DNA of 64,000 nucleotides from Opitutia bacterium Tous-C4FEB (GTDB lineage Bacteria; Verrucomicrobiota; Verrucomicrobiia; Opitutales; Opitutaceae): NCBI GenBank assembly GCA_002304445.1, contig NEVA01000001.1:372001-436000 (forward strand), in the 5' to 3' direction. The notes under the pieces are model-generated. The model did not search any database. It was not told the DNA's origin and saw only the letters and a list, made by a program, of their open reading frames with translations. The position numbers and the translations under genes are program-made. Shown one piece after another: positions 1 to 64,000 of this stretch; position 1 is the first letter of the stretch, and each line of letters begins with the position of its first letter.

Positions 1-863
1 GCCACCCGCACCGGAATGTCGCGGATGTCGATCTCCAGCTCCTCGGGAAACGGTTCTTCGATGAGCGCGATCTGGTCAAAGGCTCCGATGGCCTTCGTGT
101 GGTCGAGCAGGCGCAGGAGCGTCTCCTTGCTTTCATAGCGCCCGTTGGCGTCGAAGTAATACGGCAGCTTGCCGTTCGCCGTGTAAGGCGTGCGGGCATC
201 ACCGATGGCCGCGTGGATCGCGCTGATCCGCGCCATATCTTTCTCGAGCATCTCGGCCTGCGTGCCGGGCTGGCCGATTTTGATCTTCATGAAAAAATAG
301 CCCGCCTCGACCGCCGCTTTCAGTTCATCGATCGGAATGCCGTAGGCCATGAGCGGAATGCTCGCCGCCCGCGTGTGCCGGTGCGCGAGCGCCGGCCGGT
401 AGGGAGCCGGGATGAGATCGTCGAAATTGGAAATCCCGTTCTCCGCCGCGTAGAGTTGCCATACCGCGAAATCGACGCCCACGAGCGCGTTGAGGGCAAA
501 GGTCTCGCGCAACCCCGCGTGCCCCGTGATTTTTTTGCCGTAGGCATAGACGTCGTGCCGGATCGATTCGAGCAGCGCGACGGGATCGGAAAACGTCTGT
601 CCCTTGAGTTGCTGCACGGCCCACTCGCTCATCGCATACATCAGCGCGTTACCACCGCTCTCGGAGTGCCCCGCGAAGACCTGGGCGTCGCTCCACAACA
701 CACCCTGCGAACACAGTCCGATCCCCCGCTTGCCGCCCGCGCTCCCGAGCATCGCCGCGCTTTGCCAGATCTCCGACATATACCCGCCCTTGAACCCAAA
801 TGGCCGCACGAGCGGCTCCCGCTCAAAATTCGAACCGACGGTGGTGATCGTGATGGACTTCAT
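1..863 (-). CDS. Mandelate racemase / muconate lactonizing enzyme family protein (3' end beyond window)
   Basis: This is an enolase-superfamily enzyme read on the minus strand from an ATG at 863 to the window edge (about 287 codons, C-terminus missing). An in-frame TGA lies 16 codons upstream of the ATG, so this start is the only ATG choice. The visible part has the N-terminal capping domain and the first half of the barrel. It contains a MKIKIG segment with the KxK motif that carries the proton-abstracting lysine, then FDANGRY and IEEPFPE, which carry the first two metal-binding acids (Asp, Glu). The third metal ligand and the C-terminal catalytic residue lie outside the window. Members of the family remove a proton alpha to a carboxylate in sugar acids or other acids. 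It follows the cyclase gene by 72 nt on the same strand, so the two are probably co-transcribed. The substrate is unknown. Confidence 0.85.
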   Translation of the reverse strand, partial: MKSITITTVGSNFEREPLVRPFGFKGGYMSEIWQSAAMLGSAGGKRGIGLCSQGVLWSDAQVFAGHSESGGNALMYAMSEWAVQQLKGQTFSDPVALLESIRHDVYAYGKKITGHAGLRETFALNALVGVDFAVWQLYAAENGISNFDDLIPAPYRPALAHRHTRAASIPLMAYGIPIDELKAAVEAGYFFMKIKIGQPGTQAEMLEKDMARISAIHAAIGDARTPYTANGKLPYYFDANGRYESKETLLRLLDHTKAIGAFDQIALIEEPFPEELEIDIRDIPVRV

Positions 864-935
864 GGATGTCGAAAGCTTCGTGAAAAAGGAGACCGTGCCG
901 AGCCATCACCCGCCGTCAACTCTGCCGCCCGGTCT

Positions 936-1586
936 TCACGCCACCTCGATCACCGGCCGGCACATCGCGCCCGAGCAACCCGGCCAGTTAAGCGGCAGCG
1001 CCCAGAATTTTACCGGCGCCGCCAACGCAAACACTTCCGCCGGAAATTTCAGCTCCTCCACCACCCACAGCCCCGCCCCCAGCAAAATCGTGTGCGTCTC
1101 CGCGTTGATCGCGCCGCCCCCTCCGATCGAATAGTGGTCGATCCCCACGCCGCGCACGCCGCGCGCCACCAGCCAGCGCGCGCCCGCCGGATCGACATAC
1201 GGCGAGTGATGCAGCCACTCCTCCGTCTTCGCCCGCCGATAACCCCAGCCCGTTGCGAGCAACACGATCTCGCCCGCTGCGAGTCCCGGGAGTTTTTCCG
1301 CCAGCAACTCCGCCGTGATGGGCGCATCGGCGGTCAGCCCGCGCAAATCCGCGATGCGCGCCGATCCGACAAAGGTCTCCAAGGGCAACGCATCGATGCT
1401 CTTTCCGCCCGCGATCTTGTGCAGCGGCGCATCAAGGTGGCTGCCCGTGTGGGTCGCCATCGCGATCTCCTCCATCCGCCAGCCGTCCGCCGGGTGGTCC
1501 GCCGTGCGGCGAAACGACACCGGCGGATGCACCGGGCAATTCGGGGCATTATCATAGAGCGGCTGCGAGAGATCGATGAGGCGCAT
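936..1586 (-). CDS. Cyclase family protein (kynurenine formamidase-like metal hydrolase)
   Basis: The predicted protein has 216 residues. It begins MRLIDLSQPLYDNAPN, the usual start of the cyclase family (Pfam PF04199), and carries the signature HTGSHLDAP that binds a divalent metal in kynurenine formamidase and related hydrolases. A further metal-site-like segment GIDHYSIGGGG appears in the second half. An upstream in-frame ATG at 1631 would add 15 residues that look non-homologous, so the inner ATG is preferred, although neither has a strong ribosome-binding site. There is no signal peptide, so it should act in the cytoplasm. It precedes the mandelate-racemase-like gene and probably shares its transcript. 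In that setting it could open or close a lactone or amide of a sugar-acid-like compound. True kynurenine formamidase activity is possible but no other tryptophan-degradation gene is nearby. Confidence 0.85.
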   Translation of the reverse strand: MRLIDLSQPLYDNAPNCPVHPPVSFRRTADHPADGWRMEEIAMATHTGSHLDAPLHKIAGGKSIDALPLETFVGSARIADLRGLTADAPITAELLAEKLPGLAAGEIVLLATGWGYRRAKTEEWLHHSPYVDPAGARWLVARGVRGVGIDHYSIGGGGAINAETHTILLGAGLWVVEELKFPAEVFALAAPVKFWALPLNWPGCSGAMCRPVIEVA

Positions 1587-1691
1587 CGTCAAAAAGCGTT
1601 CTAATTGTGATGCCGAGGCAACCGCCGACATTTTCCTCGGTCAAGACTCGTACCGATTTGCCCTCCACGCCCCCCAGCGTTCAATCCGACC

Positions 1692-2231
1692 ATGCGTCCA
1701 ACCTACTTCATTCTCGCCCTTCTCGTCTTCACTCTCCCCATGTCCGCCCAAGAAGCCTTCCCTCCCACTCCTGCCGGCACCACCGAGCTCAAGACGCTTC
1801 CCGCCGGCGTGCTCCTGAAATCCGCCGGCCGGGGCAACTACTTCGACGGCGCCGACAATCTCTTCGGCCCGCTCTTCCGCTACATCTCAAAGCACAACAT
1901 CGCCATGACGACTCCGGTCGAGGCGCGCATCGACGATGCGGCGATGTTTTTTTGGGTCGCCGAGAGTGAGCGCACCAAGGTCGCCGGCAACGAAGCGGGG
2001 GTCGAGGTCATCAACATCCCCGAACGGCGCGTCGCCAGCCACGGCGCGCGCGGCGGCTACTCGCGCGCCAACTTCGAAACAGCCCGCACCACCCTGCTCG
2101 CCTGGCTCGCCGCCCAGTCCGCCGTCGAGGCCGCCGGCGAACCCTACGGCGTCTATTGGAACGCTCCCTACGTACCTTTCTTCCTGAAACGTTTCGAGGT
2201 CCACATCCCCGTCCGCCCACGACAACCGTGA
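1692..2231 (+). CDS. SOUL family heme-binding protein, secreted
   Basis: The 179-residue product has a clear signal peptide (residues 1-19, hydrophobic FILALLVFTLPMSA) followed by a SOUL/heme-binding domain (PF04832). Typical segments are the LFRYISKHNIAMTTPV stretch, the FFWVAE strand and the C-terminal PYVPFFLKRFEVHIPV. Bacterial SOUL proteins are suspected to bind heme or other tetrapyrroles, but physiological roles are poorly known. The gene is divergent from the cyclase operon and converges on the CvfB-like gene with a 33-nt gap. Nothing adjacent suggests a pathway. Family assignment is firm and function is not. Confidence 0.88.
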   Translation: MRPTYFILALLVFTLPMSAQEAFPPTPAGTTELKTLPAGVLLKSAGRGNYFDGADNLFGPLFRYISKHNIAMTTPVEARIDDAAMFFWVAESERTKVAGNEAGVEVINIPERRVASHGARGGYSRANFETARTTLLAWLAAQSAVEAAGEPYGVYWNAPYVPFFLKRFEVHIPVRPRQP

Positions 2232-2264
2232 TCCCACCCTGCCCGGGCTTGGGACTCCGGTTAA

Positions 2265-3107
2265 CTACGGCAGCCGGATCCCGGACGCCTCGATCACGAT
2301 CCGCTTCGCTTTAAACAGGACGCCGATCGCCTGCTTGAACGCCTTCTTGCTCACTTCGAACGTCGCGCGGATTTCCTCGGGTGGACTACCGTCGTGCAAC
2401 GCCAGCCGCCCGCTCGGGCTCGCCTTCAGCGTTTCAACAATCTTCTCCGTCAGCGGCAAGATCCGTCCGTAACCCACGCGTCCGCCGTTGAGCGTGAGGT
2501 CGATCTTCCCGTCGGGTCGCACCGCCTTGATGAACCCGTCCATCGCCTGCCCGGTCGCCAGCGGCCCAGTCAGATCGCTGAAATAAAACAGCCCGCGATG
2601 CGTGTGGTTCACCACCGCGTTGTAGCCCAACGGCGATTCCCCGGTCACGAGCAGCTTCACCGGCTGCCCCGCCACAAACGGCGGCGGCGCGAGATTCAGG
2701 TAGCGATTGAGCCGGGCGCTCGCGATGACGCGGTCGGTCTTCTCGTCGAGCGCCACCCGCACCACGAGCCACGCGCCCTCGCGCAACGGCACCGCCTGCT
2801 CCCGGATCGGCAACAACAAGTCTTTCTCCAGCCCCCAATCGAGAAACACCCCGATGCGCGGGTTGACGCTCACCACCCGCAAATAAGCAAACTCGCCCAC
2901 CATCGCGTAGGGCGTCTCCGTCGTGGCCACGATCCGGTCCTCCGAATCGCGGTAGACGAAAACATCCACCAACGCCCCGACCGCCGGCCGCTGCTTCAGC
3001 TGCTTGCCCGGCAACAACACATCGCCGTGCGTGCCCCCATCGAGAAAATAGCCCGGCGGCATCTCGCGCAGAAAAGGGAGCCGATTACGTTTACCAATTG
3101 AAGCCAT
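2265..3107 (-). CDS. CvfB-like S1-domain RNA-binding protein
   Basis: The predicted protein has 280 residues and begins MASIGKRNRLPFLREMPPG, matching the MxxIGKxNxLxVLRE opening of conserved virulence factor B / YitL proteins. An in-frame ATG at 3182 would add 25 residues of low-complexity, non-homologous sequence, so 3107 is chosen. The body holds successive S1-like OB folds: the first contains YFLDGG and DVLLPGK, the second GVFLDWGLEKDLLLP, the third DGKIDLTLN. The C-terminus (FEVSKKAFKQAIGVLFKAKRI) is the winged-helix end seen in the family. These proteins bind RNA and affect gene expression; the precise role is unsettled. It is a stand-alone gene converging with the SOUL gene. Confidence 0.9.
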   Translation of the reverse strand: MASIGKRNRLPFLREMPPGYFLDGGTHGDVLLPGKQLKQRPAVGALVDVFVYRDSEDRIVATTETPYAMVGEFAYLRVVSVNPRIGVFLDWGLEKDLLLPIREQAVPLREGAWLVVRVALDEKTDRVIASARLNRYLNLAPPPFVAGQPVKLLVTGESPLGYNAVVNHTHRGLFYFSDLTGPLATGQAMDGFIKAVRPDGKIDLTLNGGRVGYGRILPLTEKIVETLKASPSGRLALHDGSPPEEIRATFEVSKKAFKQAIGVLFKAKRIVIEASGIRLP

Positions 3108-3328
3108 GTGCCCGCCAACGTGCCCAATTCCCCCCGCAAGAGGAGGCAAATCGCACGGCGTTTTCTTGGTGCGCGGCATCACCGAACGCGGCAGTTCAAC
3201 CCGACGCCAAGCGCACTCGCCGCCGCCACTCCCGTGCGCTCGGCCCCTGAACGCGCTTCGGCTCTTGCGAACCCACCCCGCTCTTCAAAGTTTCCTCTCA
3301 GCCAGCCCCGCTTTTGCCCCAAGCCCAA

Positions 3329-6232
3329 ATGTCCACGATCCATCAACCCCATGCGATTTCCCGGACTTCCACTCGGGGCGCCCTTCTTCCGACTTTAATG
3401 GTCAACGTTCTTATCGCCGGCGTCGGCACCTTGCTTCCACTCAGTGCGGACCCCGCCACCGCCGAGGCGCTCTTCGTCCGCCGCGTCCAGCCGCTCTTCG
3501 CCGAGAAATGCATCTCCTGCCACGGCCAGGACGAAGCCAAGGTCAAGGGCGGCCTCGATCTTCGCACCCAAGCCGCATTTCTCATCGGCGGCGACAGCGG
3601 CCCCTCGATCGACACCGCCAATTTCGCAAAGAGTCCGATCCTACTCGCCGTGCTCCGCCAAAGCGAAGACTTCGAGGCGATGCCGCCGAAGGAGGCCGAC
3701 AAACTTTCCTCCGAACAAATCGGCTGGCTCCAATCTTGGATCTCCGCCGGCGCACCTTGGCCCGACGACGCCAAACAAAAGTCCATCGCGGCGGCGAACG
3801 CCGAAAAATGGTCCGCCGAAGACGGCGTCATCATGCCGACGAGCGGTGGCCTATCTCCCGATTGGACAAACCGCCGCTACAAACCCGAGGGCATGTGGGC
3901 GTATCAGCCCGTCAAGAAGCCCGCTGTCCCCGAGATCGGCCCGCACCCCATCGACGCGTTTCTCGCCGCGCGCCTGCCCGCCGGCCTGCCGCTCGCTCCG
4001 CCCGCCGACGCCCGCACCTTCATCCGCCGCGCCACCTTTGATCTTCTCGGTCTCCCGCCGACCCCCGACGAGGTCGCCGCCTTCGAGCGCGCGACGATCG
4101 AGAATCCAAAATCGGCAATCGAAAATCTATTCACCCGCCTCCTCGCCAGCCCGCACTACGGCGAGCGGATGGCGCAGCACTGGCTCGACGTCGTGCGCTA
4201 CGCCGACAGCAGCGGCTTCGCCAACGACTACGAACGCGGCAATGCCTGGCGCTACCGCGACTACGTCGTCCGCTCGTTCAACTCTGACAAGCCCTACGAC
4301 GAATTCGCCCGCGAGCAGATCGCCGGCGACGAACTAGCCACCCATGGCCCCGACGCGTTGCTCGCGACCGGCTTCCTCCGCATGGGCCCTTGGGAACTCA
4401 CCGGCATGGAAGTCCCCAAAATCGCCCGCCAACGTTTCCTCGACGATGTCACCAACGGCGCCGGCGAGACGTTTCTCGCGCAGTCGCTCCAGTGCGCACG
4501 CTGCCACGATCACAAGTTCGATCCGGTGCCCACGCGCGATTATTACGCCATCCAGGCGGTCTTCGCCACCACCCAGCTCAGCGAGCGCCCCGCCGCGTTT
4601 CTCCCCGCGGAGAATCTCGAAGGCTTCGACGAGAAAAAATATTTGGAGCCGCGCCGCGCCTCTTACCTCGCCACGCTGGAGCGGCTCGACTCCCAACTCG
4701 TTGCCGCCGCCGAATCATGGTTCACTGAGCGCAACCTTGACCCGACCGCTTGGCGAGCCGCCGTGGCCGAGGCTATGGCCAAGCGCGGGGAAAGTGCCGG
4801 CCGTCGGCGTGAGTTCAACGGCGTCTTTGAACAAGCCCGCGGAATCCTCACCCGCAAAAAAATTCCGGAAGAACAATTCCCACCGAAACTCGTCGGCTTT
4901 AGCCCCGAGGACTACGGCAACGAACGCGTCGCTCGCAAAGGTCTCGAACGCCTCAGGTGGGAACTCGACCGCTACGAGCCCGTGGCCCTCGCCGTTTACT
5001 ACGGTCGCACGCCCGACCTGAAATCCGTCAACGCCCCCATGCGGATGCCCGCCACCCGCATGACCGAGGGCGAACTCGAAGAGACGCGCATCTTGCCTTA
5101 CGGCGATCCGTTCGGCGGCCAAGAGCCCGTCGCCCCCGGCGTGCTCAGCGCTATCGGTCTCCCGCCGCCGTCCGCGATCCCCGCCGCGATCGAAGGCCGT
5201 CGAGCCGCGTTCGCCGCCTGGGTCGCCGACCCCGCCAATCCGCTCACTACCCGCGCCATCGTTAATCGCGTCTGGCTTTGGCACTTTGGTCAGCCGCTCG
5301 CCGGCAACCCCAATAACTTCGGCAGCACGGGCAAGAAGCCCACGCACCCCGAACTCCTCGACTGGCTGGCCGCTACTTTCGTCGAAGAGGGTTGGTCTTT
5401 CAAAAAACTGCACCGCCTCATCATGACCAGCGAGGCCTATCGCCGCTCCACCGCGCACCCCGACCGCAAGCTCCTCGCCGAGAAAGACCCGGCCGGCACG
5501 AGCTACGCCGCCTTCACCCCGCGCCGGCTCACCGCCGAGGAATTGCGCGATGCCATGCTCGCGACCACCGGAGAGCTCAATCCCACCCTCGGCGGCATCC
5601 CGAACCGCCCCGAGATGAATCTCGAAGCCGCCCTCCAACCGCGCCAAGTCATGGGCACCTTTGCCTCCGCTTGGGTCCCCAACCCGCTCCCGGCCCAGCG
5701 CCACCGCCGCAGCCTCTACGCCCTGAAAATCCGCGGCCTGCCCGATCCAGCGATGGAGGTGTTCAACCAGCCCACGCCCGATTTTTCCTGCGAACGCCGC
5801 GACGCCTCCGCCGTCACGCCTCAGGTTTTCAGTCTTTTCAACAGCGCTGCGAGCCACGGTCGTGCCCTAGCGCTCGCTGCGCGCGCGATCAAGGAGACCT
5901 CCACCGACGCCGCTGCGGTCGCCCGCTGCTTCACACTCGCATTCTCCCGTGCACCAAACGCCGCTGAACTCGCGGCCTGTCTTTCGCATTGGAAGAAAAC
6001 CGCCGACCTTATCGCCGGAGACAAACCCGTCTCCTCCGCTCCACCGCTCGAAGTCCTGCGCGAAGCCGTCGAGGAAAACACCGGCGAGAAATTTTCCTTC
6101 TCCGAGCGCCTCCACGCCAACGCCGATTTCGTTCCCGACCTTCGGCCGGCCGACGTTCCCCTCCGCACCCGCGCGCTGGCCGATGTCTGCCTCGCGCTCT
6201 TGAACGCCCACGAGTTTTCCTACGTTTACTAA
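3329..6232 (+). CDS. PSCyt1-PSCyt2-PSD1 domain protein (planctomycete-type cytochrome c)
   Basis: The 967-residue exported protein has three Pfam-type blocks in order. An N-terminal single-heme PSCyt1 domain carries the heme motif CISCH at residues 61-65 and the segment GLDLRTQAAFLIGGDSG. DUF1549 (PSCyt2) follows in the middle, with HYGERMAQHWLDVVRYADSSG and a CARCHDHKFDP motif. DUF1553 (PSD1) forms the C-terminal half, with RAIVNRVWLWHFG and NNFGSTGKKPTHPELLDWLA. The ATG at 3329 leads into a hydrophobic export signal; an upstream TTG at 3314 is less likely. The next gene, a DUF1501 protein, starts 15 nt downstream, the standard partner arrangement in Planctomycetes and Verrucomicrobia. The pair is thought to be a cell-surface or periplasmic system for degrading complex compounds, but no activity has been established. 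A decayed relative of its first domain lies at 14.9 kb. Confidence 0.93.
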   Translation: MSTIHQPHAISRTSTRGALLPTLMVNVLIAGVGTLLPLSADPATAEALFVRRVQPLFAEKCISCHGQDEAKVKGGLDLRTQAAFLIGGDSGPSIDTANFAKSPILLAVLRQSEDFEAMPPKEADKLSSEQIGWLQSWISAGAPWPDDAKQKSIAAANAEKWSAEDGVIMPTSGGLSPDWTNRRYKPEGMWAYQPVKKPAVPEIGPHPIDAFLAARLPAGLPLAPPADARTFIRRATFDLLGLPPTPDEVAAFERATIENPKSAIENLFTRLLASPHYGERMAQHWLDVVRYADSSGFANDYERGNAWRYRDYVVRSFNSDKPYDEFAREQIAGDELATHGPDALLATGFLRMGPWELTGMEVPKIARQRFLDDVTNGAGETFLAQSLQCARCHDHKFDPVPTRDYYAIQAVFATTQLSERPAAFLPAENLEGFDEKKYLEPRRASYLATLERLDSQLVAAAESWFTERNLDPTAWRAAVAEAMAKRGESAGRRREFNGVFEQARGILTRKKIPEEQFPPKLVGFSPEDYGNERVARKGLERLRWELDRYEPVALAVYYGRTPDLKSVNAPMRMPATRMTEGELEETRILPYGDPFGGQEPVAPGVLSAIGLPPPSAIPAAIEGRRAAFAAWVADPANPLTTRAIVNRVWLWHFGQPLAGNPNNFGSTGKKPTHPELLDWLAATFVEEGWSFKKLHRLIMTSEAYRRSTAHPDRKLLAEKDPAGTSYAAFTPRRLTAEELRDAMLATTGELNPTLGGIPNRPEMNLEAALQPRQVMGTFASAWVPNPLPAQRHRRSLYALKIRGLPDPAMEVFNQPTPDFSCERRDASAVTPQVFSLFNSAASHGRALALAARAIKETSTDAAAVARCFTLAFSRAPNAAELAACLSHWKKTADLIAGDKPVSSAPPLEVLREAVEENTGEKFSFSERLHANADFVPDLRPADVPLRTRALADVCLALLNAHEFSYVY

Positions 6233-6247
6233 AACCGTTATCCCCCA

Positions 6248-7696
6248 ATGAGCACACCCTACTTTCCTTGTGCCGGCGCCCGTGCCCTCCACGCGCCCAC
6301 GCGTCGCGATTTCCTATACAGCCTCGGCGCCAGCGTCGGCAGCGTCGCCTTCTCGGCCCTCATCTCCCGCGATCTCGCCGCCCAAACCCCATCGTCCCCA
6401 CCGGGGCCGCTCGCACCCAAACCCGGTCATTTCCCCGCCAAAGCCAAAAACTGCATTTTCCTGATGATGGAGGGCGGCCCTTCGCACATCGACACCTTCG
6501 ACCCCAAGCCGGCTCTCTCGCGCCTGCACCTCCAAGAGTTCATCCGCGAGGGAAAGCAGAAATCCGCGATGGAAAGCGGCAAACGCTACTACGTCCAAAG
6601 CCCGTTTTCGTTTCACAAGGTCGGTCAAAGCGGCGCCGACATGGCGACCAATTGGTCTCACCTCGCCAAGGTCGCCGACGATCTCTGTTTCTACCGCGGT
6701 TGCCAGGTGGACAGCGTGAATCACCCGACCGCGATGTATCAGATGAACACCGGCAACCGTTTCGGCGGTGACCCCGGCTTCGGCTCTTGGGTCAACTACG
6801 GCCTCGGCTCTCTCAACCAAGACCTCCCCGGCTTCATCGTCCTGCCCGAAGTTTCCTACCCGCAGGGCGGCGCCGCCAACTGGAGCAACGGCTACCTCCC
6901 CGCCAGTTTCCAAGGCACCCCGCTCCGCGCGAAAGGCTCGCCCATCCTCGATCTCTCTCCACCCGCGGGCGTCACTCCGGCCCGCCAACGCGCCAACCTC
7001 GACCTCCTCGCCTCGCTCAACTCCGCCCATGCCGCCCGCCACCCCGGCCACGACGAACTCGCCGCGCGCATGGACAACTACGAACTCGCCTTCCGCATGC
7101 AGCTGCAGGTTCCCGAGACCTTGGACCTCTCCAAGGAGGACGAGAAAACCAAAGCCAGCTACGGCATCGGCCAAGACGCGACCGATGCGTTCGGCCGCAA
7201 ATGCCTGCTCGCCCGCAAGCTCGTCGAGAAAGGCGTGCGCTTTGTCCAACTCTACAACGGCACCTGGGACAGCCACGACTACATTGAGCGCGCCCACGGC
7301 AACCTCGTGCGCGGCGTGGACCAACCCATCGCCGCCCTCATCGCCGATCTCAAGCAACGCGGGCTCCTCGACAGCACGCTCGTCGTCTGGTGCGGCGAGT
7401 TCGGTCGCACCCCCGACAACGGCGTGCGCGGCGGCACCGCTTACGGCCGCGACCACAACCCGACCGCCATGACGATGTGGCTCGCCGGCGGCGGCGTGAA
7501 AGCCGGCCACACCATCGGCGCCACCGACGAAACCGGCATGACCGCCGTGGACAAGGTCCATCACGTCCGCGACGTTCATTGCACGCTCCTGCGCCTGCTC
7601 GGCTTGGACGACAACAAACTCACCTACTATCACGCCGGCCGCTTCAAACAGCTCAGCCAATTTGGCGGCACGGTCATCAAAGAACTCATCGCCTGA
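6248..7696 (+). CDS. DUF1501 domain-containing Tat-exported protein
   Basis: The 482-residue protein begins with a twin-arginine signal (TRRDFLYSLGASVGSVAFSAL, residues 18-38), so it is probably exported folded. The DUF1501 (PF07394) body resembles the alkaline phosphatase/sulfatase fold: FLMMEGGPSHIDTFDPKP near residue 75, WDSHDYIERAHG, and VVWCGEFGRTPDNG with the later YGRDHNP. These are metal-site-like segments of the family. It follows the PSCyt1/PSD1 gene by 15 nt and is almost certainly co-transcribed with it. The function of DUF1501 proteins is unproven; the fold suggests a phosphatase- or sulfatase-like hydrolase working with the cytochrome protein. Confidence 0.92.
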   Translation: MSTPYFPCAGARALHAPTRRDFLYSLGASVGSVAFSALISRDLAAQTPSSPPGPLAPKPGHFPAKAKNCIFLMMEGGPSHIDTFDPKPALSRLHLQEFIREGKQKSAMESGKRYYVQSPFSFHKVGQSGADMATNWSHLAKVADDLCFYRGCQVDSVNHPTAMYQMNTGNRFGGDPGFGSWVNYGLGSLNQDLPGFIVLPEVSYPQGGAANWSNGYLPASFQGTPLRAKGSPILDLSPPAGVTPARQRANLDLLASLNSAHAARHPGHDELAARMDNYELAFRMQLQVPETLDLSKEDEKTKASYGIGQDATDAFGRKCLLARKLVEKGVRFVQLYNGTWDSHDYIERAHGNLVRGVDQPIAALIADLKQRGLLDSTLVVWCGEFGRTPDNGVRGGTAYGRDHNPTAMTMWLAGGGVKAGHTIGATDETGMTAVDKVHHVRDVHCTLLRLLGLDDNKLTYYHAGRFKQLSQFGGTVIKELIA

Positions 7697-7704
7697 TTCC
7701 ACCG

Positions 7705-8649
7705 GTGTCATCGCTTCCACCCACCCTCCGCCCGCTGCTCGCCTCCGACCACGCGGCGACCGCCCAACTGCTCCACCGTTCCCTCGTCGATTGGTATCAA
7801 AGCCGCCTCAATCAGGGCGCCCGCTTCGGCGCCTCAGCCGATCCTTTTCGCCTCTTTCCCGAGGTCTACGCCGCGCTCGATCCCGGTGAAGCGCTCGCCG
7901 CCTGCGACCCCACTTCAGGCGACTTACTTGGCGTGTGCTTTGTCCATCCGCGCCCCACGCACATCGCCCTCGGGATCGTCGCCACCGCGCCCGAGGCTCA
8001 GGGCCGCGGCGTCGCGCGCGCCTTGCTTGCGCCCGCGTTGGCGCTCGCCCGGCGCACCCAACGACCCGTGCGACTCGTTTCCAGCCTGCTCAATCTGGAT
8101 TCCTTTTCGCTCTACTCACGGCTCGGTTTTGTCCCGCACACGATCTACCAAGACCTCACTCTCACCGTCCCCGCCGCCGGCTTGCCCGGTTCTCCTCCGC
8201 CCGGCGCCGCACGCGTGCGGCTCGTGACCGATCCCGTCGAGGCCCCGCGGCTCGCCGCCTTCGAACTCGCCTGGCAAGGCCTCGACCGCACCACCGACTA
8301 CACCTTTTTCCTACGCAACTCCGTCGGCGACTGGCGCACGTGGGTGCTCGAAAACGCCGCCGGAGAACTCGAGGGTTTTCTCGTTGCGAGCCACCACCCC
8401 TCGTGCGTCATGCTCGGTCCCGGCGTCACCCGTGATGAAACCGCCGCCGCGGCCCTGCTCTGGCGCGCCCTCGACGCGCAGCGCGGCGCGAGCCCGGTCT
8501 TCCTCGTGCCCTGCACCGCCGCCGGCCTCGTGCACCAGTGCTACGCTTGGGGTGCCCGCAACGTCGAACTCCACGCCGCCCAAGCCCTCGGCCCAGTCGC
8601 ACCCGCACGCGGCCTGACCTTCCCCACCTTTCTCCCCGAAACCGGGTAA
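7705..8649 (+). CDS. GNAT family N-acetyltransferase, two-domain
   Basis: The 314-residue product starts at a GTG located 8 nt after the DUF1501 stop. The open frame extends further upstream, but only as arginine-rich antisense-type sequence overlapping DUF1501, so the start is placed here. The N-terminal half is a GNAT domain with the acetyl-CoA loop VATAPEAQGRGVARALL and the LYSRLGFVP end motif. The second half (FLVASHH, VFLVPCTAAGLVHQCYAWG) looks like a degenerate second GNAT unit. The acceptor substrate is unknown. The tight spacing suggests translational coupling to the upstream cytochrome/DUF1501 operon, an unusual partner for those genes. Confidence 0.8.
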   Translation: MSSLPPTLRPLLASDHAATAQLLHRSLVDWYQSRLNQGARFGASADPFRLFPEVYAALDPGEALAACDPTSGDLLGVCFVHPRPTHIALGIVATAPEAQGRGVARALLAPALALARRTQRPVRLVSSLLNLDSFSLYSRLGFVPHTIYQDLTLTVPAAGLPGSPPPGAARVRLVTDPVEAPRLAAFELAWQGLDRTTDYTFFLRNSVGDWRTWVLENAAGELEGFLVASHHPSCVMLGPGVTRDETAAAALLWRALDAQRGASPVFLVPCTAAGLVHQCYAWGARNVELHAAQALGPVAPARGLTFPTFLPETG

Positions 8650-8726
8650 ACACCACCGCTCTGCGTTCACCCCACTCCACTCTTACCCCGCGCCTGGAGC
8701 GCCCACCTCGTCTCCCTCCCCCAACC

Positions 8727-10190
8727 ATGCCGTCCCTCCTTCGCTCCTTACATCGCGCCACGCTGCTCGCGCTGGCCGTCCTCACCATCCCTGGCGCCTT
8801 CGCCGCCGCTGCGCCCGCCGCGCGACCGCCCAACATCATCTTCATCCTCGCCGACGATCTCGGCTACGGCGATCTCGGCAGCTACGGCCAACGTCGCTTC
8901 GCCACGCCGCACCTCGACCGCCTCGCCGCCGAAGGCATGCGTTTCACCCAGCACTACGCCGGGGCCACCGTGTGCGCACCGTCGCGCTCCGCCTTGCTTA
9001 CCGGTCTGCACACCGGCCACACCCCCATTCGGGGTAACAAAGAAGTCCAGCCCGAAGGCCAGCATCCCCTGCCCGCCGATACCCGCACGCTCTCAAAATT
9101 GATGCAGAGCGCCGGCTACACCACGGGTGTATTCGGCAAATGGGGTCTAGGCTTCCCCGGTTCCGAAGGCTCCCCGCGCCGCCAGGGTTTTGATCGCTTC
9201 TACGGTTTCAACTGCCAACGCCTCGGTCACCACTACTACCCCGATCACCTCTGGGACGACGACACCAAGGTTCCCCTCGCGGCCAACGCCCAAGGTCGCA
9301 ACAACGACTACGCGCCCGACCTGATTCACAAAAAGACTCTCGGCTTTATCGAAGCCAACCGGGATCGCCCGTTCTTCTGTTTCGTCGCCAGCATCATTCC
9401 CCATGCCGAGCTGATCGCTCCGGAAGGTTATCTTGCCCGACACCGCGGTAAATACGGCCAAGAAACGCCGTATAAGGGCGTCGATGACGGCCCGACTTTT
9501 CGCCAAGGCCCCTACATCTCGCAATCGGAGCCACGCGCCGCGTATGCCGCGATGGTCAACCTGCTCGACGATCAAGTGGGCGAGATCGTCGCCACCGTCC
9601 GCCGCCTCGGCCTCGCCGAAAACACCCTCATCGTCTTCACCTCCGACAATGGTCCCGCCCTCGAAGGCGGCTCTGATCCTTCGTATTTCAACAGCAGCGG
9701 CGGCCTCCGCGGTGTGAAACGCGACCTCTACGAGGGCGGCATTCGGGTGCCCATGATCGCACATTGGCCGGGCACCGTCGCCCACGGCGCGGTTTCCTCC
9801 CACGTCTCCGCCTTCTGGGATTGGATGCCCACGTTCGCCGAACTCGCCGGCCAGACCGCTCCCGCCGGCCTCGACGGTCTCTCTCTCGCCCCGACCCTCA
9901 CCGGGCGCGGCCGCCAAACCCAGCATGACTATCTCTACTGGGAGTTCCACGAGGGCGGCGGCCGCGTCGCCCTGCGTCAGGGCGATTGGAAAGTCGTGCG
10001 CACCAACGTGCTCAAAGCCCCCGATGGCCCGCTCGCGTTGTTCAACCTCGCTACCGATCCGACCGAGACCACCGACCTCGCCGCCCGTCATCCGGATCGG
10101 GTTGAACAACTCGGCTCTCTCCTCCGGAGCGCTCGCACCGAATCCCCACTTTTCCGCTTCGGCCAAACCGGTTATTTGCAAGCCCGCTGA
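8727..10190 (+). CDS. Secreted sulfatase (arylsulfatase family, CxPSR type)
   Basis: This is a 487-residue type I sulfatase. The ATG at 8727 opens a clean signal peptide (LLRSLHRATLLALAVLTIPGAFA); the frame upstream is unrelated. Visible active-site elements are the metal-binding aspartates in ILADDLGYGDLG (D43, D44), the formylglycine motif CAPSR with Cys83, the GKWGLG lysine segment and TSDNGPALEGG with the second Asp/Asn metal pair. The FYGFNCQ and HHYYPDHLW segments resemble the arylsulfatase A / N-acetylgalactosamine-6-sulfatase branch. Maturation would need a formylglycine-generating enzyme, which is not in this window. It probably desulfates glycans in the periplasm. It lies 77 nt downstream of the GNAT gene. 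Confidence 0.93.
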   Translation: MPSLLRSLHRATLLALAVLTIPGAFAAAAPAARPPNIIFILADDLGYGDLGSYGQRRFATPHLDRLAAEGMRFTQHYAGATVCAPSRSALLTGLHTGHTPIRGNKEVQPEGQHPLPADTRTLSKLMQSAGYTTGVFGKWGLGFPGSEGSPRRQGFDRFYGFNCQRLGHHYYPDHLWDDDTKVPLAANAQGRNNDYAPDLIHKKTLGFIEANRDRPFFCFVASIIPHAELIAPEGYLARHRGKYGQETPYKGVDDGPTFRQGPYISQSEPRAAYAAMVNLLDDQVGEIVATVRRLGLAENTLIVFTSDNGPALEGGSDPSYFNSSGGLRGVKRDLYEGGIRVPMIAHWPGTVAHGAVSSHVSAFWDWMPTFAELAGQTAPAGLDGLSLAPTLTGRGRQTQHDYLYWEFHEGGGRVALRQGDWKVVRTNVLKAPDGPLALFNLATDPTETTDLAARHPDRVEQLGSLLRSARTESPLFRFGQTGYLQAR

Positions 10191-10402
10191 CCTCAACCCC
10201 GCCGCGCCGCGCCGCGCGAGACTTCGCGAGACCCGCGCATCCTCCACTCCCCGTGCCTCACCGCGGCTCCAACGGACCGCAGGTGGATTTCCATCGGTCA
10301 AATGTGCGAGCGCGGAGCTTTCAGGTGGTGCGGTCGCGGCCTATGCCTCAGCCGTTGTCCGCTGCCGGAAACCTTCCCCTTCTCCGCCCCATCCCTCCAC
10401 CC

Positions 10403-11926
10403 ATGCGCTCCGCCTTCGCAATTTTTCTCCTGGTTCTCCTGCTCGCTCCCCACGCCCCGATTTCCGCCGCCGCGCGCCCCAACATTTTACTCATCCTCGT
10501 CGACGACTTGAAGCCCACGCTCGGCGCCTACGGCGACCGCACCGCGATCACGCCTCATCTCGACCGGCTCGCCGCGCGCGGCCTGCGCTTCGACGCCGCG
10601 TATTGCAACCAAGCCGTCTGCGCCTCGTCGCGCTACACCCTCCTCCTCGGCACGCGCTCCACGACGACCGGTCTCTACCAGTTCGGCCGCAACTTCCGCG
10701 ACACTTACCCCGATGCCGTCACGCTCCCGCAACTTTTCCGGCGCCACGGCTACCGCGCGGAATCGATGGGCAAGGTCTTCCACGTCGGTCACGGCACCTA
10801 CGACGATGATGCCTCTTGGAGCCTGCCCGCGCACAAGGACCTCGTCATCGAGTATCTCGATCCCGCCAGCACGCGCGACGGCTCGCCCACCAACGAACAG
10901 GCGCTCTTCACCAATCTCCGCCGCCCGCCCGGCTCCAGTCCGCTCCCGCGCGGCGCCGCTTGGGAAGCGCCCGACGTGCCCGACGATGCCTACGCCGATG
11001 CCCGCGTCGCCGCCCACGCGATCTCACGCCTGCGCGCCGCCAAGGAAAATCCCGCCGAGCCTTTCTTCCTCGCCGTCGGTTTCGTGCGCCCGCATCTGCC
11101 GTTCTCCGCCCCGAAAAAATATTGGGATCTCTACGATCCCGCCCGGCTGCCCATGCCCGCCCGCGAAACCGCCCCGGTGGGCGTCGTGCCCGCCGCCATG
11201 AAACGCGGCGGCGAGATCGACGCGTTTTTCCCGGTGCCGAAGCCACCGGTGCAGCCGTATCCCGAAGAACTCAAGCGCCGGCTTATCCACGGCTACTACG
11301 CCAGCACGAGCTACGTCGACGCCCAGATCGGCCGCGTCATGACCGCCCTCGACGACCTGAAACTCACCGACAACACCATCGTCGTTCTCTGGGGCGACCA
11401 CGGCTGGCACCTCGGCGATCTCGGCATCTGGACGAAGCACACCAACTTCGAGCAGGCCAACCGCATCCCGCTCGTCGTGATCGCACCCGGCGTCACGCGC
11501 CCCGGCACCAGCACCGGCCAACTCGCCGAAACCGTCGACCTCTACCCCACGCTCGCCGCCCTCGCGCACCTGCCGCACCCCTCCGGCCCGGTCCCGTTGG
11601 ACGGCATCAATCTCGTGCCCGTCCTAAAAAATCCCGCCGCCCGCGTGCGCGACCACGCCTACCACTGCTTCCCCCGGGGCGACTCGCTCGGCCGCGCCAT
11701 CCGCACGGATCGCTACCGCCTCGTTGAATGGAAAAAAATCGGCGCCCCCGCCGACACCGCGCAAATCGAGCTCTACGACTACGCCGACGATCCGGTCGAA
11801 TCCCGCAACATCGCCGCCGAGCAACCCGCCATCGTCGCCGAGCTGCGCGCGATTCTCGCCACCCACCCCGAGGCCCGCAAAGCCGTGGCAGCGAAGCCGC
11901 CGGTGATTCCTGCGTCCCAAAAGTAA
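10403..11926 (+). CDS. Secreted sulfatase, iduronate-2-sulfatase-like, with CASSR active-site variant
   Basis: The 507-residue protein starts at ATG 10403, directly before a signal peptide (AFAIFLLVLLLAPHAPISA). It has ILVDDLKPTLGAYGD (metal Asp34, Asp35), GKVFHVGH, FVRPHLPFSAPKKYWDLY and VVLWGDHGWHLGDLGIWTKHTNFE, all typical of the iduronate-2-sulfatase branch. The active-site stretch reads CASSR at Cys73, where the consensus CxPxR has proline at the third position. The cysteine and arginine are kept, so activity is plausible, but recognition by a formylglycine-generating enzyme may differ. The gene ends next to a broken HigB toxin fragment. A 212-nt gap with no obvious signal separates it from the sulfatase upstream. 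Confidence 0.9.
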   Translation: MRSAFAIFLLVLLLAPHAPISAAARPNILLILVDDLKPTLGAYGDRTAITPHLDRLAARGLRFDAAYCNQAVCASSRYTLLLGTRSTTTGLYQFGRNFRDTYPDAVTLPQLFRRHGYRAESMGKVFHVGHGTYDDDASWSLPAHKDLVIEYLDPASTRDGSPTNEQALFTNLRRPPGSSPLPRGAAWEAPDVPDDAYADARVAAHAISRLRAAKENPAEPFFLAVGFVRPHLPFSAPKKYWDLYDPARLPMPARETAPVGVVPAAMKRGGEIDAFFPVPKPPVQPYPEELKRRLIHGYYASTSYVDAQIGRVMTALDDLKLTDNTIVVLWGDHGWHLGDLGIWTKHTNFEQANRIPLVVIAPGVTRPGTSTGQLAETVDLYPTLAALAHLPHPSGPVPLDGINLVPVLKNPAARVRDHAYHCFPRGDSLGRAIRTDRYRLVEWKKIGAPADTAQIELYDYADDPVESRNIAAEQPAIVAELRAILATHPEARKAVAAKPPVIPASQK

Positions 11927-11930
11927 TAGC

Positions 11931-12066
11931 CCGTCGTCGCGAGATTCGCATCAATGACAACTGCCGCGTGTGTTTCGTCTGGACCGAAAGCGGCGTCGAG
12001 GAGGTGGAAATCGTAGACTATCACAAATCTCATGACCAAGAAACTGCCACTCCCCACGTCGGGTGA
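11931..12066 (+). pseudogene. Truncated HigB-type toxin (C-terminal third only)
   Basis: Translation in this frame gives REIRINDNCRVCFVWTE followed by VEEVEIVDYH, which matches the C-terminal strands of HigB/RelE-like toxins (usual ending: SIRINDQWRICFRW...VEIVDYH). Only about 35 of roughly 92 residues remain. The N-terminal two thirds are absent: the fragment begins a few bases after the sulfatase stop. Its reading frame overlaps the start of the following higA-like gene by 35 nt, the order expected of a higBA operon. I read it as a toxin remnant left by a deletion that joined the sulfatase gene to the TA locus. No toxin activity is expected. Confidence 0.75.
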
Positions 12067-12436
12067 AATGCTGCGCGAGGAATTTCTGAATCCGATGGGT
12101 ATCACGCCCTATCAACTGGCGAAAGATATCCACGTGCCCCAAACCCGGATTTCGGCCATCTTGGCGGGCGAGCGCACCATCACGCCCGACACCGGACTCC
12201 GTCTCGATCGCTACTTTGGACTCTCCGAGGGTTGGTGGGTGCGGCTCCAGTTGGACTGCGACCTGCGCAAGGCCCAACGCGAACTTGGCGCCCGCATCGC
12301 GCGCGAAGTGAAACCTCGCGAAGTCGCCGCCGCCTGGCGCGGAGCGATCCAGTTGAGAGCTGCGGGGCCGTTGCTTGCCGACATGCCGTTTCGCAGCGGA
12401 AAAACCGGTGCCAGCCCGAGCGGGGTCTGGCTTTGA
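12032..12436 (+). CDS. higA: HigA family addiction-module antitoxin (orphan)
   Basis: The 134-residue protein contains a typical XRE helix-turn-helix: GEMLREEFLNPMGITPYQLA then VPQTRISAILAGERTITPDT and LRLDRYFGLSEGWWVRLQ, the HigA/VapI signature. HigA proteins bind operator DNA near their own promoter and neutralise HigB. Here the toxin gene is reduced to its last third, so this antitoxin is an orphan and may act only as a DNA-binding protein or be on the way to loss. The C-terminal 30 or so residues after EVAAAW are not typical of HigA and may reflect an altered 3' end. The start ATG lies inside the toxin remnant. Confidence 0.85.
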   Translation: MTKKLPLPTSGEMLREEFLNPMGITPYQLAKDIHVPQTRISAILAGERTITPDTGLRLDRYFGLSEGWWVRLQLDCDLRKAQRELGARIAREVKPREVAAAWRGAIQLRAAGPLLADMPFRSGKTGASPSGVWL

Positions 12437-12931
12437 AGTTTGAGGCGGAGGACCGAATCCGCCCCACCGCCAAGCCGAACTGAGCCGGCCGCATCAGGAT
12501 CGTCATCGAGCGTGAATCGGCCCCGCCGCCGGTTTCGGTGGTGCGCTGCTCGTCCAAATCCGGCGACTCGCTCTTTCTGGCAACATCCGCGCTTGCCGTG
12601 ACTCTTACTCATCGTCACCTCACCCGCCGTTATTTGCCTCGACGTCTTGCCTTGCAACGGGGAGCGGTCCCGTTCGCGGGGCTGTCGAATCATCGACGCC
12701 GAAAAGGTCGGGTCGGGTCGGGTCCGACTCGGTCGATCCCGTAGTCCCGCCGTTCGACCAAAGGGCCATTCTCCCCGATCCCGTGCGCCCACACCTAAAG
12801 CCCACGATGAGCAGTTCCGTTTAGTCCGAATCGAAATTATCTCTCCGCCGCGAAATCCACCCGAAATCCCTCGACGGAAACGAACCGGTCGGTGATGCAA
12901 ACGGGAGCCGGGCTCTGCCGGCATTCATTCG
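12437..12931. other. Intergenic stretch without recognisable gene
   Basis: I read both strands and saw no protein with family motifs, no RNA gene and no mobile element. Open frames here have arginine-rich compositions typical of non-coding GC-rich DNA. A short run of the pentamer GGTCG occurs near 12708-12725. Because the stretch lies between a truncated toxin-antitoxin locus and a truncated dioxygenase, it is probably a deletion or rearrangement scar. Confidence 0.5.
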
Positions 12932-13336
12932 ATGCTACCCCCAAACCACGCCGTTTGGTTTTTCGAGAGCGTGCGACTGCATGAACCCGCGCTGCGGGCG
13001 CTTCTTTCCCGGCGGTTTTCGAGCCTCCTCGATCTGCGCACGTCGCATCCGGCGGAGGAACTTGTCACCGCTCCGGCCGGGTCCGTCGTCGTCACCCGCG
13101 CGCCCGTCTGGCACGGCGGTTTCGCCAACCGCACCGACAGCCATCGCACCGCGTTGCACGCCTTCTACCGCCGGCGCGACAAACCCCAGCAGCAATACCA
13201 GAAGCAACTCCTCCGTCCTAAGGTGCAGGCCTCTCTCCCCGCGGACCTCCGCCACCTCCTAGCCCTCAATGACGAACTGGCCAAATCCGGCGTCGCCCGC
13301 AGCGGGTTCGTCCCTGAGCATCCGCGAGCTTACTAA
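12932..13336 (+). pseudogene. C-terminal fragment of a phytanoyl-CoA dioxygenase (PhyH) family protein
   Basis: The open frame encodes 134 residues, but only the part from about residue 38 resembles a known family. PAEELVTAPAGSVVV then WHGGFANRTDSHRTALHAFY matches the distal iron-binding histidine (WHGG) and the 2-oxoglutarate-binding arginine region at the C-terminus of PhyH-type Fe(II)/2-oxoglutarate oxygenases. The N-terminal half with the HxD iron motif is missing and the first residues have no family similarity. It is therefore probably a decayed gene that happens to begin with an ATG. An unrelated intact PhyH gene lies at 53 kb. Confidence 0.65.
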
Positions 13337-13363
13337 CCTGGGTGCCCCGCGATTTCACTCCCG

Positions 13364-14845
13364 ATGATCAAAACACTCTCTCCGCTCCGCCTGCTGGCTA
13401 TTGCCTTGTGCGCGCCAATTGCGTGTGTCTTGCCGCTCACCGCCGCGGTGCCGGCGCGGCCCAACATCGTCCTCATTGTCTCCGACGATCACGGCACAGA
13501 TGCGCTCGGCTGCTATGGCAACCGCGTCGTGAAGACGCCGCACCTCGATGCGCTCGCAGAGGATGGCACGCGGTTCACTCATGCCTTCGGCACCACCGCC
13601 AGCTGCAGCCCTTCCCGCTCAGTGATGCTCACGGGGCAGCAAAATCACCGCAACGGCATGTATGGTCTCCAGCATCAGGACCACCATTTCTCGTCGTTCG
13701 ACGAAGTGAAAAGTCTCCCCGTGCGGCTGAGACAGGCCGGCTATCGGACGGCGCGAATCGGAAAATTCCATGTCGCCCCCGAGGCGGTCTATGCGTTCGA
13801 AACCGTGCTTTCGAGCGGCGGGGCCAACGATCCGGCGAGCCTTGGTCGCAGTCCCGTCGAGATGGCCACACAATCCCGCGCGGTGCTCGCCTCAGCGGAT
13901 CCGCGGCCCTTCTTCCTTTATTTCGCCACCGACGATCCGCATCGCGCCAACGCCATCCTGCCAGGTGGCAAGCCCACGTTCGACACCTACCCCGCGCCGA
14001 ATCGTTTCGGCAACCGCGACCGCGGCTATCCGGGTGTGACCGAGATTAAGTTTCGCCCCGAGGACGTTGTCGTGCCGCCGTTCCTCCCCGACACGCCAAC
14101 CTGCCGTGCCGAACTGGCCGAGTATTATCAGTCCGTGGCGCGCCTCGATCAGGGTGTCGGCCGCCTGATCGCGCTCCTCAAGGAAACAGGCCGCTACGAC
14201 AACACCCTCATCGTGTATCTCTCAGACAACGGCCCGGCGTTTCCCGGCGCCAAGACGACGCTCTACGATCCCGGCATCCGGCTCCCGCTGATCGTGCGCG
14301 CACCCGGCCGGACCCGTCCCGGCGCCGTGCAATCGGCGATGGTCTCGTGGGCCGATCTCACACCGACGCTCCTCGACGTCGCCGGCGCGTTGCCGGCGGG
14401 CGCGACGAACGAGTTCGACGGACGTTCGTTTCGCCCCGCGCTCGACGGCGCGCCCATAGCCGACCGCGACGAAGTCTACGCGTCGCACTCGCTGCACGAG
14501 ATTACGATGTATTATCCGATGCGCGCGGTGCGCACGCGCCACCATAAACTCATCCATAATCTCGCGAGCGGACTCGTCTTCCCCTCGGCGCTCGATCTCA
14601 TCCAGTCGCCGTCGTGGATTGGCGTCACGCGAGCGGGCGGCACGGTTTTTGGCCGCCGGCCGATCGCGCAGTTCCTCCGCCGACCGGCGTTTGAACTCTA
14701 CGATCTGCAAACCGATCCGGACGAGGTCGTAAACCTTGCCGACGATCCCGCGCATCAGGAATTGAAGAACGAACTCGCGGGGAAACTCCGCGCGTTTCAG
14801 GAAAGAACCGTCGATCCGTGGCGGCACAAATGGATCTACGAGTGA
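13364..14845 (+). CDS. Secreted sulfatase, heparan N-sulfatase (sulfamidase)-like
   Basis: The 493-residue protein has a signal peptide (LLAIALCAPIACVLPLTAA), then IVSDDHGTDALGCYGN with the metal aspartates, and CSPSR with Cys81 in the sequence FGTTASCSPSRSVMLTG. This sequence and the following GMYGLQHQDHHFSSFD are characteristic of the sulfamidase/N-sulfoglucosamine sulfohydrolase branch. YLSDNGPAFPGAKTTLYDPGIRLPL supplies the second metal site, and RAVRTRHHKLIHNLA the C-terminal subdomain. It probably acts on N- or O-sulfated sugars in the periplasm. It starts 27 nt after the PhyH remnant and has no co-directional partner downstream. Assignment to sulfatases is firm; substrate is inferred. 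Confidence 0.93.
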   Translation: MIKTLSPLRLLAIALCAPIACVLPLTAAVPARPNIVLIVSDDHGTDALGCYGNRVVKTPHLDALAEDGTRFTHAFGTTASCSPSRSVMLTGQQNHRNGMYGLQHQDHHFSSFDEVKSLPVRLRQAGYRTARIGKFHVAPEAVYAFETVLSSGGANDPASLGRSPVEMATQSRAVLASADPRPFFLYFATDDPHRANAILPGGKPTFDTYPAPNRFGNRDRGYPGVTEIKFRPEDVVVPPFLPDTPTCRAELAEYYQSVARLDQGVGRLIALLKETGRYDNTLIVYLSDNGPAFPGAKTTLYDPGIRLPLIVRAPGRTRPGAVQSAMVSWADLTPTLLDVAGALPAGATNEFDGRSFRPALDGAPIADRDEVYASHSLHEITMYYPMRAVRTRHHKLIHNLASGLVFPSALDLIQSPSWIGVTRAGGTVFGRRPIAQFLRRPAFELYDLQTDPDEVVNLADDPAHQELKNELAGKLRAFQERTVDPWRHKWIYE

Positions 14846-14928
14846 TTTGCTGGCGGCCAGCCGGATCAAAAAACGGGTTCTAGTTTCGCCGTTCGTGGGT
14901 CAGTGATCGGACGCGTTTCGTTATCACT

Positions 14929-15275
14929 ATGGCATCCATTCCCCGACTACGTTTCTGCGCCCGCCGTTTGCTTGCAGCCATGTTCCTCGGCGCGCCGATG
15001 GTGGCCGTCGCGGCGACAGCCGAGGCGGAGGCGTTGTTCTTCCAGCGGGTGCTGCCGCTCATGCAGTAGGAGTGTCTCGCATGCCCCGGCAAGGACGAGG
15101 CCATGATTAAGGGCAGCCTCGATCTGCGCACCCGCGCCGCGTTTCTGATCGGCGGCGACAGCGGTCTTTCGGTCCGGCCGGGGAAAATTGCCGAGAGCTC
15201 GCTCCTTCTCGCGGTCGGTCGCCAGAGCGACGACTTCGAGTCCAAGCCGCCCACGGAGTTTGACCCGCTGCCCGT
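14929..15275 (+). pseudogene. Decayed PSCyt1 (cytochrome c) domain gene with internal stop
   Basis: From ATG 14929 the frame gives a signal peptide (LLAAMFLGAPMVAVAA) and EALFFQRVLPLMQ, then a TAG stop at 15067-15069. The same frame continues with ECLACPGKDEAMIKG, SLDLRTRAAFLIGGDSG, and SLLLAVGRQSDDFES. This closely parallels the intact gene at 3.3 kb (CISCHGQDEAKVKGG, LDLRTQAAFLIGGDSG, ILLAVLRQSEDFEA). The stop replaces the residue before the heme site, and the heme motif itself reads CLACP, lacking the histidine ligand. Similarity fades after about 15275 and the downstream PSCyt2 and PSD1 domains are absent. It is a dead, truncated relative of the cytochrome protein. Confidence 0.85.
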
Positions 15276-15420
15276 TCCAACCGTCGCCGTCCCCGGGGGA
15301 AACACCGCCCACGCAAGTTTCGAATCGGCCGGCCGCGCTAGCAGGAGGCCGAGTCGATCGCCCGGGCAAGCCCTCGATTCTCCATCCGCGCCCCGCAAAG
15401 TCCCCGGCGCCCGCCGTCGC

Positions 15421-18348
15421 TCACTTGCTGGCGAGATAGGTGATCAAGTCCGCCATCGCCCCCGCCGGGAGAGCAGCCTCCAACCCTTCGGGCATGAGCG
15501 ACCGTCCGGAACTGACCAGCAGTCGCACCTCGTTTCGCAGGATCACATGCTCCGCGCCGTCGAGTCCGCGCAGCGTGATGCTGTTGCCCGCCTCCGCGAC
15601 CAACATTCCCGCCAGCGAACGTCCGTCGAGCAGCGTCGCCGCATACATCATGTAGCGATCTTCCACCGCCCGATTCGGATCGAGTATGTGCGTCACCAGA
15701 TACGGCGCCGACCGGTCCTTCACGACCGCGATATCCGGCCCGATCAGCCCGCCAGCTTCCTTGCCGAACGCGTGGCACGCGCGGCAATTCTGCGCAAACA
15801 CCGCCGACCCTTTTCCCGCGTCGCCCCGGCGGTCTTTGAGCGCCGCCAACATCAGGTCGATCGCCGCCTGCCGGTTCGGATCGATGCCCGCCTGAAACAC
15901 GCGCGTCGCCCGGACCGCCAGGTTCGCATCGATGTGATGCGTCAGCCGTTGTTTCTGCGCCGGATCGATCTGCGCGAGCATCGTCGGATCCGCCTCGACA
16001 CGGTCGAGCAACACTTGCGACCACGCGACGCGGCTCGTCACCAACTCGATCACCGCCGCGCGCACCGCCGCACCGTGGCTAGGCCAACCGGCCAGCACCC
16101 GATTCGGCACCGTCGAACGGTTCATCCGCCCGAGCGTCGCCACCGCCGCGACCTGAACTTCGACCGGCACCTGCGGCACCAACAACCCCGCGAGCAATTC
16201 AAAGTCTTCATCCTGCGCCGAGCGCGCGCGCCCCAAGATCCGCACCGCCGCCACCCGGTCTGCCGCTGGGGCGTTCGCCTCGGCCGCCACGCGCCGCGCC
16301 GCAGCAAACAGCGCATCCGTCCCCGCCAGCGCCCGCTGCATCGGCTCATCCGCCGTGCGCTGAAGTTGCGCGAGCGTCTTGTTGTTGCGCTGCAACCAAT
16401 CGAGGAGCTGCGCCAGCGAACGAAACGCCGCCGGCCAGTCACCCGCTTCACTCCGGCCCGCAATCGCCGTCAACAACCCCGCGAGCGCCTTCGCGTTCTC
16501 CGTCACGGTCGCCACTTCGACCAGCAGCGAATTCTCCGCCCCGCCGTCCCGCTGCAACGCCGCCATGAGCGTCTCGGCGTGGGGCAGCGCCGAGCTCATC
16601 GCCGCCGCCTTTACAAAACGATCGTCCTCCCTCCGCAGCAGTCGTGCGAGGGCCTCACCCGCCGCCGGTTCGCGCCACTCGCCCAACGTATACGCCGCCT
16701 GCAGCCGCACGCCCGCATCCGCGTCGTCCGCCCGCGCGATGATCGCGGGCAACAACTCGGGCGAGTCCTTCGTCCACGCCTCGCTCAACCGCACCGCCTG
16801 CCGACGCACGCCTGGGTGCTCATCCGCCATCGCTCGGACAACGACTGCCGATTTCAACTCCCCGAGCCCTTGCAACGCCCACAACGCCTGCGCCCGCGTT
16901 ACCGGCCGCAGCGACTCAGCCACGAGTTTCTCCAACTGCGGCGCAGCCTCGCGCAGCTCGCGCCACCCGAGTTGCTGCTGCGCGAGATCGCGCACCACCC
17001 CGCTGGGACTTTCCAGCGCCGCGACCAAGCCCGCTGCATCCGCCCGGTCCAGCCGCGGCACCGCCCGCAGCGGCACACCTTTTGCCCGCACGCGATAGAT
17101 CCGCCCTTTGTCCTCGCCCGCCCGCAGATCGCCCAGCCGCTTCTGCCACTCGGCCGGCACCCATTTCGGATGCTCGATCACCAGCCGATACATATCCGCG
17201 ATATACAGCGCTCCGTCCGGACCCGCCCGCGCAGCCGTGAACCGCGACCACAGATCGGCCGACGCAAAAAACTCCGACTCCTTCTCGCCCTCCGGGCGCT
17301 CGCCGACAAACGACGACCCCACCGCGCTCACCCGCTCGCGATGGACCAGATTGTGCACCGGTTCGCAGACAAAGATATTCCCCGCCACCTCGGGCCCGAG
17401 CAGATCGTCGCGGTAGATCGCCGGGCTGCACGCCGACGTGAAATGGTTGAAACCGTGCGGGTCGTTAAACCGGGCGAAGGTCTCGCTCACCGGGAACACC
17501 CGCGCCGCCCCTGCGCTCGCCCCCACGGTCACGATCGCGTTTGGCGGCACCAAGTGCGGATTTCTCCGCAGGTAACGTTCTTCGAGCGCATAGTGCCAGA
17601 GCGGGTTCGAATTGTTGCAGCCAAACCAGTTCCCCCAATCGTCGCGGCTGCGCCCAAACTGCGAGTTCCCCACCAACAGCTCGATCTCGCCCGTATCCGG
17701 CGCGATGCGAAAGTCCCGCCGGCCGACGTCCACGGTCCGCTCGGTTTTCGTCGAGGTGATCTTTCCGCCGCTCTCCCCGTTCGCCAGATGCACCCAACCG
17801 TCGAGCGACCACTCGAGGCTGTTCGTGAGATGCTGCTCGTTGCCTTCGGCGAGCCCGCGAAATCGCACCGTCGTCCGGTCCGCGCGGCCATCGCCGTCGG
17901 TGTCCTGCAGGAAGAGCACGTTCGGCACCGAGGCCACGAGCACGCCGTCGCGCCACGGCAACACCGAGGTGGGCGCCCTCAGGCCGTCGGCAAACAGCGT
18001 GGATTTATCGAAAACCCCGTCGCCCCGCGTCGATTCCAGCACGCGAATCCGCCCGCCCGGTTTCCCTTTGCCATCCATGCCGCTCGGGTAGTCGGCCATC
18101 TCCACCACCCACATCCGTCCGTCGGGACCAAAGGAGAAATTGATCGGATCCAGCACCATCGGCTCGGCCGCGACGAGTTCCACTTCAAATCCGGCCGAGA
18201 CCTTGATCGCCGCCAGCGAGGCCGCCGGGCTCCGCGCCTCCGGCACCACCAGAGTGGCGGGCGGCGCGACTTCTTTATAAGCGCGCGCCGGCGCGACCAT
18301 CCCCGCACTCGCGGCCACCAGCATTCCCACGCGTAACCAAAGTTTCAT
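15421..18348 (-). CDS. PVC-type membrane-bound dehydrogenase with HEAT repeats and c-type heme
   Basis: The 975-residue exported protein has a signal peptide (residues 1-23), an N-terminal beta-propeller of the PVC dehydrogenase type (GFEVELVAAEPMVLDPINF, FGPDGRMWVVEM, NSLEWSLDGWVHLANG, DPHGFNHFTSACSPAIYRDD, DGALYIADMYR), a central helical HEAT-repeat region (about residues 440-760) and a C-terminal cytochrome c module with CRACH at 855-859 and a likely distal GLIGPDI segment. Such proteins are abundant in Verrucomicrobia and Planctomycetes and are thought to oxidise sugars or alcohols outside the cytoplasm, but few are characterised. Its start overlaps the stop of the ceramidase-like gene by 4 nt (ATGA), so the two are translationally coupled. 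Confidence 0.92.
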   Translation of the reverse strand: MKLWLRVGMLVAASAGMVAPARAYKEVAPPATLVVPEARSPAASLAAIKVSAGFEVELVAAEPMVLDPINFSFGPDGRMWVVEMADYPSGMDGKGKPGGRIRVLESTRGDGVFDKSTLFADGLRAPTSVLPWRDGVLVASVPNVLFLQDTDGDGRADRTTVRFRGLAEGNEQHLTNSLEWSLDGWVHLANGESGGKITSTKTERTVDVGRRDFRIAPDTGEIELLVGNSQFGRSRDDWGNWFGCNNSNPLWHYALEERYLRRNPHLVPPNAIVTVGASAGAARVFPVSETFARFNDPHGFNHFTSACSPAIYRDDLLGPEVAGNIFVCEPVHNLVHRERVSAVGSSFVGERPEGEKESEFFASADLWSRFTAARAGPDGALYIADMYRLVIEHPKWVPAEWQKRLGDLRAGEDKGRIYRVRAKGVPLRAVPRLDRADAAGLVAALESPSGVVRDLAQQQLGWRELREAAPQLEKLVAESLRPVTRAQALWALQGLGELKSAVVVRAMADEHPGVRRQAVRLSEAWTKDSPELLPAIIARADDADAGVRLQAAYTLGEWREPAAGEALARLLRREDDRFVKAAAMSSALPHAETLMAALQRDGGAENSLLVEVATVTENAKALAGLLTAIAGRSEAGDWPAAFRSLAQLLDWLQRNNKTLAQLQRTADEPMQRALAGTDALFAAARRVAAEANAPAADRVAAVRILGRARSAQDEDFELLAGLLVPQVPVEVQVAAVATLGRMNRSTVPNRVLAGWPSHGAAVRAAVIELVTSRVAWSQVLLDRVEADPTMLAQIDPAQKQRLTHHIDANLAVRATRVFQAGIDPNRQAAIDLMLAALKDRRGDAGKGSAVFAQNCRACHAFGKEAGGLIGPDIAVVKDRSAPYLVTHILDPNRAVEDRYMMYAATLLDGRSLAGMLVAEAGNSITLRGLDGAEHVILRNEVRLLVSSGRSLMPEGLEAALPAGAMADLITYLASK

Positions 18349-19733
18349 CGCGATGTTCCTTTCATAAAAGTTGCAGGTAACAGGTCATGCACGGTGCGTA
18401 CAATCCGGTCTTCCGTGTCTTCGGCCAAGCGCGTCGGCCAACCGTAATAGTCCATCGCGGCCTCCGCTTCATACCCGCCTTCCTTGAGCACTTGGCGCGA
18501 GGGGATGTAGCACGGCACATGGTTCGCATAGGCGTTTACCCACAAGCGCGAAACCCCGAGCTCGCGTTTCAACCGCAGCGCATAGTCCGCGACGACTTCG
18601 CCGCCCAGAAACACCATCGCGAAATCCCCCTCAAAAGCCCACGCCTGCACCGGATAGGGCACGATCGAGGGCAACGGTTTCCCCTCGTCGAGTTGCCGCA
18701 AAAACTGCGCCGCCGCGTAGGCCACATTCGGCTTTCCCGTGAGCCGCGCCTCGAGTTCCGCGCGCGGCACCACGCGACCCAGCGGCAGTTCGATGCGCCG
18801 AAACGCCGCGTGCGTCACCCGGCCCAGCGCGCGCATTTCCCCCGCCATCACCCGCGCCACTTCATCGGCCACCGCGCCGCCGTTCGTCGCCACGGCCGGC
18901 AAACCCCGGGGCTGCGGATCGGCGTCCGCCCCGCAACCGATCGCCACGAGCGCCACGGCCCCCGCGTGCCTGCCCTCGATGCGTTTCGCCGCCTCGCCGG
19001 CCCAGTCGGGATGCACGTAGTTGTCCCCGCCCTTGAGCGTCGTGCAATGGCACGCATAGTTCACCAACACGGCGCGCACCGCGCCTTGCGCATCCACCGC
19101 CCGCAGCACCGGCAGCGCATGATCCACCGGCCCGCCCGGCGTCGCTTTGTAACCGGTATGCTTGCCGTCAACAATCAGCCGGCGATTCACGGCGAACTCC
19201 GCCGTGCCTTGCGCCCACGCGAGCCGCGCCGGCCGTCGATCCGCCAACGCCGCCAGCGCCACTTCGATGAGTTTTTCCTGCAACTTCGCCGCGTAGCGCT
19301 CGATCCGCGCGTTCTCTTCCGCGGGCAGGTCCCGCGAAAACATGAAGGGAATGGTGCCCCCGATCGCCGGTCCCGTGTGTTGATGCGTCGCGCACACCGC
19401 GATGCGCTCCCGCGTGAGCCCCGGATGCTTCGCCCGCACCGCCGCAGCCACGGCATCGCTCATCGTTTCGCTCACCGCGATCACATCCGCGGTCACGATC
19501 ACCACGGGCCCGTCCGCATCGGATCCGATCGCGAGCGCCCGCGCCGACAGCGGCGCCTCCACCCGCGTGGCCTCGGCGAGCCGTGACTGATAACCCGCCA
19601 GCCGGATCGGCAGCTCCGGCGTGATATCAACTTTCGCCCCGCCTACCGCCACCGTCGTTTCCGCCGCACCCAGCGCGATCACCAGCATCAGACTCAACGC
19701 CCCTCCGCGGGCTCCGGCACGCAGGATCTTCAT
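18345..19733 (-). CDS. Neutral/alkaline ceramidase-like secreted protein
   Basis: The 462-residue protein has a signal peptide (ALSLMLVIALGAAETT) and the N-terminal domain of neutral/alkaline non-lysosomal ceramidases (PF04734): VGGAKVDITPELPIRLAGY, the zinc-binding segment CATHQHTGPAIGG, and NYACHCTTLKGGDNYVHPDW, which carries a second set of histidines. The family hydrolyses the amide of ceramide through a zinc-activated water. In Verrucomicrobia and Planctomycetes these paralogs are numerous and usually uncharacterised, so a different amide or ester substrate is likely. It sits between a Gfo/Idh/MocA oxidoreductase (8-nt gap) and the PVC dehydrogenase (ATGA overlap), which argues for one pathway. 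Confidence 0.9.
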   Translation of the reverse strand: MKILRAGARGGALSLMLVIALGAAETTVAVGGAKVDITPELPIRLAGYQSRLAEATRVEAPLSARALAIGSDADGPVVIVTADVIAVSETMSDAVAAAVRAKHPGLTRERIAVCATHQHTGPAIGGTIPFMFSRDLPAEENARIERYAAKLQEKLIEVALAALADRRPARLAWAQGTAEFAVNRRLIVDGKHTGYKATPGGPVDHALPVLRAVDAQGAVRAVLVNYACHCTTLKGGDNYVHPDWAGEAAKRIEGRHAGAVALVAIGCGADADPQPRGLPAVATNGGAVADEVARVMAGEMRALGRVTHAAFRRIELPLGRVVPRAELEARLTGKPNVAYAAAQFLRQLDEGKPLPSIVPYPVQAWAFEGDFAMVFLGGEVVADYALRLKRELGVSRLWVNAYANHVPCYIPSRQVLKEGGYEAEAAMDYYGWPTRLAEDTEDRIVRTVHDLLPATFMKGTSR

Positions 19734-19741
19734 CGCTCAAA

Positions 19742-21217
19742 TTACACCTTCTCCGGGATCACATACGGCGGGCGTTGCGTCTCGCGCAGGAGATAACGCG
19801 CGCGCTCCAGCGTGCCTTCCCCGCCCGACGCCACCCGCGCAATCCCGTCGCCGTTGCGCTCGATGTCCATCCACGGCCCGAGCGAGAGCGGACGCTTCGC
19901 CAAATCGACGCCGTGCACCCCGAGGTGGTCCGCCAACGATCTCGCCACGCCGGCCGCCGCCGGCATCGCGTCCAACGCGCCCGCGATCTCCTGCGACGTG
20001 GCCGGCGCTCCGACGCGCATCGAAATATTTCCGAGATGACACATCGCCGCCGAGGCGTGGCCGATCTCGGCCGACGCCGCGAGATCCTGCGTGCGCCGGC
20101 TGCGCACCGCATCGAGAAAGTTCGTCATGTGCGCCACGACGCCGCCTTCCCCGGGGAATTTCTTGATGACTTTGCCGCTCAGGTCATTCGCCGTGCAACC
20201 GATCAGCCCCGCCAACGTGCCGCCTTCGCAATGCGCCACCACGCCCACGCGCAGCCCGCCCGCCTGGTCCATATACGTCACGCCCGGCTTCGCCGGCAGC
20301 CCGCGCGCTTCGAAAATCACCGGCGCCGCGTCGTAATCGTAAACCGCGATCTGCGCGTTCGGCGTCTCCGCCGGATCGTCGTGCACGAAGCGGCCCCCGA
20401 GCCCGAGCACCCGCTTCGGCGGTCCGTCGGCCCGCACCATGCGCCGCGCGACATCGAGGATGTGCACGCCGTTGTTGCCCAGCTCGCCGTTGCCCGTCGC
20501 CCATGACCAGTGCCAGTCGTAGTGCACCTTGTCCCGCTCGAGCGGCGACACCGGGGCCGGTCCGCAAAACGCCTCGTAATTCATCCAGTCCGGATACCAC
20601 GGCGCCCGGCGCGGGATCGCGTCGCGTTTCCCGTAGTAGGGCGCGTGGACATACTTGATCTTCCCCAGCCCGCCTTCGTGCAGAAACTTGATGCCCGCCG
20701 CGAGTCCGTCCTCCGAGCGATACTGCGTGCCCACTTGCACGATGCGCCCGTACTTTGCGGCGGCCTCCACCATCTTGCGCCCTTCCCACACGGTGTGGCT
20801 CATCGGTTTCTCGACGTAGACATCCTTGCCCGCCTGACACGCCCACACCGTGAGCAACGCGTGCCAATGATTCGGCGTCACCACGAGCACCGCGTCCACA
20901 TCCGCCCGCGCCAGCAACGCGCGCGCATCCGGGGTGGTAAACGGGGCCGCCGTCCCCGGTTTCAGTACGGCCTGCGCCTTCGCGATCTGCGTCGGATCGA
21001 CATCGCACAACGCGACGACCCGCACATCCGTCCGCAGCATGAGTTGCTTGATGTGCGCCTGCGCCTTGGCCCCGCAGCCGATGATGCCCAGCCGCACCGC
21101 GTCATTCGCCCCGACCGGCGCGGCCCACGCGGGTGCCCGGAGTCCGGCGGCCAGCGCACCGGCTCCCGCCGCCCAAGCCGTTTTCACCAAAAATGCACGT
21201 CGGTTAATTTCTTTCAT
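19742..21217 (-). CDS. Tat-exported Gfo/Idh/MocA family oxidoreductase
   Basis: The 491-residue protein opens with a Tat signal (INRRAFLVKTAWAAGAGALAAG). The mature part is an NAD(P)-binding Rossmann fold (VRLGIIGCGAKAQAH; ALCDVD at the second strand end; VTPNHWHA; DVYVEKPMSHTV with the catalytic-type EKP lysine) followed by the alpha/beta C-terminal domain (YPDWMNYEAFCGPAP, HYDWHWSWATGNGELGNNGVHILD). Members oxidise, reduce or hydrolyse sugars and sugar-like compounds with bound nicotinamide cofactor. Tat export fits a protein secreted with its cofactor. It heads a three-gene operon with the ceramidase-like and dehydrogenase genes. The substrate is not evident. Confidence 0.93.
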   Translation of the reverse strand: MKEINRRAFLVKTAWAAGAGALAAGLRAPAWAAPVGANDAVRLGIIGCGAKAQAHIKQLMLRTDVRVVALCDVDPTQIAKAQAVLKPGTAAPFTTPDARALLARADVDAVLVVTPNHWHALLTVWACQAGKDVYVEKPMSHTVWEGRKMVEAAAKYGRIVQVGTQYRSEDGLAAGIKFLHEGGLGKIKYVHAPYYGKRDAIPRRAPWYPDWMNYEAFCGPAPVSPLERDKVHYDWHWSWATGNGELGNNGVHILDVARRMVRADGPPKRVLGLGGRFVHDDPAETPNAQIAVYDYDAAPVIFEARGLPAKPGVTYMDQAGGLRVGVVAHCEGGTLAGLIGCTANDLSGKVIKKFPGEGGVVAHMTNFLDAVRSRRTQDLAASAEIGHASAAMCHLGNISMRVGAPATSQEIAGALDAMPAAAGVARSLADHLGVHGVDLAKRPLSLGPWMDIERNGDGIARVASGGEGTLERARYLLRETQRPPYVIPEKV

Positions 21218-21382
21218 AGGGTCAAAGCGGCACTCGCGCCGCGCCGATCAGCATACACGCCCGCCGCCGGGCTCAAGCCCGGAGGCGCTTTTCTTCGTCG
21301 ACCGCGGTGAATAATAGCCCGTGGCGGACGAGGTCACGAGCCCGTCCGCGCCTGCCCCTGCTCTGCCCCGCGCCGTGCCGAC

Positions 21383-21913
21383 TTAGCCCGCTTCCGCCCG
21401 CACGTGGAATTTTTCATGCGCAAGCAGATTGAAGCGGTGCACGGCCAAACCCAGCTCCGCGAAAAGCGCTCCCGCCTCCGCATCGGCCGCGCCGCTTTCC
21501 ATCCGCCGCTGCGTGCGCCGAAAGCGCTCGGCCAACGGGCGGTGCTCATCGATGTCGCCCAAGCGGCGCAAAAGGCGGCGGATTTTCTCCGCCGCGCGCC
21601 GCGCCTTTCGCACCTCGCGCAAAGCATCCGCGGCCGAAATCGCGCCGGTTTGCGCGGCGGTGAACACGCCGCACTCAAACGCCCGGCATTGCCCCGGCCG
21701 ATCCGCATAAACCCGGCACGTGCGATCCGCGCACAACGCCGCGCACGGCTGACGAAAGAACGTCACGGGCACCCGCCCGCGCGTGACCGCCACCGGCAGA
21801 CCGAGCGCACGCAGGTGCTTCGCATCGTCGCGCGGCCCGAGCTGGACGTTGTCAAAAAGGGTGCCGTCGCAGCACAAGCCGCAAGCAAGGCAGAGGTGTT
21901 CGCCGGAGTTCAC
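21383..21913 (-). CDS. YkgJ family cysteine-cluster protein
   Basis: The chosen 176-residue frame starts at a GTG preceded 7 nt upstream by GGGAGGG, a strong ribosome-binding site. The open frame extends to 22099 but those residues are unrelated. The protein has the CxxCxxCC-type cluster (CLACGLCCDGTLF near residues 8-20), CAALCADRTCRVYADRPGQCRAFECG, which together supply about nine cysteines of the YkgJ family (PF03692), probably binding iron-sulfur or zinc. The C-terminal half is helical and charged. Function is unknown for the family. It stands alone between the oxidoreductase operon and a decayed region. Confidence 0.85.
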   Translation of the reverse strand: MNSGEHLCLACGLCCDGTLFDNVQLGPRDDAKHLRALGLPVAVTRGRVPVTFFRQPCAALCADRTCRVYADRPGQCRAFECGVFTAAQTGAISAADALREVRKARRAAEKIRRLLRRLGDIDEHRPLAERFRRTQRRMESGAADAEAGALFAELGLAVHRFNLLAHEKFHVRAEAG

Positions 21914-22104
21914 GCCCCACCCTCCCGCCGCCGCCCGCCCAAGCGCAAGCCGCCCGTCAAAAAGCAGCCCCGGCCTCTGGTCCGCGAACTTGAGCCTGAA
22001 TCGCCGGAGTTCTCGCCGACGCCAGATCTTCAAAACCCCACCCAAGCCCGCCCCAAAAACGAGGCAGGACGAGATCTCCAACCCGCCCTCCGCGCCCACG
22101 CCTC

Positions 22105-22351
22105 GCGCCCTCGCCCACCGCTACCGCACCCTCGACGGCCGGCCGTTCAACTACGAAACCGTTTCCCTCCCCGCGCCCGCGCTCTTCGAACTCGCCCGCA
22201 ATCCCGGCAAGAACACCGATGTCGCCACCGCCACTACGAGATCGTTCAACGTCTCCCTTCCTTCGCCGAAAAATGCCGCGCCGATCTCCGCAGCTCGCTC
22301 ACCGGCCGCACCGGCGGCGGCCTCCGCGAACCCGGTCGTCCGACACCGTGA
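22105..22351 (+). pseudogene. Frameshifted coding remnant, unidentified
   Basis: One frame reads ALAHRYRTLDGRPFNYETVS, LPAPALFELARNPGKNTDVA and then breaks. A neighbouring frame continues RHYEIVQRLPSFAEKCRADL, RSSLTGRTGGGLREP to a TGA at 22349-22351. Both pieces have ordinary protein composition, unlike the arginine- and proline-rich antisense frames around them, and they join with a single frameshift near 22233. I could not assign a family. It is most likely the remains of a gene whose 5' and 3' parts are gone. The rest of 21914-22509, including a lower-GC stretch at 22350-22480, holds nothing else I recognise. Confidence 0.4.
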
Positions 22352-22509
22352 TTTCCCATCAATTTCAGTCCAAGCGTGTTCATCCTCTTTCAATTTATAT
22401 CCGGTTCTTTGTCTCTTTCACCGGCATTCGGCCCTTCACTTCGTTAACTCCTCATCGCTGGAGCCGTCTGAAAGTTTCGTGGCGCAGAAATTTGACTACG
22501 CTCCTCTCT

Positions 22510-24138
22510 TCATCCGGCCCGTGCCACGCCCCACGGCGAGAACGTCACAACCACTGCGAGCCAAACGATCGCCAAGGCTACTAGCGTAAATCGGAAAATA
22601 CGCCGCTCTTGGCTGGTCATCGAGTTTGCCGCGGCCGCAGCCTTGAGATCCGCCACTTCGTTCGCGCCCGGATTCGCTCCGCCGCTGCGACTGACCAATG
22701 CCATCGTCGCCGCGCAGAAGAGCGTGATCACAAAACCACAGTTCAACGCGCTGCGGAGGTAGCGCGGGAGCTGCGCGACGATGTCAGGCTGGCCGAGCGC
22801 CCAAAATGTAATCGCTCCGAGCACCGTGCCCACCGTCAGCGTGGCCACGGCACCACGCGGGGTCGCCCGGCGGGTGAAGATGCCCGCAACGACACACACG
22901 AAAACGGGCGGCGCGAGGAGCGACCAGATTTGCACGAGATAACCGTAGACGCCTTTGAACTGCTTGATCTCCGGCGCCAGCACCGCACACAGCACCAGCA
23001 CCACCACCATAATACCGCGGCCCATCCGCACCCGGGCCGGCTCGGACAGTTTCGGGGTGAAGCGCAGCACAAAATCATACGACACCATCGACGCCGCCGC
23101 TGAAAGACCCGCCGCCACCGTGCCGAGAATCGCGGCGAGCAATCCCGCAAGCACGATTCCCGCGAGTCCCGGCGGAACATAGGTCGACACCAGCCGGGCA
23201 TAAACTTGGTCGGCCTGCGCCAGCCCGGGAATCAGTTTCGCCGCAATCACACCCGGCGCCGCGATGATAAAGAGCGCAAGAATCTTCAGAAACGCCGCGA
23301 ACACCGCACCCATCTTCGAGTGATACACACTCCGCGCCGCGAGCGCCCGCTGCACATAATCGTGATCGGTACAGTGTCCGTGCACTGCAAGCACCAGTCC
23401 GCCCGTGATCATCGGCAGCCACCCAAACGCATGATCCCACGGCAGCACCACGGTCCACAGGCTGTTGCCCGCCCCACCGGGGGTCGACAACACCCCAGCC
23501 CATCCGCCCGCGGCCGATAGCGTCAGGAAAAACGTGATCGCTCCACCCGCGACGAGGAGCGCGACTTGCATGAGATCGGTCAAAAGCACCGACCGCAGCC
23601 CCCCAAATACCGTATAGGTGCCCGCCGCCAACGCGATCGCCGCCACCGCCAGGTTGAACTCCCGCGTCGAACCCATGCCCATAAGGTCCGTCAATACGGT
23701 CGCTCCCGCATAGAGCGCACTCGCGATACTGGCCGCCAAAATCATCACGATATTGATCGCAGACACGAACATCCTCGTGCTGAGACTGTAGCGGCGCTCG
23801 AAAAACTCCGGCGCCGTGCGCAGTTTCAATGACAGATAGACGTCCACGAAAAATACCGCGAGCAAAGCGAAGCACGATGCCCCCACGAGTTGAAACGCTC
23901 CCGCCGCCAATCCAATCGTGTAAGCGAGTCCCGCCTGACCCACGAACTGCTGGCTCGAGATGTTCGCCGAAAACATCGACGCTCCGATCATCGGCCACGT
24001 CGCCTCCCGGTCCGCGAGAAACAGCGCCTCCGCACTGCGAATCTTCTTCCGCCCAAACCAGAGCCCGAGCGCAATCGTGAGCGCAAAATAGCCTCCAATG
24101 ATCACTCCGTCGAGGGGCGTGATGCGCAGGGCGTTCAT
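22510..24138 (-). CDS. Sodium:solute symporter (SSS family)
   Basis: The 542-residue integral membrane protein starts at MNALRITPLDGVIIGGYFAL; an in-frame ATG 30 nt upstream lies inside the preceding gene and is not preferred. About 13 hydrophobic helices are visible. Family hallmarks include FLADREATWPMIGASMFSAN after helix 1, TVFGGLRSVLLTDLMQ around helix 6, and the conserved MVSYDFVLRF segment. It should use the sodium gradient to import a small solute such as a sugar or sugar acid. Its ATG overlaps the stop of the upstream sulfatase gene (ATGA), so the two are translationally coupled. That pairing points to a sulfated or desulfated sugar as cargo. Confidence 0.93.
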   Translation of the reverse strand: MNALRITPLDGVIIGGYFALTIALGLWFGRKKIRSAEALFLADREATWPMIGASMFSANISSQQFVGQAGLAYTIGLAAGAFQLVGASCFALLAVFFVDVYLSLKLRTAPEFFERRYSLSTRMFVSAINIVMILAASIASALYAGATVLTDLMGMGSTREFNLAVAAIALAAGTYTVFGGLRSVLLTDLMQVALLVAGGAITFFLTLSAAGGWAGVLSTPGGAGNSLWTVVLPWDHAFGWLPMITGGLVLAVHGHCTDHDYVQRALAARSVYHSKMGAVFAAFLKILALFIIAAPGVIAAKLIPGLAQADQVYARLVSTYVPPGLAGIVLAGLLAAILGTVAAGLSAAASMVSYDFVLRFTPKLSEPARVRMGRGIMVVVLVLCAVLAPEIKQFKGVYGYLVQIWSLLAPPVFVCVVAGIFTRRATPRGAVATLTVGTVLGAITFWALGQPDIVAQLPRYLRSALNCGFVITLFCAATMALVSRSGGANPGANEVADLKAAAAANSMTSQERRIFRFTLVALAIVWLAVVVTFSPWGVARAG

Positions 24139-25499
24139 GCTGTGACAGATCCGATCTCCCCAAACCAACGATCACCCGTCGCCACTTGCCACGCTTGAAG
24201 CTGAGCCCGCAGCTCCACGACGCGCGTCGCTTGACTGGGTTCCGCCGCGAGATCCTGACACTCGTCCGGGTCGCCCACGAGGTCGAACAACTGCACCCGC
24301 TCGCCGCCCCCAACCCGATAGACGATCAGTTTCCAGCGCCCGTCAGAAATCATCCGCTGGAAGTCCATGTAAACCGCGCCCACCGACTCCCGCCCGCCGG
24401 CGTTGTCCGCCATCGCCGCCACGAAACTCCGGCTGTCGAGTCCTGCCGGCGCTGTGACGCCGGCGAGTTCGCACAGCGTTGCGTAAAGGTCGAGCGGGTG
24501 CATTAGCGCCTCGCACCGCCGCGCCGCCGGCACGCTCGGGCCGGCGATGATCAACGGCACGCGCACGCTGGGTTCGTAGAGGTTCTGTTTGCCCAGCAGG
24601 CCATGACTGCCCAACGCGAGTCCGTGGTCGGACACATAAACTACCAACGTATTTTCCTCCTGCCCGGTTTCGCGCAGCACCGCGAGCACCCGCCCGATGC
24701 ATGCGTCGTGATGCGAGATCATGCCGTAGTAATCCGCGAGGTGTTCGCGCATGACGTCGGGCGAAAGCGGCCTCGGCGCCAACTGCTCGTCGCGCACCTC
24801 GAGCTCGCCGTTATCAAACCCATGGTCGGGTCGGAAGTTCTTCGGCAGCGGAATCTGCGCCGCATCGTAACGCGCGCGAAATTCCGCGGGCGGCGTCCGC
24901 GGATCGTGCGGCGAGGTCAGCGCGACCCACGCAAAAAATGGCCGGTCCCGCGCGCGCTCGCGCACAAATTTCTCCGCCGCGCCGCAAAAAATCTCCGAAG
25001 AAAATCCGTCGCCCACCCGCGCGGGTTTGCCGCGCCGAATTTCCTCCAGGTCCCGCACCGGCACCGCCGTGTGATCGCACATCCCACCGTGAAAAATCTC
25101 CCGTCCCTGCTCGAACGACCGCAGCAGCGCCGGCAGGTCGTTGTGCCACTTGCCCGTGACAAACGTCTCGTAGCCCGCCGCCCGCAGTCGCTCCGGCAGC
25201 GTGCACGCATCGACCGGCAGTTGGACTTCGAAGACCGGTCCCGGATCAAGCTTCGGCTCGGCATCGGCGCGAAACACGCCGTTGCCCGTCAACAAGCACG
25301 CGCGTGAAGGCGCGCACACCGCCGGCATCAGGCTGCCCTGAATCGTCGCCCGGGTGAACGTCGTGCCTCGCCGCACGAGGCCGTCCAATACCGGCGTTTT
25401 CACCGTTGCATGCCCCAGCGCGCCGATGGCATCCGTCCGGTGGTCGTCGACGATCACGAAAAGGATGTTGGGGTGGGAAAGGCCGGCGCCAAGGGACAT
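24135..25499 (-). CDS. Sulfatase without signal peptide (probably cytoplasmic)
   Basis: The 454-residue sulfatase begins MSLGAGLSHPNILFVIVDDH, so the metal-binding aspartates are at 18-19 and no export signal precedes them. The active site is CAPSR with Cys62 in LMPAVCAPSRACLLTG. Further family segments are TGKWHNDLP, ALTSPHDPRTPPAEF, VYVSDHGLALGSHGLLGKQN and a C-terminal WKLIVYRVG. It resembles the sulfatase at 30.4 kb (shared HDPR, DHGLA, GLLGKQN/GLFGKQN). Absence of a signal peptide and the ATGA overlap with a symporter gene suggest that it desulfates an imported sulfated sugar in the cytoplasm. It is divergent from a LacI regulator, with an operator-like palindrome between them. Another possibility is that an upstream start with a signal was missed, but the upstream region is only 60 nt and contains no such sequence. 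Confidence 0.92.
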   Translation of the reverse strand: MSLGAGLSHPNILFVIVDDHRTDAIGALGHATVKTPVLDGLVRRGTTFTRATIQGSLMPAVCAPSRACLLTGNGVFRADAEPKLDPGPVFEVQLPVDACTLPERLRAAGYETFVTGKWHNDLPALLRSFEQGREIFHGGMCDHTAVPVRDLEEIRRGKPARVGDGFSSEIFCGAAEKFVRERARDRPFFAWVALTSPHDPRTPPAEFRARYDAAQIPLPKNFRPDHGFDNGELEVRDEQLAPRPLSPDVMREHLADYYGMISHHDACIGRVLAVLRETGQEENTLVVYVSDHGLALGSHGLLGKQNLYEPSVRVPLIIAGPSVPAARRCEALMHPLDLYATLCELAGVTAPAGLDSRSFVAAMADNAGGRESVGAVYMDFQRMISDGRWKLIVYRVGGGERVQLFDLVGDPDECQDLAAEPSQATRVVELRAQLQAWQVATGDRWFGEIGSVTA

Positions 25500-25546
25500 G
25501 CGGCTAACGTGTGTCGGTCCTTGCGGTGCAAAACAAGTCCGTGTCT

Positions 25547-25566
25547 GCTGAAACGCTTAAGTGAGC
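25547..25566. promoter_or_regulatory. LacI-type operator-like site overlapping the regulator start codon
   Basis: The sequence GCTGAAACGCTTAAGTGAGC spans the GTG start of the LacI gene. It has the central CG of LacI-family operators, with imperfect half-sites CTGAAAC and GCTTAAG. Fourteen of fifteen positions of TCACTTAAGCGTTTA (the site at 26647) are found here in reverse orientation. Binding here would block the regulator itself and, 50 nt away, the divergent sulfatase-symporter pair. Confidence 0.65.
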
Positions 25567-26613
25567 ACCCGGCCAGCCACGACTCTCAAACACATCGCCG
25601 AGCACCTCGGCCTCAGCGTCGCTGCCGTGTCGATGGCGTTGCGCGACCACGCCTCACTCCCCGCCACCACGATCGCCCGGGTGAAGCGCGCCGCGCTCAA
25701 GCTCCGCTACACACCCAACTCCGCCGGCAGCGCCCTCGCCGCCCACCGCCAGCAACTGCGCGTGCGCCGTGATTTTTCCGTCATCGCGCTCGTTTCAAAT
25801 TGGCCGACGCGCGATGACTGGTTGCAGCGCCCGAGCGCCCAGCGCCTGCTCGCCGGAGCGAAGGCGCGCGCCCGCGCCTACGGCTACGAACTACAGCACC
25901 TGTGGGCTCGTGAAAGCGGCATGACGCCCGCCCGGTTCAGTCGCGTGCTCACGTCCCGCGGTATTCGCGGACTGATCCTCGCGCCGCTCGAGCATCCTGA
26001 CAGCCACCTCGATCTCGCGTGGGAACATTTCTCCACCGTCACCATCGAGCGTCCGGTGCGCTACGCGTACTTCCATCACGTCCTGCCCAACTATTCCGCC
26101 GACCTCCGGCTCGCGTGGGCCCGCCTGCGTGAGCGAGGCTATTTGCGCATCGGCCTCGTGATCGAAGCCACTCTCGCCGAGCGAGTCGCCCACCACTGGG
26201 AGGCCGCCTACGCGTTCGAACAAAGCCACAACGCGCCCACCGCTGCCCCGATCCCGACTCTCCTCGTGTCCGGGCCAGATTCCCCAGCCACCATCAGTGC
26301 ATGGCTCCACACTCACCGGCCCGACGCGGTGATCAGCCGTTGCAATGACGTCCTCGCGGCAGCGGCCACATTAAAGCTCCTCGTACCCCGTGACCTCGGC
26401 TACGCGAGTCTGAATGTGGTCGACGACGCGCCCGACGTGAGCGGCATTCTCCAACACCGCGACGTCATGGGCGCCGCCGCCGTAGACGCACTGCACGGCC
26501 TGCTCCACCGCAATCACTGCGGCCCGCACGCCGTCGTCCAAGGCACCCAGATCGACGGCTCTTGGCACGAGGGCCGTACGGTCAGGAAACCACCCCGCGA
26601 GCGAAAACCATAA
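25561..26613 (+). CDS. LacI family transcriptional regulator
   Basis: The 350-residue protein starts at GTG 25561. Its N-terminus is a LacI helix-turn-helix and hinge (TLKHIAEHLGLSVAAVSMAL, then ARVKRAALKLRYTPN), followed by a periplasmic-binding-protein-like ligand domain (FSVIALVSNWP, RGIRGLILAPLEHP, RPDAVISRCNDVLAAAATLK, YASLNVVDDAPDVSGILQ). It should repress or activate carbohydrate genes in response to a sugar. It is divergent from the sulfatase-symporter pair and precedes the TonB receptor-sulfatase genes. Matching operator-like sites at its own start and 34 nt after its stop indicate autoregulation and control of both flanks. The inducer is unknown. Confidence 0.92.
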   Translation: MSTRPATTLKHIAEHLGLSVAAVSMALRDHASLPATTIARVKRAALKLRYTPNSAGSALAAHRQQLRVRRDFSVIALVSNWPTRDDWLQRPSAQRLLAGAKARARAYGYELQHLWARESGMTPARFSRVLTSRGIRGLILAPLEHPDSHLDLAWEHFSTVTIERPVRYAYFHHVLPNYSADLRLAWARLRERGYLRIGLVIEATLAERVAHHWEAAYAFEQSHNAPTAAPIPTLLVSGPDSPATISAWLHTHRPDAVISRCNDVLAAAATLKLLVPRDLGYASLNVVDDAPDVSGILQHRDVMGAAAVDALHGLLHRNHCGPHAVVQGTQIDGSWHEGRTVRKPPRERKP

Positions 26614-26646
26614 TCGCCGTTTCATTCCGCAGCACCGCGAGACTCG

Positions 26647-26667
26647 TCACTTAAGCGTTTAAGTTAA
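26647..26667. promoter_or_regulatory. LacI-type operator-like palindrome upstream of the TonB receptor gene
   Basis: ACTTAAGCGTTTAAGT (26649-26664) is a 16-bp inverted repeat with one mismatched pair and a central CG, as in LacI-family operators. It lies between the regulator stop and the receptor start. The left part, TCACTTAAGCGTTT, is the reverse complement of the site overlapping the regulator start codon. No other copy was noticed in the window. Confidence 0.72.
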
Positions 26668-26750
26668 CTCGCCCTTGCCAGCCCCTGCCGTGCTCGCCTC
26701 GGATCCCTTAGCGTCGTCTTCCCCAACAACCGATGCGCCCTCCCCCACCC

Positions 26751-29048
26751 ATGAAAACCCTCCGTTCGTCAGCAGTTACGCGCCCTCTCCTCACGGCGCT
26801 CCTCGTCGGCACCGTTGCCAGCTTCGCGCAAACCCCTGCTCCCGCCCCGGCCATGCCGGCCGCTAACGAGACGATTCTCCTGAATCCATTCGATGTTACC
26901 GCCGGCAGCCCCAAGGGCTACATGGCGACCAACACCATCTCCGGCACCGCGATGAACACGCCGCTTAAGGAGGTCCCGATGACCATCAACGTCATCACCG
27001 CCGAACTGCTCGCCGATATGGTCCCGGCGGATCTGACCGCCGCGCTGACGTTTAACGCCTCGATCACCCAGACCAACCGCGTCCCCGTCTCCAATCGCGG
27101 CGATATCTTTTCGATTCGCGGCTTCCGCAATCGCAACGTCCTCATCGACGGCGTCACCGGCGGTGACTACATTCCGCCCCAGATGATCGACCGCATTGAG
27201 GTCGTGAAAGGCCCCAACACGCTTTACGGTCAGTCCGATCCCGGCGGCTTGGTGAACATCATCACCAAGCGCCCCCGCGGCCGCGAACATTTCAACCTCA
27301 ACCTCCGCGCCGGCAACCACGGTCGGCTCGCCGCCGAGTTCGACGCCAACCAGCCGGCGTTGGACGGCAAACTCGGCGTGCGGGTGGTCGGAGCCCACAC
27401 GGAGACCGACGGCTACCGGATCCTCGACGGCAACAAGTCGAACTTCCTCGGCCTCGCCAGTGATTTTCGCCTCGGGAAAAACACCACGCTGGTGCTGCAC
27501 GGCAGCGGCTCGAAGACCGAGGGCATCCCGAGCCAGCGTTCGACTTTTTCTTTCGAGATCATTCCCACCGACCTGAACCGGGACGGAAAGATCGACGCCA
27601 CCAACGTCAACGGCGTCGTCGAGAGCTCCGCACGCTACAATAACACCTTCCTCCCGCGCAACTACACGAGCGCCACCGCAGCCACGCGCTACGAACAGGA
27701 AAACCGCTTCCTTCAGCTCGGCGTGCGCCACGTCTTCAACTCGCATATCAACATGCAATACATGGCGGTCCGCACCACGCAGGAACTCGATAACAGCTTC
27801 CGCGAATTCAACACGTTCACCGCCGGGTCGTCCGACGCCAACCATTCGGCCGGCTACGATTTCAACCGCACTGATGCGCATACGCTCAATAGCTTGCTCA
27901 ATTTCTCCACGGGTCCGCTCGCGCACCGCATTTTGATCGGCGGCCGTTACACCTACGATTTTAATCGCGGAAACACCTACGCCCTTCGCGCGCTCGGTAC
28001 CGCCCCCGAGCGTGCCGTCCTCGCGGGCCTGATTGCCGGCGGCCGGCCCATCCGGCTCTTCCTCACCAAGGCGGACGTACTCTCCGGCGTGAAATACTGG
28101 CTCGATGATGTCCCCAGCCGCACCGAGCTCCGCACCATCGGTACCCGCACCGGCGCCAATGACTATGGCGAGACCCGCGTCGGTTCCGTTTACGCGACCG
28201 ACAATGTATCGTTGTTCGACAATCGTCTCAAGTTGCTTGGCGGGGTGCGCTACATCCGCATCCGCGGCCAGTCCACCAACACCGCGGGCCTGAAGACCGG
28301 GATCTTCAACGATCAGAGCAAGACCAGCTACCAAGCTGGCAGCGTATTCGACCTCACCAAACAGCTTTCAGTTTTTGGCAACATTGCGACCGCCTTCAAC
28401 CCCAACGGTTTTGACGCCCTTTCAGGCACGTTTTACAGCCCCGAGCTGTCGCGGGCTTACGAGGCCGGGCTCAAGTTTGACGATCTGTGGGAAGGTCGCA
28501 TCGGCGGCTCGGTTTCACTCTTCAACATCCGCAAGAAAAATGTCGTTCGCTCCGATTTCAACCCGATCCTTTTTCGCGCCGACACCGAAATCTCCGACGA
28601 CGAAAGCAAAGGTTGGGAAGCCGAGCTGTTCGTTAACCCGATCAAGAATTGGCAGTCGATCATCAGCTACAGCCACATCGACGCAAAAGTCGTCGTCAGC
28701 CGGACGCTCGCGAAGAATCTCCGCCTGGAGGGCGCCGCGCCGAAAAAACTCACTTTTTGGAACAGCTACGGTTTCAACACCGGCCCGCTAAAGGGCCTGC
28801 GCTTCGGCGGCGGATTCATCGTGGCTCGCGGGCCGATCCAGCAGTTTGGCACGAGCAACAACCAGCTCGTGGTGGAGAACGGCTACACCGTCATCAACCT
28901 CTTCGCCCGCTACAGCACCAAGCTCGCCGGTCGCGCCGTATCATTCGGCGTCAATGTCGACAACCTCAACGACGTCTTCTTCATCCGCAGCCGCGCCGCG
29001 ACCAATGATCCGAGGCAGATCACTTTCTCGACGTCGGTCGACTTCTGA
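26751..29048 (+). CDS. TonB-dependent receptor, siderophore-receptor type
   Basis: The 765-residue outer-membrane protein is taken from MKTLRSS, which begins a signal peptide ending near SFAQ; an ATG 18 nt upstream is the alternative. The plug domain follows (ILLNPFDVTAG, MTINVITAELLADM, SIRGFRNRNVLIDG, MIDRIEVVKGPNTLYGQSDP with GGLVNIITKRP). The 22-strand barrel ends in the aromatic residue of FSTSVDF. The plug resembles ferric-siderophore receptors, but in Verrucomicrobia this subtype is also linked to carbohydrate loci. Two sulfatase genes follow on the same strand (48 and 13 nt gaps) and a LacI operator-like site precedes it, so import of a sulfated oligosaccharide is more likely than iron uptake. 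Evidence for substrate is context only. Confidence 0.92.
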   Translation: MKTLRSSAVTRPLLTALLVGTVASFAQTPAPAPAMPAANETILLNPFDVTAGSPKGYMATNTISGTAMNTPLKEVPMTINVITAELLADMVPADLTAALTFNASITQTNRVPVSNRGDIFSIRGFRNRNVLIDGVTGGDYIPPQMIDRIEVVKGPNTLYGQSDPGGLVNIITKRPRGREHFNLNLRAGNHGRLAAEFDANQPALDGKLGVRVVGAHTETDGYRILDGNKSNFLGLASDFRLGKNTTLVLHGSGSKTEGIPSQRSTFSFEIIPTDLNRDGKIDATNVNGVVESSARYNNTFLPRNYTSATAATRYEQENRFLQLGVRHVFNSHINMQYMAVRTTQELDNSFREFNTFTAGSSDANHSAGYDFNRTDAHTLNSLLNFSTGPLAHRILIGGRYTYDFNRGNTYALRALGTAPERAVLAGLIAGGRPIRLFLTKADVLSGVKYWLDDVPSRTELRTIGTRTGANDYGETRVGSVYATDNVSLFDNRLKLLGGVRYIRIRGQSTNTAGLKTGIFNDQSKTSYQAGSVFDLTKQLSVFGNIATAFNPNGFDALSGTFYSPELSRAYEAGLKFDDLWEGRIGGSVSLFNIRKKNVVRSDFNPILFRADTEISDDESKGWEAELFVNPIKNWQSIISYSHIDAKVVVSRTLAKNLRLEGAAPKKLTFWNSYGFNTGPLKGLRFGGGFIVARGPIQQFGTSNNQLVVENGYTVINLFARYSTKLAGRAVSFGVNVDNLNDVFFIRSRAATNDPRQITFSTSVDF

Positions 29049-29096
29049 TCTCCGTACTTTCTCGCTCAAGCCGGTCACGCTCACGCCGTTCTCCCC

Positions 29097-30428
29097 ATGC
29101 GCTTCCTCCGCACGCTCCTCTTCGCCGGTCTCCTGCTCCCGCTGAGTGCATTCGCCGCTTCGCCCGAGCCTCGTCCCAACATCGTCCTGATCCTTGCCGA
29201 CGATCTCGGCACCGACTGGCTCGGGTGCTACGGCTCCTCTCATCCCACGCCCAACGTCGACCGGCTGGCCGCGACCGGGGTGCGCTTCGAAACCGCGTGG
29301 ACCTCTCCGATCTGCACGCCCACCCGTGTCATGATGCTCACCGGCCAATACCCCGGCCGCACCGGCTGGACCGAACACTACGACGTGCCGCGCTGGGGCG
29401 GCGCCGGGCTCATCCCCGAGAAATTTCCGACGTGGCCGCAGCAGTTGCGCCGGGCCGGCTACGCCACCGCCATCGCCGGCAAGTGGCAGATCAACGATCT
29501 TCGGCCGGAGCCGGACATCCTTGCCCGCCACGGCTTCCAACGCCACTGCATGTGGCCCGGCGTCGAAGAAGGCAACCCGCCCTCGTCACGCCGTTATTGG
29601 GGCGCCTATCTGCAGACCGACGGAACGCGCAAGGTTCACACCGACGAATACGGGCCCGACGTCACGCAGCGCTTCGCCCTCGAATTCATCCGCGAGAACA
29701 AGGCCCGGCCGTTTCTGCTCTACTATCCGATGATCTCCGTGCACGCGCCCAACGAGCCCACGCCGCTCAATCGCGCCACTCCGCCCAAGGGCGAAGCCGC
29801 CCTTTACGCCGGCTCGGTCACCTACATGGATCGGCAAATCGGCGAACTCCTCGACGAGCTCGACCGCCTCGGTCTCGCTAAAAACACCGCGGTGATTTTC
29901 GCCGGCGACAACGGCTCCTCCACCGGCGGCACCCACGCCGGTCGCGCCGTCTCTTCCGGAAAAGGCCGCACCATCGAACGCGGCGTCCACGTGCCGCTCA
30001 TCGTGCGCCTGCCCGGAGTAGCCGGAGGCCGCGCGACAAGCGCCCTCGCGGATTTTTCGGACATTTTTCCCACTATCCTCGATCTCGCCGGTCTGCCTCA
30101 CAGCGCGGGTGACGGGCGATCTTGGGTTCCGCTCCTGCGAGATGCTCCCGGATACGCTCCCCGCGAGTGGATCTTCGCGCAACGCGACACTTCCCGCACG
30201 GTCCGCGATCAGCGCTTCAAATTGGATTCGGAGGGCGGGTTCTTTGAGATCGCCCTCGACCCCGACCAGAAGAATCGCCTTTCCCCGACCCGCGATCCCG
30301 CCACCGCCGCCGCCCACCGCGCACTTTCCGCCGCGCTCGCCGCCATCCCGGCCCAAGCCGCGACCCCACCCTTCCCCGGTTACACGCCCACCCGCATGCG
30401 AAAATTTGTCGAGCCCGTGAAACCCTGA
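29097..30428 (+). CDS. Secreted sulfatase, CTPTR type
   Basis: The 443-residue protein has a signal peptide (FLRTLLFAGLLLPLSAFA), ILADDLGTDWLGCYG with the metal aspartates, and the formylglycine motif CTPTR with Cys73 (SPICTPTRVMMLTGQYPGR). IAGKWQIND holds the conserved lysine, and FAGDNGSSTGG the second metal pair. Threonine at the fourth motif position is a known sulfatase variant. The shortish C-terminal domain (WIFAQRDTSRTVRDQRFKL) is normal for this branch. It lies 48 nt after the TonB receptor and 13 nt before another sulfatase, so the three probably form an operon. Confidence 0.93.
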   Translation: MRFLRTLLFAGLLLPLSAFAASPEPRPNIVLILADDLGTDWLGCYGSSHPTPNVDRLAATGVRFETAWTSPICTPTRVMMLTGQYPGRTGWTEHYDVPRWGGAGLIPEKFPTWPQQLRRAGYATAIAGKWQINDLRPEPDILARHGFQRHCMWPGVEEGNPPSSRRYWGAYLQTDGTRKVHTDEYGPDVTQRFALEFIRENKARPFLLYYPMISVHAPNEPTPLNRATPPKGEAALYAGSVTYMDRQIGELLDELDRLGLAKNTAVIFAGDNGSSTGGTHAGRAVSSGKGRTIERGVHVPLIVRLPGVAGGRATSALADFSDIFPTILDLAGLPHSAGDGRSWVPLLRDAPGYAPREWIFAQRDTSRTVRDQRFKLDSEGGFFEIALDPDQKNRLSPTRDPATAAAHRALSAALAAIPAQAATPPFPGYTPTRMRKFVEPVKP

Positions 30429-30441
30429 TCAATTTCTTCCC

Positions 30442-31872
30442 ATGCGCCTCAGCCCAATTTCCCTCGTTCTCGCTCTGCTGCTCGCCGTCTGCTCGACGTT
30501 TGGCGCCACCGCCACGCGTCAGCCCAACATTCTCTTCCTCTTCGCCGACGACCAGGCGTTCGAGACCATTCGCGCCTTCGGCCACACCGACATCGACACA
30601 CCGCACCTCGACCGCCTCGTGGCGCGCGGCACGGCGTTCACGCAGGCGGCCAATATGGGTTCGTGGTCGCCCGCCGTGTGCGTCGCCAGCCGCACGATGC
30701 TGATCACCGGTCGCAGCGTGTGGGACGCGGAATCGATTTACAAAACCACCGATGCCGAGCGCGGCGCCGGCCGCCTCTGGCCGCAATTGCTCGCGGCCGC
30801 CGGCTACCGCACCTACTTCACCGGCAAGTGGCACATCCAGGCGAAGGTCGAGGCCGCTTTCGATGTCGCGAGACACGTTCGCCCCGGCATGCCAAAAGAC
30901 GTGCCCGCCGGCTACAACCGCCCCGCGCCCGGCGTGCCCGATCCGTGGAGTCCTTCCGATCCGAAGTTCGGCGGCTTCTGGGAGGGCGGGAAACATTGGA
31001 GCGAAGTCGGCGCCGACGACGCGATCGGCTTCCTGCGCGAGGCGAAGGGCACCGCGCAGCCGTTTTTCATGTATGTCGCGTTCAACGCCCCGCACGACCC
31101 GCGGCAAGCGCCCGCAGCCTACGTCGACCGCTACCCGACATCGCGCATCGCGTTGCCGAAAAGTTTTCTCCCCGAGTATCCGCACAACGAAGCGATGGGC
31201 TCCGGCCGCACGCTGCGCGACGAGAAGCTCGGGCCATTTCCGCGCACGGAGGAGGCGGTGAAAGTAAACCGCCGCGAATACTACGCCCTCGTCACCCACC
31301 TCGACGCGCAGATCGGCCGCATCCTCGATGCGCTCGACGCCTCCGGTCAGGCCGACAATACGTGGATTTTTTTCACCGCCGATCACGGCCTCGCCGTGGG
31401 CCATCACGGTCTCTTCGGCAAACAGAACATGTATGAACACAGCCGCCGCGTGCCCTTTCTCGTCGTCGGCCCCGGCGTCGCCGCCAACCGCCGCATCGAC
31501 GCGCCGATCTACCTGCAGGATGTGATGCCGACCACGCTCGAGCTTGCGGGCGCGAAGCAGCCCGCGCACGTGTTCTTCCACAGCCTCGTGCCGCTGCTGC
31601 AGGGCAAGACGAAGGTCTCGGCTTATCCCGCCGCCTATGGCGCCTACCTCGACCGCCAGCGCGCCGTCGTGCTCGACGGGTGGAAACTGATTTTATATCC
31701 GAAAACCGGAGTCGCACGCCTCTACCATCTCACCGCCGATCCCGACGAGCTAACCGACCTCGCCGCCCGGCCCGAACACGCCGCCGTGCGCACGAAACTT
31801 TTCCAGCAACTTGTCGCCCTGCAACAGCAGCTCGGCGACAAGCTGGACTTGCGAAGCACATTCTCCTTCTAG
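30442..31872 (+). CDS. Secreted sulfatase, choline-sulfatase-like, with CVASR active-site variant
   Basis: The 476-residue protein has a signal peptide (ISLVLALLLAVCSTFGA), LFADDQAFETIRAFGH with the metal aspartates, and NMGSWSPAVCVASRTMLITG, whose active-site stretch CVASR (Cys80) lacks the consensus proline. Further segments are FTGKWHIQ, AFNAPHDPRQAPAAYVDRY, FTADHGLAVGHHGLFGKQNM and DGWKLILYPKTG. It belongs to the same branch as the signal-less sulfatase at 24.1 kb and could be its periplasmic counterpart. It is the last intact gene of the receptor-sulfatase cluster; a C-terminal fragment of another sulfatase follows directly. Confidence 0.9.
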   Translation: MRLSPISLVLALLLAVCSTFGATATRQPNILFLFADDQAFETIRAFGHTDIDTPHLDRLVARGTAFTQAANMGSWSPAVCVASRTMLITGRSVWDAESIYKTTDAERGAGRLWPQLLAAAGYRTYFTGKWHIQAKVEAAFDVARHVRPGMPKDVPAGYNRPAPGVPDPWSPSDPKFGGFWEGGKHWSEVGADDAIGFLREAKGTAQPFFMYVAFNAPHDPRQAPAAYVDRYPTSRIALPKSFLPEYPHNEAMGSGRTLRDEKLGPFPRTEEAVKVNRREYYALVTHLDAQIGRILDALDASGQADNTWIFFTADHGLAVGHHGLFGKQNMYEHSRRVPFLVVGPGVAANRRIDAPIYLQDVMPTTLELAGAKQPAHVFFHSLVPLLQGKTKVSAYPAAYGAYLDRQRAVVLDGWKLILYPKTGVARLYHLTADPDELTDLAARPEHAAVRTKLFQQLVALQQQLGDKLDLRSTFSF

Positions 31873-31915
31873 ACTCCGACGCTGCCGCACCCCTGGTATC
31901 GCCGCTGTGGGCTTG

Positions 31916-32290
31916 GCCCTGACCACGGACTTGGCGCCTACGATTGTCGAACTCGCCGGCGCGCCCGCCATGCCCGGCATCGACGGACGTTCGCTCGTGC
32001 CGCTCTTCGCGCGCACGCCGGCGGATTGGCGCACCTCGTTTCTGATCGAGTATACGACCGACATCGTATTCCCCCGCACGTTGAAGATGGGCTACGACGC
32101 CGTGCGCACCGAGCGCTACAAATACATCCGCTACCGCGATCTCAAGGACATGAACGAGCTCTACGACCTCTTGGAAGATCCCTTCGAACTTTCCAATCTC
32201 ATCGCTGCGCCGACCGCCACCGCCGCCCGCCAGCAAATGGAAAAGGAACTTGATCGCATCCTCGCCTCGGCCCGCGCCCCTCTGCCGTAG
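31916..32290 (+). pseudogene. C-terminal fragment of a further sulfatase
   Basis: The frame encodes ALTTDLAPTIVELAGAP, IDGRSLVPLFARTPADWRT, KMGYDAVRTERYKYIRYRDL and NELYDLLEDPFELSNL, which is the standard C-terminal third of a type I sulfatase (domain after the second metal site). The active-site half is missing. It begins only about 45 nt after the stop of the intact sulfatase and is not a continuation of it, because that gene already has its own C-terminal domain. It is either the residue of a tandem sulfatase after a deletion or a fragment carried in by recombination. Confidence 0.8.
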
Positions 32291-32427
32291 GCTCGAAAAA
32301 AACCGGGCAGCGAACCCCGAATCAGGGCCCGGTCACCCGACCCGCCCGCGAGGCTCCGCGGGCTGACCCGCACCAGCGTGCCCGCGTGCGCCTTGCCTCG
32401 CCTGCCACCCGGCCCACACTCCGCCCC

Positions 32428-33087
32428 GTGCCCGACGCTTTTTTTCAGCTCCCGGCGTTATTCGATCTTGGCGCCACGTTTGCCTTCGCCCTCACCGGCG
32501 CGCTGGCCGGCGTGAAACGGGACTACGACATCGTCGGCGTTTTCTTTCTCGCCCTCGTCTCCAGCATCGGCGGCGGCCTCATCCGCGACGCCGTCTTCAT
32601 CCCCGGCGCCACCGCTACTCCTCTCCTCACCGATCCGCGCTACATCCAAGTCGTCCTGACGGCGACCCTCGTCTGTGTGGTCTTTGCCAATCGCATCACC
32701 CATTTCCGCCGCGTGATCGCCGTCGTGGACGCCCTCGGGCTCGGCGCTTACGCCGCCTTCGGCACCCAAAAAGCCCTGCTCGCCGGTCTCGCCGTGCCCG
32801 CCGCGATTCTCGTCGGTGTGATCAACGCCACCGGCGGCGGTCTCCTCCGCGACCTGATCACGCGCGAGGAACCGCTCGTCTTCAAACCCGGTCAATTCTA
32901 CGCCCTCGCCGCCTTGGCCGGCTCCGTGTTGTTTGTGTTTTTCGTGACCGAGCTTGGACTGCGTCCCACCTCCGCCGCCCTCGCCACCATCAGCCTCACG
33001 TTCACCTTCCGCATTCTTTCCATTCTCTTCAACTGGCGCACGTCACCCGTCGGCCAGCTCAACCCCGCCAACGAGCCGCCGCGCTGA
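32428..33087 (+). CDS. TRIC / UPF0126 family cation channel protein
   Basis: The 219-residue membrane protein is taken from GTG 32428, which places the first helix directly after the start as in YadS-type homologs; a GTG at 32386 would add 14 unrelated residues. Seven hydrophobic helices are visible. Each of the two internal repeats carries the family glycine/arginine motif (SSIGGGLIRDAVF and NATGGGLLRDLIT), the PF03458 signature. Prokaryotic TRIC proteins form trimeric potassium-permeable channels in the inner membrane. It lies 21 nt upstream of a LacI gene. A 7-bp perfect hairpin sits at 32344-32363, just before the gene. Confidence 0.87.
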   Translation: MPDAFFQLPALFDLGATFAFALTGALAGVKRDYDIVGVFFLALVSSIGGGLIRDAVFIPGATATPLLTDPRYIQVVLTATLVCVVFANRITHFRRVIAVVDALGLGAYAAFGTQKALLAGLAVPAAILVGVINATGGGLLRDLITREEPLVFKPGQFYALAALAGSVLFVFFVTELGLRPTSAALATISLTFTFRILSILFNWRTSPVGQLNPANEPPR

Positions 33088-33108
33088 TTCGCCCCACTTC
33101 TCCGCCCA

Positions 33109-34200
33109 ATGCCCAACACTCCCACCGTTCGCACACTCGCCCTCTCTCTTGGCGTCTCCCGCACCACGGTTTCCGAAGCACTCCGGGGCAACGCCTGCGT
33201 CCACCCTGCGACGGCCGCCCGCATTCGCACCGCGGCCGAGGCCGCCGGCTACAAAGCCAATCCGTTGGTGGGCGCGGTCATGTCGGAGGTGCGCCGATCC
33301 CGGAATCAGATTTTTCGCGGCGTCATCGCAGCTGTCGACCTCGACGAAAACGGACGCCCCGCCGCCAGCGGCAAATTTCACGCGGCCCTCACCGCCGGTG
33401 CCCGCCAACGCGCGCTCGAACTGGGTTTCAAACTCGAGACTTTTCTCGTCGGTTCCAAAGGCGTCACGCTCGGGCGGCTCGACACCATCCTCCAATCACG
33501 TGGGATTCAGGGCGTAATGCTCCTGCCGTCCTGGGCTCCGCCGGATTTTTCCAAACTCGACTGGACCCGCTATGCCGGGATCTACAGCGACTACGCCATC
33601 GACCACCCCGCACTGCACTCGGTGTGCTCCGACCATCACCGCTCTTTGATGTCCGCCCTCGGCCGACTGCAAGCGTTAGGCTACGACCGGCCCGGCCTCG
33701 TCGTCCAAAGCCAACAGGACGAGCGGCTCCAACACCGCTGGGAAGGCGCGTTCTCCGCCTACCAACGCAACTATCCCGAGATCGGCACGGTGCCCCCGCT
33801 CATCGTGCCCGAGGTCAACGCCGCCAATTTCAGCCGGTGGTTCCGCAAACACACTCCCGACGTCGTCCTCGCCCACGACCCGGAAGTCATGACCTGGATG
33901 GCCGCCGCCGGTGCGCGCGTGCCGCGCACGCATGGCTACTTTTGCCTCAACGTGACCCAAACGGACCGCCCCTGCGCCGGACTCGACCTGCACCCCAACG
34001 CACTCGGCGCGCGCGGCATCGAATTGCTGATCGCCCAACTCCAACGCAACGAACGCGGCATCCCCAGCCCCGCTTCGACCACGATGATCCCCGGCCACTG
34101 GGTCGACGGTCCCACCTTGGCAAAAAAAACTGAGCCAACCGAAAAACTTTCTTTGAAGAGTCGAAAAGTGGTCGGAGATGGTCGCCTTCGTTCGGGCTAG
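33109..34200 (+). CDS. LacI family transcriptional regulator
   Basis: The 363-residue protein has an N-terminal LacI helix-turn-helix (TVRTLALSLGVSRTTVSEAL with AARIRTAAEAAGYKANPLVG) and a ligand-binding domain (RGVIAAVDLDENG, SRGIQGVMLLPSWAP, HSVCSDHHRSLMSALGRLQALGYDRPGLVV, PDVVLAHDPEVMTWM). It is not closely similar to the regulator at 25.6 kb in the recognition helix, so it should read a different operator. It converges with the PIN toxin gene. No palindromic site of the 25-26 kb type was found near it. Its targets are unknown; the neighbouring sulfatases are candidates. Confidence 0.9.
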   Translation: MPNTPTVRTLALSLGVSRTTVSEALRGNACVHPATAARIRTAAEAAGYKANPLVGAVMSEVRRSRNQIFRGVIAAVDLDENGRPAASGKFHAALTAGARQRALELGFKLETFLVGSKGVTLGRLDTILQSRGIQGVMLLPSWAPPDFSKLDWTRYAGIYSDYAIDHPALHSVCSDHHRSLMSALGRLQALGYDRPGLVVQSQQDERLQHRWEGAFSAYQRNYPEIGTVPPLIVPEVNAANFSRWFRKHTPDVVLAHDPEVMTWMAAAGARVPRTHGYFCLNVTQTDRPCAGLDLHPNALGARGIELLIAQLQRNERGIPSPASTTMIPGHWVDGPTLAKKTEPTEKLSLKSRKVVGDGRLRSG

Positions 34201-34282
34201 AAAAGGCTGCCTGCGTGACGCTTTGCAAAGAGCTCCGAACGGTCCCCTTTGGCTCGGCTCCGGTGATCCGGTCCTCCAATCG

Positions 34283-34729
34283 TCAGGGGGCGAGCGTTTT
34301 CAAACCCACCGCTTTGGCGAGGGCAGCCTGACGGGTGTCGTAGGTCACAAACGACCGCACGCCGAGTTCCAGCGCGGAGGCGACGTGCAGGACGTCGAGC
34401 GCCCGCGTGCCGAGTCTGATCGTGTGCTCGCGGCTCAACTCCGCGGTGCGGTCTAGGGCGGCGCGCCACGGAAGATCGACCAACCGGAGACCGCCGGAGT
34501 TGAAATCCGCCTCAAACACCCCAAGCGAACGCAGCGCAAGTTCCTCGGTCAAATCCCCGCGAAACACTGCACCGAGAATCGCGTTAAAAATCTCCGCCCT
34601 GCCGAAACGTGTGAGGGGCAAGGCACCCGGATGACGAAATCGCCACGCACTCATGGCCGCCGAGTGGCTTCCGTGCACGTAGAGGTGACGTAGGGCACTC
34701 GAGTCGAGGTAGAGTTTTTCAGCGGTCAT
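34283..34729 (-). CDS. PIN-domain toxin of a VapC-like pair
   Basis: The 148-residue PIN-domain protein starts at MTAEKLYLDSSALRHLYV, inside the last codons of the antitoxin gene (11-nt overlap). Acidic residues expected of a PIN nuclease are visible: Asp in YLDSSAL, Glu in RAEIFNAI, Asp in ALDVLHVASA and Asp in FVTYDTRQAALAKAVGL. VapC-type toxins cleave tRNA or rRNA and are neutralised by the partner antitoxin. The gene overlap, gene order (antitoxin first) and the palindrome at the antitoxin start support a working module. An in-frame ATG at 34759 would extend the protein into the antitoxin by 10 residues and is less likely. Confidence 0.87.
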   Translation of the reverse strand: MTAEKLYLDSSALRHLYVHGSHSAAMSAWRFRHPGALPLTRFGRAEIFNAILGAVFRGDLTEELALRSLGVFEADFNSGGLRLVDLPWRAALDRTAELSREHTIRLGTRALDVLHVASALELGVRSFVTYDTRQAALAKAVGLKTLAP

Positions 34730-34964
34730 CGCGGTCCGCGTCGAGCCGCCGTTCCGCATCGGCCGAAATCGGCTGCGGCATATAGGTCAAGAGCCGCGCA
34801 TAGTAGTCAATCGGCGGAGCCGGCTTCTTCGGCTGCTCCGTGTAAGCGCGTAAAACGAACGCCGCCTTACCTCGGTCGGTAATGATGACTTCGCCCTCGC
34901 GCTCGATGCGGGTGCGAATTTTCGGGAACGACGTGCGCAGTTCGCGGATGGTGGCGGTGCTCAT
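34719..34964 (-). CDS. Phd/YefM-like antitoxin
   Basis: The 81-residue protein MSTATIRELRTSFPKIRTRI followed by EGEVIITDRGKAAFVLRAY is the DNA-binding fold of the Phd/YefM antitoxin family. The C-terminal part (PPIDYYARLLTYMPQPISAD) would wrap the toxin. It overlaps the PIN toxin by 11 nt. Antitoxins of this type repress their own operon by binding a palindrome. Exactly such a palindrome, 22 bp and perfect, ends 4 nt upstream of the ATG. Confidence 0.85.
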   Translation of the reverse strand: MSTATIRELRTSFPKIRTRIEREGEVIITDRGKAAFVLRAYTEQPKKPAPPIDYYARLLTYMPQPISADAERRLDADRDDR

Positions 34965-34968
34965 TACG

Positions 34969-34990
34969 TGTGACTCAAGCTTGAGTCACA
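34969..34990. promoter_or_regulatory. Perfect 22-bp palindrome at the antitoxin start, probable TA operator
   Basis: The half-site TGTGACTCAAG is followed immediately by its exact reverse complement, giving 11 + 11 bp with no loop. It ends 4 bp before the antitoxin start codon. The position and perfect symmetry fit an autorepression site for the Phd/YefM-like antitoxin dimer. It would also cover the ribosome-binding site, since no other one is evident. Confidence 0.78.
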
Positions 34991-35064
34991 GGAGCGGGCA
35001 AGGCGCAATCCGAGCCGGGGTGGAACGGAGAATTGCTGGGCGAACGCCCGTTGGTATCTGGAGT

Positions 35065-35138
35065 GTCATGGCGAGGAGCGAAGCGACGAAGCCATCCAGC
35101 TGGATGGCCGCGGCGCGCTTCGCGCAACTCGTGATGAC
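35065..35138. repeat. Small imperfect inverted-repeat element (MITE-like)
   Basis: The stretch begins GTCATGGCGAGGAGCG and ends CGCAACTCGTGATGAC; the end is an imperfect reverse complement of the start (about 12 of 16 positions). The interior GAAGCGACGAAGCCATCCAG and GGATGGCCGCGG also fold back. This resembles the short dispersed hairpin elements with a 'GCGAGGAGCGAAGCGACGAAGC' core known from many bacterial genomes. A partial, decayed copy is at 40781. Confidence 0.6.
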
Positions 35139-35203
35139 GATGGTTTAGAACATACGGGACGTGGCATAAAGCCCGACGCCCCCGTCGCCCAGCGCAGCCT
35201 CAC

Positions 35204-35944
35204 CTACTTCACCCACTCCGCCGCGGGCAACCCGAGGCGTAGCCATTCTTGCACCGCCAGCGCGGCCACGCGGGCCGCGCCATATTCGGAAAAATGCGTG
35301 TCGTCCTTCACACCCTCGGGCCAGCGCGGTTGAATCCCGGCCGCGTAGTGCAAGTGCAGCCGCTTCGAGCCTTCCACCCCGTGGGCGCGCTCCAGCTCCG
35401 CCGTCAGTAAATTCATTTCCAACAGCGGCACCTTGTCCTCGGCGGCGACCGCGCGCACCGCCGCCGGATAGTCACCGTGCGTTTCCACAAGTTCGCCCGC
35501 CGCGCTCCATTTCCTTCGCGCTACCGGCGTCGCGAGGATCGGTGTCGCCCCGCGTTCCCGCGTTTCCCGCACAAAGCGTCGGAGGTTGTCTTGATAGGCT
35601 CCGCGCGGCGCCGCGTAGCGTTTTGGGTCCTGATCCTTCTCGTCGTTGTGCGCGAACTGGATGATCACAAAATCCCCCGGCCGCAGCGCCGCCACCACGG
35701 CCGCCCAACGCCCTTCATCGATGAAACTCTTGGTGCTGCGACCATTCATCGCATAATTCACGACCCGCACCGCCTCCGGCCGCAGCAGCAACGGCAACGC
35801 CTGGCCCCAACCCGTCTCCGGATTGGCCGGCTCCTTCGGCTTGTCCGCCATCGTGGAGTCACCGACGAGATGCAGCGTGGGCGCGGCATAAACGGCGGCG
35901 GCGATGAAGACCATCAGAACGAGCGCTCGGAGAATTCTACTCAT
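35204..35944 (-). CDS. Secreted SGNH esterase, rhamnogalacturonan acetylesterase-like
   Basis: The 246-residue protein starts at the ATG of MSRILRALVLMVFIAAAVYA, a signal peptide; a GTG 15 nt upstream is less likely. The SGNH blocks are all present: LHLVGDSTMAD with nucleophile Ser30, NYAMNGRSTKSF (block II glycine), IQFAHNDEKDQ (block III Asn), and DDTHFSEYGA with the catalytic Asp and His. The order and spacing match rhamnogalacturonan acetylesterase. It would remove acetyl groups from pectic or related polysaccharides in the periplasm, consistent with the glycan theme of the region. It is a single gene with no co-directional partner closer than the TA pair. Confidence 0.9.
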   Translation of the reverse strand: MSRILRALVLMVFIAAAVYAAPTLHLVGDSTMADKPKEPANPETGWGQALPLLLRPEAVRVVNYAMNGRSTKSFIDEGRWAAVVAALRPGDFVIIQFAHNDEKDQDPKRYAAPRGAYQDNLRRFVRETRERGATPILATPVARRKWSAAGELVETHGDYPAAVRAVAAEDKVPLLEMNLLTAELERAHGVEGSKRLHLHYAAGIQPRWPEGVKDDTHFSEYGAARVAALAVQEWLRLGLPAAEWVK

Positions 35945-36032
35945 GGCGGTCGCCGACACTCGGCCCGGCCCGCCCGTGGGGCAACCTTTGGCTGCACTTG
36001 GAACGTCCGCAGCCCGCAGACTCGCGCCGCTC

Positions 36033-36602
36033 TCAACCGCCCCACGGCGCCGGTGGGGCCTCGACCGGTTTCGTCAGGTCGAACTCCACAAAAAACCGCC
36101 GGCCCTCGGCCTCGCGGCGCAGGCCGTAGCCGAAGGTCTTTCCCGGGGTCAGTGCGAGCGTCCAGATGTTGGTCTTCGCAGCCGGGATCAGTTCGCCGGT
36201 AAACGCATCCGCCGGGAAATCCTGCCGCTCAGGCGTGCCCGCCGTCGCGGTGTCGCCGCCATACTGCGTGACCTTGTCGGCGCTGCCATCCTCGTGGCGG
36301 TGATCGTGCTTCAGGCGCAAACCCGTCGGTGTGCGCGTGATCACCCACGTGCGCGAACGGTTGGCGCCGACGTGGAACGGAATCCGGATCTCGTTCTCGC
36401 CGCAGGCCCGCACGTGCATCACGAGCCGCTGGTCTTTGAACATCGCGTCCGTCGCCGCCGAGCCTTCGACCACACGGCCTTCAAACGCCTGCCCGCAGAG
36501 GCCCTGTAGATTTTTCCACAGCACCGCGTTGGCCGCCGGTTCCGCCGCCAACCCCGCCGCGATCCCGCCGAGCCAGCACGCCAAACCAAAGAGTAATTTC
36601 AT
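36033..36602 (-). CDS. Conserved secreted protein of unknown function
   Basis: The 189-residue protein begins MKLLFGLACWLGGIAAGLAA, a signal peptide; the longer in-frame start at 36692 gives non-homologous sequence. The mature protein has WKNLQGLCGQAFEGRVVEG, then VMHVRACGENEIRIPFHVG, NRSRTWVITRTPTGLRLKHDH and RRFFVEFDLTKPV. I recall similar secreted hypothetical proteins in Bacteroidetes and Planctomycetes but no assigned domain. The repeated beta-strand pattern suggests a lipocalin- or barrel-like fold. It lies 86 nt downstream of the gamma-glutamyltransferase gene on the same strand, so co-transcription is possible. Confidence 0.75.
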   Translation of the reverse strand: MKLLFGLACWLGGIAAGLAAEPAANAVLWKNLQGLCGQAFEGRVVEGSAATDAMFKDQRLVMHVRACGENEIRIPFHVGANRSRTWVITRTPTGLRLKHDHRHEDGSADKVTQYGGDTATAGTPERQDFPADAFTGELIPAAKTNIWTLALTPGKTFGYGLRREAEGRRFFVEFDLTKPVEAPPAPWGG

Positions 36603-36688
36603 GACCCAAGGTGTACGTGCGCACGCGGCAGATGCCAGCGAGCAATGACCCCGCGCTGCCGTTTCACGATAACTCCGACCGGCGCCGC

Positions 36689-38413
36689 TCAATACCCGGC
36701 CGCCTGCCCGTCTTTGCGGCTCTCGGAGGCGCCGCGATAGGTGCCGTTGACCGCGTCGCGTTGGATCGCCTGATAGCCGCCAAAACTCCCGTTGCCGCTG
36801 CGCACCGAGTGACCACGCTGCATCAGCCCCCGCACGCTTTCGTAAGGGACGCCGCTCTCCAACTCGACAAAGCCACCGTCGGTCATCTGCGGGTTATCAT
36901 AGTCCGAGGAGCCGTCGTGATGCCAACGCGCCGCGTCGCCGGCTTCCTGCACGTTCATCCCGAAATCGATCAGATTGCAGATGATCTGAACGTGGCCTTG
37001 CGGCTGCATCGCGCCGCCCATCAGGCCGAAACTGAGCCACGGCGCGCCGTCCTTGAGCACAAAGGCCGGAATGATCGTTTGGAACGGCCGCTTGCCCGGC
37101 GCGTAGTCGTTCGCGTGGCCGGCGCGCAGTGTGAACATCTCGCCCCGGTTCTGAAACGCGAAGCCGAGACCGGGCACCACGATGCCGGAGCCCATGCCGC
37201 GGTAATTACTCTGGATGAGCGAGACCATGTTGCCGGCGGCGTCGGCCGTCGTGAGATAAATCGTGTCGCCTTCCTGCAACGCGGGATTCCCGGCGTCATA
37301 ACTGCGCGCGGCCCGCGCACCGATCAGCTTTCGTCGCTCGGCCGCGTAGTCTTTCGAGAGCAGACCGCGCAGGGGAATTTTCGAAAACTCGGGATCGGCG
37401 TAAAACTTCGCGCGATCTTCAAACGCGAGTTTCTTGGCCTCAATCATGAGGTGCAGGGCCTCGGGCGAATTGTAGCCCATCGCCTTCAGATCGCAGGCTT
37501 CGAGGATGTTCAGCATCTGGAGCGCCGCGATGCCTTGGCTGTTCGGCGGCAATTCATACACGTCGTAGCCGCGGTAGTTCACCGAGACGGGCTCGACCCA
37601 CGTCGAGGTGTGTCCGGAGAAATCCGCCTTCCGCAGATAACCGCCGTTGGCCTGCATGAACGCATCGATGCGGTCCGCGATCTCGCCCCGGTAAAACGCA
37701 TCGCGCCCGCTCTCGGCGAGCCGCGTCAACGTATCGGCCAAAGCGGGATTTTTGAAGATCGTGCCCTCGGCCGGCGCGCGGTCCCCGGGTGCAAAGACGT
37801 CGAGAAAGGCCCCGGGAAATTTATCGGCGCGGGCATTGCGCACGCTGATGCCCCAATAATAACCGATGAGCTGCGTGACGGGAAAGCCCTCGCGCGCGTA
37901 ACGGATCGCGGGTGCGAGCACCGTCTGCATCGGCAGCCGGCCATACTTCGCGTGCAATTCGAACCAGCCGTCCACCGCGCCGGGTACACTGATGGGCAAT
38001 AGGCCGCGCATAGGAATCGTCTCCCGGCCGAGTTTCTTCAGATCGGCCATGAGTTGCTCGCGGGAGAGTCCGAGCGGCGAGCGCCCCGAGGCGTTGAGCC
38101 CCGTGAGTTTTTTGTCCGCAGCGCTCCAGACGATGGCGAAAAGATCGCCGCCGATCCCGTTGCCCGTGGGCTCCATCAGGCCGAGCGCCGCGTTGGCGGC
38201 AATCGCCGCATCCACCGCCGAGCCACCGGCCTTCAGGATGTCGAGCGCCACCTGGGTCGCGAGCGGATGACTCGTCGCCGCCATCCCGTGTTGCGCGATG
38301 ATTTCGGAACGGGTGGCAAACGCCCGGCCGTTGACGCGATCGGGCTGCGCGCCAAGGGGCAACCCGAGCGCGCACGCGAGGCCAAGCAGCACCACCGGGG
38401 TAAATGATTTCAT
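36689..38413 (-). CDS. ggt: Gamma-glutamyltransferase
   Basis: The 574-residue precursor has a signal peptide (residues 1-22) and the two-part GGT fold. The large-subunit part contains GMAATSHPLATQVALDILK and GNGIGGDLFAIVW. The autoprocessing and nucleophile site is GDTIYLTTADAAGNMVSLIQ with Thr384 expected to become the N-terminus of the small subunit. SNYRGMGSGIVVPGLGFAFQNRG and MGGAMQPQGHVQI follow, as in other members. GGT cleaves gamma-glutamyl bonds, for example of glutathione, in the periplasm. Length is normal for the family. It is divergent from an M20 amidohydrolase-ammonia lyase pair, which suggests a peptide or amino-acid scavenging locus. Confidence 0.95.
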   Translation of the reverse strand: MKSFTPVVLLGLACALGLPLGAQPDRVNGRAFATRSEIIAQHGMAATSHPLATQVALDILKAGGSAVDAAIAANAALGLMEPTGNGIGGDLFAIVWSAADKKLTGLNASGRSPLGLSREQLMADLKKLGRETIPMRGLLPISVPGAVDGWFELHAKYGRLPMQTVLAPAIRYAREGFPVTQLIGYYWGISVRNARADKFPGAFLDVFAPGDRAPAEGTIFKNPALADTLTRLAESGRDAFYRGEIADRIDAFMQANGGYLRKADFSGHTSTWVEPVSVNYRGYDVYELPPNSQGIAALQMLNILEACDLKAMGYNSPEALHLMIEAKKLAFEDRAKFYADPEFSKIPLRGLLSKDYAAERRKLIGARAARSYDAGNPALQEGDTIYLTTADAAGNMVSLIQSNYRGMGSGIVVPGLGFAFQNRGEMFTLRAGHANDYAPGKRPFQTIIPAFVLKDGAPWLSFGLMGGAMQPQGHVQIICNLIDFGMNVQEAGDAARWHHDGSSDYDNPQMTDGGFVELESGVPYESVRGLMQRGHSVRSGNGSFGGYQAIQRDAVNGTYRGASESRKDGQAAGY

Positions 38414-38496
38414 GCCGTCAATCTGCGAGCGCCTCCGCCTCCGTCAATCCGCCGGGCGTCTTGCCTCGCACGCACTCCCGGCGGTAAGGGTTGCTG

Positions 38497-39792
38497 ATGT
38501 CTACGTCGTCTCCCGTCACCCCCACCCTCGCCGCCGAGCTGACCCGTTGGCGTCGCGATTTTCACCGCCACCCCGAACTCGGCTTCTGCGAGTTCCGCAC
38601 GGCCGCCATCGTCGCCGCCACTTTGGAAAAACTCGGCTGGCAAGTCGCGGTCGGCGCCGAGGTCATGCGTGCAGAAGCCCGCATGGAAGTTCCGCCCGCC
38701 GCCGAGATTGCCGCCGCCCGCGCCGAAGCGCTGCGCGATGGCGCCGATCCCGCATGGGTCGCGCGGCTCGGCGACGGCCTGACCGGCGTCGTCGCCTCTC
38801 TCGATACCGGCCGTCCCGGCCCGACGGTCGCGTTTCGCGTCGATCTGGATGCATTGCCGGTCCTTGAAAACACCGAGGCCGCCCATCTCCCGGTGCGCGA
38901 GAACTTCACCTCGACACGCCCCGGCCGCATGCACGCCTGCGGCCACGATGGCCACACCGCCATCGGCCTCGGCGTCGCGAGCGTCTTGCCTGCCCTCGCC
39001 AAAAACTGGCGCGGCAAAATCAAACTGATCTTCCAACCCGCCGAGGAAGGCTGCCGGGGGGCCAAGTCCATGGTCGCGGCCGGCGTCTTGGCCGATGTCG
39101 ATCATTACTTCGCCACCCACCTCGGCATCTCGCTCAACGAGACCGGCGCCGTCGCGTGCGGTACCGACCACATCCTCGCCACCACGAAACTCGACGCGAC
39201 CTTCCGCGGCGTCGCCGCCCACGCCGGGGTCGATCCGCACGTCGGCCGCAACGCCCTGCTCGCCGCCGCCACCGCGACCGTGCAACTCCACGCCATCGCC
39301 CGTCACGGCGCCGGCGCCTCGCGCATCAACGTCGGCCGGCTCGAAGGCGGCACCGGCCGCAATATCATCGCGGACCACGCCGTCCTGAAACTCGAAGTGC
39401 GCGGCGAGACCACGCCGATCTGCGCGTGGATGGCCGTCGAAGCCGAACGGGTGCTCCGCGCCGCCGCCACGATGCATGGCGTCGAAATCACCGTTGAAAA
39501 CATGGGCGAGGCCGGCAACGCGCCCTGCGATCCCGCCGCCCGCGCCGTCGTGCGCCGCGCCGCCGAGAAATCCGGAGCGTCACACATCGTGGAGTTTTCC
39601 CCGCTCGGCGGCAGCGAAGACGCCACGCTCATGATGGACGCGGTGCAGGCGCGGGGCGGCCAAGCCACCTATCTGCTCGTCGGCACACCCTTGCCCGCCG
39701 GACATCACCATCCGCGCTTCGACATCGACGAAGCGGCCTTGCCTAACGCCGTCGCCCTCCATGCCGCGATCGCGGAAGAACTCCTCTCATGA
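38497..39792 (+). CDS. M20 family amidohydrolase, AbgA-like
   Basis: The 431-residue protein starts at ATG 38497, preceded by AAGGG at 8 nt; a TTG two codons upstream is the alternative. It is an M20D peptidase/amidohydrolase: RRDFHRHPELGFCEFRT near the N-terminus, VAFRVDLDALPV, HACGHDGHTAIGLG with metal-binding His residues, FQPAEEGCRGAKSMV with the catalytic Glu pair, the lid domain AHAGVDPHVGRNALLAAA, and LPAGHHHPRFDIDEAAL at the end. AbgA cleaves p-aminobenzoyl-glutamate; other members remove N-acyl groups from amino acids. The stop overlaps the start of the PLP lyase gene (ATGA), so deacylation followed by deamination of the released amino acid is a reasonable pathway guess. Confidence 0.9.
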   Translation: MSTSSPVTPTLAAELTRWRRDFHRHPELGFCEFRTAAIVAATLEKLGWQVAVGAEVMRAEARMEVPPAAEIAAARAEALRDGADPAWVARLGDGLTGVVASLDTGRPGPTVAFRVDLDALPVLENTEAAHLPVRENFTSTRPGRMHACGHDGHTAIGLGVASVLPALAKNWRGKIKLIFQPAEEGCRGAKSMVAAGVLADVDHYFATHLGISLNETGAVACGTDHILATTKLDATFRGVAAHAGVDPHVGRNALLAAATATVQLHAIARHGAGASRINVGRLEGGTGRNIIADHAVLKLEVRGETTPICAWMAVEAERVLRAAATMHGVEITVENMGEAGNAPCDPAARAVVRRAAEKSGASHIVEFSPLGGSEDATLMMDAVQARGGQATYLLVGTPLPAGHHHPRFDIDEAALPNAVALHAAIAEELLS

Positions 39793-40745
39793 GCGCCACG
39801 CTCACCCTTGCCGACATTCGCGCCGCGCACGCGCGGATCGCGGATAAGATTCACCGCACCCCGGTGCTCACCAGCGCCACGCTCGATGCGCTTTGCCGGG
39901 CGCAGTTGTTCTTCAAGTGCGAGAATTTCCAGAAGATCGGCGCGTTCAAAGCGCGCGGAGCAACCAATGCAGTCTTCGCTCTCACCGATGCCGAAGCGGC
40001 AAACGGTGTGGCGACGCACTCCTCGGGCAACCACGCCGCCGCCCTCGCCCGCGCCGCTCGCCTGCGCGGCATCCCGGCCCACATCGTGATGCCGTCCAAT
40101 GCGCCGAAAACGAAAATTGAATCGGTGCGCCGCAACGGCGGTTTCATCGTCTTTTGCGAACCGACCCTTTTGGCCCGCGAGGCGGCCTGCGCCAAGATCA
40201 TCGCAGAGACGGCGGCCCGGCTGGTTCATCCTTTCGACGACTACGCCGTCATGGCTGGCCAAGGCACCGCGACGCTCGAGCTCCTCGAGCAGGCGCCAGA
40301 CCTTGACCTCATTATCGTGCCCGTCGGCGGCGGCGGGCTGCTCTGCGGCACCGCTGTCGCCGCCAAGGGCGCACGCCCCGGTATTCGTGTGATCGCCGCA
40401 GAACCCGCGGGGGCGGACGATGCGGCGCGATCCGTGGCGGCGGGACGCCTCATCCCGCTGGGGCAGGCGGCGACGATCGCCGACGGCCTGCGGACCTCGC
40501 TCAGCGCGCGGACTTTTCCGCTCATTCAACAAAAGGTGGACGGCATCGTGACGGTTTCCGAGGAAAGCATCGTCGCCGCGATGCGCCGCATCTGGGAGGT
40601 GCTCAAGATCATCATCGAGCCGAGCTGCGCGGTGCCCTACGCCGCGATCATGGAGGGGAAGATCGACGTCTCCGGTAAGCGCGTCGGCATCATTCTTACG
40701 GGTGGCAACGTCGATCTCGACGCGTTACCTTGGCTGGTGAAGTGA
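39789..40745 (+). CDS. Threonine/serine dehydratase family PLP enzyme
   Basis: The 318-residue enzyme has the fold-type II PLP signature: FFKCENFQKIGAFKARGATN with the Schiff-base Lys54, THSSGNHAAALA (residues 76-88) that cradles the substrate carboxylate, VPVGGGGLLCGTAV for the phosphate, and KIIIEPSCAVPYAA near the C-terminus. There is no C-terminal ACT domain, so it is the short form that includes catabolic threonine dehydratase, serine racemase and threo-3-hydroxyaspartate ammonia-lyase. It is translationally coupled (ATGA) to the M20 amidohydrolase upstream. The likely substrate is a beta-hydroxy amino acid. Which one cannot be settled from the sequence. Confidence 0.9.
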   Translation: MSATLTLADIRAAHARIADKIHRTPVLTSATLDALCRAQLFFKCENFQKIGAFKARGATNAVFALTDAEAANGVATHSSGNHAAALARAARLRGIPAHIVMPSNAPKTKIESVRRNGGFIVFCEPTLLAREAACAKIIAETAARLVHPFDDYAVMAGQGTATLELLEQAPDLDLIIVPVGGGGLLCGTAVAAKGARPGIRVIAAEPAGADDAARSVAAGRLIPLGQAATIADGLRTSLSARTFPLIQQKVDGIVTVSEESIVAAMRRIWEVLKIIIEPSCAVPYAAIMEGKIDVSGKRVGIILTGGNVDLDALPWLVK

Positions 40746-40780
40746 CTGCAGCGTAGCGTGAATTCCCGGTCTGCTCCGGA

Positions 40781-40807
40781 AGCGGACGAAGTGACGAGGC
40801 CATCCAG
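40781..40807. repeat. Fragment of the 35 kb MITE-like repeat
   Basis: GAAGTGACGAGGCCATCCAG matches 18 of 20 bases of GAAGCGACGAAGCCATCCAG in the element at 35065-35138. Only this core is retained; the flanking inverted arms are absent. The rest of 40746-40876 shows no gene. Confidence 0.5.
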
Positions 40808-40876
40808 GGGCGCGCTGTCCAACGGAGACGACGAGGCGCGGACGGTGGCGGCGAGGCCAGAATCAGCCGAACGATT

Positions 40877-41851
40877 TCATGCGGTGTCCCGGATGGCGGC
40901 CTGGAGGTCGCGGAGCATCTTGGTGATCTCGACGTAGGAGTCGTAGTCGGGGCGGCGCATGGCGAGGGTTTCGATCGGAACATAACCGCGGTAGCCGGAT
41001 TGGCGGATGATCGTGACGAGTTTTTTTAAGTCGACCTTGGGTGAATCGACCGCGCTGCGCATCGTCTCCTTGATCTGCCAGTTGACGGCGTAGGGAGCCA
41101 TGAGCGCGATGTCGGCGTAAGGATCGGGGGTAAGATATTTGCCGGTGTCCACCATGGCGGCGCACCACTCGTGATCGACGCGCCGGAGCAGGCTAAGGTG
41201 CTCGGCGCCGGTGCTGATAAAGTCGCCGTGATTTTGAACTGCGACGATGACGCCGAATTTTTTGCCGTGATCGGCACATTCTCGGAGGGACTCGGCGAGG
41301 TAGGCCTCCACGGTGTCACGCGAAGCATTATTGGAAGCCTGCTGCCACGTTTTGAACGGCTGCTGCGAGTCGGCAAAGGCGCGAACGGTGGGAGCACCGA
41401 GTTTGGCGGCGACCTCGATCCACGTCTTGATGCGCTGCACGCCCTCGGCCCGGGTGGCAGGAGCGGCGGCGGTGAAGTCGTTGCGGACCCCGGTGCCGCT
41501 GATGGCGAGACCGAGATTGAAGGCATGGCGCTTGAGACGGATCAGGTAATCGTCGGCGGGGGCTTGGGGATAACCGGGGAAAAAGTAGCCGGTGAGATCG
41601 ATCGCGTCGAAGCCGACCTTGGCGCAAAAGTCGCAGGCGCCGAACAGGTCGAGTCCCTTGGTTTTGTCTTTGGCGTTCGCGTTGAGGAGCTCGAGGAAGG
41701 AATAGACGTTGAGCGAAGGTCGCAGGTGCGGGCCGCTGTGGCGCGGGATCGCGGTATAAGCGCCACGGGCGGTTGCAGAAGTGCCGGCCAACGCCAAAGG
41801 GAGGAAGGCGGCGGCTTTAAGAAAAGAACGGCGGGTGGACGTCGTATTCAT
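40877..41851 (-). CDS. Tat-exported TIM-barrel sugar phosphate isomerase/epimerase family protein
   Basis: The 324-residue protein carries a Tat signal (TRRSFLKAAAFLPLALAG) followed by an AP-endonuclease-2/xylose-isomerase-like TIM barrel (PF01261 type): LRPSLNVYSF, GFDAIDLTGYFFPGYP, KKFGVIVAVQNHGDF, WCAAMVDTGKYL and VDLKKLVTIIRQSGYRGYVPIETL with candidate metal-binding Glu/Asp/His residues. Such proteins isomerise or epimerise sugars and inositols; Tat-exported forms are common in this phylum. It is the third gene of a minus-strand operon behind a TonB receptor and a membrane hydrolase (16-nt gap). The substrate is unknown. Confidence 0.88.
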   Translation of the reverse strand: MNTTSTRRSFLKAAAFLPLALAGTSATARGAYTAIPRHSGPHLRPSLNVYSFLELLNANAKDKTKGLDLFGACDFCAKVGFDAIDLTGYFFPGYPQAPADDYLIRLKRHAFNLGLAISGTGVRNDFTAAAPATRAEGVQRIKTWIEVAAKLGAPTVRAFADSQQPFKTWQQASNNASRDTVEAYLAESLRECADHGKKFGVIVAVQNHGDFISTGAEHLSLLRRVDHEWCAAMVDTGKYLTPDPYADIALMAPYAVNWQIKETMRSAVDSPKVDLKKLVTIIRQSGYRGYVPIETLAMRRPDYDSYVEITKMLRDLQAAIRDTA

Positions 41852-41867
41852 GAGCTGGACGATGAAG

Positions 41868-43742
41868 TTAAAGCGGCAGATAACAGACGGTGTTCGACAA
41901 AAGAATCATGATGAAAACGAGGCACGTTGTCATCGGGCCGAGGTAGATGCGGCCGGTCATGCGGTAGAAGATGCGGTTGAAATAGGGCAAAATGAACATC
42001 ATCGGCACGATCGCGAAGAGGAGGTTCACATAGAGCCAACTGTCGGTCCAACGCACGGTGCCGGTCAGCGCAAACGTGATGTATTGGGCCGCGAGAATTA
42101 AGACGAGGCCGAGAGAATTACCGAGGCCGGCGAGCAGGAGACTGAGCCATTCGGATTGGCCGGCGAAGCGCATCCCGGCGTTTACGCGGAGCGAATTGGA
42201 AAGGAAGAAGACAAAGAAGAACGGCGCATACATCGGCACGAGCAGGAGCAGCGCGGGCTGGAACACCCGCACGCCGAGGAAGAGAAACCGGTAGTCCACG
42301 TGGAAAACAGCGTAGACGACGAAGAGCGTCAGGAAGAACGCGGCCCACAGCACCAGCGCGAGCACGGCCGTGCGGAAAAGTTCGCGCGGGCCGATGGCGA
42401 CGCCCCACGTGGCGGGACGGGCGCCGTTGGCCCGGCCATGCAGACGGTAGCCAAGATAGAAAAGCGTGAAACCGATCAGCCCATTGCAGAACGCCCAAAG
42501 AACGACGGCGTTGTTCATGCGTTGCGGGAAAAACCAGGTCTGCTCCCGACCGGACGCCTCGGTAAAGAGCCGCTGCGAAAGTTCGCAGAACGGGATGTAG
42601 GTCAGGCAGGCGATCAACGCGCCGCCGAGGAAGAACGTCCAAAAAATGATCCGACCGCGACCCGTGGGCGCGGACGGGGCCGGCGCCACCGGTTGCACGA
42701 GGCCCTGAAAGAACGAAACATGGGCGAGGAGCAGGTGCGCGAGCGGGACGAGCGAGACAAAGGCGGCGACGAGCGCGGCGAGACCGAGGATTTCCTTCCA
42801 GTGCCAGACTTGGTCGGCGGGGGGGAGCGTATTTTCGAGGCCGAACGTTTTTTGGAAATAGGCGATCTGCGCGGTGGTCGCTTCAGGACTGTAAGGCTGG
42901 AACGCGTGCAAAAGCACTTCGTTGTGAATCACCCGGAGCGTGCGGGCGGCCGGGTCACCGTAGAAACGGCCCATCTCAATCTCGTCGATTTTTGCGCCGG
43001 CGGGCAGGCCGGAGTTCACCACGCGGAGGGCTTCGGGGGCGCGGCGCATGTCGCCGTTTTTGAGTTCGTTGCGATACGCGCCTTCGTCGTGGAACGCGTA
43101 GCTCGCGCCGATATTCGAGCGGACGGGGCGGAGAATTCTTTCCGTAAAGGTGAGCACGTAGCCCGAGACGAAGACTGAGTGAACCTTGCTCGGCGTCTTG
43201 GTCTTGAGTGACTGGGCTCCAAAAAAAGAGGCGGCCTGGATCGCGGCGTTGCCGCCGGCGGAGTGGCCCGTGACACCGATGCGGGTCTTGTCGATATAGT
43301 TCAGGTTGTCGGTGTCGGCGGCGTAGTTGACGACGGCGAACATGCCGTAGCCCTCGTTGGTGGCGGAGCGTTGGTTGGTGGACGAGCTCGACGAGCCTTG
43401 GGAGTAAGGATCAATGGCGATCACGACCATGCCGCGGCGGGCGAGTTCGAGGGAGATATTGGCTTGGGTTTCTTTCGAACGCTGAAACCCCGGCACCACG
43501 ATGACCAACGGCGCCGGCGTCTCGGCGGTGGCAGAAAGCGGACGGAACAGGTCGGCGACGATCCACTGGCCGTTCTGCATCGGCAGCCGGATCTCGGTCA
43601 CGCGCACGCGACCGGACGAGGTTTGCACCTGCGAGGCGAGCCAGCTCCCGACGAAGATGACGACCAAACAAACGGCCAGCAGCCGGCGGCTGAAGCGGAG
43701 GCGGGGTTCGGACAGGGATTCAGGAACGGGCGATACGGTCAT
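41868..43742 (-). CDS. Membrane protein with N-terminal alpha/beta hydrolase domain
   Basis: The 624-residue protein has one N-terminal transmembrane helix (about residues 20-38), an alpha/beta hydrolase domain outside it (IVADLFRPL, PLVIVVPGFQRSKE, VVIAIDPYSQGSS, and the nucleophile elbow GVTGHSAGG with Ser161; possible catalytic His in EVLLHAF), then about eight further membrane helices from residue 320 to the end. The catalytic serine is clear; the Asp is not assigned. The combination of an extracytoplasmic esterase-like domain with a polytopic membrane domain is unusual. It lies between the TonB receptor gene (61-nt gap) and the TIM-barrel gene (16-nt gap), so a joint uptake and processing role is likely. 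Confidence 0.82.
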   Translation of the reverse strand: MTVSPVPESLSEPRLRFSRRLLAVCLVVIFVGSWLASQVQTSSGRVRVTEIRLPMQNGQWIVADLFRPLSATAETPAPLVIVVPGFQRSKETQANISLELARRGMVVIAIDPYSQGSSSSSTNQRSATNEGYGMFAVVNYAADTDNLNYIDKTRIGVTGHSAGGNAAIQAASFFGAQSLKTKTPSKVHSVFVSGYVLTFTERILRPVRSNIGASYAFHDEGAYRNELKNGDMRRAPEALRVVNSGLPAGAKIDEIEMGRFYGDPAARTLRVIHNEVLLHAFQPYSPEATTAQIAYFQKTFGLENTLPPADQVWHWKEILGLAALVAAFVSLVPLAHLLLAHVSFFQGLVQPVAPAPSAPTGRGRIIFWTFFLGGALIACLTYIPFCELSQRLFTEASGREQTWFFPQRMNNAVVLWAFCNGLIGFTLFYLGYRLHGRANGARPATWGVAIGPRELFRTAVLALVLWAAFFLTLFVVYAVFHVDYRFLFLGVRVFQPALLLLVPMYAPFFFVFFLSNSLRVNAGMRFAGQSEWLSLLLAGLGNSLGLVLILAAQYITFALTGTVRWTDSWLYVNLLFAIVPMMFILPYFNRIFYRMTGRIYLGPMTTCLVFIMILLSNTVCYLPL

Positions 43743-43803
43743 GAAGAAAAATGAAACGCGGGCGGGCGCCGAGGCGAGCCCACCCGCGACCCCTCGCGCG
43801 AAA

Positions 43804-46800
43804 TCAGAACGTCAGCTTGGCCGACAGCGTGTAATTGCGCGGGACGAGGTAGCTGAAGTTGCCGGGGACGGTCACGCGGGCGGGAGAAGAGATATCGGTG
43901 CGGGGCCGCAGGTTGGTGGCGCTGGTGCCGATGACGCCGCCGTTGCTGCCGTAGATCGGCTCCCGGCGGTCGAAGAGGTTATCAACGTTGAAGTCGAGTT
44001 GGAGGCTGCGGCCTCGCTTCAACTTGAAGGTATAGGAGAGGCTCGCGACGCCTCGGTAATAGGACGGTGCATAAACCGAGTCTCCGGGGCCCACCGTGGG
44101 ATCGTCGATGGCGACGGCGGGGTTCGCCGGGTTAACGATGGTATCGCTGCCCCTGTAGCCAACGACCTGACCGCCGCGGTAATTGACGCCCGCGCCCACG
44201 CGCACACCCTTGAGCGGGCCGTTTTGGAAGCGGTAATCGGTGGCGAGATTGCCGACCCAGCGGCTGCTGCCGTTGGTCTCCTGGGGAACTTGGGCGGTGG
44301 TGTTGGGAATGACCGTATCGATGAGGTTGTTCCAACCGTTCACGGCCGCTTGGACGCGCGACTGGTTGATCGTGGCGGGATTATTGAGCGCTGGATTGAT
44401 GGAGGCGTCGTTGTTCGCATCGATCAGGATGCCGGCGTCGGCGAGGATCTGGCGGGAGATGGCGTCCTGTGATTTGAAGTAGGCGATGATGTCAGGGTAT
44501 TGGTCGCGCACCCTGGCCTTGGTGTGACCGACGTTGAGCACGGTGCGCCAAGCGCGGGTAAAATTGGCGGTGAGCTCCAGTTCATAGCCCTTGGTTTCCG
44601 AGGTTACGGTGGAATAAACGTTCTGCGGGAAGCGGGCGACATTGCGGGCGTTGCGACCGACGGAACTGAGGTCGCCGACCACCGGGGCGTCGGAGATCGC
44701 GTTGTAAGCGCCGTTGAACCCTGAAGGTGAAAGGACTGAGGTACCGGCTTGATAGGAGTCGAAGGCGCCGATGCTGAGTGACATCCGGCCGTTGGGCAGC
44801 GTGACGCGGACACCGTAGTCTTTGCCGCGCGAGCTGGTGGGCGGCACGAGCGTCCCATCGACTTTCTGCTGGGGCGAAGTGAGGCTGAAGGTCTCGGCGA
44901 CGTTGGAATAGACGCCGAGCCAGCGGGTGATGTTCACGGTGCCGCCGAGGGTGAAGGTATTGATAATGGGCGAGAGCGACGGGGAATCGTAGTCGTCGCG
45001 GAAACGATCGCCGGCGTATTGCGGCTGCGGAACGTTCGCGCCGTTGACGTTTGCGCGAGGCCGGACATCGGCGATCTGCGCGGGGCCGGTGGGCACGCCG
45101 GCGGCGTTCTTCGGCGTGTATTTGAGGTCAAAATAATCCTTGGGCGCGTCCTTGCGGAAGACGAGCGTGGTGCCGTCCCAGCCGGGTGCGTTGTCGCCGG
45201 GCGAGACGACGCGCTTGTCGCCGATCTCGGCGAAATCGCGGCGGAAGGCGCCGATGAGGACGAGGCGGTTTTTGAAGAGGTCGAGATTCCCGGCGGCTTG
45301 GATGAATTTGTATTTCCGGAGACTGTCGCGGTTGTTGTCCTCGCGCCGGGTGTCGAACATCCAGGTGGGCGTGACGGTCTCCGTCGCACCGGTGACAGGA
45401 TTGACGAGTTTCACGGGCGCCGTGGCGGGCGTGTAATCGCGGTTGGGCTGGTCGAGATAGAAGCGGGAGTAGAGCCCATATTCGCTGTATTCGAGATTAT
45501 CGACCCAGCTGCGGGCGTCGGGGGTGCGGCTCTTCAGCGGGAGCAGCAGCGTGAGGGCGCGGGACTTCGTCTTCTGCTCGGTGAGACCGGCCATGCTGCT
45601 GAACTGAAATTTGCCGAAGCGCGTGTCTTTGATGTAGACCGCCTGAGCGCGGACGTTCTTCAGGTCGTTGGTGCGGAGGTTCTGATACTCCATGAACTCC
45701 ATGTAGGCGTGTTTGAAATAGGGATTGGCCGCGCCGGTGCCGGGGAGCGTCGAGTTGATGTCGATGTAGATGTCCTGCCCGCCCCGGCGGGCGAGGCCGG
45801 CTTGGCCGTTGACGTTGCTCTGGTTGATGTCGCCGGCGACCTCGAGAAAAAGGCTGTCGCCGAGTTTGTAGTTGGCGGTGAGCGCGAGATCTTTGCCGAG
45901 CTCGGTGAAGGTCGGGAGTTTGTTGGTCCAAACCGTCGTGGACTCGCGGGTCGGCACGCGGAAAAACGGTGAGCCCGAGAGCGCGCGGGCGTAACGGTCG
46001 GCGGGGACGCCAAAGTTGTCGTCGATCATCGCCTGATTGTTGATCGTGAAGCTGGGGGTGCGGATCGGAACGCCGTTGATCTGATTGGTGAGCGACAGGG
46101 TGGTGCTTTGCGCGGCGCCCTTCGTGACGTAGCGGTTTTCGAAGTTAACGACATTGCCGCCGAAGGCGTCGTTTCTCACCCAACGCGGCCCGGAGCGCAC
46201 GATGCCGGCGGCCGCGATCTCTGCATTGGTGGGCAATGTCGTCGGCACCGACGCGAAGGTCGTGCGGCCATCCCAAGCGGAGATGCGGTCGCGGAGCGAG
46301 GTCGTCCCGCGCAACTCGCGGCTCTCGCCGTATTCAGCCTCGGCGCGAAACGACAGGCGCGACGTGGCTTTAAACGTGGCGGCGAGGTGCGCGCCGTACC
46401 GGTCTTTCCACTCGTTGTCGCGCCACGTGTTGGCTTGGTCCCACACGACGTTAGCGCGGACCGCGAATTGCGAATTCAACGCCTGATTCACGTCGGCCGT
46501 GAAGCGGTAGCGTTCGAAGCTGCCGAGTTGCACGCGGGCGCTCTGAAAACTCTTGGTGGTGTCGGCCTGCTTGGTCACGGAGTTGACGGTGCCGCCGACG
46601 CCGCCGGCGCCGTAGAGGACGGCGTTGGGCCCGCGGCCGTAATCCACGCGGTCGAGGTTGTAGCTGTCGGCCGTGGTGATGTAGGGGAAAAAATTACGCG
46701 TCGGCAGACCGGTCGAAACGCCGCGCGTGCGCAGGCCGCCGTTGCCGACAGAGGTGCCGAAGGCGCGGTTGGTGCCATCGGCATCGACGACGGTGCTGTT

Positions 46801-47130
46801 GACGGACCACTGCGTGGCCTCAGCCACGTCGGTAAGATTAAAGGCTTCGAGGAATTCCGCGGTGACGACCGAGTAAGCGACGGGCGTATCTTTCAGCGCG
46901 GTGGCGATGCGGCCGCCGGCCAGCGAGCTCGCGGCGACAAAACCCACGTCTTTCTCCGCGCTCACATTGAACGGCGTCAGCGTGATGGCTTCGCCGCTGG
47001 TCTCAGGCTTGGGCGCCCGCGCGGTTTGAGCTCGAACAACCGGGGTGCACAGTACGGCGAAGGCGGATAAAACCGCAGGAATCCAAGAACGACGACACGA
47101 TGGGGTAATAGCGGAGGGACGGGTATTCAT
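43804..47130 (-). CDS. Large TonB-dependent receptor of the Opitutaceae type
   Basis: The 1108-residue protein begins MNTRPSAITPSCRRSWIPAV with a signal peptide ending near VVRAQT; the frame extends 36 codons further upstream without similarity. The plug domain contains ITLTPFNVSAEKDVGFVAAS, SLAGGRIATALKDTPVAYSV, the VTAEFLEAFN segment and DRVDYGRGPNAVLYGAGGVG. A long barrel with many aromatic strands follows and ends YTLSAKLTF, with terminal Phe for BAM recognition. The length, about 300 residues above a typical siderophore receptor, is common in the expanded verrucomicrobial family. It heads an operon with the membrane hydrolase and TIM-barrel genes. Cargo is inferred to be an organic oligomer, not proven. 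Confidence 0.92.
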   Translation of the reverse strand: MNTRPSAITPSCRRSWIPAVLSAFAVLCTPVVRAQTARAPKPETSGEAITLTPFNVSAEKDVGFVAASSLAGGRIATALKDTPVAYSVVTAEFLEAFNLTDVAEATQWSVNSTVVDADGTNRAFGTSVGNGGLRTRGVSTGLPTRNFFPYITTADSYNLDRVDYGRGPNAVLYGAGGVGGTVNSVTKQADTTKSFQSARVQLGSFERYRFTADVNQALNSQFAVRANVVWDQANTWRDNEWKDRYGAHLAATFKATSRLSFRAEAEYGESRELRGTTSLRDRISAWDGRTTFASVPTTLPTNAEIAAAGIVRSGPRWVRNDAFGGNVVNFENRYVTKGAAQSTTLSLTNQINGVPIRTPSFTINNQAMIDDNFGVPADRYARALSGSPFFRVPTRESTTVWTNKLPTFTELGKDLALTANYKLGDSLFLEVAGDINQSNVNGQAGLARRGGQDIYIDINSTLPGTGAANPYFKHAYMEFMEYQNLRTNDLKNVRAQAVYIKDTRFGKFQFSSMAGLTEQKTKSRALTLLLPLKSRTPDARSWVDNLEYSEYGLYSRFYLDQPNRDYTPATAPVKLVNPVTGATETVTPTWMFDTRREDNNRDSLRKYKFIQAAGNLDLFKNRLVLIGAFRRDFAEIGDKRVVSPGDNAPGWDGTTLVFRKDAPKDYFDLKYTPKNAAGVPTGPAQIADVRPRANVNGANVPQPQYAGDRFRDDYDSPSLSPIINTFTLGGTVNITRWLGVYSNVAETFSLTSPQQKVDGTLVPPTSSRGKDYGVRVTLPNGRMSLSIGAFDSYQAGTSVLSPSGFNGAYNAISDAPVVGDLSSVGRNARNVARFPQNVYSTVTSETKGYELELTANFTRAWRTVLNVGHTKARVRDQYPDIIAYFKSQDAISRQILADAGILIDANNDASINPALNNPATINQSRVQAAVNGWNNLIDTVIPNTTAQVPQETNGSSRWVGNLATDYRFQNGPLKGVRVGAGVNYRGGQVVGYRGSDTIVNPANPAVAIDDPTVGPGDSVYAPSYYRGVASLSYTFKLKRGRSLQLDFNVDNLFDRREPIYGSNGGVIGTSATNLRPRTDISSPARVTVPGNFSYLVPRNYTLSAKLTF

Positions 47131-47166
47131 AGGGTAAAGCAGCCGCCGCACGCTGAAGCGCGCGCA

Positions 47167-47192
47167 GGGTAAATGGGGTAAAAGTGGGGTAG
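47167..47192. repeat. GGGTAA direct repeats upstream of the TonB receptor gene
   Basis: Three copies of (G)GGGTA(A/G) occur at 47167, 47175 and 47186, spaced about one helical turn. Two more lie at 47132 (touching the start codon) and 47102 (inside the gene). On the coding strand they read TTACCC. They could be binding sites for a regulator of the receptor operon, or a chance low-complexity run. Confidence 0.35.
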
Positions 47193-47311
47193 CGCGGTCA
47201 GAGTTCCGACCGCGCCCGAACACCAATGCGCTCATCATCGCAGTTCAATCCGAACCTGCTCATTGCGATGAAAAAACTCACGGGGCCGATTTTCTTTTCG
47301 GGAAATTCCGA

Positions 47312-50083
47312 TCACTTCTTCAAGAACAAATCGCTCTGCACGAGGGCGTGGATCAACGAACGCACGCCGTAGGCCTGGGGTTTGGCGGCGGCCAGAATCG
47401 CCTCGACGTGCTCGCGGTCGCTGAAGTGCACGGGTGCCCCGGTCGCGTAGACGACAAACTGGCGCGCGAGATTGCGGGCGAGCGCTTCGTCTTCCGTGCG
47501 CAGGAGATTCTTGAAATCACGCACGTCGACAAACGGCCGGCCATCGGGGAGTTCGCCGGCGGCATCGACGGGAAGCCCATAGTGATAGCCGAAGGCATGG
47601 CCGTTTTTGCCGCGGCCCACTTCCGCTTTTTTCGTTTCGTCGATCGCGCGGTAGCGGTCCCGCCACGCGCCCATGACATCGAAATTCTCGAGCGCGAAGC
47701 CGGGTGGGTCCATCTTGCGGTGACACGACGCGCAGCTGACGTGGTCGCGGTGCTTTTCGAGCTGCTGGCGAATGGTCACGGCGCCGCGGATATCGGGCTC
47801 GACGGCGGCGACGGGCGGCGGCGGGGGGATGTCGATGCCGAGAATGCGTTCAACGATCCATTTGCCGCGCAGCACCGGCGAAGTCGTCGTGCCGTTGGCC
47901 GTGATTTTCAGAACACTGGCCTGCGTCATGAAGCCGCCGCGCGGGCTGTCGGGCGGCAGCGCGACCCGGCGCATCGCGGCTCCTTTTACGCCGGTGATGC
48001 CGTAGTGGGCGGCGAGGCGTTCGTTGAGATAAGTGAAGTCGGCGGCGGCAATGGTGCGCGCGGGAAGATCGGCACGAATCATTTCCTCGAACGTGAGCTG
48101 GGTCTCCGCGACCGCCGCTTCGACCAAGGCATCGTCGAGGTAGTAATCATTGTAGAGCGTGGTCGAAGGCGTGGAGTCCTCGATCTTCCGCAGGTCGACC
48201 CAGTAATCGAGAAACGCCTCACGGAAGCGGCGCGATTTCGGGTCGCTGAGCAGACGTTCGGTCTCGGCGCGGAGCACGGCCGGTTGGCTGAGCTCGCCGC
48301 GGGCGGCCCGACCGCGCAGGGCATCGTCGGGCGGAGAATTCCACAGGAAGAGCGCGAGGCGGGTGGCCACCGCCGTGTCGTCGAGCCGGCCGGGTTGCTC
48401 GTCGAGGAAAATGAAGCCGGGCGACGCGAGCACGGCGGTGTAGGTGGCCACCATCGCCTCGCCGAAACTCAGACCGGCGGCCATACGCTCATCGAACAAC
48501 GAGAGGAAACGCTGTGCATCGGCCTCGGCCACGGGACGCCGATAGGCGCGGGCCAAGAACGCGCGCAACAGGCGATCGGCATCGGACCGGGGCGCAGTGG
48601 ACACGATATCGACCCGGGATTCTTCAATCGGAATGACCCGCTGGCCCGCCTGCCGGCCACCGTCGCGCCGTTCGCCGAGCGCGATCACGGGAATCGTAAT
48701 TCCCGGCGCGTTGGGCTTCACCGTCACAAGGGGCAGATCGCCAAAGAGCAGCCGATAACCGGCAGCGGTGGCCTGATCGTAGAGCGGCCCCTCGACCTCC
48801 ATCCAACGGAAAGCGACGCTGGGCACACCGTCAGGCGTCATGAGTGGATTTCGAAAATCATTCGGCCGTGACCGATAGAAACGCGACGCGTCGGGGACGA
48901 GGGTCTCGTTGGCCAGCAGCCAGACTTCGCCGACGTCGTGGGTCGTGGGCTCGGGGGTGAGATCAAACTCGCCGACCCGGCGGTTGAGCAGACCGTTGCG
49001 CGTATAAACGGTGATGGGCTCGATCGTGCGACCGGGCGAAATCCGGTCGTAGTCGGGCGTATTGGGATTGGGCGGCCGGGGCTTGCCGACTTTATCGTCG
49101 CTGTGGGTGAAACTCTTGGTCACGCCGCCGGGCGCAGCCCACATGGTGTAGCCGTTGAAACGAATCCGGTAGCGGCCGGCGACGGGGGCGCGGAAACTAT
49201 CCCAACGATACGTGAAGCCGGTAACGTAGTTGCTCGCCACCCAGCCGACCGCTTCGAGTTCACGGGTGGCGGAATCGGCGGCGCCGACCGTAAGCGGAGC
49301 CTCGAGCATCCGGACGGCGCGCTGCGGCTCTCGACCGAGCAGCGGATAGGTCATGCGATCGGGCGACGAGTTGAAGGGGTTCGGGGTAAACTTGCTGGTG
49401 AGGGTGCGCTGGTCGCGCGCGTAATGCCGCACGGTCGTTGTGGGCGGGCGCTCGAGCTGCACGGTGAGCGCCTGACGGATCGCGTAATCGGCGGCAGCCA
49501 AGTAGCGCGCGAGGTGGACGTGGGAGACGTCGAGCGCATCGCCGACTTTATTGTAGCGGTTGGACTCGCCGTCGTCGGGGAACTGGCCGCGGATCTGGAG
49601 CCACGGCGCGCCGAGCAGATCACGCAGGGCGTTTTCGTATTCGTAGCCGTTAAGCCGGCGCTGCGTGGCGCGACCCTCGCGGGCGACGAGGGCGCGATCG
49701 TGCGTGATGAGGACCTCGCGCAGCGCCGCGAGGAAGGCCGCGGTCTCGGCCGGATCGGGGCGGGCCTTTTCCTTCGGCGGCATCTCGCCGGCACCCAGGC
49801 GGTCGTGGACCTTGATCCAAGTCGCAAAGTCGGACTGCGCCGTGAGATCGAGCGTGAGCGAGGTGAGGTCGAGGCGGGCGGTCTTGTCCTCGTCGTTGTG
49901 ACAAGCCGAGCAGTATTTGTCGGTGTAGTCGCGCAGCGCCGGCGGGAGGGCGGCGGAGGCAGCGGCAGAGAGAAAAATAAGGACGGCGACGAGGCCCAAT
50001 GTAGGGGCGCTGCTTTTCGGCGCCCGGCGTGCCCGGGCGGAACGGGTGTCGGCAAGCGACGCCCCTGCAGAAAAGGCGCTCAT
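47312..50083 (-). CDS. DUF1592/DUF1588/DUF1585-type cytochrome protein
   Basis: The 923-residue exported protein starts at an ATG overlapping the stop of the DUF1552 gene (ATGA); the frame runs 102 codons further upstream but only as antisense of that gene. A hydrophobic export segment ([17 protein letters not shown]) precedes the first heme motif CSACH at 58-62. The order then follows the planctomycete set DUF1587, DUF1595, DUF1592, DUF1588 and DUF1585: [74 protein letters not shown] with [11 protein letters not shown], and a second heme-type motif [19 protein letters not shown] at 784-788. Proteins like this pair with DUF1552 proteins and are thought to degrade complex compounds outside the cytoplasm. 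No activity is established. Confidence 0.92.
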
Positions 50084-51432
50084 ACCAACTCGAGTCCCCG
50101 CATCGTGCCGGTGGACGAAGCGAACTTGTCGCTCTCGATGCCCATGCGCTGGAGCATGGAAACGTAGAGATTGGGCAGCGGATAATTGTTCGAGGTGCTG
50201 AACGCGTGATGTTGCCCGTGTTTGAATCCACCGCCGGCAAGCAGCGTGGGCATGTTGAAACAGGTGTGGGCGTTGGCGTCGCCGAAGTTGGAACCGTAAA
50301 GCACCATCGTGCGGTCGAGGAGCGTGTCCTCGGCTTCGCGCACGGACTTCAAATCGGAGATCAAGTTGGCCAACAGTTTCATGTGCCACTCGTCGATCGT
50401 GATGAGCTCGGAGCGTTTCTTTTCGGATTTCCCGTGGTGGGAAAGGTTGTGGTAGCCGTCGGAGATCGTCTTGTCGGGAATCTCGAGTGCCGGGGTGCTC
50501 ACGCCGTCGAGCATCAGGGTAATCGCGCGGGTGGAGTCGGTCTCGATGGCGAGCCGCGCCAGGTCATACATGATTTTGACCTTCGCCATGTAGGCGGAGG
50601 GATTCGTGGGATCGACGGGCATGGGCGCCTGAACCACGGGCTTGGGCTTGGTTTCCCAACCGCGCGAGGCCTGCAGCCGGTTCTCCAGATCGCGCACGCT
50701 CGTGAAGTATTGGTCGAGTCGGTCGCGATCGCGCGCCGTCACGCCGCGTTGGAGTTCACGGGCTTGGCCGGCCACGGTGTCCAGAATACTGCGACCGTTG
50801 TCGAGTTGACGGAGCTGGGCTTTTATCTGCTCGGGGGAACCCTGGAGAAAGAGCTGCTTGAAAACCTCGGCGGCCTTGTCCTCGGGCGGGATCGCGACGC
50901 CGGTGCCGGTCCATGAGAGACTGCGCGTGCGGGTATTCACGCCGAGGGTGAGCGACGGGAAACGCGTGAGCGTGCCGATTTGCTCGGCCATGTGCTGGTC
51001 CAGGGAAACGGTGTTGCGAAACGAGCTGCTGCCGGGATGCGGCGCCGCGGTGAGAAAACAAACGTCGGCCGGGTGGCCGCCATCGACGTTGGGATGGGAA
51101 ACACCACTGAACACGCTGAAGTCCTCACGGTGGGGCTGCAGGGGCTTCAAGTAGGGCGAGGCCACGTAGTCGCGACCCGTGCCGGTGGGGAAAAACTGAT
51201 CGCCGAGGAGCCCGAGATTGTTGCACACGGCGAGCATCCGGCGGGGCTTGGCCCCGGGAGCCAGCGGTCCATCGGCCTTCGCGGCGCGGGCAACGCCAGA
51301 AAGCATCGACTCCAAAAACGGCAGCGAAAGCGCGATTCCCGTTCCCCGCAAAAAACGGCGACGCGAAAGCGGCAGGCGGGTGGTAACAAACGGGACGCGG
51401 GGCAAGGACGGCATAGCGGCGGGGATTTTCAT
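50080..51432 (-). CDS. DUF1552 domain-containing Tat-exported protein
   Basis: The 450-residue protein is taken from [13 protein letters not shown], followed by a Tat signal ([20 protein letters not shown]). DUF1552 (PF07586) segments are [63 protein letters not shown] and [20 protein letters not shown]. The fold is related to DUF1501 and alkaline-phosphatase-like enzymes, but function is unknown. The stop overlaps the start of the DUF1592 gene, the standard pairing. The frame runs on upstream to 51540 without similarity. Confidence 0.92.
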
Positions 51433-51607
51433 GGGGCGGGGGGAACGGAAAGACTGAGCCACGTAAAAGAAGTTGCGACCAAAACCGGGCGCAAGCGTTG
51501 ACTCACGATTTGCCCACGCTGCGAACCGGCCTGTCCGCATCGCCGCGGTCCAGACGATGATTTGCCGCCTCGCCTAGAGCCTCGCCCTGAGCCCACTTTT
51601 CCTTTCG

Positions 51608-52423
51608 ATGACCACCATGACTCTGCGGGATCAACATGTGCTCATCACGGGCGGTTCGAGCGGTATCGGCCTCGAGCTCGCTCGACAGGCCGCCGCCGCC
51701 GGTGCCCGCGTGAGCCTCATCGCCCGCGATCCGGCGAAACTCGCGCTCGCCCGCGCGGCCGTCGGCGGAGTGACCTTTTCGGCGGTGGCCGACGTCGCCG
51801 TCGAAGCCCACGTGACCGAGGCGATCCGCGCGGCGGAACAGACCCACGGCCCGGTCGACGTGCTGATCGCCTCGGCCGGCATCGCCGAGCCGGGCTACTT
51901 TTCCGACCTGCCCACCGCAGCGTTTGAACGCGCGATGGCGGTGAATTATTTCGGCACACTTTACGCGTTGAAGGCCGTCGTGCCCGCGATGCGCCAACGC
52001 GGGCGCGGCGCCGTGGTGCTCGTCTCATCGGGCGCGGGTCTGCACGGATTCTTCGGTTACACCGCGTATGGGCCGTCGAAATTCGCGCTGCGCGGGCTGG
52101 CCGAGTCGTTGCGCGCCGAGCTGAACGGCACGGGCGTCCACGTCATGATCGTCTACCCGCCCGATACCGATACCCCCCAACTCGCCGCCGAGAATCGCAC
52201 CAAGCCCCCCGAGACCAAGGCCATCACGGCCGGCGGCGGACTTTGGACGGCGGAGGCGATCGCACGTGCGACGATGACGGGTCTCGCCAAGAGGCGATTC
52301 GCGCTGACTCCCGGTGCGCCGCTGACGGCGCTTTATTGGCTGAGCAGCCTCCTCGCGCCGCTGCTTTTTTGGCACTTCGACCGCCTCGCCCGTAAAGCCC
52401 GAGGCCGGACCGGCAAAGACTGA
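51608..52423 (+). CDS. Short-chain dehydrogenase, 3-ketodihydrosphingosine reductase-like
   Basis: The 271-residue SDR has the cofactor motif ITGGSSGIGLELA (residues 13-25), VLIASAGIAEPGYF for the NAG-type segment, VLVSSGAGLHGFFGYTAYGP with catalytic Ser and Tyr, and SKFALRGLAESLRAEL with the catalytic Lys. The following VYPPDTDTPQLAAENRTKPP is characteristic of the 3-ketodihydrosphingosine reductase subgroup, which uses NADPH. A hydrophobic C-terminal segment (LYWLSSLLAPLLFWHF) could anchor it to the membrane, as in eukaryotic KDSR. No serine palmitoyltransferase is in the window, so a sphingolipid role is only suggestive. The gene stands alone. Confidence 0.85.
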   Translation: MTTMTLRDQHVLITGGSSGIGLELARQAAAAGARVSLIARDPAKLALARAAVGGVTFSAVADVAVEAHVTEAIRAAEQTHGPVDVLIASAGIAEPGYFSDLPTAAFERAMAVNYFGTLYALKAVVPAMRQRGRGAVVLVSSGAGLHGFFGYTAYGPSKFALRGLAESLRAELNGTGVHVMIVYPPDTDTPQLAAENRTKPPETKAITAGGGLWTAEAIARATMTGLAKRRFALTPGAPLTALYWLSSLLAPLLFWHFDRLARKARGRTGKD

Positions 52424-53023
52424 TGCAGGCCCCGCCATCGCCGGCGTTTTCGGGTCGCGAGGTCAAAGCGTAGTCGCCCGGGTCCACTCAAAAAACAGGA
52501 AATCAAGCGGGGGATTCGGCCGATTGATTGCGGTATCAGGCTGCGCCCACTCACCACCACGGCGCGCCCGGAGAGGCTCAAGCCTTCCGATCGCTCTGGA
52601 ATCATCTCCGCCTTGTTCGCGGCGGAATCGCCACCGCACTCCCCCGCGATCGGTCGCAGGCAAACGAAATTGAACCGCGACGACAGTGATGCCGCCGATA
52701 CACGAAGGCTTTGCGAAGTCGATCAAGCCGCGCTGGGCGCCGGCCAATACCGCCCGGCATCGGAACAGGCTGCGCAAGTTTTCTCCCTCGCCCGCTTTGC
52801 CCGGGCATTTATCCGTGACGGCGTGAGCCCGATCGCGAACCCGACTTTGCTCCGGAGTTTCAAGCCAACGACGACTAGCCGTTGGGATTTGGTTTTGGCG
52901 GACGCGCGCCGAGAAAGGCAAAGCCGGATCACAGCCAGCCAATCCCAGCGGCAAACGGCGCTTCGTCCGCTCGTTCCGCACCGAGGCCGAGGCATCGGGC
53001 GGATCGAACGATCCTTACACTGC
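52424..53023. other. Intergenic stretch without recognisable gene
   Basis: About 600 bases separate the SDR gene from the PhyH gene. A 172-codon frame exists on the minus strand (52463-52981), but its arginine-rich composition, lack of motifs and lack of a ribosome-binding site argue against a real product. I saw no RNA gene, repeat pair or terminator. It may hold the remains of a gene too decayed to recognise. Confidence 0.5.
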
Positions 53024-53899
53024 CTAGCAACTCACGTTTTTGCCTTCGCTGCCAAAATGCTTCATCCGCTCCTCGGCGGTCGTCTTGGTGATACCGGCGG
53101 GAGCATAGTGGAATTGCAGCGCGCGGCGGCGGTTGGCCGACGCATTGTGCGGTGTGCCGTGCGGGAGCAGTCCGTCGAAAAACAGCATTCCACCGGGCGG
53201 CAACGGCGCGGCGACCGACCGGGTGCCGAGAATGACGTTGTCGCAAATCTGCCAATCACGCCGCTGGAAGTGCACGATCGGACCTTCGCGGTGGCGCCCC
53301 GGCAACAGCTGCATACAGCCGTTCTCGATCGTCGCGGCGTCGAGTGCGATCCACGTGCCGACCACCGGCGTGCCGAGCGGATAATCGAAATACGCGTGAT
53401 CCTGGTGCCAAGGTTTCTCCCGGCCGAGCCGCGGCGGCTTCACGAGGCACATGTCCTGGAACATCTCGGGCTCGCGGTCGCCCATCAGTTTCCGCACGGC
53501 CGCGAGGACCTTCGCGTGGTGCGAAATCGCTTTAAGCCGGGCTTCGTGGTTCACGAAAAACCAGACTTTGCGTACCGCGTCCTGCCGTTGCTCCACGCTG
53601 AGCGTGGGCAAGATCGCCTTGGCTCCCGCCTCAAAGGTGATGCCGTTAAACGACGGCACTTTGCCCATGATCAGATCGACCACTCCGGCCAGCGCCGAGG
53701 CCACTTCGGCCGGCGTGAACGCCTCGCGCACCACAAGATAGCCGTGCTCCCGGTAGAACGCGATTTCGCTCGGACCGATGTCGTCCAGCGTGGCCACCGA
53801 ATGGGCGGTACCGGCCTCGGGTTGGTAAAGCTCGGGCGCGTGTAATTCGGCACCGTGGTCAAATTCGGCGGCGGGCAGGGCGGGAGCGGCAGTGGACAT
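53024..53899 (-). CDS. Phytanoyl-CoA dioxygenase (PhyH) family protein
   Basis: The 291-residue protein is an Fe(II)/2-oxoglutarate-dependent oxygenase. The iron motif is WHQDHAYFDY with His165 and Asp167; the distal histidine is probably His247 in LLPHGTPHNASANRRRALQF, where a following arginine binds 2-oxoglutarate. PVVGTWIALDAATIENGCMQ with LLPGRHREG is the usual jelly-roll strand of bacterial PhyH proteins. No signal peptide is present. Family members hydroxylate diverse small molecules, including osmolytes and sugars. It is divergent from an AraC regulator, which probably controls it. The substrate is unknown. Confidence 0.9.
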   Translation of the reverse strand: MSTAAPALPAAEFDHGAELHAPELYQPEAGTAHSVATLDDIGPSEIAFYREHGYLVVREAFTPAEVASALAGVVDLIMGKVPSFNGITFEAGAKAILPTLSVEQRQDAVRKVWFFVNHEARLKAISHHAKVLAAVRKLMGDREPEMFQDMCLVKPPRLGREKPWHQDHAYFDYPLGTPVVGTWIALDAATIENGCMQLLPGRHREGPIVHFQRRDWQICDNVILGTRSVAAPLPPGGMLFFDGLLPHGTPHNASANRRRALQFHYAPAGITKTTAEERMKHFGSEGKNVSC

Positions 53900-53922
53900 G
53901 GTGATAGTGTGCGGGGGTTGAA

Positions 53923-53934
53923 GATAAACTTATC
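53923..53934. promoter_or_regulatory. Palindrome in the PhyH-AraC intergenic region
   Basis: GATAAACTTATC (GATAA, 2-bp centre, TTATC) is a perfect 12-bp inverted repeat 24 bp upstream of the PhyH start and 79 bp upstream of the AraC start. The surrounding 110 bp are less GC-rich than the genes. It could be part of a regulator site or core promoter. AraC proteins usually prefer direct repeats, so assignment to this AraC protein is uncertain. Confidence 0.4.
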
Positions 53935-54013
53935 CGTGTTCAATCTAACCGCTTTAAATCGTATTCGCCATGAAGCCGTCCGCCATCTTTTTGTAGTTAT
54001 CCGCTTTTGCTCC

Positions 54014-54835
54014 ATGGCTGCTCCCCCACCCGCCTACCGCGTTCTGCTCTCCGCCCATTGTAACCGGGTTCGCTGCGAAGCCGACTGGCACCTCGGCCCG
54101 GATTGGGCCCCGCGCCTGCGCGACTACGATCTCTGGTTCGTGAGTGCCGGTCGCGGGCGCATGCTCACGTCCGACGGTGAAGTCGCCCTTGCCCCCGGCG
54201 TAGGCCTGTGGATGCGTCCCGGCCGGCGCTACGAAGCCACCCACGACCCTGCCGCCCCGTTGGTCGTGAACTTCTTTCACTTCACTCTGGCCGAGCCCCC
54301 CCGCCGCTTCACACCGTCCGCCGAAGTTCTCCGCACGGCGCACCCCGATTTCGTCGAAGCCATGATGCGCCGCATCCTGACGTTGCGCGCCAAGTCCATC
54401 CCGGCCGCCCACGCCTCCGCCAACGCCCTCTTTGGCGCTCTCCTCGGCGAACTGGTCCGCGAAACCACCGCCCGCAACGCCGACCGGCCCACCCCCGGCC
54501 TCGACCAACACCACCGCGAAATCATCCAACGTCTCGTCGCCGAAATCCGCGAAAAACCCGGCGCCGCCCGCACCGTCGCGGCCCTCGCCAAAACCGCCGG
54601 CTACAGCGTGGATCACTTTTCGCGCACCTTCGAAAAAGTCACCGGTCAACGCCCGCAGGAGCTCATCATCTCCGCCCGCCTCGCCCGCGCTCGCCAACTC
54701 TTGGCCGAAACGGGGCTCACGATCAGCCAGATCGCCGAAACCCTCGGTTTCCGCGACGTGTTTTTCTTCTCCCGCCAGTTCACCCAACGCACCGGACAAA
54801 CCCCCTCGGCCTACCGCGCCGCGCTGTCGCCCTAG
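54014..54835 (+). CDS. AraC family transcriptional regulator
   Basis: The 273-residue protein is taken from ATG 54014; the frame further upstream is antisense to the PhyH N-terminus. The N-terminal half is a cupin-like sensing domain (YDLWFVSAGRGRML, VGLWMRPGRRYEATHD, NFFHFTLAEPP). The C-terminal half has the two AraC helix-turn-helix motifs: TVAALAKTAGYSVDHFSRTF and LTISQIAETLGFRDVFFFSR, ending in QRTGQTPSAYR. It probably activates the divergent PhyH gene upon binding a small ligand. It converges with the phosphatase-like gene, and the two stop codons share the sequence CTAG. Confidence 0.92.
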   Translation: MAAPPPAYRVLLSAHCNRVRCEADWHLGPDWAPRLRDYDLWFVSAGRGRMLTSDGEVALAPGVGLWMRPGRRYEATHDPAAPLVVNFFHFTLAEPPRRFTPSAEVLRTAHPDFVEAMMRRILTLRAKSIPAAHASANALFGALLGELVRETTARNADRPTPGLDQHHREIIQRLVAEIREKPGAARTVAALAKTAGYSVDHFSRTFEKVTGQRPQELIISARLARARQLLAETGLTISQIAETLGFRDVFFFSRQFTQRTGQTPSAYRAALSP

Positions 54836-55854
54836 AAATTCGCCGCCATCACCCGGTGCAACGCCGGCCGCACCCGGCGCGCGAGTCTCGCGTTGGCATA
54901 TCCCATCCACGCCACCGGCGTCGTCGTATCCAACGGATAGTTGAGCGCCCCGCCCTCCGGCGCCTCGATCACACAACCGGCCTCACGGGCGATCAACGCC
55001 GTGCAGATATCGTAGGGATGACAGCACAGCGTCGCCGCCGAAAAACCCAGCTTCGCATAGGCCGGCGGCCGCAAATCCCCGAGCATCCGGTCGTGCCCCA
55101 CGATCAACTCGTGCAACTGCCCGCCCGTGGAGATGTATTGGTCGTCGAAGACCAGTTGCCCGCCGTTTTTCCCGTGCACGCCGAGCTCTTGCCAGAGTTG
55201 CTCCTCCAGCACGCCGAGCAGACCTTTGCCCTCGGGAAAGAAACGCGCGATCGACGCGAACCCGTGCTCAAAATTCCCCGCAACCGAGGGCCGCACCTTG
55301 ATCTTTTTCCGCCCGCCGCCGCCGCGCACGTCCACAGCCTCCGCGACCACGCCGCCACCGCGCACCGCACTCAACTGGTCCGCCCGCCACTGCTTGCTCG
55401 TCGGCAGCTCCGTCATCGCCGCCACCACGATGTCGCCGAGGTGATTCTTCGCCCCGCGCTGCACCGCCAACCCGGCGAGACTCCACGCCGGGCGTTTGTC
55501 ATACATGTAGCTCCGCGTGCCATCGATCGGATCGAGGATGCACTTGAACCGGGTCCGCGCCACCGGCGTCCCGTGAGGGAACGTCGCCGGCTCGCCGTCT
55601 TCGAGCCCTTCCATCACCAATTCCACCGGCCAAGCCCGCGGCCAGTGCGCCTCGAACCACGCCATAATCGCCGCCTCGCTCAAACGGTCCACGTGATAGA
55701 TCGTGTCCGCCGCCGTGACCGCCGCCACTTTGGCGAAGGTCGCCGCTTGTCGGACCTGCGCCGCCACCAGCGTATCGCGAATCGAATCCTGCAACGCGCA
55801 CAACAGCCGGCGCGCCCGGTTCATTTCCGCTGCGGTCATCGGGGCATTTTTCAT
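54832..55854 (-). CDS. Inositol monophosphatase family protein
   Basis: The 340-residue protein starts at MKNAPMTAAEMNRARRL; 23 extra upstream codons overlap galK and are not preferred. The metal/substrate motif ILDPIDGTRSYMYDKRPAWS is that of Li-sensitive inositol-monophosphatase-like enzymes (DPIDGT), with AATLCCHPYDICTALIAREAG and GYANARLARRV near the end. The protein is longer than typical IMPase (about 270), with an insert around residues 175-260. It starts 10 nt after galK, so it is probably in the same operon. It may remove phosphate from a sugar phosphate or 3'-phosphoadenosine; the latter would fit sulfate metabolism but is speculative. Confidence 0.85.
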   Translation of the reverse strand: MKNAPMTAAEMNRARRLLCALQDSIRDTLVAAQVRQAATFAKVAAVTAADTIYHVDRLSEAAIMAWFEAHWPRAWPVELVMEGLEDGEPATFPHGTPVARTRFKCILDPIDGTRSYMYDKRPAWSLAGLAVQRGAKNHLGDIVVAAMTELPTSKQWRADQLSAVRGGGVVAEAVDVRGGGGRKKIKVRPSVAGNFEHGFASIARFFPEGKGLLGVLEEQLWQELGVHGKNGGQLVFDDQYISTGGQLHELIVGHDRMLGDLRPPAYAKLGFSAATLCCHPYDICTALIAREAGCVIEAPEGGALNYPLDTTTPVAWMGYANARLARRVRPALHRVMAANF

Positions 55855-55864
55855 CGTGAAAATA

Positions 55865-57004
55865 TCAGAGCAGGGTCGCCCCGTCTCCGGTCTGCGTGTG
55901 CAACACATCCGGCGCCGCGCCAAATCTCGCCCGATACGCCGCCACGACCGCCTGCACCTGCGCCTCGCCGAACGCCCCGTTCGTCATCGCCATCACCGCG
56001 CCGCCAAAACCTCCGCCCGTGAGCCGCGCGCCGAAGACGTGCTCCGTCGCCGTCAGCACATCGACCAGAAAATCAAGCTCCGCCGTGCTATTCTCAAAGA
56101 GAAACTGCGAGCTGCGATGCGACGCCGTCAGCAACCGTCCCACCGCCGCCAGATCGCCCCGGGCCAGCGCCGACCGGGATTCCGCCACCCGCGCGATCTC
56201 ATCGACGATGTGCTTCGCGCGCTTGAACGCTTCGGGCGTGAGCCGCGCCTGGTCGCGCTCCACCGCCGCCGCGTCCGTTTCCACGAGCAAGCCGACGCCG
56301 AGCGCCTGCGCCGCCGCCATGCACTCGCGGTGACGCTCCGCATAAAGCCCGTCCACCAACGCGTGCTTGGTATGCGTGTTGAAAATCCAAAAATGCGCGT
56401 CCGCCGGCAGTGGCACCGTTTCAAAAACCGGTCCGCGGCAATCGATCCAAACGAGGCGGTTTTTTTGGCCAAACCCGGAGACGCCTTGATCAAGAATACC
56501 GCACGGCACGCCCACGAAGTTGTTCTCCGCGTGCTTGCCGATCTTCACCACGATCTCCCGCGGCGGTCGCTCTCCGGCCATCTCCAGAAACGCCAACGCC
56601 GAGGCCAACTCGATCGCCGCACTGCTGCTGAGACCCGCGCCCGCCGGTAGATTCGACATCGCCAAAAAATCAAAGCCCGCCGGCGCCTTCGCGCCGAACC
56701 CCGGCATCGCCGCCAAAACCCCGAGCGGATAATTCACCCAACTCGTCGCGCCCGCTCGTTTGGCCATGTCCTCCGCGCGCACTTCCACCGGCGCACCGCG
56801 TTGGTCGCTGGCAAACTGTCTCCGCCCATCGGCCCGCCCGGCGATCGCCACCCACACTCCGCGATCCAGCGCCGCCCCGAGCACCGTGCCGCCGTTATAA
56901 TCGGTGTGATTCCCGATGAATTCGATCCGACCCGGCGCGTAGGCCACAATCTCGGGCGACCGTCCATAGACGTGGTGAAATTTTTCGGCGATCAGTGATT
57001 TCAT
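55865..57004 (-). CDS. galK: Galactokinase (GHMP kinase)
   Basis: The 379-residue kinase has the galactokinase N-terminal signature APGRIEFIGNHTDYNGG, the GHMP ATP motif NLPAGAGLSSSAAIELASAL, GILDQGVSGFG with the catalytic-type Asp, and LTGGGFGGAVMAM at the C-terminus. It should phosphorylate galactose or a relative at C1. In well-studied galactokinases the signature reads GEHTDYN; here the Glu is Asn (residue 32). That Glu contacts the sugar, so specificity may be shifted. Downstream genes of the Leloir pathway (galT, galE) are absent from the window. It is followed by an IMPase-like gene at 10 nt and preceded by a small gene 80 nt upstream. Confidence 0.9.
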   Translation of the reverse strand: MKSLIAEKFHHVYGRSPEIVAYAPGRIEFIGNHTDYNGGTVLGAALDRGVWVAIAGRADGRRQFASDQRGAPVEVRAEDMAKRAGATSWVNYPLGVLAAMPGFGAKAPAGFDFLAMSNLPAGAGLSSSAAIELASALAFLEMAGERPPREIVVKIGKHAENNFVGVPCGILDQGVSGFGQKNRLVWIDCRGPVFETVPLPADAHFWIFNTHTKHALVDGLYAERHRECMAAAQALGVGLLVETDAAAVERDQARLTPEAFKRAKHIVDEIARVAESRSALARGDLAAVGRLLTASHRSSQFLFENSTAELDFLVDVLTATEHVFGARLTGGGFGGAVMAMTNGAFGEAQVQAVVAAYRARFGAAPDVLHTQTGDGATLL

Positions 57005-57084
57005 GCGCGTTCGGTCGGTTCAAACAACCCTCCCAAGCGCACGCGTCGAGCTGGAATCACGCCCGCCCGCGCCGGAAATCCCGT

Positions 57085-57312
57085 TCACGAGTTTTCCGGC
57101 GGCTGCGTCGCCGGGAAATCCGCCGGCACTTCCCCCGCACTCCCTTTCACCAGCAAACGCAGCAGATGCTCGAGCATTTCCTCCCGCGGCCGGCCGCGCT
57201 CGATCGCCAGCTGGTCGGCACGTTTGAGCAACTGCGCCGCCATCACGGACGCCTGCCCGGGCGGCGCGCCCAATCGGGTGCAGAGTTGCGCGAGTTGCTC
57301 CTGCTCGTTCAT
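57085..57312 (-). CDS. Small conserved-looking hypothetical protein
   Basis: The 75-residue acidic protein (MNEQEQLAQLCTRLGAPPGQ, then ASVMAAQLLKRADQLAIERG) is predicted to be largely helical and soluble. I recognise no family. Its ATG overlaps the stop codon of the ygfZ-like gene by 4 nt, which together with natural protein composition supports a real, translationally coupled gene. GalK begins 80 nt downstream on the same strand. Confidence 0.7.
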   Translation of the reverse strand: MNEQEQLAQLCTRLGAPPGQASVMAAQLLKRADQLAIERGRPREEMLEHLLRLLVKGSAGEVPADFPATQPPENS

Positions 57313-58187
57313 GGCTCCACTTGGATCACCGCCGGGCCCGCCACCTCAAGCGCCAGCGGGAGATCCCGCTGCCAATTGACCAGCGACAGCATCGCCATCC
57401 CGACAAACCCGGTTTCGCCGCCGACTCCGGAACGCAGCTCCCCGACCTGCTTCGAATCCTGCCAAAGCGCGGCGGGCACGGCCGGCACCTGCCCGGGCCC
57501 GCGCACCCGCATCAGCCTCCGCCGCACCTGTCCCATCGCTTTCAACCGCGCCATCACTTCCTGGCCCAAATAACACCCTTTGGTGTAGGAAATCGCCACC
57601 TCTCCGAGCCCGCCTTCACTGGGCAAATCACCCGGCCCGAGATCGACCGGCACCGCCGGAATGCCCGCGCCGATCCGTCGCCGCGCCAATTCGTCCGCCC
57701 CGATCTCGGTCTCGGTCGACAACTTGGCGCGCACCTCGGCTTGGGTGCTCACGGGAAATACCCACTCCCAATTCTCCCCGAGCACGCGCCGCCCCGGGAA
57801 AATCCGCCCCACGTGCGCGTTCGCGGTCAGCCACTCGCCAGCGCCGTCGCCCAACACCGAAATCCCCATCCATTCGGAGGTGAAGTCCTCCATCACTACG
57901 TCATCGGCGATGATGTAGTCTTCTAGGCGCCGCATAATGCCTGCCGCCGGGCAAAAATAGCTAGCCAACCATCGCTCACCCTCAACCGCCCCGGCCAATA
58001 CAAAACCATCACCCAAAACCTTCCCTTTCTGGTTGAGCCACAAGCCGTAAACACTCCTCCCCGCCGCCAAACCACGCAGCTCATTGGTGAACTGACCTTG
58101 CAAGAAAGTTGCAGCATCCTCCCCACCCACCCGCACCCAGGCCCCTATTTTCCAGACGGAATACTCCAACGCTCGTGAATTTCGCAT
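57309..58187 (-). CDS. ygfZ: YgfZ-type folate-binding protein
   Basis: The 292-residue protein starts at MRNSRALEYSVWKIGAWVRV with AGGA 8 nt upstream; an ATG 9 nt earlier is possible, and the frame continues to 58298 through AT-rich sequence. The hallmark is AISYTKGCYLGQEVMARLKA (KGCYxGQE), the family motif carrying the conserved cysteine. ATFLQGQFTNELRGL at the N-terminus and a folate-binding GcvT-like fold support the call. YgfZ uses tetrahydrofolate and helps maintain certain iron-sulfur enzymes such as MiaB. Its stop overlaps the start of the small gene downstream. Confidence 0.9.
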   Translation of the reverse strand: MRNSRALEYSVWKIGAWVRVGGEDAATFLQGQFTNELRGLAAGRSVYGLWLNQKGKVLGDGFVLAGAVEGERWLASYFCPAAGIMRRLEDYIIADDVVMEDFTSEWMGISVLGDGAGEWLTANAHVGRIFPGRRVLGENWEWVFPVSTQAEVRAKLSTETEIGADELARRRIGAGIPAVPVDLGPGDLPSEGGLGEVAISYTKGCYLGQEVMARLKAMGQVRRRLMRVRGPGQVPAVPAALWQDSKQVGELRSGVGGETGFVGMAMLSLVNWQRDLPLALEVAGPAVIQVEP

Positions 58188-58264
58188 ATAGTTCATCCTG
58201 CTGATTTTTAGTCGCTTAGCAATTTTTGTGATAGATTTTGATAACTTTGAGTTGACGAACTCTG

Positions 58265-58292
58265 ATAATAAGCTACTTCTCAGCTTGTTCAA
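58265..58292 (-). promoter_or_regulatory. Putative sigma-70 promoter of ygfZ
   Basis: On the minus strand TTGAAC (58292-58287) is followed after 16 nt by TATTAT (58270-58265), giving 4/6 and 5/6 matches to the -35 and -10 boxes. It lies about 75 nt upstream of the chosen ygfZ start, in a patch that is AT-rich compared with the rest of the window. Confidence 0.45.
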
Positions 58293-58302
58293 TTTCATAC
58301 TT

Positions 58303-58325
58303 CTCCCCGCTTAGCGGGGAGTTTT
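58303..58325 (+). terminator. Hairpin with T-run, possible terminator
   Basis: CTCCCCGC, loop TTA, GCGGGGAG, then TTTT: an 8-bp perfect GC stem followed by a short U tract on the plus strand. No plus-strand gene lies directly upstream, so its purpose is unclear; it may act on a leader transcript or on readthrough. Confidence 0.55.
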
Positions 58326-58345
58326 GGGGTAACTAAGAAAGCAAA

Positions 58346-58383
58346 GGCCGGCCACATAGGGGTATGTGGCCGGCCACTTTTTT
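58346..58383 (+). terminator. Strong hairpin with T-run upstream of the DAHP synthase gene
   Basis: GGCCGGCCACATA (58346-58358), loop GGGG, and the exact complement TATGTGGCCGGCC (58363-58375) make a 13-bp perfect stem followed by AC and six T. It is an intrinsic terminator in form. It lies 78 nt before the DAHP synthase start and only 20 nt after another hairpin. This could be attenuation in an untranslated leader of the aromatic-synthesis gene or an insulating double terminator. Confidence 0.65.
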
Positions 58384-58460
58384 GCTCAAATTCCAAGGTT
58401 TTCTTTGTCACCCAACCCGGACTTGCACCGATTCGCTTCCGCCGACCAAGCTATTCTCTC

Positions 58461-59516
58461 ATGCACCGCACCTCGGACCTCAACGTCGTCGAAACCCGCA
58501 CCTTGCCCTCGCCTACCGCGCTGCTGGCCGAATTGCCCAAAACCACGGCTCAGGCCGCGTTTGTAGCGCATAGCCGCGAGGACATCCGGCGGATCATCTT
58601 CACGGACGACCGCCGCTTTCTCCTGCTTATCGGCCCTTGTTCGATCCACGACGTGGACGCCGGCCGCGACTACGCCCGACGCCTCGCCGCGCTTGCCCGG
58701 GAGGTCTCCGATCGCGTGGTGGTCGTGATGCGCGTTTATTTCGAGAAACCCCGCACCACGGTCGGCTGGAAGGGCCTGGTAATGGATCCGCATCTCGACG
58801 GCTCCCACGACATCGCCGCCGGCCTCCGGCTCGGCCGCACGTTCCTAGGCGACGTACTCGACCTTGGTTTACCCACGGCCACCGAGTTTCTCGACCCCAT
58901 CACCCCGCAATACGTCGCCGATCTTGTGTGCTGGGGTGCCATCGGTGCGCGCACGACCGAGTCGCAAACCCACCGTCAAATGGCCTCGGGACTCTCGATG
59001 CCGCTCGGGTTTAAGAACGGCACCGATGGCTCCCTCCAAGCCGCCGTCAACGCCATCAAGGCCGCCGGCCAACCCCAAACGTTTCTCGGCATCAATCTCG
59101 ACGGTGCCGCCTCAGCCGTCGTCACGCGCGGAAATCCCAACTGCCACGTCGTCCTTCGCGGCGGTGCCGCCGGCCCCAACTTTTCGCCGGATCACATCGC
59201 GCAAACCGAGACGCTTTTGGCCAAAGCCAACCTGCCGAAATCGATCCTCGTTGATTGCTCGCACGACAACTCCGCGAAAAAACCCGAGCTCCAGCCCGAG
59301 GTCATGCGCGCCCTCCTCACCCAGATCGCCGCCGGCAACCGCTCCATCATGGGCGCCATGATCGAGAGCAATCTTTCCGCCGGCAACCAGGCCTTCCCCG
59401 TGCCAAAAGAAACGCTCCGCTACGGTGTCAGCATCACCGACGGCTGCATCGACTGGCCCACCACCGAGGCTCTCGTCCGCGAGATCCACACCGCCCTCGC
59501 GCCGCGCTTCGCCTGA
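58461..59516 (+). CDS. aroF: 3-deoxy-7-phosphoheptulonate (DAHP) synthase, type I
   Basis: The 351-residue protein matches the AroF/AroG/AroH class of DAHP synthases: LLIGPCSIHDVDAGRDYARR, VMRVYFEKPRTTVGWKGL, PTATEFLDPITPQYVADLV, WGAIGARTTESQTHRQMASG and LVDCSHDNSAKKPELQP. It condenses phosphoenolpyruvate with erythrose 4-phosphate, the first step of aromatic amino acid synthesis, in the cytoplasm. The symbol is used for the family; feedback specificity (Phe, Tyr or Trp) cannot be read. It is a single gene preceded by two hairpins that might mediate attenuation. Confidence 0.93.
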   Translation: MHRTSDLNVVETRTLPSPTALLAELPKTTAQAAFVAHSREDIRRIIFTDDRRFLLLIGPCSIHDVDAGRDYARRLAALAREVSDRVVVVMRVYFEKPRTTVGWKGLVMDPHLDGSHDIAAGLRLGRTFLGDVLDLGLPTATEFLDPITPQYVADLVCWGAIGARTTESQTHRQMASGLSMPLGFKNGTDGSLQAAVNAIKAAGQPQTFLGINLDGAASAVVTRGNPNCHVVLRGGAAGPNFSPDHIAQTETLLAKANLPKSILVDCSHDNSAKKPELQPEVMRALLTQIAAGNRSIMGAMIESNLSAGNQAFPVPKETLRYGVSITDGCIDWPTTEALVREIHTALAPRFA

Positions 59517-59979
59517 TCCGGGCTAGCCCGCCGCGTCGCCCCGCCCCAACGCCACGCACTCGGCCAGCCACGCCTCGCGGCGCGCCGGCGTCGGAAGTCC
59601 GCACTTGGTGGAACACCCGGACCGCCACCGGACTCACTCCGCAAAATTTCAGCGTCCATCGCCGCAACGCGTGGGTTTGCGGCCGCGTTGGCCGATGCGT
59701 TGTCGGGGTTCAAGGTCGCGCGCCTGATACTCGGCCAGCATCTTGAAACGTTGAATCCGCCGCCGCCCAACCCTCCAAATTCATTAACCACGGATGCACC
59801 TGAATTAGACCAACGTCCCTTGATCAACAGCCTGCGGGTTCCGAGGTGGCACGGATATCTTGCCCGTGGGTTTGAGGCTGAAACCCAACCGCTATGGGTC
59901 TCACCCCAATCGCCCGATCCTTTCGCCTCTTTGTCGGGCCGTTCCGTGGGTCGGGCCCGCAGACGAAACGGCCTCCGAG
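59517..59979. other. Intergenic region, no gene recognised
   Basis: No convincing gene was found. Some minus-strand frames near 59440-59760 have moderately protein-like stretches (for example VSPVAVRVFHQVRTSDAG) but no family match. The base composition becomes less GC-rich around 59760-59830, which fits non-coding sequence. Confidence 0.5.
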
Positions 59980-60076
59980 GTAGGAGCCCGCTCGCGGGCG
60001 ATATGACGGAGGTGAACGTCGCAGCCTCAAATCACCCGTAAGCGCAGCCTCAAATCGCCCGCAAGCGGGCTCCTAC
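59980..60076. repeat. REP-like inverted pair with a tandem duplication of one arm
   Basis: GTAGGAGCCCGCTCGCGGG starts one arm at 59980; the reverse complement of the second arm (60054-60076) matches it at 22 of 23 positions. Each arm is itself a hairpin (GCCCGC / GCGGGC). Such convergent, individually palindromic pairs are the layout of REP/REPIN elements, and the GTAGGAGC...GCGAT consensus is close to those known from Pseudomonas. Between them a 23-bp unit beginning GCAGCCTCAAATC is repeated in direct tandem (60021-60043 and 60044-60066) with two differences. Confidence 0.65.
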
Positions 60077-60144
60077 CCACGGCGCGCCTCGCGCACCTCG
60101 CCCTGACAAGCGTCTGGAAATTAAGGGACGTTGGCATGGCCGCG

Positions 60145-60232
60145 CCCGCTTCGCGATCTCACCGAAATTCGTCGCCTCCCAGCCGTCACGCGCGATCACC
60201 TTCTCGGCGGCATCGAGAATCATTTGCCGGCG
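60145..60232 (-). pseudogene. TetR-family regulator N-terminal remnant
   Basis: Reading the minus strand from 60232 gives RRQMILDAAEKVIARDGWEA then TNFGEIAKRAR, the classic first helices of the TetR DNA-binding domain. An in-frame TAA lies immediately before it (60235-60233) and similarity ends at about 60145, before the recognition helix and ligand domain. Only about 30 of roughly 200 residues remain, so it is a fragment. Confidence 0.65.
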
Positions 60233-60437
60233 TTAGTCTTTTTCTTCTTCACCGGGTGCGGGGCGGATCAATTTTGACCCGTTCTCGGTTTTCGCCATCT
60301 GCCCTCGACGAGCCCTTCGGCCCGAAAACGTCAGCAGCAAAGTTTCTGCCCTCCTCCAATTCGTCTACATCTCGTCATTTTCCAAATTTCTTCCGTGTCT
60401 TCCGTGTGTTCCGCGGGCAAACTGACCCTTTCCCATT

Positions 60438-61421
60438 ATGAAATCCCCCATTCGCGTCGCTGTCACCGGAGCCGCCGGCCAGATCGGTTACTCCCTCCTC
60501 TTCCGTATCGCCTCCGGGGCGATGTTCGGTCCCGACCAGCCGGTCATTTTGCAATTGATCGAGGCCCCGATCGAGAAAGCCCTGAAGGCCCTCGAAGGCG
60601 TCGCGATGGAGCTCGATGACTGCGCCTTCCCGTTGCTCAAGGGCATTGTCCAGACTTCCGATCCCGCCGTCGGTTTCAAAGACGCCAACTGGTGCCTGCT
60701 CGTCGGCGCCAAACCTCGCGGCCCCGGCATGGAGCGCGCCGATCTCCTCAAAGATAACGGCGCCATCTTCATCGGCCAGGGCAAGATCATCGACGCTGTC
60801 GCCGCTGATGACGCCCGCATCGCCGTCGTCGGAAATCCCGCCAACACCAACTGCATGATCGCCGCGTCGCAGGCCAAACGCCTCCCCGCCGAGCGCTTCA
60901 CCGCGATGGTTCGTCTCGATCAAAACCGCGCGCAGACCCAACTGGCCAAGAAAGCCGGCGTCGATCTCACCGCCGTCAAAGACATCTTCATCTACGGCAA
61001 CCACAGCCCGACCATGTTCCCGGCCTTCGCCCACGCCACGATCAACGGCGCGCCCGCGACTTCCGTCATCACCGACAGCGCGTGGCTCCAGGGCCCGTTC
61101 TGCGAGACCGTCGGCAAACGCGGCGCCGCTATCATCGCCGCCCGCGGCCTCTCTTCGGCCGCCTCCGCGGCCAACGCCCTCGTCGACCACGTGCGCTCAC
61201 TCGTCACGCCCGGCGCGATCCACTCCGTCGCGGTGAAAAGCGAGGGCCGCTACGGCTTCGATGCCAACGTCTGGGCCGGGATGCCCGTGCGCACCACGAC
61301 CCCCGGCAGCTACGAGGTCATCGAGGGCTACGCCATGGATGATTTCGCGAAGTCCAAGATCGCTGCGACCAACAAGGAACTCGCCGAAGAGCGCGCCTTC
61401 GTGGCGTCGATGATCAGCTGA
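60438..61421 (+). CDS. mdh: Malate dehydrogenase
   Basis: The 327-residue enzyme has the NAD-binding [20 protein letters not shown], the substrate-side [20 protein letters not shown], catalytic Asp/Arg in [13 protein letters not shown] and the catalytic His in [12 protein letters not shown]. It is the cytoplasmic-type (group 2) malate dehydrogenase that interconverts malate and oxaloacetate in the TCA cycle. Length is typical. It is a single-gene unit followed by an intrinsic terminator 12 nt after its stop. Confidence 0.96.
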
Positions 61422-61433
61422 TTTCCCGGGAGC

Positions 61434-61454
61434 GCGGCCGCCCCGGCCGCTTTT
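61434..61454 (+). terminator. Intrinsic terminator of mdh
   Basis: GCGGCCG, loop CCC, CGGCCGC, then TTTT, a perfect 7-bp GC stem with a short T-run, directly follows the mdh stop codon. Confidence 0.75.
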
Positions 61455-61533
61455 CGGAAAGCAGGGCGCGGTCTCCGACCCGTCCTCCCGCGGCGAACCT
61501 ATTTGGGCTCGCCGCTTTTTTGCGCCCCACGCT

Positions 61534-62400
61534 TCACACTTCCGCCACTTCAAACCGCTCCGACGGCGTCACGAACTCCTCCTGCGCCGCCACAAGCAGG
61601 ATCTCCCGCGACCCCGCTGCCTGCGTGCGCTTGAGCAGGCCATACACGCTCGCCGCCGCCGCAGCCAACGCCGCCCCCGCCGACTTCGTCCGCAGGTAAT
61701 GCACGAAAAACAGCGCGGCGATCGCATCGCCCGCCCCGTTCACGCTCACCGCCAACCGCGGCGTGCGCACCCGCCAAAAACGTCCCGCTTCGCCGACCAG
61801 CAAATCAACCGCGCCCGCCGGCGTTTCCTTCGTCACCACCGAGGTCACCAACACCACCCGCGGTCCCAGCCCGTGCGCCGCGGTGATCGCCGTTTTTACC
61901 TGTTCGACGGTTTCACTCGTGCAGGCCGTCGCGGTCCCGCCTCCGGCCAAATGGTCCAATTCAAAATGGTTCGGCGTGATGATGTCCGCCGCTCGCACCG
62001 CGTGGTCCTTCATGAACTCCGGAATGCCCGGGCGCACAAAAATCCCGCGCCCCACGTCGCCAAACACCGGATCGCAGCAATACAACGCCGCCGGATTCGC
62101 CGCCCTCACCCGCCGCACCGCGCCCAAAATCGCCTGACCGATCTCGGGCGAGCCCATGTAGCCCGACAGCACCCCGTCGCACGTGGGCAACACCCCGCGG
62201 TCAGAGATCCCGTCCACCAACTCGTCGATCGACGGGCCATCATAAACCCGTCCTTTCCAGGAGCCGTAACCGGTATGGTTGGAAAATTGCACGGTATGGA
62301 TCGGCCATACTTCCACGCCGAGCCGCTGCATCGGAAACACAGCCGCATCATTGCCCACATGCCCGAAAGCCACGTGCGATTGGATCGAAAGGATGTGCAT
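61534..62400 (-). CDS. pdxY: Pyridoxal kinase
   Basis: The 288-residue ribokinase-like enzyme has the PdxY N-terminus (ILSIQSHVAFGHVGNDAAVF, then HTVQFSNHTGYGSWKG), the DPVFGDVGRGIFV segment, ADIITPNHFELDHL and NGAGDAIAALFFVHYL with the catalytic Asp. It phosphorylates pyridoxal with ATP in the vitamin B6 salvage pathway. It is convergent with mdh and lies downstream of a hypothetical gene on the same strand. Confidence 0.93.
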   Translation of the reverse strand: MHILSIQSHVAFGHVGNDAAVFPMQRLGVEVWPIHTVQFSNHTGYGSWKGRVYDGPSIDELVDGISDRGVLPTCDGVLSGYMGSPEIGQAILGAVRRVRAANPAALYCCDPVFGDVGRGIFVRPGIPEFMKDHAVRAADIITPNHFELDHLAGGGTATACTSETVEQVKTAITAAHGLGPRVVLVTSVVTKETPAGAVDLLVGEAGRFWRVRTPRLAVSVNGAGDAIAALFFVHYLRTKSAGAALAAAAASVYGLLKRTQAAGSREILLVAAQEEFVTPSERFEVAEV

Positions 62401-62472
62401 GGTCGCGAATCAGGCGGGCGCGCCCGCCCCGTTCCAGCCGGCACGTGAAGTCATCGCCCGTTTCATGCTAGC

Positions 62473-63192
62473 TTACAGCATTCCCGCCAGCACCCGCGCC
62501 TTCGTCAGCGCAAACGCCCGCCGCAGCTCCGCAAACCCCGCCACCAATTCCCGCGGCGATCCATTTTTCGTGAAACGCATCTCCAGCGTCGCCCCGTCAC
62601 ACACCACCGCCGCATCCACCCCTTCCGCCCGCAACGTGCACTGCGCGCAATCCGACGGATACTCCACCGTCAGCCCCGCCCCCGCCGCCTCGTCCTTCGG
62701 ATCAAGCCCTTCGACCGCGTCGATCACCGCCTCCACCCGCACGCCTTTCTTCAACGCAAACACCACCGCCGAAAACTGCCCCGCAAACAGGGCGTCAAAC
62801 TCCGCCACCTCCACCAGCTCCGCGTTCCGCAGGCTGTGCAACGTCCGCGTGATCGCGTAGCTCCCCGGGTCCCCCGGCTCCAGCGCGTAACCCAGCTCCA
62901 ACACGAAATCCTTCGCCGTGAGCACCGCCGTCGGACTCGCCACTTCCAGGGTCAGCTGCGCCCGCTTGTAGCCCAGCGCGCCTTTGGCCGCTTGGAAGAA
63001 CTTTTCCCCTTCCTCGGCCAAATCACCCGCGCACAACTTGCCCAAAAACGCCGTCGTCGCGGCATTCACCGCATCCGGCACCGTGTGATGCGCTTTGCGA
63101 AACCCGCCCAGCGTCTTCACGAGTCCGCTGCCGCGCCCCACCAAACTCACCCCGCTGATAAATGATCGCGGATCGTCCGCCGATTTTCCCAT
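62473..63192 (-). CDS. Hypothetical protein, 239 residues
   Basis: I do not recognise a family. The protein has no signal peptide or membrane segment and mixes alpha and beta predictions, with a hydrophobic core segment (YKRAQLTLEVASPTAVLTAK, VLELGYALEP) and a two-cysteine motif CAQC near residue 187. Its codon pattern and composition look like a real gene, in contrast to the antisense frame. It begins 9 nt after the rhodanese remnant and ends 72 nt before pdxY. The nearness to the broken rhodanese-like gene suggests a once-joined unit, but no function can be inferred. Confidence 0.7.
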   Translation of the reverse strand: MGKSADDPRSFISGVSLVGRGSGLVKTLGGFRKAHHTVPDAVNAATTAFLGKLCAGDLAEEGEKFFQAAKGALGYKRAQLTLEVASPTAVLTAKDFVLELGYALEPGDPGSYAITRTLHSLRNAELVEVAEFDALFAGQFSAVVFALKKGVRVEAVIDAVEGLDPKDEAAGAGLTVEYPSDCAQCTLRAEGVDAAVVCDGATLEMRFTKNGSPRELVAGFAELRRAFALTKARVLAGML

Positions 63193-63201
63193 GGGCCCGA
63201 T

Positions 63202-63601
63202 TCAGCCCGCCACCCCCGCCAGCGCCACGCCAAAATGACCGGGCGTCCCGGACCCGCCGGATGAGACCCGGCGACCGGTCGGCCCGGCTCGATCTGGGCC
63301 AGAATCGCCTTCGCCGTCGCATCGGGTGCGACACGGACCGCTCCGGCAGACGACTCACGGCGAACTCCGCCGGCTCGCGCGCGTCGAGCAACACGGGCTG
63401 CGGGCGGGCCGCATCGTTCCGCCACGCGGCCAGCTCGGCGGTGCTCAGTTGCGACACCTGGGGAAACCGCTCTCTCACCAGCGCCAGCATCGCAGCCCAA
63501 GTCGGACCTTTGTTCTCAATCGCCGACGCATCCTGCGCCCGTCCCACTGCGCCCACAGCCACCGCCACCAGCAAGACGATAAAGAACGCGATCTTCGTGG
63601 G
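63202..63601 (-). pseudogene. Frameshifted rhodanese-like secreted protein
   Basis: From 63601 the minus strand reads a hydrophobic signal (AFFIVLLVAVAVGAVG), then TWAAMLALVRERFPQVSQLS and PVLLDAREPAEFAVSRLP, the opening of a rhodanese domain. A frameshift then leads to GAVRVAPDATAKAILAQI in another frame, and a third frame supplies the final stop at 63202. The active-site cysteine loop (usually YCxxGxRS) is not found in any frame. No ATG precedes the signal sequence; a TTG at 63574 is the only simple start. The gene is broken. Confidence 0.7.
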
Positions 63602-63619
63602 GAGAAACGTTTTGCCCGC

Positions 63620-64000
63620 TTACGGCGACGCGTCCAAGACCGCATCGACGCCGCGCGCAAAGGCCTCTTCCACCGGGCCGGCCGAGGTGACCAACGTAGC
63701 CCTCGCCCGCGCCTCGGGCCAGCCGTGCGCCATCGCGACCGACGTACGCACCCAGTCGAACATCGGCACGTCGTTGTCCGCATCGCCGAAGCCCATTGTC
63801 TCCTCACGCCTGATCCCGAGCTGCGCCGCCAGCGCCGCCAACCCGGTCGCCTTCGAAACTCCCGGTTGCACGAATTCAAAAAGATGCCGGTGCGAACGCA
63901 GTTTCTCCGTCGGCATCGCCGCCACGCGCGCCTCCTGCGCCAGCGTCGCCAACCGCTCCGGCTCGCCGACCCACACGATCTTAAACGTGCGCGTCGCCAA
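63620..64000 (-). CDS. HAD family hydrolase, Cof subfamily (5' end beyond window)
   Basis: About 126 C-terminal residues are visible. KATGLAALAAQLGIRREETM followed by GFGDADNDVPMFDWV is the motif IV acid cluster and the KxxG lysine region of Cof-type (IIB) HAD phosphatases; LVTSAGPVEEAFARGVDAVL resembles the family's C-terminal helix. It should dephosphorylate a small phosphate ester such as a sugar phosphate or a coenzyme. The start and first Asp nucleophile motif are outside the window. Its stop is in the same frame as, and just before, the broken rhodanese-like gene. Confidence 0.87.
   Translation of the reverse strand: MATRTFKIVWVGEPERLATLAQEARVAAMPTEKLRSHRHLFEFVQPGVSKATGLAALAAQLGIRREETMGFGDADNDVPMFDWVRTSVAMAHGWPEARARATLVTSAGPVEEAFARGVDAVLDASP

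Follow-up and report, generated by a model that had tools for sequence, protein, structure and literature searches.

A predicted periplasmic serine hydrolase fused to an eight-helix, possibly CPBP-like membrane domain and encoded beside a TonB-dependent receptor

The window analysed here, the whole stretch of 64,000 nucleotides, contains three minus-strand genes in a row, and because the ORF list places gaps of merely 16 and 61 bases between them, it is plausible that they form one operon and are transcribed together. The upstream gene (43804..47130) encodes a TonB-dependent receptor of 1108 amino acids, counted from an ATG with a signal-peptide-like start (an alternative ORF start lies at 47238); its Plug domain was recognized by the Pfam model PF07715 with 36.9 bits against a cut-off of 23.9 (E 5.6e-9), and the beta-barrel model PF00593 gave no match at E 0.1. 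Two near full-length paralogues of this receptor, 37% identical to it, are present in its own genome. The middle gene (41868..43742) encodes a 624-residue protein in which the ORFs, Pfam and an AlphaFold model point to a serine hydrolase with one plus eight membrane helices. The downstream gene (40877..41851) encodes a xylose-isomerase-like TIM-barrel protein of 324 amino acids, identified by Pfam (PF01261, 94.2 bits against a cut-off of 31.1, E 1.4e-26), with an RRSFLK twin-arginine motif seen by eye at its N-terminus and a score against the IolO model that was far under the cut-off. This arrangement had been reported correctly in the preliminary description.

Several other genes surround the row. 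Pfam recognized a gamma-glutamyltranspeptidase (GGT) on the same strand at 36689..38413, 3.5 kb downstream of the hydrolase. Between it and the TIM-barrel gene, an M20 peptidase-like gene and a PALP-family PLP enzyme gene with a 4-base overlap lie on the plus strand (38491-40745). Upstream of the receptor and on its strand, a PSCyt/DUF1592-DUF1588-DUF1585 protein and a DUF1552 protein are encoded at 47312-51540, and another TonB-dependent receptor match is found at 26763-27473 on the plus strand.

The AlphaFold model of the 624-residue protein (mean pLDDT 87.7, pTM 0.87) consists of one N-terminal helix, an alpha/beta-hydrolase domain and eight more long helices, running from 313-341 to 601-615. 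The N-terminal helix (residues 12-40; 43623..43709, minus strand) is a probable signal anchor that would leave the hydrolase outside. The hydrolase domain (residues ~46-303; 42834..43607, minus strand) was delimited from Pfam, the model and structural matches; six alpha/beta-hydrolase models scored above cut-off (PF12740, PF00561, PF12697, PF05448, PF06500 and PF01738), all of these matches ending by residue 226, and the protein stayed under every NCBIfam cut-off among the matches listed. The nucleophile elbow GHSAGG (residues 159-164; 43251..43268, minus strand) presents Ser161 after the modelled strand 150-160, followed in the usual triad order by Asp219 after strand 210-218 (43086..43088, minus strand) and His279 after strand 270-278 (42906..42908, minus strand). 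Each of the three residues was invariant in all 60 aligned homologues and retained in four of four distant relatives, and Glu220, beside Asp219, was likewise invariant. Serine, aspartate and histidine thus occupy all triad positions, and catalysis is predicted from sequence and model. By its fold, its G-x-S-x-G elbow and the placement of its acid and histidine, the protein belongs to the alpha/beta hydrolase superfamily, and its catalytic half is ordinary: the domain resembles solved esterases, lipases and polyester hydrolases with Z up to 21.7 across 206 residues. Fold, elbow motif and triad positions are held in common with the PETase/cutinase, feruloyl-esterase and monoacylglycerol-lipase branch, in which the matched chains are mostly lone hydrolase domains, whereas the window protein adds eight fused membrane helices (residues 313-615; 41898..42806, minus strand). 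The fusion proposed in the preliminary description is therefore real, its count of about eight membrane helices agrees with the model, and its concern that a catalytic His or Asp might be missing did not materialize, since D219 and H279 are invariant and are modelled after the expected strands.

Full-length relatives were found in 11 of 95 genomes, including the window's own (45-96% identity for the others), and in 3 of 13 genomes of its genus; the gene is patchy, though several of the 95 genomes are incomplete. Of 499 candidate stretches in the genome_contigs collection, 143 proved to encode a relative, and the best 80 were kept. Their record labels span seven bacterial phyla (Verrucomicrobiota, Pseudomonadota, Acidobacteriota, Gemmatimonadota, Planctomycetota, Bacteroidota and Neomarinimicrobiota, also called Fidelibacterota), but nearly all are metagenome bins and certain labels may be wrong. 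The alignment comprised the window protein, 56 of these 80 loci after near-copies had been thinned by eye, and L008, L009 and L011, with L089 left out for a frameshift. More distant relatives, about 27% identical over 82-98% of the query, are carried on plasmids of Haloarcula, Deinococcus, Jeotgalibaca and Maritalea, where their sole annotation is "alpha/beta hydrolases". Full-length proteins of the Maritalea type (46-55% identity) also occur in 8 of 398 genomes from the phylum of a Woeseiaceae bin (G361), presumably Pseudomonadota. A search with the membrane half alone, run over 387 genomes from the phylum of the window, gave seven strong matches, each within an open frame of at least 630 codons and so part of the fusion; two weak matches (E 0.0015 and 0.0017) were dropped, their ORFs being ones we take to be ArnT-like glycosyltransferases. 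The fusion is not a product of chance, given its presence in 11 of the genomes and 143 of the stretches; the design is real and conserved, and it represents an unnamed, widespread family that is not peculiar to the window operon. No description of it was found in the open-licence literature, which is weak evidence of absence, so that a hydrolase joined to an eight-helix domain outside Pfam, widespread as it is, is apparently unstudied.

Gene neighbourhoods were compared across 84 loci (88 minus four duplicates, with near-copies remaining), 81 of which have an upstream gene. Neighbouring genes were called by our own codon-usage script rather than a standard caller, and most cluster names rest on Pfam results for one or a few members. 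In 52 of the 81 loci the upstream gene is at most 250 bases away and shares the hydrolase's strand, and in 12 of these 52 it encodes a receptor. These receptors come from three separate clusters: c40 (the window, L031 and L032), c3 (L044, L060, L061, L070, L108 and L028) and the Oar-type c17 (L088, L101 and L109). The counts cover these three clusters and may miss other receptor kinds; a first plug profile overlooked the Oar-type receptors, which Pfam recovered, and receptor identity was assigned by Pfam for the window receptor, L044 and the three c17 genes. For rough comparison, we counted about 41 receptor ORFs in the window's genome, about 1% of its genes. On the maximum-likelihood tree, over all 59 rows having an upstream gene, the state "receptor directly upstream" changed at least six times, by gain or loss, and the nearest relative of the window protein (L033, 87%) has instead an upstream gene that is weakly SBF-like, under the family cut-off. 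For these reasons the receptor link is optional; it is real and recurrent, but minor. The coupling to a receptor that the preliminary description had put forward consequently holds for a recurring minority of loci. The search for the same triplet elsewhere, which it had proposed as a check, placed receptor, hydrolase and TIM barrel side by side in 3 of 84 loci, which are closely related to one another; a TIM-barrel gene of the window's cluster is present in six, and the triplet was rejected as a special feature.

Other neighbours recur as well. The order receptor-hydrolase-GGT (L044, L060, L061, L070 and L108) is commoner than the TIM-barrel triplet; a GGT-cluster gene is directly downstream of the hydrolase in these five loci and L082, lies 3.5-3.7 kb downstream in the window, L031 and L032, and is present in 12 of 84 loci overall (Pfam was run on the L044 and window genes). 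In L108 (4247-11623), the hydrolase belongs to a deep lineage with acidobacterial members, and its receptor cluster and GGT match a distant Opitutaceae lineage, which suggests that the whole receptor-hydrolase-GGT triplet was transferred or retained. In L062 (702-7043), an ABC ATPase, a MacB/FtsX permease, the hydrolase and a CrtC/AttH lipocalin form an operon; the permease and lipocalin clusters are each found in five loci, with genes of one or the other recurring in L063, L065, L071 and L094, a context in keeping with work on lipids or the envelope. Glycerol kinase and further genes of glycerol catabolism are found close to the relatives on the Deinococcus and Jeotgalibaca plasmids (L127 3920-8997 and L128 1-9962). 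An acylglycerol substrate was considered on this account and set aside. By eye, glycerol genes were recognized beside the hydrolase in none of eight relatives belonging to other genomes, one of which has a sugar-kinase-like gene some 1.6 kb off; the Haloarcula and Maritalea plasmids have no glycerol genes within 4 kb of the relative, and the glycerol link is weak. The neighbourhoods vary widely and point to no single substrate.

The membrane half is the unusual part of the protein. The C-terminal half of the window protein had no Pfam match at E 0.1, and when 60 relatives were scanned singly, the families matching more than two members were all of the alpha/beta-hydrolase type among the best 25 of 29 families, domain positions being known for the window protein only. 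Predicted alone from 57 sequences, the membrane half gave a confident model (pLDDT 87.5, pTM 0.87). When the top chains from Foldseek were realigned with VIA-align 2, SpdC ranked first (Z 10.4, 212 residues, rmsd 4.4) and Rce1 second (Z 9.2, 204 residues, rmsd 4.5), the next row falling to 5.7, although the tool advises caution for helical bundles below about 13, and these values are 9-10. Rce1 and APH-1 are listed as CPBP-family members, and SpdC is grouped with the staphylococcal CPBPs as almost certainly not a protease, in the part of PMC7387801 that treats them. APH-1 of gamma-secretase reached Z 5.1 and 4.9 only, level with unrelated entries, among them a designed nanoparticle (5.7), TMEM16F (5.2) and NosFY (5.1). 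In Foldseek searches of the PDB, no row reached E 0.001; an aquaporin headed the list (probability 0.44, E 0.29), and three of the best 50 rows were bile-acid transporters (E 0.34, 0.62 and 1.3). Against the BFVD viral models, the first row was a phage "CAAX protease self-immunity" protein (probability 0.94, E 0.14; TM-scores 0.36 and 0.46), the runner-up among the best 50 rows having a probability of 0.28. Two libraries searched with different programs, SpdC and Rce1 from the PDB by VIA-align and the phage protein from BFVD by Foldseek, therefore lead to the same CPBP family. The resemblance of the modelled membrane half to a CPBP-family bundle is tentative, with modest scores, and lies at fold level only.

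Sequence comparison gave no sign of CPBP membership. The motif EExxxR was present in none of 57 members but in all 27 CPBP proteins of the relatives (L139 and L147 were left out of this set, a wrong ORF having been taken as CPBP, and L138 yielded none). As unplaced patterns, FxxxH occurred in 19 of 57 members against 26 of 27 CPBP proteins and HxxxN in 13 of 57 against 27 of 27, and the helices where they would fall have no conserved His. PF02517 did not match the window protein at E 0.1 and was absent among the best 25 of 29 families for the 60 members. In hhalign comparisons of the membrane half (57 rows, also with four distant relatives added) with the 27 CPBP sequences, probabilities were 0.2-0.5% against 0.3-1.1% for reversed controls, and hmmsearch scores reached at best 0.9 bits, against 1.0 for reversed controls and -0.4 for the distant relatives. 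A C-terminal "TGRIYLGP..." stretch, likened by eye to the CPBP "TGxx...H", was likewise given up, the profile tests being no better than controls. At the C-terminal end of the Rce1 alignment, the catalytic positions of Rce1 map roughly, by spacing arithmetic rather than residue alignment, to N516/S517, Q553 and T606; N516, Q553 and T606 are spaced by 37 and 53 residues and E140, H173 and H227 of MmRce1 by 33 and 54, with the MmRce1 numbering given in a passage of PMC10811503. All 60 members share N516, S517 and Q553, and the position standing for the CPBP His, T606, is T in 47 of 60. The protein is accordingly not filed as a CPBP member; it probably functions like a degenerate one.

Conservation and predicted topology bear on what this half may do. 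Hydropathy, loops and domain order place the N-terminus inside and would make the hydrolase periplasmic, with the loops 393-407, 481-501 and 561-568 predicted on the hydrolase's side of the membrane. Within or beside these loops lie the invariant residues T402, W403, R408, N411, D483 and W565, which, under this topology, fits a joint binding site formed by both halves.

Considering all the above results, we propose that this 624-residue chain is a serine hydrolase of the inner membrane, acting on the periplasmic side. Its N-terminal helix and eight C-terminal helices would fix the alpha/beta-hydrolase domain to the membrane surface, and the eight-helix domain would be a CPBP-like (CAAX-protease-like) bundle that lacks the CPBP glutamate motif. 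Given a membrane-associated substrate of ester, thioester or amide type, the bundle may bind its hydrophobic portion and present it to Ser161, Asp219 and His279, much as SpdC positions the hydrolase SagB, and the membrane half would be neither channel nor carrier. In the window operon and several others, the receptor could carry the substrate or a precursor across the outer membrane. To this reading, in which a CPBP-like domain keeps a membrane-associated substrate in place for a periplasmic serine hydrolase, we assign a probability of roughly one half (0.5). A broader version is more tentative, and we would sooner bet against it: a pan-prokaryotic family of single-chain "presenting hydrolases", in which a pseudo-CAAX-protease bundle draws a lipid-anchored substrate from the bilayer to the triad.

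Three alternatives were weighed against this proposal. The protein might be a transacylase in which Ser161 takes an acyl group and hands it to an acceptor in the CPBP-like membrane half, which on analogy with the LnsA/LnsB pair for lipoprotein N-acylation is conceivable, if rather doubtful. Hydrolysis is the more frequent activity of alpha/beta hydrolases, which speaks against it, and no recurrent acyl-donor or lipoprotein neighbours were recognized (some neighbours were checked with profiles). In its favour, the membrane half has invariant polar residues of its own, and LnsB is described in passages of PMC7387801 as remotely homologous to CPBP proteins without the signature residues, acyl transfer requiring both LnsA and LnsB; transacylation and hydrolysis are inseparable by sequence.

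An improbable second alternative is that the helices are an elaborate anchor only and that the hydrolase acts on soluble substrates brought by the receptor. GGT, elsewhere a soluble periplasmic enzyme, is encoded in some neighbourhoods and would suit such substrates. Against a mere anchor, the membrane half is conserved like the whole protein (mean column identity 68% over 57 rows and 65% over 60 rows, respectively), and its invariant Asp, Arg, Asn, Gln and Trp residues in the alignment exceed the needs of an anchor. The third alternative, favoured in the preliminary description, is that the membrane half moves the product released by the hydrolase inward, so that ester cleavage and uptake are coupled; the repeatedly gained or lost upstream receptors and the aquaporin and bile-acid transporter rows lend it something, but a coupled transporter is unlikely in view of the CPBP proteins heading the VIA-align and BFVD results, the lack of any Pfam transporter family in the window protein and of any non-hydrolase family in more than two of the 60 members (best 25 of 29 families), the 8 of 84 loci in which an SDF-cluster gene encodes a separate transporter (among them L047, which was checked with Pfam, L051 and L027), and relatives in Haloarcula and Jeotgalibaca, which are not known to have a TonB-type outer membrane. 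A match to a non-transport family, which had been set beforehand as the outcome telling against transport, was thus obtained at fold level only, where CPBP proteins such as SpdC and Rce1 represent one in the account of PMC7387801, while the top Foldseek row remained an aquaporin. Overall, the earlier interpretation is partly supported: the idea of transfer through the membrane half found no backing in its best structural matches, and the operon can be reread with this half as a possible part of the active site and not just a candidate transporter.

The proposed presenting hydrolase can be compared with several known systems. As in TonB-receptor uptake operons, the window has a receptor directly upstream on the same strand, but the hydrolase family as a whole shows one in a minority of loci only, and the receptor cluster differs between lineages. 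The best structural matches of the membrane half belong to the CPBP/ABI family (PF02517; Rce1 4cad, DidK, LnsB and APH-1), but the membrane half has neither a profile match nor the EExxxR motif seen in all 27 CPBP proteins of relatives. For LnsB, a degenerate member, a role as a chaperone or non-catalytic helper is suggested in PMC7387801, in its passages on that protein. A further parallel is the SagB-SpdC complex (PDB 6u0o), which likewise combines an extracytoplasmic, membrane-associated hydrolase with a CPBP-type membrane protein without protease residues, and in which, as the relevant part of PMC10581084 describes, SpdC acts as a scaffold that orients the SagB active site. By VIA-align, SpdC is also the closest fold to the membrane half, although no SpdC match was found at E 1 among the best 60 of 175 when the window protein was compared with PDB sequences. 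The two systems differ in that SagB and SpdC are two proteins and the window protein is one chain, and in that SagB is an N-acetylglucosaminidase, in contrast to the alpha/beta-hydrolase catalytic domain of the window protein. If the CPBP-like reading is true, a fold best known from proteases would serve as a fixed substrate holder within one polypeptide, and a single chain would be easier to study than the two-protein pairs. Under the broader and more tentative version, the family would be a single-protein counterpart of SagB-SpdC, LnsA-LnsB and presenilin-APH-1, which would suggest that catalytically dead CPBP bundles were turned repeatedly into substrate holders for unrelated enzymes.
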